Source of the DNA: a virus
DNA length: 28,555 nucleotides
Direction: 5' to 3' (one strand)
Virus record (IMG/VR): IMGVR_UViG_3300049729_000020
Coordinates: 1 to 28,555 of that record
Shown: positions 1-28,555 of the stretch, piece by piece
Layout: every line of letters starts with the position of its first letter
Numbering within the stretch: the first letter of the stretch is position 1
Notes under the pieces: generated by a model
Seen by the model: the letters and a program-made list of their open reading frames with translations, nothing else
What the model was told of the DNA's origin: nothing
Database searches by the model: none
Translations under genes and position numbers: made by a program

Positions 1-814
1 CAAATTGACAATGATGAGTAGAAGCGAATATTCTTCTCTGAACGTTTCTTAATTCTATTTTTAATATTGCTCTTAACTGTTCTTTATCTAAGTTGTTGAA
101 TACAACCATCTTATCTAATCTATTAATAAACTCTGGACTGAACTTCTTTTTGGCGGCATTCTTTGCGAAGTTTACTACTGACTTTCTATTTATTGTGCCA
201 GAAGTAAAACCCATACCATGTCCGTTAGCTTTTTCTATATCTCCAGCACCAATATTAGAAGTCATTAAGATTATAGACTTAGTAAAATCTATAACATCTC
301 CTTTCCCGGTAGTAAGAATTCCTTTATCTAGGATTCCTAATAGAAGATCATGGAAAGCAGGGGATGCCTTTTCTATTTCGTCGAATAGAACAATAGAGAT
401 CTTTATAGTATCAGTATGGTATTTATCTAGCTTTTCTTGACTAATTTGGGAAGAGGAATTCCTTTCTCCATGACCTACATAACTGGGAGGGGCCCCTATA
501 AGTTTTGATATCTCATGAGAAGATTGATATTCCCCGCAGTTTAGTTTTAACATTGCTTCTGGATTGCCGTATAATACCTCAGCAGTAGCCTGAGCCAGCA
601 AAGTTTTCCCCGTACCACTAGATCCTAACAATAGTAAATTAGCTATAGGTCTTGCAGGTGGAAGCATACCCGCTAAGTGCTGCTCATATATTTCAGATAT
701 AGCTTTTACTGCCTCATCTTGGTTTACTATTCTATTCTGCAGATTCTGTTCAAACTCTAAAGCCTCATCAGATCTGCGGTCTAAATCAAGAGGAGTAACT
801 GGGATATGTCGCAT
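1..814 (-). CDS. Clp-type AAA+ ATPase (ClpA/ClpB second-ring type), partial at window edge
   Basis: This is a partial open frame of 271 residues that runs off the left edge, so the C-terminus is missing. It reads as a single ClpA/ClpB D2-type AAA+ module. Walker A GSSGTGKT is at residues 64-71, the pore loop GAPPSYVG at 107-114, Walker B IVLFDE at 141-146, sensor-1 MTSN around 184-187, and the arginine finger in EFINRLD near 232. Family members are hexameric unfoldases that thread proteins through the pore. There is no D1 ring and no ClpX zinc domain; only about 60 residues precede Walker A. The ATG at 814 has AGGAAAG just upstream, overlapping the stop of the preceding gene 8 bases away, so the two are probably co-translated. 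In this context it may remodel tail or head proteins, but the substrate is unknown. The family call is secure; the role is inferred. Confidence 0.93.
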   Translation of the reverse strand, partial: MRHIPVTPLDLDRRSDEALEFEQNLQNRIVNQDEAVKAISEIYEQHLAGMLPPARPIANLLLLGSSGTGKTLLAQATAEVLYGNPEAMLKLNCGEYQSSHEISKLIGAPPSYVGHGERNSSSQISQEKLDKYHTDTIKISIVLFDEIEKASPAFHDLLLGILDKGILTTGKGDVIDFTKSIILMTSNIGAGDIEKANGHGMGFTSGTINRKSVVNFAKNAAKKKFSPEFINRLDKMVVFNNLDKEQLRAILKIELRNVQRRIFASTHHCQF

Positions 815-822
815 TAACTTTC

Positions 823-3800
823 CTAATTGTACATTTCAGGGTTCCGTCTCATGTTTTGGATGAGATTATCGTGGTCATCTCTTTCTATATCAACCTTAGT
901 ATTTCCTGAAGACGTCCTGCTAACGCTGGATGTCATAGTTACTTTAGGATCTCTATTATTTGAAGCAAGTAGCATACTTTCTATAATCTGTCTGTTGGCT
1001 TCCAAAGTTCTATTGGTTCCTGCCGTCAATTCTCTAACTGCTCCATCTATATAAGGCTTTCTCCAAAGAGTATTAGATCTATCATCGAAGATATTAAAGT
1101 CCTTTGCGTCATAACCTTCTAACTGTAATATCTTTAGTTTAACATCTTCATAGTCTAAATTTGGAGAAAAGACATCAGAATTCATGTCTGGGATATTATA
1201 ATTCTTATCTGTGAAAGCTTTAGCTATTTCTACGCTTCTAGAAAAGTCTCCATAATTTAGTTTTGTGTTGGCATTCTTATAGGCTTCTAGTCCTTCTTTT
1301 GTTAGGATTCGGCCGTCTTGACCGACCGGTCCTGTTTCCTTTCCTTCGGCTAAGTCTATATTGGTCTTAGCTTTTAACCATTGAGCCTCTAACGCTTCTG
1401 CTGTGGGAGCTGAAACAGAGGCTAAGATCGTTTGTCTCTTCTCTGGGTCTGTTTCTTTTACAAACTTAGTGAAATATACTGCTTCTCTGCGTGGGAGCGT
1501 AGAAGCTACATATGAAGATTCAGAGAATAAATCCACACCTTCGAAGGTTCTCAGACCTTGATTAGTATACTTGGATCTCTCTCCAGGGACCTTATCAGCA
1601 AGTATCTTACTTCTTAAATATTTAAGGCTATCAGTAATAGTGTTTAAATTTCTCTTCTCTTCTACTTCTTCAGGAACATCTACATATCCTGTAGCCCTCT
1701 TTACAGCTCCTCTTACATATGGCATTAAGAAGTCATGAAGTGGCTTGTCCCACCTTCTCATTCTTGACCCATAGACTTCCTTATCTAGATAGTCCGATAG
1801 TGGGTCTTTATTCTGCCAGAACTTGGTATGTGCTGGTGTGGGTACATATCTTAGAGGATTCCATACTTCTTCATCACCAGTAAATGCAAGCTCTTCTCCT
1901 ATAGTACCAAATGCTTGTGTCATTCCTCCAAATAGATCTCTAGCTTCTGGTCCTGCGTTTCGTCTGTCGAATCTGGCGTATCCTCTATCTATAAGTTCTG
2001 CATTTATATTGTCCGAACTTGTTCTAAAGACAGCATTTATTTCCTCAGCACTATCTATAGATCCACGAGGAACAGTGATAGATACATGAGTTCCAGGAGC
2101 CAGAGCATCCTGTAGATATTTTCCTAGGGCTTGTCTCTTACCCTGTACTTCATCATCTAATGCCTCTCTGGTTATGTTATTGTTTTCCCCGATAGAGATA
2201 GCAGCCATATCTGCTGCAGACATTCCTAAACCACTTAGTCTGAAAGTACGACCAGGGTATTCCTTAACTGATACTCCGTACTGATTCGCAGAATCTATAG
2301 TACCTTCAACAGAGTCCGTCCGGCCAGAGAATATTCTATTGGTTGTTCCTAAAGCAGAGTCTTTAGTCTGTCTAACTCTATCTAATATTCTAGAATATTC
2401 TATTTCTAGATCTGGATTGTACTGAGCTGACTTTGCTACCCTTCCTTTTACTGCTTGATATTCTCTAGAATAAGGAGCTATGTCTGAAAGAATAGATAGT
2501 TTATTAATGTCTGGGTAATCGTTGGGATCTAATCCTTTAAGCTCTGGATGCAAAGATTCGTACCCAGGGCCTGGTAAACGAGCATATCCATCTTCCAGTG
2601 CTGAATATGGATCTCCCTTTTTGAAATTCTTATACGCATCTGCACCTGGAATCCACCCTACATTAGCTAATGAATTGGGAATTTCATTAGCTTGTTGGGT
2701 GTTCTGCTCGTTCTGTATGAATCTTCTTAAAGGCTCAGTATACCCTAAAGCGGCAAACCTACCTTCAGGAGACATGAAATATCCTGCTCCAAGTTCTCTT
2801 TCATAATATCTTCTTTGCAGAGAATCTATCTGTCTCGAGCTTTGTAAGAATACATCCTTGTGTTGATCTGGGAATAACTTAGCCCATACAGATCGTCCAA
2901 TGAATCCATGAAGACCCATGAAATCAGAAAAAGCATATGCTTCTCTATCTATAGTATCTCTAAGACCAAACTCATCTTTGGGAGTTGGATTTGCCAATCC
3001 AACTAAGCCAGATTGAATATTACCACCAGCCTTTTCTGGTTCTATTCCTAAAGCTTGTAATCTGGAGAATACTGGGGCCATGGCTGCGGAGGAATCAGAG
3101 AAGAAAGATTTACTCTTTACTCTAATTACATCCCAACCAGCAGCTTCTATTTCAGCTTGTCTTTTAGCATCTGCAGCAGCATTCCACTTTCCATGATAAG
3201 TAGTGCTGTCAGCTTCTAGAACTACCTTATGTCCATTTCCTTCGAGGGTAAAGTCAGCCCTATAGTTCCCTATGGGGGTTTGTGGGCTTGATTTATATCC
3301 TCTTTCAGCTAACTGAACCGAGATATCTCTTTCAAATGGAGAGTCTACTGCCCCACCCCTAGGCTCTAGTAGAGATGAATATAGGTTATAGTCGGATTTT
3401 CCGTCCCATTCATCAGTATGCATTCTACGTACTGGCTTAACTAGTTTACCAATAGTGGCAGCTAGGAATGGTCCGATTATAGGTACATTAGAAAATGCTG
3501 GAGATGTTACTGGATAAGGCCTGTCTTCATAGTTCTGTTTTTCGAGCCAGTATGGATCTTTAAAGGCTGTTACTGGAGAAACTAAAGGATGGTGGGCCCA
3601 ATAAGCTTCTTCACTTCCATAAATAGAAGCTTTCTCTGCTTGGGCCTTCCATAGAACAGACCAGTGTGGTCTCCATTCTTTTATAGTAGATCCTGAGAAT
3701 GGGGTAATGCCCATGTCCCACCAGCGACCGGTACGGATGGGTACTGGCTCATTCCCAGAATAGATGTCTTGAAGTTCCCCTTCAGACTTGCGAGATCCAA

Positions 3801-5097
3801 TCATTCCAGGAATGAAAGGAATCATTAAAGCCAAGCCAGCTACTAATCCTTTTGCTACTGGCGACGCTTTATTAAATATCTTTAGGAAGGTAGCATCAGC
3901 TTTGGCTATACCATGCTCTACATCCCTTCCTTTGGCAAATATCCTAAAGGCAGCTTCCCTAGCCATCTGATGGGGGTATTTGTCTCGTAGGACGTTCCCA
4001 TAATGAATAAGGGCCCCAGCTACCATTCCACCTAGAGGAAGTGCTACAGGGCCGTACTGAGGCCCAGGAATGACCCTTGCATAAGTGTCTGTTATGCTTC
4101 TTAGGCCTGGAGTTTCGTCAGTTGCTTTGGCACGGGCTAAAGTGACTGACTGGAATGCATTTACAGCTGTATTGGAAGGCAGATGATGAAGTTTATAGTC
4201 TAGGTATGGAAGTGCTACTCCTGCTATTAAATAAGCTGGGAGAACTCGCTTACTTAGCAGTTCATTAATTATTCCCCTGCCATTCTTTTCCAGGAATGGT
4301 ATATGGAGTATTTTGTTATAGCTTCCGGCCTTAACTCCTATTCCAAATTCAGCGAATAGGTTCTGTTGGGGTCGTTCGACTAACCCAAAAGCTATTCTAT
4401 GGAACTTAGTAATGAAGTTAGAGAAAGGCTTCCCATCTCTTTCAGCTAGGACTGGAAGCATGGAGATAGATCTATAACCTACCTCTCCTTCTTGTCCTAC
4501 TAATCCCTGTACCTTAAATGAGGTACCAAGTCCTTTTGGCTTTTGGCCGCTCCTTAAAGCTTGGAAGTTGGACCAAAGATCTTTAAGTGGATTATCTGTA
4601 TGTACAAACTCATATGGTTCGGTAGATATGGGTGCACCATACCTAACCGAAGAAGTTCCTAACCTTCCTTCTTTGTAGAACTTAACCTTTACTGAGGGAT
4701 CTGTAGATAAACTTAGATAGCCAGTTTTGTCTAACTTATTGAATGTCAACCCACCGGCTTGGGCTAAATTGACATCTGTACCAATAAGTCTTTTTAAATG
4801 TTCAGCTAACGGAGTTGTATGGCTATTTACAAATAAGTTTTCATGAGGAATATGGACACTGCTGACTATATGAGCAGATGCCATTTCTGACAAGCTAGCG
4901 GTCTTAAATATAAAACCAGGAGACTTATTTTCTAGGTTCTCTGTGAAGTTATATAAATTCTTAGCATAAGTAGGACTATAGTTTAGTAGGCTTTTATGAG
5001 CAAAAGAAACCGCCCCTACCACCGAAGCAGTTGCAGCCCCTACAGCTATAGGACTAACATTTGCATCATCTGGATTGAGACGGTTATTATTAAACAT
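823..5097 (-). CDS. 1424-residue tape-measure-position protein with DUF559-like nuclease and SNase-like domains
   Basis: This is the longest gene in the window and follows two probable tail-assembly chaperone genes, the usual place for the tape measure. It does not look like a plain coiled-coil tape measure. Hydrophobic or Gly/Ala-rich stretches occur near residues 15-34, 286-298, 343-366, 414-433 and 536-553, which could be membrane-active after ejection. Residues 586-668 match the DUF559/Vsr-like PD-(D/E)xK fold: SPFER at 586-590, YRAD with D615, the core VVLEAD with E628 and D630, TYH at 633-635 and GWDVIRV at 654-660. Residues about 921-1045 resemble an SNase (thermonuclease) OB-fold: TFRLSGL at 951-957 and INAELIDRGYARF near 1031-1043. 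The usual acidic catalytic residues after FRL appear replaced, so this second domain may bind rather than cut. The C-terminal 370 residues are charged and unrecognised. A tape-measure or ejected-protein role is inferred from position and size. The ATG at 5097 has only a weak AGG upstream. Confidence 0.85.
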   Translation of the reverse strand: MFNNNRLNPDDANVSPIAVGAATASVVGAVSFAHKSLLNYSPTYAKNLYNFTENLENKSPGFIFKTASLSEMASAHIVSSVHIPHENLFVNSHTTPLAEHLKRLIGTDVNLAQAGGLTFNKLDKTGYLSLSTDPSVKVKFYKEGRLGTSSVRYGAPISTEPYEFVHTDNPLKDLWSNFQALRSGQKPKGLGTSFKVQGLVGQEGEVGYRSISMLPVLAERDGKPFSNFITKFHRIAFGLVERPQQNLFAEFGIGVKAGSYNKILHIPFLEKNGRGIINELLSKRVLPAYLIAGVALPYLDYKLHHLPSNTAVNAFQSVTLARAKATDETPGLRSITDTYARVIPGPQYGPVALPLGGMVAGALIHYGNVLRDKYPHQMAREAAFRIFAKGRDVEHGIAKADATFLKIFNKASPVAKGLVAGLALMIPFIPGMIGSRKSEGELQDIYSGNEPVPIRTGRWWDMGITPFSGSTIKEWRPHWSVLWKAQAEKASIYGSEEAYWAHHPLVSPVTAFKDPYWLEKQNYEDRPYPVTSPAFSNVPIIGPFLAATIGKLVKPVRRMHTDEWDGKSDYNLYSSLLEPRGGAVDSPFERDISVQLAERGYKSSPQTPIGNYRADFTLEGNGHKVVLEADSTTYHGKWNAAADAKRQAEIEAAGWDVIRVKSKSFFSDSSAAMAPVFSRLQALGIEPEKAGGNIQSGLVGLANPTPKDEFGLRDTIDREAYAFSDFMGLHGFIGRSVWAKLFPDQHKDVFLQSSRQIDSLQRRYYERELGAGYFMSPEGRFAALGYTEPLRRFIQNEQNTQQANEIPNSLANVGWIPGADAYKNFKKGDPYSALEDGYARLPGPGYESLHPELKGLDPNDYPDINKLSILSDIAPYSREYQAVKGRVAKSAQYNPDLEIEYSRILDRVRQTKDSALGTTNRIFSGRTDSVEGTIDSANQYGVSVKEYPGRTFRLSGLGMSAADMAAISIGENNNITREALDDEVQGKRQALGKYLQDALAPGTHVSITVPRGSIDSAEEINAVFRTSSDNINAELIDRGYARFDRRNAGPEARDLFGGMTQAFGTIGEELAFTGDEEVWNPLRYVPTPAHTKFWQNKDPLSDYLDKEVYGSRMRRWDKPLHDFLMPYVRGAVKRATGYVDVPEEVEEKRNLNTITDSLKYLRSKILADKVPGERSKYTNQGLRTFEGVDLFSESSYVASTLPRREAVYFTKFVKETDPEKRQTILASVSAPTAEALEAQWLKAKTNIDLAEGKETGPVGQDGRILTKEGLEAYKNANTKLNYGDFSRSVEIAKAFTDKNYNIPDMNSDVFSPNLDYEDVKLKILQLEGYDAKDFNIFDDRSNTLWRKPYIDGAVRELTAGTNRTLEANRQIIESMLLASNNRDPKVTMTSSVSRTSSGNTKVDIERDDHDNLIQNMRRNPEMYN

Positions 5098-5108
5098 TTA
5101 AGGCCTAT

Positions 5109-5645
5109 TTAAGTAGTATTGTTTCTCTCTGAATGCCTCTTTTTAGCCAGTTCCTGGGGCGATAATCTCATGTTCAGTGGCCTCTCTTTAGGTATTTGTT
5201 TGGGCGCTGGAGGAGGAGCAGGATTCAATACTTCTCCTACTATAACTTCTGCTTGTGCTACTCTCATAAAAAACTTACTTGGGGTCCAGCTTTTTACCTC
5301 TTCTATCTTATAGTCAAATACATTACATACCATGGCTTGGGCGCTTAAAAGATAATCACTCTTTACAGCATTTCTAGCATCGTTTAATATCTCTATAAGA
5401 CATTTAGCATTACCACTAAATGGGTTATGAGATACTTGTTGGTTGGCTATAAAATAACCAGCCCCCGCTGTCAATGTTTCTCTAGCTGGGCCGTCTAGAA
5501 CACATGTATCGAGTATAGCAACAGAGATCTCAGGAGGTATATCAGATAACTCCCTAGTCCCACATATATCTTCGTACTCTTGCCAAGTGAGGTCTCTCCA
5601 TGATAGAGAGACCCCCGATGGCCATGTAGCTCTATAGCTTGCCAT
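5109..5645 (-). CDS. Probable second tail-assembly chaperone-like protein
   Basis: This 178-residue protein lies between the first chaperone-like gene and the giant tape-measure-position gene. The N-terminus is compact and acidic or aromatic (LSWRDLTWQEYEDI), followed by a helical body and a proline-rich, basic tail (PAPPPAPKQIPKERP near 143-157, then a Lys/Arg/Asn-rich end). Many tailed phages encode two chaperone products here that coat the tape measure during tail assembly and are absent from the mature tail. The usual arrangement, a programmed frameshift joining the two, is not possible here: both genes are in the same frame and in-frame TAA and TAG stops separate them. The ATG at 5645 has only a weak GAG-type ribosome site. 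The function is inferred from position and general shape; a small baseplate factor is the alternative. Confidence 0.6.
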   Translation of the reverse strand: MASYRATWPSGVSLSWRDLTWQEYEDICGTRELSDIPPEISVAILDTCVLDGPARETLTAGAGYFIANQQVSHNPFSGNAKCLIEILNDARNAVKSDYLLSAQAMVCNVFDYKIEEVKSWTPSKFFMRVAQAEVIVGEVLNPAPPPAPKQIPKERPLNMRLSPQELAKKRHSERNNTT

Positions 5646-5672
5646 GTAACTCTATGAAAATAAAGGAGTTAA

Positions 5673-6125
5673 TTACAAATCGCTCGAAAGAACTTCAAAG
5701 GCTGTAGGATCGACGTAGTCACTCATCCATGCAATAAAGTTAAAGATGGTTGAACTAAGTCCAGCAGATCCAGCTTTAAGTTCTTCAGCAGTTAGTTTAT
5801 TGGATGCAGTAGCGTTAGTCCAAACAGTACACTTTGCTGATACTAGAACTTCTAATTCAGCGGATTTCTGTTCTGGCTCGAGGTTCTTTGCTAATTGTCG
5901 GGACAAAGATGCTAGTTCTAAATGACCCACTGCCCTAAGAATAAACAGGCGTTTACCTCCATCTGGGGTGAATACCTTAAGTCTTCCATTAGGAGTCTGT
6001 ACCTTTAATGCTAGGATGGCATCTTTATTTGGCCCACCAGCCTTTTCAATTAAAGTATAAGGATCTAGTAATTCTTCTTTTGCTTGTTCTACTTCTGCTA
6101 CTTGTTCTTGGATTTCTTCACTCAT
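5673..6125 (-). CDS. Probable tail-assembly chaperone
   Basis: This 150-residue acidic protein starts with a Glu/Gln-rich helix (residues 1-20) and continues into a small mixed fold containing VFTPDGGKRLFILRAV and a helix ending ELASLSRQLAKNL. Size, acidity and position, directly after the tube genes and before the tape-measure-position gene, fit a tail-assembly chaperone. The ATG at 6125 is supported by GGAGAT a few bases upstream. The stop at 5673 is followed 27 bases later by the next start in the same frame. I checked the -1 and +1 frames near the stop and both close quickly, so there is no frameshift extension. No catalytic motif is visible. The role rests on context rather than a diagnostic motif. 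Confidence 0.6.
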   Translation of the reverse strand: MSEEIQEQVAEVEQAKEELLDPYTLIEKAGGPNKDAILALKVQTPNGRLKVFTPDGGKRLFILRAVGHLELASLSRQLAKNLEPEQKSAELEVLVSAKCTVWTNATASNKLTAEELKAGSAGLSSTIFNFIAWMSDYVDPTAFEVLSSDL

Positions 6126-6143
6126 ATTAATGTAATCTCCGGG

Positions 6144-7175
6144 TTAACGTAATCTTCTTGCAATAAACGAATAGCCATCGCTTAGTGTATTTCCTGAAGT
6201 ATCAATTACTTGGTCGTTCGCTATTAATTGACAATTCTCTAAAACTCTTTTAACGGTTCTACCCGCTCCTTCTAATTGTACCACTAAATCAAACGCAATA
6301 CCTTGATATAATGCATTAGAAAATCCTTCTGTTATGTCCGGGAAAATAGATACTGCATTAGTAGCATAGTTTTGTGCCGTGCTTAAACTAACATTTGAGT
6401 TGCTTAAACTCTTAGTTATAGCTGCTTTTACTACTGTTATTTGAGACTGATTAGATGCTACTGTGGCCCCGGCACCTGTAGTAGGAAGTCCTTGTTGTTG
6501 AGTCTGAAGTTGATTCAAGGTATAAACAAGGTTATTTAGAGTCGTCTGATCCCCACCTGGATCTGATAATACTAAATTCTGATAGGCCTGTAATACAGTA
6601 TATAAGTATCCCTCACTTACGAAGTTTAGACCTAACTGACCTTGTACTATAGACTTTCCCTGGGCTGTAGCATCATAATATCTGGATCTATATCCATAGA
6701 TAGGAATCTTATTGTCTTGGAGGGTATACTGTACAAATATGTTTTCATCAATGAAAACATTACCTATGTATAGCCTTGCATCTTGGCAAGTGAAGTACTT
6801 ACCGAATTGACCATTAGCAGCTGTAAATACCTCTGCATCTGTAGGAGGTACTAATATCTGGGGTTGAACAGCATGTGCTTGGGATTGAAACTGACCAGAA
6901 GATATTGGGGTGGGGGAAACTCCTACTGTGCTAGTATCTTGCTGTGATGTAGCCTGAGCATAAACTGAAGTACTAGATGTAGCATCTATAGTAGAGTTAT
7001 GAAGAACTTCCCCAGTAGAAGGGTTAGTTATCTGTAAATTGTAGGATCCAGAAGGTACTGAAGTAGAAAATGTGGAGGAAGTAATAGCCCCAGTAATTGG
7101 AGTTCCCCCTCCTACTGGAGCTAGTTGATAGGTATTAGTCCCTGCAGAATTTGTAGTTATATTTACTGTGGACAT
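6144..7175 (-). CDS. Tail-tube-like paralogue 3 with N-terminal beta domain and inserted Gln-rich helix
   Basis: This 343-residue protein is the third of three consecutive tube-like genes. Residues about 1-60 form a small Thr/Ser-rich beta domain (SGSYNLQITNPSTGEVL, PEGA-like in appearance). A linker leads to a tube-like core from about 130: FIDENIFVQYTLQDNKIPIYG, then YDATAQGKSIVQGQLGLNFV, matching the first tube gene's YTVTREKAPIYCLG, SFSRNKRGVGGSLV layout. The core is interrupted around 190-275 by a Gln-rich, probably helical insertion, then resumes at GIAFDLVVQLEG and ends SDGYSFIARRL. Known tube-fold paralogues act as tail tip, baseplate-tube junction or hub proteins, and this could be one of them. 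The ATG at 7175 has an AGG-type site overlapping the preceding stop. Confidence 0.65.
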   Translation of the reverse strand: MSTVNITTNSAGTNTYQLAPVGGGTPITGAITSSTFSTSVPSGSYNLQITNPSTGEVLHNSTIDATSSTSVYAQATSQQDTSTVGVSPTPISSGQFQSQAHAVQPQILVPPTDAEVFTAANGQFGKYFTCQDARLYIGNVFIDENIFVQYTLQDNKIPIYGYRSRYYDATAQGKSIVQGQLGLNFVSEGYLYTVLQAYQNLVLSDPGGDQTTLNNLVYTLNQLQTQQQGLPTTGAGATVASNQSQITVVKAAITKSLSNSNVSLSTAQNYATNAVSIFPDITEGFSNALYQGIAFDLVVQLEGAGRTVKRVLENCQLIANDQVIDTSGNTLSDGYSFIARRLR

Positions 7176-7182
7176 TATTAAC

Positions 7183-8112
7183 CTAGTTTACAAGAGGTAT
7201 TAGGTCGTTAAGGGGAGGGGAAGCCATTAGATCCATAGGTGTCTTTTCTCCCCCGCCGGTTATATTCTGAAGCCTCTGAAGATATATTTGAGAAGTATCT
7301 AGAGGTAGAAGGGGAGTAAAATCATATGCCATCCAAGAAATGGTTCTCTCTGTTAGAAGATCTTGTACTGAATAAACCGTCCCGTCGTTAAGGAACTCTA
7401 CTCCTATTATAGTCCTTGCAGAGGCATATCCTTCCTCATTTGCAAAGACCATAGTTATATTAAATGGAGGCAATTGATCTGTTTTTGTTACCTGGGAATC
7501 TTTTGATTTATCAGTTACTGTAACTGATTGTAAGAACGTAGCTAGAGCATCTATACCCATCTCAGTTAAAATCATGGTCCCAGCGATGCTCCTGGTACTA
7601 CGACTATAGCCCTTAGGATTAGTATAACCTAGGGCTCTTACTGTACTTTTCATACGGTAAGAAGTAACCGATATTGTATGGCATTCTATTAATTGTTGAA
7701 ATTGGTTTGGTTTGCCTACTGGAGTACAATCTATTAAGAGCTTTAAATCAGAGCCCGTAAAGGTAGTAGAAGTGGTATTTACTCTAGTTCTAATATTAGA
7801 GTTGCCAAAGAAGTTTATGAACGGAGCGGGCCCGGTAGCAGCAGTATAACTATCCATATAACCACTGGAAGTGGGAACTATAGCTCCGCCACCTATTAAA
7901 CCATTTAATTGAGATAGAGTTGTAGCTGGAACAAGGTTAGCCGTAACTGCTATGGTGGAGGCTTGAGTATTTCCTGGATTTGGTGCTGGAGGTGTTGGAC
8001 CAACTCCTATAGAGTCAGTTGGGGAGATAATTCCTACCCAGTCTGTAGATTCTGCTGAAAACCCAGAAGAGGGGAATAAACCAAAGGATGTATTTGATTG
8101 ATCGTCTAACAT
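7183..8112 (-). CDS. Tail-tube-like paralogue 2
   Basis: This 309-residue protein has an N-terminal extension of about 110 low-complexity residues rich in Pro, Thr, Ser and Gly, then a tube-like core at about 123-265. The core parallels the first tube gene: YRMKSTVRALGYTNPKGYSR aligns with YTVTREKAPIYCLGSPDPRS, and PPFNITMVFANEEGYASART with LPFDITLAATNEMGAASAMR, followed by GVEFLNDG versus GVEILNEA and a matching Ser/Gln-Asp segment. These are two independent blocks in the same order, so homology is convincing. It may form a minor part of the tube or the junction to the baseplate. The gene begins 24 bases after a perfect hairpin (8137-8168) and has no clear ribosome binding site at ATG 8112, which suggests lower output than the upstream paralogue. 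Confidence 0.72.
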   Translation of the reverse strand: MLDDQSNTSFGLFPSSGFSAESTDWVGIISPTDSIGVGPTPPAPNPGNTQASTIAVTANLVPATTLSQLNGLIGGGAIVPTSSGYMDSYTAATGPAPFINFFGNSNIRTRVNTTSTTFTGSDLKLLIDCTPVGKPNQFQQLIECHTISVTSYRMKSTVRALGYTNPKGYSRSTRSIAGTMILTEMGIDALATFLQSVTVTDKSKDSQVTKTDQLPPFNITMVFANEEGYASARTIIGVEFLNDGTVYSVQDLLTERTISWMAYDFTPLLPLDTSQIYLQRLQNITGGGEKTPMDLMASPPLNDLIPLVN

Positions 8113-8136
8113 TTCTATATTTTCTAGTATAAAGAC

Positions 8137-8168
8137 AAAGAGGCCTCTAGTTGGCTAGAGGCCTCTTT
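8137..8168 (-). terminator. Perfect 14-bp hairpin between tube paralogues 1 and 2
   Basis: AAAGAGGCCTCTAG pairs perfectly with CTAGAGGCCTCTTT around a 4-base loop. On the transcribed strand it is followed by the moderately U-rich GTCTTTATAC. It looks like a partial intrinsic terminator or an RNA-stabilising hairpin at the end of the first tube gene. The U-tract is imperfect, so incomplete termination is likely. Confidence 0.75.
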
Positions 8169-8179
8169 TAGATAGTAAG

Positions 8180-8893
8180 TTAGGCAGAGAAGTCAGCCCC
8201 ACCAACTCCAGAAGCAAACGGACTTTGTACTGCAGCCCAAGGTTCTACTAGTCGCGCTACAAAAGTTGCACTTGATTCGGACACTGAATCCTCAATCGAG
8301 GATCCAGTTGCTTCGTTGAGAATTTCTACACCAAAGATTCTCATTGCAGAAGCTGCCCCCATTTCATTGGTCGCAGCTAAAGTAATGTCGAAGGGAAGAA
8401 TCTGGTCGGCGTACCAAGGAGAAGCAAGCTCTTTAAGGCTAGATACTCCAGTAACAACTATCTGATCTAACTGGTCAATAGTAGCAGTAGCAGGGGGACC
8501 GAAGTCTCTTACTAAACTTGAATTGAAAATAGCTGTCTGGTTTAGTAGAGAGGACGCTGTATTCACATACTCTGGACGAACATCGTCTTTCCAAGCTACA
8601 AATTGTCCAGCGCTCTGGTAAATTACATCAAGTAAGGCATGCCTGTCAAAGTTTACCCACACCAGACTTCCACCAACCCCTCTCTTATTTCTAGAGAAGG
8701 ATCTAGGATCTGGGCTACCAAGACAATAAATGGGTGCCTTTTCTCGTGTTACAGTATAGCTTACTGCCTGGAGATTGGCAAACTCCAACTGCCCAATACA
8801 GGCTTTGATGTCTGCGCCCGACATTGAGTTATAAGATTGTGTTGCAGAAGACTCTAAAGCGCCACCTTGAGCCGGTGATATTGTGTTAGGCAT
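8180..8893 (-). CDS. Major tail tube protein (paralogue 1)
   Basis: This 237-residue protein is encoded directly after the sheath gene, the standard site for the tail tube. It is the shortest and cleanest of three tube-like paralogues. The core runs from about 28 to 218: IGQLEFANLQAVSYTV, EKAPIYCLGSPDPRSFSR, GVGGSLVWVNFD, then LPFDITLAATNEMGAASAMR and GVEILNEATGSSIED. This alternation of a strand, a loop ending in Ser-Arg and a long C-terminal strand pair fits the tube fold of myovirus tails (related to the type VI secretion Hcp fold). Perfect hairpins precede and follow the gene, which would isolate a highly expressed transcript. The ATG at 8893 has AGGAAA upstream. It should stack as hexameric rings inside the sheath. 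Confidence is good from position and paralogy, not from a catalytic signature. Confidence 0.8.
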   Translation of the reverse strand: MPNTISPAQGGALESSATQSYNSMSGADIKACIGQLEFANLQAVSYTVTREKAPIYCLGSPDPRSFSRNKRGVGGSLVWVNFDRHALLDVIYQSAGQFVAWKDDVRPEYVNTASSLLNQTAIFNSSLVRDFGPPATATIDQLDQIVVTGVSSLKELASPWYADQILPFDITLAATNEMGAASAMRIFGVEILNEATGSSIEDSVSESSATFVARLVEPWAAVQSPFASGVGGADFSA

Positions 8894-8950
8894 AGTTTTC
8901 CTAATTGGAGATTTTATTTCTAGTTCGGGCTTACGTTAGCCTCTAAATAA

Positions 8951-8981
8951 TGGGTCGGAATATTTTGGTTACTCCGACCCA
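8951..8981 (-). terminator. Hairpin between tail sheath and tail tube genes
   Basis: TGGGTCGGA pairs perfectly with TCCGACCCA (9 bp) around a 13-base loop. On the transcribed strand it is followed by TTATTTAG, a modest U-rich run. It lies just after the sheath stop and fits a leaky intrinsic terminator separating sheath from tube expression. Confidence 0.72.
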
Positions 8982-8997
8982 CCAATCTTGTGTAATG

Positions 8998-10878
8998 TTA
9001 AGTAGCAGAGCTCTGTGAAATTCCAACAGTTACATTCAGTTGGACCAGTTCGTTTGCAGGGACAAAGCTAATATTGACACTTGCATGTCCAAGACGGATG
9101 TCTGCTTGAGTTGTTGTAACAGTAAAGCTATATGAAGATATATAGCCTCTCTGTTGTAGAACAAGGTATTTGTTTGTCAGGGCGGTCTTCAGAGCAGAAA
9201 GACTTAGGAGATCTGTACTAGCATATCCAATAAATCCATCCGCTACTTGACGCGTGGTCTCTACAACAAGTCCCTTGATATCCTGCCGCAAAAGGTTAAT
9301 GTAATCACTATTAGGATTGGCTATCGTTTCCCCGTGTAGCAAAGCGGGAAGACTATTGTTTCCCTTGAATCTGAGAACATTTATACCAACCTCAGTTAAT
9401 GAATCCATCTGTGCATTGTTTGGCTTCCACAGCTGAATTACAGAAATAGGCTTGTTAGTTAGAGCTACCTTCTGATCCAGGGTAGAATGGAATCCCGCTA
9501 CCAGGCCAGCGAGGTTAGTCACATAATTCTGTAGGTATCCGTTAGATACAACAGCGTAATCTCCAACAACGTGTATATAGGCACCGATGTCTACTGGGTT
9601 ATTATTGGCGTCGTAATTTATAGCTCCATCGTACAGATCATTGTTAGTAGAAAATACTCCTGGATCTCTGTAGCCTGTAGCATAATCAGTACATAGGAAG
9701 TTCAAACTAGTTGCATTGCATCCGGCAAGAATAGGAATTCCTAACAGACCCTTTCCAGATATATCTACTTCTTCAGTATTAATTAGATCAAAAGTAGGCA
9801 GATACCCTACCCAATTTCTTGTATCTACTAGACCAAAACTCTTAGGTCCACTAGTTCCAATGAATCCTATTACGGTACCATTGAGACCAACAACTTCCTG
9901 ATCATAGCAATAATTACCAATAAGATTGACATAATTCGTTTCGTAGAATCCAGCAGCGATACGAGCTGCAGCAGTGACAGCTGTCATTGCCGTTACTGTC
10001 GCGCCTGTTGAGTCGGTGGTCTCCGAAGCCCACTGGTAAATGTTGCCACCTTCTCCATCGGATGTAATTTTTAGCCAGTCAAGAGCATTAGCATTCGTTG
10101 ATGGGTTGTTTACTGCGGTTGCAGGAGTACCACTTACATAGTAAGCCACATTAGGTTGATCCAAGACAGCATCTGGACAGAATATTTGATCTACTGGATA
10201 GATTGAAAGTAGATCTAATGCTTCTGCTATGGCTATATATGTCTGACGTCCTGTCAAAGACAGTCCGGTAACAGGAGGAGTTAAGGTTACGTGAACGGCA
10301 CCCCCAGAAGTTGGTACTGCAGCGGCAGCTGCAATTGTAATAGCTCCACTAAGCGAACCTGTGGCACCAGTACCGAAGAGGAGTCCTGTATTTCCTGCTA
10401 CTGTCCCAGTTATAGAGATGTTACCCGAATCTACTACTACATTATTGGCTGAGTCGTTAGCATATACTAGTTGGCCGCTCAGCCATACGTAAAGTACTCC
10501 ATTAGCATACCAGATAGAATAATCTGTAGTTGTAGTAGAGGATACTTCACTGAATGTGATAGTAAATCCAGGAGTGGGGGATCCACCCGTCTCTACTCCT
10601 ACTCCGGTTAATGTTGCAGGAGTAGTTCCAGCGCGGAATAGAACTATATTATCGTTGCCAGCGCTGGCACACTCTTCCATACCACGAATAAGAGAACCGC
10701 TAAGTCCGAATACAGTAGCAGCAGTAGCCCTACTTGTTACAGAGTAAGGTTCATTAGCTGGCCCAGTTCCAGCTGTACCGACAATTAAAGTCAACTTAGT
10801 TGAAGGTGTAACTGTTGCTACCATTCCACCGTCTAGTGTGTTTATCTGGGTGCCTGGCAGGTAATTATAGGTTGGCAT
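8998..10878 (-). CDS. Contractile tail sheath protein
   Basis: This 626-residue protein is a large beta-rich sheath. The N-terminal part (about 1-100) has the typical opening PGTQINTLDGG and a strand-rich region. A Thr/Gly-rich insertion follows, probably an exposed domain. The C-terminal half has the family pattern: Asn/Asp-rich segments, KPISVIQLWKPNNAQMDSLT, VLRFKGNN, DYINLLRQDIKGLVVETT, then RGYISSYSFTV, ADIRLGHASVNISFVPANEL and a final strand (VQLNVTV) that in known sheaths exchanges with neighbouring subunits. Its order between a tail-completion candidate and the tube gene supports the call. A strong AGGAGA ribosome site precedes the ATG at 10878. Its presence makes this a myovirus with a contractile tail. 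Confidence 0.93.
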   Translation of the reverse strand: MPTYNYLPGTQINTLDGGMVATVTPSTKLTLIVGTAGTGPANEPYSVTSRATAATVFGLSGSLIRGMEECASAGNDNIVLFRAGTTPATLTGVGVETGGSPTPGFTITFSEVSSTTTTDYSIWYANGVLYVWLSGQLVYANDSANNVVVDSGNISITGTVAGNTGLLFGTGATGSLSGAITIAAAAAVPTSGGAVHVTLTPPVTGLSLTGRQTYIAIAEALDLLSIYPVDQIFCPDAVLDQPNVAYYVSGTPATAVNNPSTNANALDWLKITSDGEGGNIYQWASETTDSTGATVTAMTAVTAAARIAAGFYETNYVNLIGNYCYDQEVVGLNGTVIGFIGTSGPKSFGLVDTRNWVGYLPTFDLINTEEVDISGKGLLGIPILAGCNATSLNFLCTDYATGYRDPGVFSTNNDLYDGAINYDANNNPVDIGAYIHVVGDYAVVSNGYLQNYVTNLAGLVAGFHSTLDQKVALTNKPISVIQLWKPNNAQMDSLTEVGINVLRFKGNNSLPALLHGETIANPNSDYINLLRQDIKGLVVETTRQVADGFIGYASTDLLSLSALKTALTNKYLVLQQRGYISSYSFTVTTTQADIRLGHASVNISFVPANELVQLNVTVGISQSSAT

Positions 10879-10894
10879 TAATTATCTCCTAAAT

Positions 10895-11572
10895 CTATTT
10901 ATTAGATGTTAACTCGATTTGGTCTACTTGATTACCAATACCGTAAGTCACACTAACATTTGTTAAAGATCTTGATTGCGTTGTTAACATTCTATTTAAT
11001 CTGAACTCATATGTAAGCCGGCGTTTGTAAATTTCTTGACCCTCATTGTGGTCTACATCTTCATCCGCTCTTTCTATGAATACAAAATTCTCGATGCCTC
11101 TTCCTGCAAAATACTTATTAATAAATGCATACTTCATTAGAAATATGTGAAACCATTCTGTCATATCATTTGCATTAGCATTATTTCTGGACCAAATTGT
11201 AAACTCCGGTCTTACTGTTTCCCACCAACCATATACTTGTTCTTTATAATCAGGACCTAACGTTGGACTAGGCTTTGATTCTCTTAAGGCTGGTCTTTTC
11301 GGAGCTCCTCCTGAATTCGTATTGGGTGCTGGAACGGCCGATTTAACTCTAAACGTAATGATATCAAATGTTTCGTCTTGCTTTGTTATTCTCTCTCTTG
11401 GGAACTCTTCTATAAATTCTGGATTTGTATTCTCTGGCTGCCCTTCTGTTTGTATATATAAAGCTAAAGCTCCTTGGAGCATATGGAAAAATCCACCAAT
11501 ATCTACTGCTGGAAGCGGTGTTCTAGATAAAGGTAATGGATGTACTAAATTACGACTTTGTCTAGGCTGCAT
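10895..11572 (-). CDS. Candidate tail terminator/completion protein
   Basis: This 225-residue protein is encoded immediately before the sheath. It has a Pro/Arg-rich start, a helix (GGFFHMLQGALALYIQTEGQ), a disordered Pro/Ser/Lys linker near 85-110, then a mixed alpha/beta region: EWFHIFLMKYAFINKYF, FVFIERADEDVD and the long strand YKRRLTYEFRLNRM. A helix followed by long strands just upstream of sheath and tube fits proteins that cap the tail or bridge neck and sheath. No sequence motif proves this. AGGAAA precedes the ATG at 11572. The 78 bases before the gene (11573-11650) show no convincing signal beyond a short TTTAGCTAAA palindrome. Confidence 0.55.
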   Translation of the reverse strand: MQPRQSRNLVHPLPLSRTPLPAVDIGGFFHMLQGALALYIQTEGQPENTNPEFIEEFPRERITKQDETFDIITFRVKSAVPAPNTNSGGAPKRPALRESKPSPTLGPDYKEQVYGWWETVRPEFTIWSRNNANANDMTEWFHIFLMKYAFINKYFAGRGIENFVFIERADEDVDHNEGQEIYKRRLTYEFRLNRMLTTQSRSLTNVSVTYGIGNQVDQIELTSNK

Positions 11573-11650
11573 GATTTTCCTATTCTATTACTTAGATAGT
11601 ATGTACTAATGTGGTTGTCGTGCTCTGTTTAGCTAAATTATTTACTTTTG

Positions 11651-12196
11651 CTAGAAATTTTCTTTAGCCATGGAAAGTTCAAATCCTTCTACTCTTCCAA
11701 AATCCCCATGTAAAGGAGTGACGTTTAGAACCCTATACTTAGAAACTCTAGTAATAGGATAGTATATTCCTCCTTCTTGATTAACTTTTATATCATAAAT
11801 CTTGTCAAATGACTTTTTATCTCCCGAGCTATAGATTTCATAATCTGGGTAAACTGTGTATTCACAATAACCAGTAGCTCTATTTGGATCATCATAACCC
11901 ATACTCATTTGTGGGTACTGCCCCGAAGATAGGTAGCCAGGCTTGTAGATTGGAGCCACCCCCATGGCTATATACATAGTTTCCTGGGTCTCATAGAAGG
12001 AATATCCTTCTCCGTGGCAATAATGACAAGTTGCTATAGGGCCACCAGTAACTCCATCCCAACACGGGCAAAAGTTATTAGTTAGCTTTCTTAGAATTAC
12101 AGGTCTTCCCTGGGCTACTATATCTATACGGCCGTATAGTAAAGCCTGTAACTCTTCCCTAAGATCTATAGCACTCATTGGCTTATAGAAGTCCAC
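11651..12196 (-). CDS. Putative neck/head-tail connector protein with zinc-knuckle motif
   Basis: This 181-residue protein carries a Cys cluster CPCWDGVTGGPIATCHYCHG around residues 43-62, giving CxC...CxxCxG, which probably binds one zinc. The rest is Tyr-rich and strand-rich, ending in KYRVLNVTPLHGDFGRVEGF. Similar Cys clusters occur in some phage head-completion proteins, and its position between head and tail genes agrees. The start is a GTG at 12196 whose G is the last base of the preceding TAG (TAGTG), with GGAGGC about 8 bases upstream. This tightly couples its translation to that of the previous gene. Its exact place in the neck cannot be read from the sequence. Confidence 0.55.
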   Translation of the reverse strand: MDFYKPMSAIDLREELQALLYGRIDIVAQGRPVILRKLTNNFCPCWDGVTGGPIATCHYCHGEGYSFYETQETMYIAMGVAPIYKPGYLSSGQYPQMSMGYDDPNRATGYCEYTVYPDYEIYSSGDKKSFDKIYDIKVNQEGGIYYPITRVSKYRVLNVTPLHGDFGRVEGFELSMAKENF

Positions 12197-12993
12197 TACA
12201 AACCGCCTCCGGCCCGTAATCCATAACCCGAACTTGAGCCTGTCTCACCAAACACCGTTGTCAAAGGATACATTCCTTGGTATATACCAGATCTCCAATT
12301 GATGATTGGAGGTGAACACCATACTCTATTGAAGTAGGAGGTAGGCTTTCCTCGCCCGCCAGTTACTGAACCATAGTCTGGACCTTTTGCATTAGCACCT
12401 ATACCAGTAGTAGACCATCCTCTAGAAGGTGACTTTTCTGTCCAGTCCCTAACTCCTTTTGCCCCGAATCCTGGACTTGGGTGTCCTCCAGGAAGGGTCC
12501 TTGCTCTACTTACTAAACTTACTGCGTAAATATCTATATCTTTTTGGAGCTGGGCCAGCTTAGTTTGTACTGATTCTCCTTCCCCTCCTTTCTGTCTGGT
12601 TACAGAGAAGTTAGCTAGTACATGAGATCCTGGAGTACCTACTAATCCTATTATATTCAATATTAGGTTTCTCGCAGCTTTTGCTATAACCCACTGAGTA
12701 CGAGAATTGGTCCATCTTATTTGTTCCGGATCATTAGGTGGAAGCCCTAAATAATAAGGAGTTATTAAATCAGCCTCTTGGCTAATATTGTATATCTCGC
12801 ACGCTGTAGTTAAATCAGAGGTATTTCTAAGAAAATAACCTCCACTTAACTTGACTTGACCTACCCCGGCATAAAATGGAGTAAGGGTACTTACGACATC
12901 TACAGTAGCGTTCTCCATTAAGGTAGCTCCATTTTCTAGAGCAAGACCCCTTGGAAGACATATATGCAAAACTAAATTATCACTCGCTGCCAT
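12196..12993 (-). CDS. Hypothetical structural protein, possible neck/head completion
   Basis: I do not recognise this 265-residue protein. Residues 1-70 are strand-rich. At about 90-125 there is an amphipathic segment (TQWVIAKAARNLILNIIGLV), then a polar linker, a short helix (TKLAQLQKDIDIYAVSLVSR) and a long Gly/Ser/Pro-rich tail ending GYGLRAGGGL. It sits between the small coiled-coil gene and the zinc-knuckle protein and is translationally coupled to the latter through TAGTG. The context suggests a neck or connector part, but no motif supports a specific role. The ATG at 12993 has GGTGAT upstream. Confidence 0.6.
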   Translation of the reverse strand: MAASDNLVLHICLPRGLALENGATLMENATVDVVSTLTPFYAGVGQVKLSGGYFLRNTSDLTTACEIYNISQEADLITPYYLGLPPNDPEQIRWTNSRTQWVIAKAARNLILNIIGLVGTPGSHVLANFSVTRQKGGEGESVQTKLAQLQKDIDIYAVSLVSRARTLPGGHPSPGFGAKGVRDWTEKSPSRGWSTTGIGANAKGPDYGSVTGGRGKPTSYFNRVWCSPPIINWRSGIYQGMYPLTTVFGETGSSSGYGLRAGGGL

Positions 12994-12997
12994 TAGA

Positions 12998-13192
12998 TCA
13001 CCATGTAGATGCTAATACATTACTCAACCCATTAGCTAGGGTTGACCTAAGCTCAACTTTATTTATTTGTCCTATTTCTTGGCAGAGCACGGAAAGCTCC
13101 TCTATCTTTTCTGAAAATGCCTTTTCTTTAATCACAAGATTAGACATGACATCTTCTGGGACTTCTTCTAATTCATATGCTCTGGAGTGCAT
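12998..13192 (-). CDS. Small coiled-coil protein of unknown function
   Basis: This 64-residue gene sits between two longer genes with spacings of 15 and 4 bases. AAGAGG precedes the ATG at 13192. The protein is acidic and mostly helical, with a heptad-like stretch around residues 16-45 (MSNLVIKEKAFSEKIEELSV and following). It has no signal peptide, lipobox or membrane segment, so it is not an obvious outer-membrane spanin. Tight packing and a good ribosome site argue that it is a real gene. It might be a small assembly factor or a partner of the preceding coiled-coil protein. Confidence 0.55.
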   Translation of the reverse strand: MHSRAYELEEVPEDVMSNLVIKEKAFSEKIEELSVLCQEIGQINKVELRSTLANGLSNVLASTW

Positions 13193-13207
13193 TCTGGCCT
13201 CTTTATG

Positions 13208-13627
13208 CTAGCTATGTTTTAAAGCATCAATAAGCTGTTCAATGACTCTCTGAAACCCAGTCATTAAATTAAGCTGGTTCGCAGACAACGCTCTCAAATC
13301 CTGTAGTAATGTGTTACCTATATTTTTAATCTCATGAGAATCTTCGGATAGACTTTCTTTCATATTTAATGAAATTGCTTCACTAGATATTAATGCTCCA
13401 ATATGATCAATTATAATCTTTTGATTTTCTTTTATTTCGTTCAATGAGGCTATAATAGTACTGTACTGTTGATCTTCTAATCTTGTTTGAGTAGGGCCAG
13501 CTTTATCTTGCCCACGTTCTCTTACTAACTGTCTTATGTAGAGTCCCATACATACTAGAGCGGCAGTAGTAGATACTCCATCTTTAAAAATCTCATTTAT
13601 TATATCAGAATTTAGCCCGGCAATCAT
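13208..13627 (-). CDS. Membrane-anchored coiled-coil protein, possible lysis accessory
   Basis: This 139-residue protein has one probable N-terminal membrane segment (about 17-35, VSTTAALVCMGLYIRQLV) flanked by basic residues (RERGQDK), then a long helical region (about 45-138) with coiled-coil character. The layout, a short N-terminus, one membrane helix and a soluble coiled coil, is that of inner-membrane spanins such as lambda Rz, and the endolysin and a holin candidate lie a little upstream. No outer-membrane lipoprotein partner is visible, so the spanin reading is only a possibility. A membrane-bound structural or superinfection protein would fit as well. AAAGGA precedes the ATG at 13627. 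Confidence 0.5.
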   Translation of the reverse strand: MIAGLNSDIINEIFKDGVSTTAALVCMGLYIRQLVRERGQDKAGPTQTRLEDQQYSTIIASLNEIKENQKIIIDHIGALISSEAISLNMKESLSEDSHEIKNIGNTLLQDLRALSANQLNLMTGFQRVIEQLIDALKHS

Positions 13628-13648
13628 ATTATTAATCCTTTAACTCTA

Positions 13649-14305
13649 TTACGAAGGGATTTTAGTCGTTGTTGTAGATGTCTCCGAAAGTTGGAAAGTA
13701 GCTAAAGTACTACCATCTGCTACTCTTCTAATCGTCATTACTCTTGGATTCTGCGTTCTGTCTATAACTATGGCTCCTAGATTGCAATCATGTATGTCAG
13801 TTATAAGTCCTTGTAATACAGTTATTAGAGAAGTGGATACTGGATCTACTGGTAAGTTATTAGTTTTTGCTTGAATAGATAAAACTACAGAAGAATTATT
13901 TGGGTTAATTGTGGCTAAGTCTGTTAAGTGTGCTACTGTCGAATCTTTTGCTACTGTAATGTCTTTAGCGACTGTGGAGTTCAGAGCTACCTGCCCGGTT
14001 ACATATGTATCTCCTAGTCGTACACGGTCTAGATATCTACCAGTAACTACAACTGTATCAGCTACATATGATACTACTGCAAAGTAATCTCCATACGCCT
14101 GGGCCGAGGAAGTAACCCAAGTGTAGGTATATACTAATACACTTCCTGCAACTAGAGTCATTGTTGCTGGGGTCCCCAATACAGAAGCTCTTGTAGTTGC
14201 ATTAACTATTTGAATAGTCGGAATCGTACCAACAGATGGGGTTGTACCATCCATATGAGTAAGAGATAAAATGAAGTTGTATGAATCCCCAGGGTATACT
14301 GACAT
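13649..14305 (-). CDS. Beta-rich virion protein with TVAKD repeat
   Basis: This 218-residue protein starts with an Ig-like beta domain (about 1-100, MSVYPGDSYNFILSL to YLDRVRLGDTY). A short period-6 repeat follows at about 111-128 (TVAKDI, TVAKDS, TVAHLT), then SIQAKTNNLPVDP, a phrase common in phage appendage proteins beside helical repeats. The C-terminal strand block (about 176-207, GAIVIDR to ATFQLS) looks like a small beta domain. The composition suggests a surface fibre or a decoration on head or neck. Its place between the holin candidate and the membrane-anchored coiled-coil gene is odd for a structural gene. AAAGGT precedes the ATG at 14305. Confidence 0.55.
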   Translation of the reverse strand: MSVYPGDSYNFILSLTHMDGTTPSVGTIPTIQIVNATTRASVLGTPATMTLVAGSVLVYTYTWVTSSAQAYGDYFAVVSYVADTVVVTGRYLDRVRLGDTYVTGQVALNSTVAKDITVAKDSTVAHLTDLATINPNNSSVVLSIQAKTNNLPVDPVSTSLITVLQGLITDIHDCNLGAIVIDRTQNPRVMTIRRVADGSTLATFQLSETSTTTTKIPS

Positions 14306-14323
14306 TATTATTCTACCTTTCTT

Positions 14324-14575
14324 TTACTTAACTGTTGGATCAACTGGGGGATTAGTTTTATCTTTTGGTTCCTTAGGAGACCCAGAGTTTAGAGCCAGTG
14401 CTAGTGCAGTATTCCAACCAATGAATCCACCCTTGAGCACATCTCGTAACTCTGGACTTCCGTGGCTAGATTGAAATACATAAATCATTGCTCCCAGGAA
14501 TACAAACTCTAAAACCGCAATAAGTACTATTGTACCTTGTGGAGAAGCTATACTAGGAAATTTAATATTGAACAT
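14324..14575 (-). CDS. Candidate holin
   Basis: This 83-residue protein has one clear membrane helix at about 13-35 (QGTIVLIAVLEFVFLGAMIY) and a weaker hydrophobic segment at about 48-63 (LKGGFIGWNTALALAL). It ends in a polar Pro/Lys tail. It lies 2 bases after the stop of the endolysin gene. Small size, one or two membrane segments, a charged C-terminus and linkage to the endolysin are the usual marks of a holin, which would release the endolysin to the murein. Holins have no diagnostic motif, so this is inference. AAAGGA lies 10 bases before the ATG at 14575. Confidence 0.6.
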   Translation of the reverse strand: MFNIKFPSIASPQGTIVLIAVLEFVFLGAMIYVFQSSHGSPELRDVLKGGFIGWNTALALALNSGSPKEPKDKTNPPVDPTVK

Positions 14576-14577
14576 AG

Positions 14578-15072
14578 TTAATTATCCTTTCCAATGAAAG
14601 TTTGATACTGTGAAACTAAGGTTGCTAAAGACTTTCCACCAGGTTGATTATAATCATTGCCTGGAAAACTGGCCCATATACGAGAGCAAGCCATAATAGC
14701 TTCTGAAACATTTCCCTGCTCAATTAAATGTATGGAATTACATTCTGATATTTGTTTTATAGCTACCGCATCTTGTGATGTGGGGGAAAAGTCTGGTAAG
14801 TGTAACTGAGTCTTGTAAACTTCGAAATAGTGAGCGAGAACCTGATAACGCCCAGCGGCTGTAGAAACGAGCAATGGGTTAGTACGTACGGTTACAGTTC
14901 CGCCGTGGGCAAAGGGGTGATCACTATAATCGGTGAAAATAGAAGGCCCATGTATTCCTGAGACAATTACATCATATCCATTATTCTTAGTAATAGAGCT
15001 GGTACTTGTGCCCTCTGAAAAAGCAATCAAATCGAGGAATGCTCTTAATTTATTATCTATTGTAATTGACAT
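14578..15072 (-). CDS. Lambda R-type endolysin (lytic transglycosylase)
   Basis: This 164-residue protein matches the phage lambda endolysin R (158 residues) along its whole length. RAFLDLIAFSEGT at 10-22 aligns with the lambda segment carrying the catalytic Glu, so E20 is the predicted catalytic residue. YDVIVSG, FTDYSDHP, STAAGRYQVL, DFSPTSQDAVAIKQI and IWASFPG all match in order. R-type enzymes cleave the MurNAc-GlcNAc bond of murein, forming 1,6-anhydro products. There is no signal peptide, so it needs a holin; a candidate follows directly. The neighbours are structural genes rather than a separate lysis block, so a virion-associated role is also conceivable. The start overlaps the preceding gene's stop region and has a poor ribosome site, suggesting translational coupling. 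Confidence 0.95.
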   Translation of the reverse strand: MSITIDNKLRAFLDLIAFSEGTSTSSITKNNGYDVIVSGIHGPSIFTDYSDHPFAHGGTVTVRTNPLLVSTAAGRYQVLAHYFEVYKTQLHLPDFSPTSQDAVAIKQISECNSIHLIEQGNVSEAIMACSRIWASFPGNDYNQPGGKSLATLVSQYQTFIGKDN

Positions 15073-15073
15073 T

Positions 15074-15787
15074 TTATGCCGGCCATCCAGAGATTGTTAT
15101 TGTAATAGTGTCAGTTGCTACAGTTGCACTAGTCGTTAACCCAGTAGGTATAGTTACTGAGGGATCTCCTAGTATAGAACTTACACTCAATAGTAGGTCT
15201 TCCATACTGAATGATTCAGCAACTATGTTATCCGGAAAAACTAACTTTATAGTTTGAGTTAAATCGGTTCCATTTGGATTAGGAAACATTCTGGGAATTA
15301 TTGCCACGCTTCTTAAATCTAATGCTACATTTGTTGGTGCTAAAGGAGATGTGGGGGGAGGAGTGGATAAATTTAATGTTCCTGTAGTAAAAGTCCATGT
15401 GTAATTAGTAGCTAAAGGAGTATTATCTGCTCCTAATACTGGGTTAGATACAAGGTAAGCACCTGCCCCTATAATAATAACAGTATATGTAGTATTAGGA
15501 ATTAAAACTTCTTTTGGAGTAAAAATTACTATAGTTACTCCTGTGTTATCATTAAAGCTAAATTTTCCAGGTACGTTCTTTTTGCCGGAAATTGGAGAAG
15601 GGTTTTGTGCTATCTCCTCTGTAGGAGTTATAATCATTGTTCCAACAGGAGATATTAAAGCAAAGTTAGACTGGTTAATACTAGAGTGATTCATTAACTC
15701 ACTAAAAGTAACTACTATAGGAGTACCTAATATAACCCCGGTAGAAGACACGTCCGGAGATACTGATCTTATTGTAGGAACTGCCAT
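15074..15787 (-). CDS. Bacterial Ig-like (Big_5-type) protein
   Basis: This 237-residue protein begins with a Big_5/SbsA-type Ig-like domain (about 1-130): PTIRSVSPDVSSTGVILGTP, IVVTFSELMNHSSI, then FTPKEVLIPNTTYTVII and a closing YTWTFTTG strand. A Pro/Thr-rich linker (STPPPTSPLAP, near 139-149) leads to a second beta domain (about 150-237). In phages such domains decorate capsids or tails and bind carbohydrates or cell surfaces weakly. It follows the unknown 164-residue gene with 1 base between them and precedes the endolysin. AGAGGT precedes the ATG at 15787. The domain call is good; where it sits on the virion is unknown. Confidence 0.8.
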   Translation of the reverse strand: MAVPTIRSVSPDVSSTGVILGTPIVVTFSELMNHSSINQSNFALISPVGTMIITPTEEIAQNPSPISGKKNVPGKFSFNDNTGVTIVIFTPKEVLIPNTTYTVIIIGAGAYLVSNPVLGADNTPLATNYTWTFTTGTLNLSTPPPTSPLAPTNVALDLRSVAIIPRMFPNPNGTDLTQTIKLVFPDNIVAESFSMEDLLLSVSSILGDPSVTIPTGLTTSATVATDTITITISGWPA

Positions 15788-15788
15788 A

Positions 15789-16283
15789 TTACCTCTTCAA
15801 ACTTTCTAGTTTATTCGCCAACTCATTCAGCAAAATATCGGACCCCGCTGCAGTTACTCTATTAGCAAGTAGTGGGCTTGGTTTATCAGAAAGTTTAGCT
15901 GTATCCAATATTAATACTCCACTCTTAGCTATCATATCTTCAAATTCATTTTGTTCAGCCTTATCTTTGGGTATGGCTATCATCATGCCACCATTCTTGT
16001 CTACTGTTATAAATGCGGTCTCACCAGTATCCGAGAACTTTGGTTTCGATTGATTAGCGCCCCCTAAATTAAGTCCGTTGGTATTCTGATCTGTTACGTC
16101 TATTAATTTCCCTTCTGCCATGGCTCTTTTTATAGAGGCCTGTTGACTTTCCAGAGTCACCATAGCGATAGGTCTATTATAGTTTACCGAAAATCCCCCA
16201 CATGTAAATACTTTGGTTGTACGAGTATTCAGTGAAAGGAGTCTTCCTACTAATCCGTAATTTTCGTAGGTTGCTTTTGCCAT
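15789..16283 (-). CDS. Hypothetical protein after the capsid gene
   Basis: I do not recognise this 164-residue protein. The N-terminal half has strands (VFTCGGFSVNYNRPIAMVTL) and a basic helix; the middle is polar with Asn/Gly; residues about 88-125 look like alternating strands and helices (TAFITVDKNGGMMIAIP, then EFEDMIAKSGVLILDT). It ends in a helix (LLNELANKLESLKR). As the first gene after the capsid terminator and just before the Ig-like protein, it may be a capsid accessory or head-completion protein, but nothing specific supports that. AGAGGT precedes the ATG at 16283. Confidence 0.55.
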   Translation of the reverse strand: MAKATYENYGLVGRLLSLNTRTTKVFTCGGFSVNYNRPIAMVTLESQQASIKRAMAEGKLIDVTDQNTNGLNLGGANQSKPKFSDTGETAFITVDKNGGMMIAIPKDKAEQNEFEDMIAKSGVLILDTAKLSDKPSPLLANRVTAAGSDILLNELANKLESLKR

Positions 16284-16319
16284 TTATTATTACCTCTTAT
16301 GGGTCTCTTTTAAAAATAC

Positions 16320-16357
16320 TAAAGGCGAAGACGATATGGTAGCCGTCCCCGCCTTTA
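16320..16357 (-). terminator. Intrinsic terminator after major capsid gene
   Basis: TAAAGGCG pairs with CGCCTTTA (8 bp); inside, a 2x2 internal loop is followed by GACG pairing with CGTC. On the transcribed strand the stem is followed by AGTATTTTTAAAA, with a run of five U. It lies 28 bases past the capsid stop and is the best terminator in the window. Confidence 0.82.
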
Positions 16358-16384
16358 AGGTAGTATGCAACTTTAAGTTTTAGT

Positions 16385-17710
16385 TTATACAGCCAGAGGA
16401 TTGGCTGGGGCCACAGTACTGGAACCAAAGTTCTGTACTCCATCCAGTGTCTGGTATAGAGAACCAGCTTCATTGATGTTCATGTAGCTGCGGGTAGGTG
16501 TAATGAACTCGTTCGGACGAATTGCAATATTCTTTGCTACGCCGATTGCCAATCCTTCATTCAGAATGCCGAATCCATAAGACTCTTCGATTCCAAGCTC
16601 CATAATCTGGTAGCGCAGGTCTTCGAAGTTCTTTACGTGTGCATCTTCCTTAACGATTAGTGCGCCCAAGTTACTAGAGTTGAACATAATTATGTTACAA
16701 AGTCTATTAATTGGGTCAAAGCTCATGAAGGGAGATACAAGGATCTTGAAAGGAAGTCCTAGGTAGTTAGGCAGTACGGGAGCAGAGGTCTGTCTTTGTG
16801 GCAGCCCACCAACGTTACCGTTTTCACTAGAAGGTTGTAGAACTCCGTTAACATAAGTACCAGACTGACCTTGGCTAAACCCTAATCCCTGGTTATTCCA
16901 GAAAGGATTACCAAGAACAGCAGCGTTGCCTGTGAAGTTGGCGAAGAACGATCCACCACCAGCCTGCATCGCAAACTCTCGGAGGACAGGATCTTTAACC
17001 CACATCAGCCATGCCATAGGATGTACCAGCATTGTGTCAGGAATGTAGCCGTCCATCAAAAGCTGGGCGTACATATCGAACACATCGTCTACAGTCATAG
17101 AACCATTGAACTGTCCTAGAACGTTACGACCAGTGGTAATACCTTTAGAGGGCTGCTCGGTAGAGTTATATGCTCTTCCAGTAGTAGAGTTGTCAAAGAC
17201 AACTTGTCCTAGGTTAGTGATGAAATTGAAGATATACTCTTCTTTGTGACGAGCCAGAGCATTACCGGCCATACGTAGCCACATGTTTAGCCATGGGTAA
17301 GCCGACTCTTCGATGAACTTATTATCAATCTTAAGCATCAAACCATGACGCTTAACATTCATACCATAAGTTGCAGCTCCACCGACGTTGATAGAACGCA
17401 TAGGCAGACCCATTCCGTCTCCAACTTCAGCAGCGATTAAGGGTTCCACAAACGGGAAGACAGTCTGCATACCAGGGACGTAATCAATCTTCTGCAATAG
17501 ATTGGTGCCGATAAGCAGAGGCTCGATTCCTTCCTGGATTACTTGTGTCATAACCCTGGGGATCATAAAGGCAGCATTCTGAATCTCAAGAGCGTCCTTG
17601 ATGGTAATGTGCTTTTTTACCTCTGGGTCGAAACCATTTGCACGGATAATACTATCGAAGCGTCTGTATGAGGCTACTTCTTGATCCGTCATTTGCATTG
17701 TTGTTGGCAT
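16385..17710 (-). CDS. Major capsid protein (HK97 fold)
   Basis: This 441-residue protein has the organisation of an HK97-fold capsid subunit. A helical N-terminal segment (about 1-60) is followed by VPGMQTVFPFVEPLIAAEVG, the long helix region around WLNMWLRMAGNALARHKEEY, MTVDDVFDMYAQLLMDGYIP with DTMLVHPMAWLMWVKDP, a Gly/Asn-rich loop, then NYLGLPFKILVSPFM and a C-terminal strand set. The phrase TMLVHPMAW followed by a Pro-rich strand region is typical of capsid A-domains. The gene lies downstream of portal and protease and has the strongest ribosome site in the window (AGGAGG, 10 bases before ATG 17710). A terminator follows. No obvious propeptide cleavage site can be assigned by eye, although the upstream protease implies one near the N-terminus. 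Confidence 0.92.
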   Translation of the reverse strand: MPTTMQMTDQEVASYRRFDSIIRANGFDPEVKKHITIKDALEIQNAAFMIPRVMTQVIQEGIEPLLIGTNLLQKIDYVPGMQTVFPFVEPLIAAEVGDGMGLPMRSINVGGAATYGMNVKRHGLMLKIDNKFIEESAYPWLNMWLRMAGNALARHKEEYIFNFITNLGQVVFDNSTTGRAYNSTEQPSKGITTGRNVLGQFNGSMTVDDVFDMYAQLLMDGYIPDTMLVHPMAWLMWVKDPVLREFAMQAGGGSFFANFTGNAAVLGNPFWNNQGLGFSQGQSGTYVNGVLQPSSENGNVGGLPQRQTSAPVLPNYLGLPFKILVSPFMSFDPINRLCNIIMFNSSNLGALIVKEDAHVKNFEDLRYQIMELGIEESYGFGILNEGLAIGVAKNIAIRPNEFITPTRSYMNINEAGSLYQTLDGVQNFGSSTVAPANPLAV

Positions 17711-17774
17711 GATTACGTGCCCTCCTAGGGCGTTTAAGGATCCTCTTATTACTGATGCACGGATCTTTATAATA

Positions 17775-17807
17775 TTTACTACTTTGTTACTTTTACTACT
17801 TTGTTAC
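17775..17807. repeat. Tandem 16-bp repeat at the end of the zinc-protein gene
   Basis: The plus-strand sequence TTTACTACTTTGTTAC occurs twice, at 17775-17790 and 17792-17807, with one base between. The right copy holds the last codons and TAG of the small zinc protein; the left copy lies in the leader of the capsid gene. It looks like a slippage duplication that copied the stop region without changing the protein. Confidence 0.8.
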
Positions 17808-18023
17808 TGGTATAAACTCTATTGTTACTTCTATGTCTTGGCCACAGCGCTCACAACGGAAGCAGCCACAAAGCTGATTTAATGAATTCTTTTTTACAAG
17901 CAGTTTGTTACAAGCTAACTCAGGCTGCTTTACTCTTGGGCCTTGACACCTAAGTCCTGATGGAGTAATTGTTGCTTTGCCATTGACTATAAAAGTCTGA
18001 TGTTTAGTTTGTGTCTGAGCCAT
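17796..18023 (-). CDS. Com-like zinc-ribbon protein
   Basis: This 75-residue protein has six cysteines, at 26, 38, 52, 54, 57 and 60. The pattern LRC...CNKLLVKK...GCFRCERCG resembles the Com family of phage Mu (RCxxCNKLL...CPRCG), small zinc proteins whose founder binds mRNA to activate translation of the mom gene. A 9-residue insertion widens the first Cys pair here. The gene sits between the possible decoration gene and the major capsid gene, where a translational regulator acting on capsid messages would be plausible, but this is inference. A small structural zinc protein is the alternative. A hairpin lies just upstream (18052-18084), and its end is duplicated (17775-17807). Confidence 0.75.
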   Translation of the reverse strand: MAQTQTKHQTFIVNGKATITPSGLRCQGPRVKQPELACNKLLVKKNSLNQLCGCFRCERCGQDIEVTIEFIPVTK

Positions 18024-18051
18024 TACTAGGACTTCTCTTGCCTTAAGGTTT

Positions 18052-18084
18052 AGGACTTAGCAGGAATCAAACCTGCTAAGTCCT
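18052..18084 (-). other. Perfect 13-bp hairpin resembling a tRNA acceptor/T-arm minihelix
   Basis: On the minus strand AGGACTTAGCAGG pairs perfectly with CCTGCTAAGTCCT around the 7-base loop TTTGATT. It lies between the 398-residue gene and the zinc-protein gene. No U-tract follows on the minus strand (AAACCTTAAGG comes next), so it is a poor intrinsic terminator. Its geometry, 12-13 paired bases and a 7-base loop with T54-, T55-, G57- and A58-like bases closed by G-C, copies a tRNA acceptor stem stacked on a T-arm. It may alternatively protect or process the message. Confidence 0.7.
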
Positions 18085-18094
18085 TTAGAATCAA

Positions 18095-19291
18095 TTAGAA
18101 CGAGCGGAAAGCCACCGATATAAACGTGCTGTATTCTGGACGAAGTGTAGTACCAGCCAAATAAGCTGTGTTGAAGATGGCGTCTGTAGTGAGGTTGATT
18201 ATGAAATCAATACCACTAGTTGCAGAACCACCCATCATTAAGCTGGCCGGATTTGGATCCTTGATGGGTCCTACCAGTCTATTTGGGTTATACAGAGTAC
18301 GTACACGGTTTACATAATCCTGAATTGGATATGTATTTTGTACGCCGAGAACTATTCCTACGACTTCTGTTGGATCATTTACGGCCGAATCGTAAACTGC
18401 AAAGTTACCAGCAGAGAAACCACGAGCTGCTACAACTCTTGCTCCAGGAGCAATTGCTGTCGCACCACTTCCCACTGGACTTGCGCCGGTTAGGGCTGCT
18501 TCTCCAATAAAGTGAGTAAACGAACGACCATAGTTTGACTGGGTGTACTGGGTAAGACCGTCTGTAGTAGCCAAAGACTGCAAGGTATCCTCAGCAACTC
18601 CGATCCAAGGCAGACGGAGTACCATTTCTGTCGAAACAGCAGTTCCCATCTCATGCATGTAGTTGAGTACTTTGTACTTCAGAGGAGTTACGCCATCCAA
18701 AGTGAACTTGATTCCACCAGAGTTGTTAATTACATTTACTCCACCAATGTACTGGAATACCTGTCGAATAGTAACACCGATTGGACGCACAACGCCTTGT
18801 GGGAACAGAGTACAAGCCTTTGCTGCTGTAACGTCTCCAGACGTAACGCTATAAGTAGTCCCATCTGGGAATGTAATTACATCACCACCCGTACCATCTG
18901 AAGGACAGGCTAGTACTGCTACTTCACCTGGGGCCGCAACTGTATTACCAGTAATAGCATTGTAAGCAAATCCAACGTCAGGAGAGCTATACTTCAGTGC
19001 GCAGTACAGACCGCCGCCGCTCTTTGTTGACTGAGATCCGCAGAACAAACCAGCGGGAACGATAGCGCCGTTTGCGTCTAGTCCTACTGCTTCCTGAGAA
19101 GTCAGTACGACCGAAGCCTGAACAGGATGTGCCTGGTCCTGACGTTTCGTAGGAAGGTAAGGTGCCGGATAAGGAATACTTAGATAGGGACGTAGAGTCT
19201 CTGTGAATTCCAGATCTGGAACGACATGACCCATACGGTCACGACCGAATACATTACCGGTAAAATTATTGTTAAGATCAAAACCTGCCAT
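18095..19291 (-). CDS. Putative capsid decoration/head surface protein
   Basis: I do not recognise a family for this 398-residue protein. It is rich in Gly, Thr, Ala and Val, with few charged residues, and probably all-beta. The start MAGFDLNNNFTGNVFG and a segment YLSIPYPAPYLPTKRQDQAH precede repeated strand-turn regions (AAPGEVAVLACPSDGTGGDV, TFPDGTTYSVTSGDV). Its place between the protease-scaffold and the major capsid gene is a common site for head decoration or stabilising proteins, which supports that guess. GGAG lies upstream of the ATG at 19291. A structured hairpin rather than a terminator follows. A minor capsid or vertex protein is the main alternative. Confidence 0.6.
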   Translation of the reverse strand: MAGFDLNNNFTGNVFGRDRMGHVVPDLEFTETLRPYLSIPYPAPYLPTKRQDQAHPVQASVVLTSQEAVGLDANGAIVPAGLFCGSQSTKSGGGLYCALKYSSPDVGFAYNAITGNTVAAPGEVAVLACPSDGTGGDVITFPDGTTYSVTSGDVTAAKACTLFPQGVVRPIGVTIRQVFQYIGGVNVINNSGGIKFTLDGVTPLKYKVLNYMHEMGTAVSTEMVLRLPWIGVAEDTLQSLATTDGLTQYTQSNYGRSFTHFIGEAALTGASPVGSGATAIAPGARVVAARGFSAGNFAVYDSAVNDPTEVVGIVLGVQNTYPIQDYVNRVRTLYNPNRLVGPIKDPNPASLMMGGSATSGIDFIINLTTDAIFNTAYLAGTTLRPEYSTFISVAFRSF

Positions 19292-19305
19292 TTAAGTCTC
19301 CGTTA

Positions 19306-20682
19306 TTAAGCCTTCAACTTAGCTTTTTCATAAGCATCTGTTAGAAGAGCTATCGTCCTTTCTTGACGATATAGGTATTCAGGGGCAACTACCACATTCT
19401 TAGTATCAGTCATAGCTGTTTGCGTGGTGGATTCTGGTGCTCCAATAGAAGCGTTATCACTTACCTGATGACCAACCTCTAGGGTACTATCTTCAGGCGT
19501 CTCTATAAACTTAGCCTCTGCTAAAATATCATTTACAGTATCTTTTAAATACTCAACGTGTCTCTTAGCTAAACTACGTACTTTTTCTTTACGGGCTTCT
19601 GCGTCTAGGTCTACATAACCTTCTTGACCTTTAGTAATTTTATCTACTACTATCTGAGTGGCTAGAGATTTCTTATAAACGTCCAGAAGACTCTTATTAA
19701 TTTCTTTCTGCCCGTCTAAAGATTTCTTTACAGCAGCTGCTTCATCAGATAAAGTATTTAAGGCGTCTTCCTTATCTCCAAGGTCCTGCTTAGATATGAC
19801 AAGCATGTCTTTCTTCAGGAGTTCACTCTTTGCATAATTAACATAGTCGTCTGCATACCAGTCTTGAGATAGAGCCGATAGCATACTTCTCATGTCACTC
19901 TTCAACTCTGGCTCTGCCTTATCGTAAGCTTTATCTAGTTCAGTGAATATGGCCAGTACTTCCTTTCCTGTGTCTTTAAACTTGTCTCCTGCAAAACCTG
20001 TTATCTTATCGCTTACGCTAGAAATAGTATCTTTTTCACTTTTCACTGCACATTTGAGAGTTTTTGCTTTTCCTGATACACAAGATAGAATTCTTGCTTT
20101 AGTGTCTGCACTTACCTTCGCTCGGCCGATAAGTCTTCTTGCCGCTGTTACGTGCGCACAATCTGGTACTGGAAAACTTCTATTGGGTCCGCAGAAAGTG
20201 CCACCTTTTAATTCTTTTCTTTTCGTGGTCGAAAGCTTCGCATCCTCGAAACTAATCCCTTGCTCTTTGGCTACTTCAGCTAGCTCTATTTCCAGTTCTG
20301 CATATATTCCTTCTTCATCTTGGAAGAAAGCTTTGTCATCTGGGTCTGTAAGGTCTTCTAGATTCCAACCTACTCCACATACCCCGTCAGGACAACCATC
20401 ATTAACAGTACCATCAGCATCATCAGTGATAGCCGCTACTACTTCTGGATCTACTGTTTCTACTGTGTCAACATTCTTATTGAGATCCTTTTTGCGGATC
20501 TGAGCATTCAAAGTAGATACCAGGCTGCGCTTTCTAGTTTTTAGCTCATCAGTGTCTGGGTTCCATTCATGTAGGCCCGCTTTCAGACTTGATGCTTGCT
20601 CAGCGTCTAGAGTTTCTGACTTAATAACAGCAAGTATATCATCAAACTTACCTTCACTAATCAATACATCTAAATTATCCAT
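19306..20682 (-). CDS. Possible nested scaffold protein (internal in-frame start)
   Basis: An in-frame ATG at 20682 is codon 271 of the protease-scaffold gene and is preceded by CGAGGGAAAC, with GAGGG 4 bases before the start. It falls at the junction between the protease domain and the helical, acidic scaffold region, after a polar linker (THHEGN). Translation here would give a 458-residue scaffold without the protease. Lambda C/Nu3 uses the same arrangement. Support is the ribosome site, the domain boundary and the weak site at the full-length start. There is no direct proof of use. Confidence 0.5.
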   Translation of the reverse strand: MDNLDVLISEGKFDDILAVIKSETLDAEQASSLKAGLHEWNPDTDELKTRKRSLVSTLNAQIRKKDLNKNVDTVETVDPEVVAAITDDADGTVNDGCPDGVCGVGWNLEDLTDPDDKAFFQDEEGIYAELEIELAEVAKEQGISFEDAKLSTTKRKELKGGTFCGPNRSFPVPDCAHVTAARRLIGRAKVSADTKARILSCVSGKAKTLKCAVKSEKDTISSVSDKITGFAGDKFKDTGKEVLAIFTELDKAYDKAEPELKSDMRSMLSALSQDWYADDYVNYAKSELLKKDMLVISKQDLGDKEDALNTLSDEAAAVKKSLDGQKEINKSLLDVYKKSLATQIVVDKITKGQEGYVDLDAEARKEKVRSLAKRHVEYLKDTVNDILAEAKFIETPEDSTLEVGHQVSDNASIGAPESTTQTAMTDTKNVVVAPEYLYRQERTIALLTDAYEKAKLKA

Positions 20683-21492
20683 GTTTCCCTCGTGATGAGT
20701 AATATCATCTGTGAATAAGCTATCAGAGAATGTTAGATTAGAATTCCTCTGACTAGCATTTTGACCTAAGAAGAAGATTTTGTTTAAATTATCCTGCAAT
20801 ACTTCTTTGGATATAACTGAAGCAAATGGATCTGCTGGAAAATTAACGAAACTTACCTCGTCATAAGCCTTTGGCCCACAGATTAAGAATGCAGTCTTGT
20901 CTTCGAACTTTTCTCCAGGAGCATGTTCACATCTATCATCTACCGCCCAATCTTGGTGGCATATGGAACAAATAGCCGAATCAGTTGTGAATCCTACAGA
21001 GACAGTGAGATACTCATCTCTTAATACCTTTTCTATGGCTTCCGGATTGCTAATCTTTAAACCTAATTCTATGTAACCTAATCCAGTGTATCCCTTTATG
21101 GGGGCCAGATTATCTACTATCCAATCTACACTTTCGAACAACCCTACTTTCTTTCCATCTGTTTTATAAAACAAGGAATCTTTTATTGTTGGGTAGTCGT
21201 TAGACCATAAATAGGATTCATCTACGTACTTTGCTTCTATAACTCTTCCTAACACATCACTATTTTCTACATGATTAACAATCACAGGCTTGCGAGCCAT
21301 GTTGTCGGGCACCCAAGTATGGCACGCTTTCTGTACGCTATCCGGGCGGTAAAATCTCCAATTCCCGTTTACATAAGCGGCATGAGTAGCGCGAGTCTTT
21401 ACTAAAAGTGATTTACTATCTGTAGATTTCTTAGGATACCTAACGTCTGATTTGCTGATCGTTAGGTAATCCTTCATGTGGAGCATTGGCAT
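19306..21492 (-). CDS. Prohead maturation protease fused to scaffold domain
   Basis: This 728-residue protein lies between portal and capsid genes. Residues about 1-230 look like a prohead protease: ARKPVIVNH with H74, LTVSVGF with S165, and YDEVSFVNFPADPF with E212 give a plausible His-Ser-acid set. Between S165 and the acid is a Cys/His cluster (C175, C178, H179, C188, H190) that could hold zinc. Residues about 271-728 are acidic, Lys/Glu-rich and helical, like a scaffold. Around 430-481 is a block KGGTFCGPNRSFPVPDCAHV followed by RRLIGRAKV, resembling the DUF6582-type module seen in phage protease-scaffold proteins. The ribosome site at ATG 21492 is weak, while an internal ATG at 20682 has a better one, so a scaffold-only product is likely. 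Assigning catalytic residues by eye is tentative; the general call is good. Confidence 0.82.
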   Translation of the reverse strand: MPMLHMKDYLTISKSDVRYPKKSTDSKSLLVKTRATHAAYVNGNWRFYRPDSVQKACHTWVPDNMARKPVIVNHVENSDVLGRVIEAKYVDESYLWSNDYPTIKDSLFYKTDGKKVGLFESVDWIVDNLAPIKGYTGLGYIELGLKISNPEAIEKVLRDEYLTVSVGFTTDSAICSICHQDWAVDDRCEHAPGEKFEDKTAFLICGPKAYDEVSFVNFPADPFASVISKEVLQDNLNKIFFLGQNASQRNSNLTFSDSLFTDDITHHEGNMDNLDVLISEGKFDDILAVIKSETLDAEQASSLKAGLHEWNPDTDELKTRKRSLVSTLNAQIRKKDLNKNVDTVETVDPEVVAAITDDADGTVNDGCPDGVCGVGWNLEDLTDPDDKAFFQDEEGIYAELEIELAEVAKEQGISFEDAKLSTTKRKELKGGTFCGPNRSFPVPDCAHVTAARRLIGRAKVSADTKARILSCVSGKAKTLKCAVKSEKDTISSVSDKITGFAGDKFKDTGKEVLAIFTELDKAYDKAEPELKSDMRSMLSALSQDWYADDYVNYAKSELLKKDMLVISKQDLGDKEDALNTLSDEAAAVKKSLDGQKEINKSLLDVYKKSLATQIVVDKITKGQEGYVDLDAEARKEKVRSLAKRHVEYLKDTVNDILAEAKFIETPEDSTLEVGHQVSDNASIGAPESTTQTAMTDTKNVVVAPEYLYRQERTIALLTDAYEKAKLKA

Positions 21493-21558
21493 TAGCGTCT
21501 CGTTTGTGATGGATCGTATACAAATGGGAGTGGCATAATTCTATTTTGTGGGGGTAGA

Positions 21559-23631
21559 TTAGTCTTCGAAGAGGAAGTCTTTACCAGTTCTGGGTTCTGG
21601 ATCGCTTCGCCCAGCGGTATCTTCTTGGTGTTCGTTTGAATATTGATTATTGGGAGTGGTTGTGCCATTTATGTCCTCTAATTCTTCTAACTTTTCTAAC
21701 TTCGATGAAATCACGACAGACAGTATTTCTATGTCGTCTGTCACTGCTACTGCAACTTTAAATGAGTTTATATCTATAATGTCTTCTATACGTGGTTGAT
21801 TAGTATAGGTCTTATTGTCCTCGAAGGTAATTTCTCCGTTGTTGAATTTAAGAACAGCCAAGTCAACGGCTCGACTAGAAGCTTCATGCCATGGATCTTT
21901 GGTTAGGTCATGAAGATCTTTTGCTATAGTTAACTCGTCTAAAAGTAGTTCATAGAATACCTCACTGTTACTTTTCGCCTTTGTTGCGGCTGGGTTTCTG
22001 CCATGCTGATTAGCTGGTCTAGCCCTGTTATTTGAGGTATTTGCAGCAGGATCTTTTGCTGAAGCTTTAGCAGATGCAGCAGCTTCAGCCAGCTTAATAG
22101 CATACTCATTAGCCATGTAACTATGAGTAGTTTTTACATCCTTTGGAGTCAAAGCTGGGCGTTGCATAGCATGTCTATACTCTTCCAAAGTCATAGAGTC
22201 ATTCAGCCACTGTTGAATTAAATGGTTCTCTAGCTTCAATTTATTATCTATATCTATTTCTTTAAATCTAATATGGGTAGCTTGTAGAGCATTTTGAACG
22301 GATAAAGAATAGTTTGCTTCTTGGAACCACTCCTTGAAGAAATGCATTCTCATTAGATCGCAGAACTTTGTCAGATCGGATTTAATCTGATCCTTTAAGT
22401 TCTGAGATACGTTATCTGCAGCTGATCGTGTAGCCCCTGTTTCTCCTACATCAAGACTTGATACTCCTAATCCAGATAGCACTCTTTGTTTCAGATGAGC
22501 TATTAACTCTTTAGTATCAAGAGCTTGGCCCTCGGCTCCCACAGAATTAACTGCTACTCTTTCATCTGTAACGAATATGCCTTCCTTAGGCATATTCTCA
22601 ATAGCTGCCTTGATTAAATCTATTTCACTCTGCCCTTCAGAACCATACCAACATGGAGCTTCTTTACTTCCTACTTGTACATGAAACAGAGGAAACAAAT
22701 AGTTTATAAATAATAGCTCTATATTCTCTTCTAATCTTCTTAAAGCAAAGATGTCGTCCTTTACTCCTATAAGTCTTGGAGTACCGTACCAATGGCCTGT
22801 TTTTACATCCCACTTTAAATGAATTATATCTTCAATAGGAATATCTTCGAATGGGGCTCCAGTTTCATAGTATCTTCTCCAGAAGATTTGTTGGCCAACC
22901 TCAAAATAAGGCATGATTTGATGTGTAGGAATAAAAGCATATCCCGCTACAGGTATTCTATTCTTATTACCTTTATTCTTTATTCCTGGAGAAGCCTTTG
23001 TATCCCTAATTTTATATAAAAAACAATTAGAAGTAAGAAGTAGGTTATATAGAATCTGCTCAAAGAAAGTCTGAATGGGCGTATCCATTACATACTCTAG
23101 TGTCGCCAATCTCTTCTTTATATAGGCTACATTCTTCTGATTATTTTCAACATCACTAACTACATCCCAACCATTTCTAAACATAAGAGAAAGTCTACGA
23201 GTTATAGCTTGTCTAACATATATCTCTGTATCATAAATGGCAAAGGCTTCAAGTAAATTATACTCTGGCTTAACTATACCAGTTACACCTTTGTAAACAC
23301 CTTGATAAGCAGCATTCTTCTCAAGCTGCTTTTTAATATTTGGCTCGGTAGTAGTAGATACATCCTTTACCTGTAAGGCATCTTCCTTTTTTGTTCTAGC
23401 TGAAATTAAGGCCACAGACTTTAGAGCTGTTCTTGATCCCAGTGTCTTTATATCTCCATTTAATCTAGACTTTATGCCTACTACAGTCTTTGGATTATTT
23501 GTCCCATTCTTCCAGTTCAGTACTCTATCCATACGCATAACTAGATCATAGTCTTCCTCTGGATCATTGATCACAGGTTTAGTCACTGGTTTTGTAGGTT
23601 TCTTAATTTGATTTGTGGGTACTTTAGGCAC
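21559..23631 (-). CDS. Portal protein
   Basis: This 690-residue protein has the portal layout. A basic, Pro-rich N-terminus (about 1-100) is followed by the core from about 120: AFAIYDTEIYVRQAITRRLS, FRNGWDVVSD, a helix around TPIQTFFEQILYNLLLTSNC, the strand block IPTHQIMPYFEVG, then IPIEDIIHLKWDVKTGHWYG and TPRLIGVKDDIFALRRLEEN, the wing-to-stem transition typical of portals. KQRVLSGLGVSSLDVGETGA continues the core. An Ala/Lys-rich linker (about 515-550) and an acidic C-terminal part end the protein. It forms the dodecameric ring through which the terminase pumps DNA. The start is GTG at 23631 with AGGAG 8 bases upstream. It follows an unknown gene by 10 bases. Confidence 0.92.
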   Translation of the reverse strand: MPKVPTNQIKKPTKPVTKPVINDPEEDYDLVMRMDRVLNWKNGTNNPKTVVGIKSRLNGDIKTLGSRTALKSVALISARTKKEDALQVKDVSTTTEPNIKKQLEKNAAYQGVYKGVTGIVKPEYNLLEAFAIYDTEIYVRQAITRRLSLMFRNGWDVVSDVENNQKNVAYIKKRLATLEYVMDTPIQTFFEQILYNLLLTSNCFLYKIRDTKASPGIKNKGNKNRIPVAGYAFIPTHQIMPYFEVGQQIFWRRYYETGAPFEDIPIEDIIHLKWDVKTGHWYGTPRLIGVKDDIFALRRLEENIELLFINYLFPLFHVQVGSKEAPCWYGSEGQSEIDLIKAAIENMPKEGIFVTDERVAVNSVGAEGQALDTKELIAHLKQRVLSGLGVSSLDVGETGATRSAADNVSQNLKDQIKSDLTKFCDLMRMHFFKEWFQEANYSLSVQNALQATHIRFKEIDIDNKLKLENHLIQQWLNDSMTLEEYRHAMQRPALTPKDVKTTHSYMANEYAIKLAEAAASAKASAKDPAANTSNNRARPANQHGRNPAATKAKSNSEVFYELLLDELTIAKDLHDLTKDPWHEASSRAVDLAVLKFNNGEITFEDNKTYTNQPRIEDIIDINSFKVAVAVTDDIEILSVVISSKLEKLEELEDINGTTTPNNQYSNEHQEDTAGRSDPEPRTGKDFLFED

Positions 23632-23641
23632 TTTATAACTC

Positions 23642-25234
23642 CTAGCCTGCTATTGGAGGAACTCCCAATTGAGTCAATCCACCAGTTGCTAATACTGATT
23701 GAACATTGGTACTTGGGGGAGGAACTCCCAATATAGAGGTTGTTATTAAACCAGCCGTTGATACAAAACTAGTGCTATTGGAACTTAAACTTACTGTTTG
23801 TGTAATACTAGATATTGTATTTAGCGGGTTTCCCGAAGGATTTGATGTATTCATATTTGCTAGAGACGTTGCTATAGTAACTAGCTGCTCTGCCGATCTT
23901 AAGCTACATAATAGATTAGTATGAGATGTTGTGTTCTCTAAGCTTCTCCCAAGTACCTTTTTGAAGTTTTCTAGAACTTTATTCATCTTAGAAGTTATCT
24001 TTATTTGTAACCAGGCTATGGAAGAGGCGATTTCTTTTATACCACTACTCATAGCATTGAGCTCTTTGGCTGCTCCTCCGGAAGCTTTTCCAGACCCTAA
24101 TCCAGTATTTCCTAACAAATTAGCGCTGGAGTTTCCCATAGATAGAGGAGCTTGTGGATTACTGGTACAACAAGAGTTAGCTTTGCTTAGCCCACCCAAT
24201 ACTGATCCAGATGCAACAGATCCAATAGCAGCATTTGCTTTATTAAATGTGGACATTATTTGTCCAAGACTCCCAGTAATATTTTTAAGTGGAGTCAAAG
24301 CTATTTGAGTCAGTTTATCTGCAGTAAATACTATTAAACTAGCATCAGCTACAAGTCTGAGATATACGTAATTACATAAGTCTTTATATAAATCTTTAAA
24401 TACATCCTTATATATTAGGCCTTTGGCTCCGTTTACTAAAGCTACTACCCTTATTAAATCCCCTAGTGGCTGTAAAACTAAAGTATTAACTACATTAGTA
24501 ACATCGTCGGCTATGACACCAACTGTAGCCGAAACTTTATATACTCCAGCGTAGGCCCCAGAGAAATCATTTACTACCCCATTTAGTGTATCAGATAATC
24601 CAGTACTCATATCTATATTGGACATAACTATAGGAGCACTACTATTTGGGGTTGGGGCGGCTTGTTGTATTGGGTATGTATGTAGGTTAGTAGCCATGGA
24701 AGTAAACATAGCTGCTTGTGTCTTTAGACTACCTAATAATAGAGGAAGTTGGGAACTATAGGTAACGCTATCTGACAGGGAATTTTCTACCGCAGTTATG
24801 GTCGTAGATAAAGCACTTGCTTGTACTTGATTTATCTGTGAAGTTGAATCTGTTCCTAGCGCAGCCTGTGTCAACTGAAGATTAATATTAGTATCTAATA
24901 AGTTACTATACATAGCTATAGATATAGCCGGCGGAACATTCCCGTATAAAGTATTTAATGCTTGTGCTAAACCTGGGTCTCTGTCTGGATTTATCGAAAT
25001 AGATATGTTTCCCGACACTAATTTAATTATATTTTGTAGATAAGCACTAGTTTCTGCTAAATTATTAAATTTGGTTATTAAAGCACTTGATAAACTATTT
25101 TCTTTAGTAACTGAAGATGTAGAACTATATATAGTAGTAGTAGGTCCAGTTACAGACGAGGCTGGATGAACAGGTATATCACTACTTACTGTTGGGGGAG
25201 GATTATATATAAATGTAAATGGGTTAAAATTCAC
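23642..25234 (-). CDS. Unknown Ser/Thr-rich protein between terminase and portal
   Basis: I do not recognise this 530-residue protein. Residues 1-45 are Pro/Ser/Thr-rich and probably disordered. Most of the rest looks helical and low in charge, with many Ser, Thr, Asn and Leu. A moderately hydrophobic region occurs near 225-330, containing the repeat-like YKDVFKDLYKDLCNY. A Gly/Ser/Cys-rich loop (SKANSCCTSNPQAP) is near 350. The C-terminus is again Pro/Gly-rich and ends in GVPPIAG. Such low-charge helical proteins can be internal or ejected virion proteins, but this is a guess. The start is GTG at 25234, supported by AGGATGA in the right place. The gene lies between a small unknown gene and the portal. 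Confidence 0.6.
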   Translation of the reverse strand: MNFNPFTFIYNPPPTVSSDIPVHPASSVTGPTTTIYSSTSSVTKENSLSSALITKFNNLAETSAYLQNIIKLVSGNISISINPDRDPGLAQALNTLYGNVPPAISIAMYSNLLDTNINLQLTQAALGTDSTSQINQVQASALSTTITAVENSLSDSVTYSSQLPLLLGSLKTQAAMFTSMATNLHTYPIQQAAPTPNSSAPIVMSNIDMSTGLSDTLNGVVNDFSGAYAGVYKVSATVGVIADDVTNVVNTLVLQPLGDLIRVVALVNGAKGLIYKDVFKDLYKDLCNYVYLRLVADASLIVFTADKLTQIALTPLKNITGSLGQIMSTFNKANAAIGSVASGSVLGGLSKANSCCTSNPQAPLSMGNSSANLLGNTGLGSGKASGGAAKELNAMSSGIKEIASSIAWLQIKITSKMNKVLENFKKVLGRSLENTTSHTNLLCSLRSAEQLVTIATSLANMNTSNPSGNPLNTISSITQTVSLSSNSTSFVSTAGLITTSILGVPPPSTNVQSVLATGGLTQLGVPPIAG

Positions 25235-25242
25235 TAGTCATC

Positions 25243-25641
25243 CTATCCAACTGCTTCTGAAATATCATTACTATCGTCTACAGAGGATACTGAAAATACT
25301 TTACCAAATCCAGGAAGCTGAGCAAATAAATCTCCTACTTGACCAAGATTAGGATCTATATACATTTCCTTTTGTATATTAGAGTTCAATGGAACTATGG
25401 CTTGTATTGTAGACCACGGCCCGGCTAAGTAGATTGGATTTGCAGCAGAGTACATAGACATTTGAGTATAGAAGTCTTGAAGCCCATGAAAGTCCTTACA
25501 TATATATGGTAGCATAGCATTATAAGCTAATTGCTGCTGAAATGCCCATTGCTGTGTTTTAGACATAATAGTAATATTTAATGGTATGTCATAAGAAGCA
25601 AGATAAGTAACGGCCGCCAAATCTGTGTTTACATTCCCCAT
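25243..25641 (-). CDS. Hypothetical protein overlapping the terminase end
   Basis: I do not recognise this 132-residue protein. It overlaps the 3' end of the terminase gene by 13 bases in another frame, with AGAGGGAAGAG before the ATG at 25641, so it is translated with the terminase. It is rich in Gln, Tyr and Met, with a possible helix around TQQWAFQQQLAYNAMLPYIC and a looser C-terminal half ending in an acidic tail (DDSNDISEAV). It may be a small structural or packaging accessory. Confidence 0.6.
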   Translation of the reverse strand: MGNVNTDLAAVTYLASYDIPLNITIMSKTQQWAFQQQLAYNAMLPYICKDFHGLQDFYTQMSMYSAANPIYLAGPWSTIQAIVPLNSNIQKEMYIDPNLGQVGDLFAQLPGFGKVFSVSSVDDSNDISEAVG

Positions 25642-27659
25642 CTCTTCCCTCTTGGTTTATCACTCTTAAATATAGATGTTCTAGAATATGAAGGAACATT
25701 AGCTCTTGGATTAGCGGCGATAGTTGCCCCGCCTCTGGTTAGGTATAGGATCCTATATTCATCCTGAGCTTCTGATTTAGGCATTCTTCTAGCTATACCA
25801 GATGCTACTTTCTTCTCTTCTAATACCTCAGGAGCAGATTTTGGAGTTGCGCTGGGAGTTAAAGCAACACCCCACGATCCGGCATGAGAAATAGTAGCAA
25901 GGTGCCTTCTATAAGAATCTGGAGTGGCATATAGTCCATGCGTCATTTCTACAGCTAAGAGGGCTAACATGAAAGCATCGAGATCATGATCTCCTACTCC
26001 GCCCTCTGTGGTGTAAGTATTAGCAAATCCATCCTGTGAGTAATTCTTTACTCTATATCCTCTTAATTGAGAATCTAGGACTGTATCATCATCTGAGAAT
26101 TTAATAGTCTGAAGCTCGAAGCGCATGACTGTACCTTCTACCATAAAAGGTTTGGTACGTCTTTTTACTTCTTCTTTTTCTATATACCTACTACCTGATT
26201 TAGCTCTAGAAGATATTATATTGTTAAATTCTAGATTGGCCCCGAAATCTATACTTACAACGTTGACTAGTCTTTTGGTATCTGGGTCATTTGAGTTCAG
26301 CCCTATTAACTTTAGATCATCTAATTGAGTTGCCCCATATCCATGATCTATAAAGACTTTAGTACAATGCCATAGGGAGTTATATCTAACTACAGCATTT
26401 ATAGAATCTTGGTTAGTAAATCCTTTAAAATCTACGGTATGCTTGGCTACACAACGAGTTATCTTGGTAATTGGATCATATTCTACAATTCTAATGCGGG
26501 TACCTGTGCCTTCTCCATTCCAATCTATCCCCATAAAGTATTCTTTTGAGCCATCGTAAACACAAGTAGCATAACCTCTTAATTTTTCTCTAAAAGGATC
26601 TGAATATCTAACTTTAGCTTGGTCTATAAAAATATTCTTGAATACACCCTGGGAAGGATCTCCGAATTCAGCTAAGTACTCATGACGATATCTATCTTCA
26701 GTAAGAGCTTCTGTCCGACAGTTTACTTCCATTTCATCATCCCAATCTGGATGAACAGAAATTGGATAATAGAATTCTTTATACCTATCATCCTGCGTGC
26801 ACATGTGCCAGAACTTAGATCTATCTCCAGTTGGGGTGGAAGATCCATGGAATTCTGAATTCTTATAACGTGTAAGAAGTGGTGATATGGCTCCCCAATC
26901 TTCTTCTACCAGATAGTCTTGTTCATCGATTCTAACTCTTCTTGGGGACTGACTTCTAATAGAGGAGGCTTTTCTACCAGAAGAAGATCCAGCAGTGAAC
27001 ACTCGTATTTCTGCTTCGTTCTTGAATACTATTTTTCTGAATGGGTTCTGTTTCTTGTCGGCTATAGATCCCTGCAAACCAGTAGAAGTATCAATAAGTT
27101 CTATAATTCCGTTATACCAACCGTCTGATTGGGAGTCTGCGGGGCAGATAATCAGATCATCATAATTCTTTGTAGTAAAGACCTTATGAATTTCTTCGAT
27201 CATGGCCGTTTTCGTTTTACCCAAACCTCGAGCCATTCTATCTACTTTTAGATTAGCTGTACATTTTAGGGTTGTTTCCTGATAGGGTCTTGCTATGAAT
27301 GGTACGAAGTCTCCATTGTCATCTTTTATATTTATATATTTTAAAGCCCAGTAGGCTATATCAAATACTTCTCTTATATCATTCCCATTTGGGTCTTCTA
27401 TAGGAAGAGGCTCTTCATCTGGAACGGCAGCTTTCATATTCTGCTGCGTGCGCAGATAATCATCCTCTCCATATACACCATTACACTTAATATTAAATGG
27501 CTTTCCTGGATATTTAAGTTTATATTGAGCATGACAATCCTGACAAATAGGATTATCCATCCTATCTAATAGATAAGGATCTATAACACTACCGTCAGGA
27601 TTAGTATTTCTCTTATTTACTTTGGCTAAGAAAGCATCTAGGCTGATGTCTACTGTCAT
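25629..27659 (-). CDS. terL: Terminase large subunit
   Basis: This 676-residue DNA-packaging motor has both domains. The ATPase has Walker A RMARGLGKT (141-149), Walker B VRIDE (D245, E246) and the coupling motif GSSTPTG (272-278). The RNase H-like nuclease has acidic residues in FMGIDW (D379), VFIDHG (D438) and GVGDHDLDAF (D557, D559 or D561). An unusual N-terminal region has C39, C42 and C59 (CQDC...KC), possibly a small zinc site. The C-terminal tail (about 600-676) is basic and Pro-rich, probably for docking to the portal. No small terminase subunit is recognisable in the window. The ATG at 27659 has GGAG about 14 bases upstream, farther than usual, and lies 4 bases after the previous stop. 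Confidence 0.96.
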   Translation of the reverse strand: MTVDISLDAFLAKVNKRNTNPDGSVIDPYLLDRMDNPICQDCHAQYKLKYPGKPFNIKCNGVYGEDDYLRTQQNMKAAVPDEEPLPIEDPNGNDIREVFDIAYWALKYINIKDDNGDFVPFIARPYQETTLKCTANLKVDRMARGLGKTKTAMIEEIHKVFTTKNYDDLIICPADSQSDGWYNGIIELIDTSTGLQGSIADKKQNPFRKIVFKNEAEIRVFTAGSSSGRKASSIRSQSPRRVRIDEQDYLVEEDWGAISPLLTRYKNSEFHGSSTPTGDRSKFWHMCTQDDRYKEFYYPISVHPDWDDEMEVNCRTEALTEDRYRHEYLAEFGDPSQGVFKNIFIDQAKVRYSDPFREKLRGYATCVYDGSKEYFMGIDWNGEGTGTRIRIVEYDPITKITRCVAKHTVDFKGFTNQDSINAVVRYNSLWHCTKVFIDHGYGATQLDDLKLIGLNSNDPDTKRLVNVVSIDFGANLEFNNIISSRAKSGSRYIEKEEVKRRTKPFMVEGTVMRFELQTIKFSDDDTVLDSQLRGYRVKNYSQDGFANTYTTEGGVGDHDLDAFMLALLAVEMTHGLYATPDSYRRHLATISHAGSWGVALTPSATPKSAPEVLEEKKVASGIARRMPKSEAQDEYRILYLTRGGATIAANPRANVPSYSRTSIFKSDKPRGKRWGM

Positions 27660-27663
27660 TTAA

Positions 27664-28005
27664 TTACATTTTACTCCACATGTTTTTGAGACCGCTCCCA
27701 TAAGCAGCGCCACGGTTTTTCAAGTATCCAGCTCCAGCTCCAATATTTAGAACTCCCTTCTCTGCGTTTGCTGCTCGCCATGCCCCTCTTCCCCAAGATT
27801 TAATCCTACCAACTCCAAATCCTCCTAACGCAGCTCCACCAATAGCTCCTTTCCAGGCTCCAGAACCAGGGGAATCACCAGCAACAGCACCTACACCAGC
27901 ACCAGCTACTGAACCGGCTATCATTCTTCCCTTAGCTGGGCCAACAAACTTAATAGCTTTGCGGGCAACAGTTGCTATCTCCCCATATGCAATATTGAAA
28001 TTCAT
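27664..28005 (-). CDS. Glycine-zipper protein of unknown function
   Basis: This 113-residue protein contains glycine-zipper stretches around 29-45 (IAGSVAGAGVGAVAG) and 53-66 (KGAIGGAALGGFGVG), then a basic Gly/Trp-rich half (SWGRGAWRAAN, GLKNMWSKM). Glycine zippers pack in membranes, so an injected or membrane-associated virion protein is possible. It lies 4 bases before the terminase start. AAGGT precedes the ATG at 28005. No family is recognised. Confidence 0.6.
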   Translation of the reverse strand: MNFNIAYGEIATVARKAIKFVGPAKGRMIAGSVAGAGVGAVAGDSPGSGAWKGAIGGAALGGFGVGRIKSWGRGAWRAANAEKGVLNIGAGAGYLKNRGAAYGSGLKNMWSKM

Positions 28006-28019
28006 AGTTATTACCTTCT

Positions 28020-28445
28020 TTACCCGTTTACCTCATATGCTATGCTGAAGTTAGATGTATTAGGATTAACTACGTTAGACGCTCCTAATTTAAATGCCCC
28101 ACCTTGAAGATCTACTCCTTCAAAGCCACCCATAAAGATAGCCTGACTATTTGGATTATACACACTAGCTCCAGTAAAGGTATAGACCTTCGTAGCTGTA
28201 CTTCCATCCCATGTATATAGATCTATATCAAAGCTTATAGCTGGATCTGTTATAGTCGGAATAATAGACAGAAATCTTGCTCCTGGGGTTTGGGGAATTG
28301 ATACAGTGGCCGTAGTTATATTAGTTAAAGCGAGGATTTTAAATCCTCCTGACTCTCTACTTAAATCAGATATGTTAAAAGTAGGCCGGATCCCATACAT
28401 AGGGTGCGGACTATCAAGTGTTCTATTTATATTATTAGTTCCCAT
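28020..28445 (-). CDS. Hypothetical beta-rich protein
   Basis: This 141-residue protein shows alternating strands (FKILALTNITTATVSIPQTP, ARFLSIIPTITDPAISFDID, TKVYTFTG) and ends in a strand (NFSIAYEVNG). It looks like a small jelly-roll or Ig-like fold, which fits a virion surface or decoration part, but I cannot assign it. AAGGAAGG precedes the ATG at 28445, and it is 14 bases upstream of the glycine-zipper gene. Confidence 0.6.
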   Translation of the reverse strand: MGTNNINRTLDSPHPMYGIRPTFNISDLSRESGGFKILALTNITTATVSIPQTPGARFLSIIPTITDPAISFDIDLYTWDGSTATKVYTFTGASVYNPNSQAIFMGGFEGVDLQGGAFKLGASNVVNPNTSNFSIAYEVNG

Positions 28446-28463
28446 TTATCCTTCCTTATCACC

Positions 28464-28555
28464 TTATCTATGAAGCATCTCCGCTTCCCTTCCAATAAAT
28501 CTACGCCTGCTTCCCATTGCACCGCTCATATCCTGTAGTGCTGTCTGTCTTTGAA
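28464..28555 (-). CDS. C-terminal end of an upstream gene, cut by the window edge
   Basis: An open frame enters from the right edge and stops with TAA at 28464. Its last 29 residues are basic (MGSRRRFIGREAEMLHR at the end). The other two minus-strand frames are closed here, and the following gene begins 18 bases later with its own ribosome site. Too little remains to name it. Confidence 0.5.
   Translation of the reverse strand, partial: QRQTALQDMSGAMGSRRRFIGREAEMLHR

Follow-up and report, generated by a model that had tools for sequence, protein, structure and literature searches.

A PD-(D/E)XK nuclease domain inserted in a cysteine-free giant tail-locus protein of a 0305phi8-36-like jumbo phage, and its possible role at genome entry

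Why should a giant protein of a phage tail locus carry a domain that looks able to cut DNA? The question is raised by an open frame of 1424 codons on the minus strand (823-5097) of a 28.6-kb virus fragment (28,555 nucleotides, hereafter the window). The encoded protein contains no cysteine. A preliminary description had placed it at the tape-measure position, with two nuclease-type domains, and had suggested that it could cut DNA at the moment of entry. The protein was compared with ∼90 relatives from 0305phi8-36-like jumbo myophages (IMG/VR) and with homologues in named phages. Contig L002, which is 99% identical to the window and reaches beyond it, was used alongside.

The first of the two domains was borne out. 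Residues 588-680 (3058-3336, minus strand) matched the Pfam family MTES_1575 far above chance (E = 2.2e-16; score 60.1 bits, curated cut-off 38.2), and a match to DUF559 was also obtained (E = 1.5e-7). NCBIfam matches were also found, those to the anti-phage proteins Hhe/ProA being weak. The region was modelled alone with AF2 (pLDDT 80) and gave a restriction-endonuclease-like fold. Structural alignment agreed with the predicted fold, the best match being the catalytic domain of I-Bth0305I (PDB 3r3p, Z = 13.4), with Z = 12.0 for the DUF559 protein 3hrl and Z = 10.5 for Vsr (1cw0). D615, E628 and D630, which had been singled out from the sequence, are in place and the motif is completed by E589, Y634-H635, D643 and R646. 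Judged from sequence and model, the domain looks intact and may have DNase activity. Profile, fold and catalytic residues are those of the MTES_1575/DUF559/Vsr (EDD) domains of 3hrl and Vsr; these usually stand alone or in anti-phage proteins (Hhe/ProA), whereas that of the window lies inside a tail protein.

In alignments with the relatives the nuclease stands out as a clean insert, ∼112 residues long. The cassette (residues ∼582-695, 3013-3354, minus strand) lies between two conserved core blocks on the same strand, block A just upstream (residues 397-562, 3412-3909), alignable in nearly all relatives, and block B just downstream (residues 716-880, 2458-2952). Among the fetched relatives the domain was held only by the lineage of the window and L002 and by L011. 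It was absent from ∼10 other close lineages, 39-50% identical, in which the sequence is continuous across the site and reads, for example, 'EPKGP-EALPPPxPKDEF'. The L011 copy occupies the same site, matches an MTES_1575-type profile with E = 1e-18 and is 39% identical to the window domain. E589, D615, E628, Y634, H635, D643, R646 and G654 are identical in both copies and D630 is replaced by E in L011. Searches for further copies of this nuclease subtype returned L011 only among viral contigs and none in named phages.

A tree calculated without the insert paired L011 with the nuclease-less L092 (100/100) and grouped the window with L013 and L015 (95/97). Since the two carriers are not sisters in this tree, their distribution calls for two or more events of gain, loss or exchange. 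L092 and L011 differ by the nuclease domain at a backbone identity of 58-68%. As the exact piece is missing from close relatives, the nuclease looks like an optional tool and not like a structural part. The L092 genome also has an MTES_1575-like ORF that stands alone, but this is not close to the insert and was rejected as its relative. The lack of any change in the insert between the window and L002 was likewise rejected as a sign of constraint, since differences are patchy over the shared 15 kb and several stretches are free of them, among them one of 800 bases in which the insert falls.

An optional piece of this kind could serve the phage or only itself. The main rival to a useful enzyme is a homing-type or otherwise selfish cassette, which would spread by cutting insert-less alleles with no effect on host DNA. 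It takes this place because the closest fold, I-Bth0305I, is a homing endonuclease of the phage that gives the lineage its name, 0305phi8-36, and because the gene attracts an intein, found in the L025 homologue. The KLEB27-3 homologue is split (gp031 + gp033) around a small ORF, where a search for an intron gave no Rfam match. One site is occupied in two non-sister lineages and phage tape measure protein (TMP) genes are known homing targets (PMC10448857). The window domain, however, differs from I-Bth0305I in that the catalytic domain fills the insert, without a DNA-recognition module and without intron or intein parts; the insert is read in frame and remains part of the protein, and its Pfam affinity is to MTES_1575/DUF559. 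An origin of the insert as an intein or intron was itself rejected, the piece being too short, in frame and without splicing motifs; no Pfam intein match was found in the window protein, and the intein of L025 lies at a different place. The selfish cassette is considered unlikely as an account of the domain. Its presence in two lineages only does leave room for a transient selfish insert.

The site itself is a loop of variable length. Between blocks A and B many relatives have 36-72 residues and others 110-280 residues of other sequence, unrelated and partly Gly/Ser-rich. A loop so permissive might hold the nuclease as an inert spacer. The catalytic positions are nevertheless kept in both copies despite their low domain identity, and we regard an inert insert as very unlikely.

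The identity of the host gene bears on where such an enzyme would be placed. Named-phage homologues of the 1424-residue protein are ME3_35 of Acinetobacter phage ME3, MTATph1 CDS26 and the two parts of the split KLEB27-3 gene. Upstream, all on the minus strand, lie a tail sheath gene (8998-10878; PHROG tail sheath, E = 2e-46; ME3_29, E = 2e-24), a gene for a 150-residue tail-chaperone-like protein (5673-6125) and one for a 178-residue protein (5109-5645) with a weak match to MTATph1 CDS25, located between the chaperone gene and the giant gene. These upstream genes have counterparts in ME3, namely the sheath gene and the three that come after it. The match of the chaperone-like protein to ME3_33 is weak (E = 0.003), so that the described position behind chaperone-like genes is weakly supported by sequence and well supported by synteny. 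Downstream, the window end cuts a gene for a ClpB/ClpV D2-like AAA+ ATPase (2-814, minus strand; 378 residues in L002). The order in close relatives is the gp145-like gene, an optional AAA+ gene, a gene of ∼1600-1680 codons (gp146-like) and the hub.

ME3_35 is annotated as 'virion structural protein' by homology to YP_001429636 of 0305phi8-36, and the hub ME3_37 as homologous to YP_001429638; the window gene therefore corresponds to gp145. To gp145 of 0305phi8-36 the correspondence is by position and to ME3_35 also by sequence, although ME3_35, unlike the window protein, lacks the PD-(D/E)XK insert and shows no SNase region that can be aligned. A BFVD match, A7KUR9, may be the protein of 0305phi8-36 itself. 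On its homologues and gene order, the window gene is assigned to a virion-class tail-locus protein of a 0305phi8-36-like jumbo myophage.

Published work assigns the tape measure of the lineage to gp146, with the chaperonins 'one gene removed' from it (PMC2147016), an assignment that is itself inferential. By synteny the window gene is gp145-like, between the chaperonins and gp146, and the assigned tape measure is the next giant gene. The tape-measure position claimed in the preliminary description is accordingly one gene off by the published assignment, and another gene of tape-measure character, which that description had named as grounds for refutation, is, to the extent that this inferential assignment holds, present nearby in the gp146-like gene of the relatives.

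A location in the morphogenesis block would also suit a DNase that the phage uses on itself in assembly or genome entry, to trim DNA, release it or clear it from the tail or neck, with host DNA left untouched. In T4, packaging is reported to require gp4, a virion-associated nuclease from this superfamily (PMC7824862). The window gene, however, belongs to the tail block and lies far away from the terminase gene, and the domain is found in 2 of ∼12 close lineages and so is not required for assembly. An assembly nuclease is likewise very unlikely.

The place of the protein in the tail was approached through its composition. Across the gp145 family (95 proteins, near-copies included) there are 7 cysteines in 169,797 residues, five of them in L025, at or inside the intein. 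Other ORFs of the same loci contain 0.50% cysteine, and the gp146-like gene 0.026%, with one mis-assigned ORF included. Eight classical tape measures (lambda, T4, T5, Mu, P2 minus its first 50 residues, HK97, TP901-1 and SPO1), too few to make a cysteine-free composition a rule, have a single cysteine among 7,033 residues, whereas some cysteine occurs in most, though not all, of their neighbours. The hubs of the named phages of the lineage have 5-12. The window protein shares the composition of the eight tape measures, a pattern that comes from the present analysis and not from a published criterion; a literature search on cysteine-free tape measures found no paper. By this correlation gp145 groups with proteins of the tape-measure class. 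Since gp145 and gp146, like tape measures and unlike the hubs and most neighbours, are nearly free of cysteine, it is plausible that the gp145-like protein lies in the tail lumen and is ejected; the missing cysteines could also reflect lumen position or assembly only, and not ejection. In lambda, the TMP has been found beside an inner-membrane protein during injection (PMC13190303). Near-zero cysteine may serve as an easy way of recognizing, from sequence, tail proteins that lie in the lumen or are ejected, and this can be tested on further phages.

The same composition bears on the least probable of the readings considered, that of a baseplate or tube-initiator component which is never ejected and whose nuclease acts extracellularly, or not at all in infection. 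The gene does lie between the chaperones and the hub, the ME3 annotation says just 'virion structural protein', and an endonuclease effector of a contractile system has been tied to extracellular DNA release (PMC11126660). The hubs of the lineage, however, have ordinary cysteine counts, and gp145 and gp146, with next to none, fall with the tape-measure class.

The favoured reading, held at slightly below even chances, is an optional entry nuclease delivered with the genome. The large cysteine-free protein would probably lie in the tail tube, beside or together with the tape measure, and would exit the virion before the DNA or together with it. The loop between the core blocks has, in the window phage and in a second lineage, received a small PD-(D/E)XK domain, a predicted DNase, with the rest of the protein undisturbed. 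This domain would be an optional enzyme, delivered at entry, that cuts DNA near the entry point. Candidate targets would be the host chromosome, a resident plasmid, a prophage or a rival phage. This reading is supported by the predicted fold, by the active-site residues, and by the clean insertion, patchy distribution and cysteine pattern; presence in the virion of this phage, ejection, DNase activity and target are inferred. Against it, the phage's own DNA would lie in the tail together with the nuclease, and no device that might protect it was identified; the second copy, moreover, has E in place of D630. Were the domain delivered, the DNA of the cell could come under attack ahead of any phage gene expression.

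An entry nuclease would have company among known systems. Tme, a TMP-related effector of Streptomyces contractile injection systems, carries an active endonuclease domain (PMC11126660), so that there, too, a contractile tail has a nuclease borne by a tape-measure-like protein. Its nuclease, however, is of the EndA (DNA-entry) type, C-terminal and part of a bacterial system, and the likeness to the window protein is one of architecture. The concept of phage polyvalent proteins (PMC5512222), multi-domain enzymes that accompany the phage DNA into the cell, is similar, but no Pfam match to polyvalent-associated or protease domains was found in the window protein or the scanned relatives; one BFVD structural neighbour is labelled a polyvalent protein. 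Enzymes on tail or injection proteins are a known theme, of which a nuclease insert in a gp145-like protein is a new variation. It offers a testable case of a putative enzyme on a protein of the tail-lumen class, with natural insert-plus and insert-minus relatives to compare.

The second nuclease-type domain of the preliminary description stood as a fold but probably not as an enzyme. In a larger model (residues 397-1140) residues ∼925-1060 (1918-2325, minus strand) form an SNase OB fold with Z ∼9, which is present in close relatives. No Pfam SNase match was found in the 1424-residue protein. In an alignment of the close family, read by eye, the region is without the DGD, the D40/E43 acids and R87, and the catalytic set of staphylococcal nuclease (D21, R35, D40, E43, R87) is not conserved. 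On this reading of the alignment the SNase-like domain is probably catalytically dead.

Other enzymes and insertions were found at the same locus. The L069 homologue of gp145 has an independent SNase domain in its N-terminal half, with the catalytic R, D, E and R. A neighbour gene in MTATph1 gave an RNase_T exonuclease match just at the cut-off and one in L019 a PHROG exonuclease match. The hub protein of BtI1 carries an SNase domain (PMC2147016), a nuclease fold in a tail protein of the same lineage, in the hub gene and not in gp145. Nuclease domains thus recur in the tail proteins of the lineage. When 45 relatives were scanned with Pfam for further enzyme inserts, a single SNase was the only one found.

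The gp146-like gene of the relatives contains a DxDxD motif, corresponding to the DxDGD of RNA polymerases, with RxP before it. The proline and the three aspartates are invariant in a 14-member alignment. When a profile of the motif region was compared with the PDB, 27/27 matches up to E = 10 were RNA polymerase beta-prime-type chains, the best at E = 0.002, and the profile region is present in 31 loci. Seven of these loci, outside the profile set and none a near-copy of a profile member (L011, L059, L062, L067, L077, L089 and L090), all show DxDxD. The polymerase already known in 0305phi8-36 is orf99 (2007 paper), separate from the gp146-like gene; the YonO-like polymerase ABS83659.1 was tried as gp146 and rejected on the same placement. 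In L002 the N-terminal part of the gene after gp145 is homologous to the gp146-like gene, and so the window phage probably also has a gp146-like gene with the motif. Given the motif, the 'tape measure' gene of the lineage may be, or include, a virion RNA polymerase. A two-part injected package can be imagined, in which a gp145-type protein with exchangeable DNases and a gp146-type giant with the RNA polymerase motif would cut host or rival DNA as phage transcription starts; we consider this rather unlikely.

The window protein had also been credited with several membrane-active-looking segments in its first 550 residues. Two passed a Kyte-Doolittle value of 1.6, and only these two: residues 14-32 (5002-5058, minus strand; 1.67) and residues 411-429 (3811-3867, minus strand), the latter recurring in L011, L013 and L017.

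A DxDGD motif of the RNA polymerase beta-prime type, with RxP upstream, was observed in the gp146-like gene, which is the next giant gene after the gp145-like gene and has been published as the tape measure. The motif was found in this gene at 31 loci, including L005 (KLEB27-3; L005:24295-31599), L019:13216-20556, L017:13879-18876 and L072:12225-16991. A profile of the motif region was searched against the PDB and matched RNA polymerase chains only, with a best E-value of 0.002. The N-terminus of the gp146-like gene lies at L002:15431-16324 in L002, the contig 99% identical to the window. At all loci cysteine was nearly absent from the gp145-like and gp146-like proteins alike. Eight classical tape measures of reference phages (L098-L105) were likewise almost cysteine-free, unlike the hubs and most other neighbours.

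Other insertions and splits were located in gp145-like genes. An intein, with Cys1 at its start and HN-S at its C-terminal junction, occupies residues ∼488-895 at L025:10001-15214, its Pfam score of 35.5 falling narrowly below the cut-off of 35.8. The gp145-like protein at L069:6638-12148 carries an SNase domain with catalytic residues present (residues ∼415-548) and has no PD-(D/E)XK insert. KLEB27-3 gp031 and gp033 look like a single gp145 gene interrupted by a small ORF (L005:21304-21939); no Rfam intron was found at the split. A stand-alone MTES_1575-like ORF (L108, G003:C1:76626-76922), in the genome of the insert-less locus L092, is of a possible donor type for the nuclease insert and is not close to that insert. 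The gp145-like proteins of L009, L010, L012, L087-L090 and L092 have ∼370 additional N-terminal residues; none of those scanned against Pfam gave a match in this extension.

Window 2-814 (minus strand) and L002:14284-15420 each encode a single-ring AAA+ ATPase resembling ClpB/ClpV. At 7 of 19 close loci the gene for such an ATPase lies 0-15 bases downstream of the gp145-like gene; at the remainder it was not found. Differences between the window and L002 were patchy over the shared 15 kb, with clean stretches of >1 kb adjoining stretches in which up to 30% of the positions per 250 bases differ. This pattern is a sign of recombination among close relatives.
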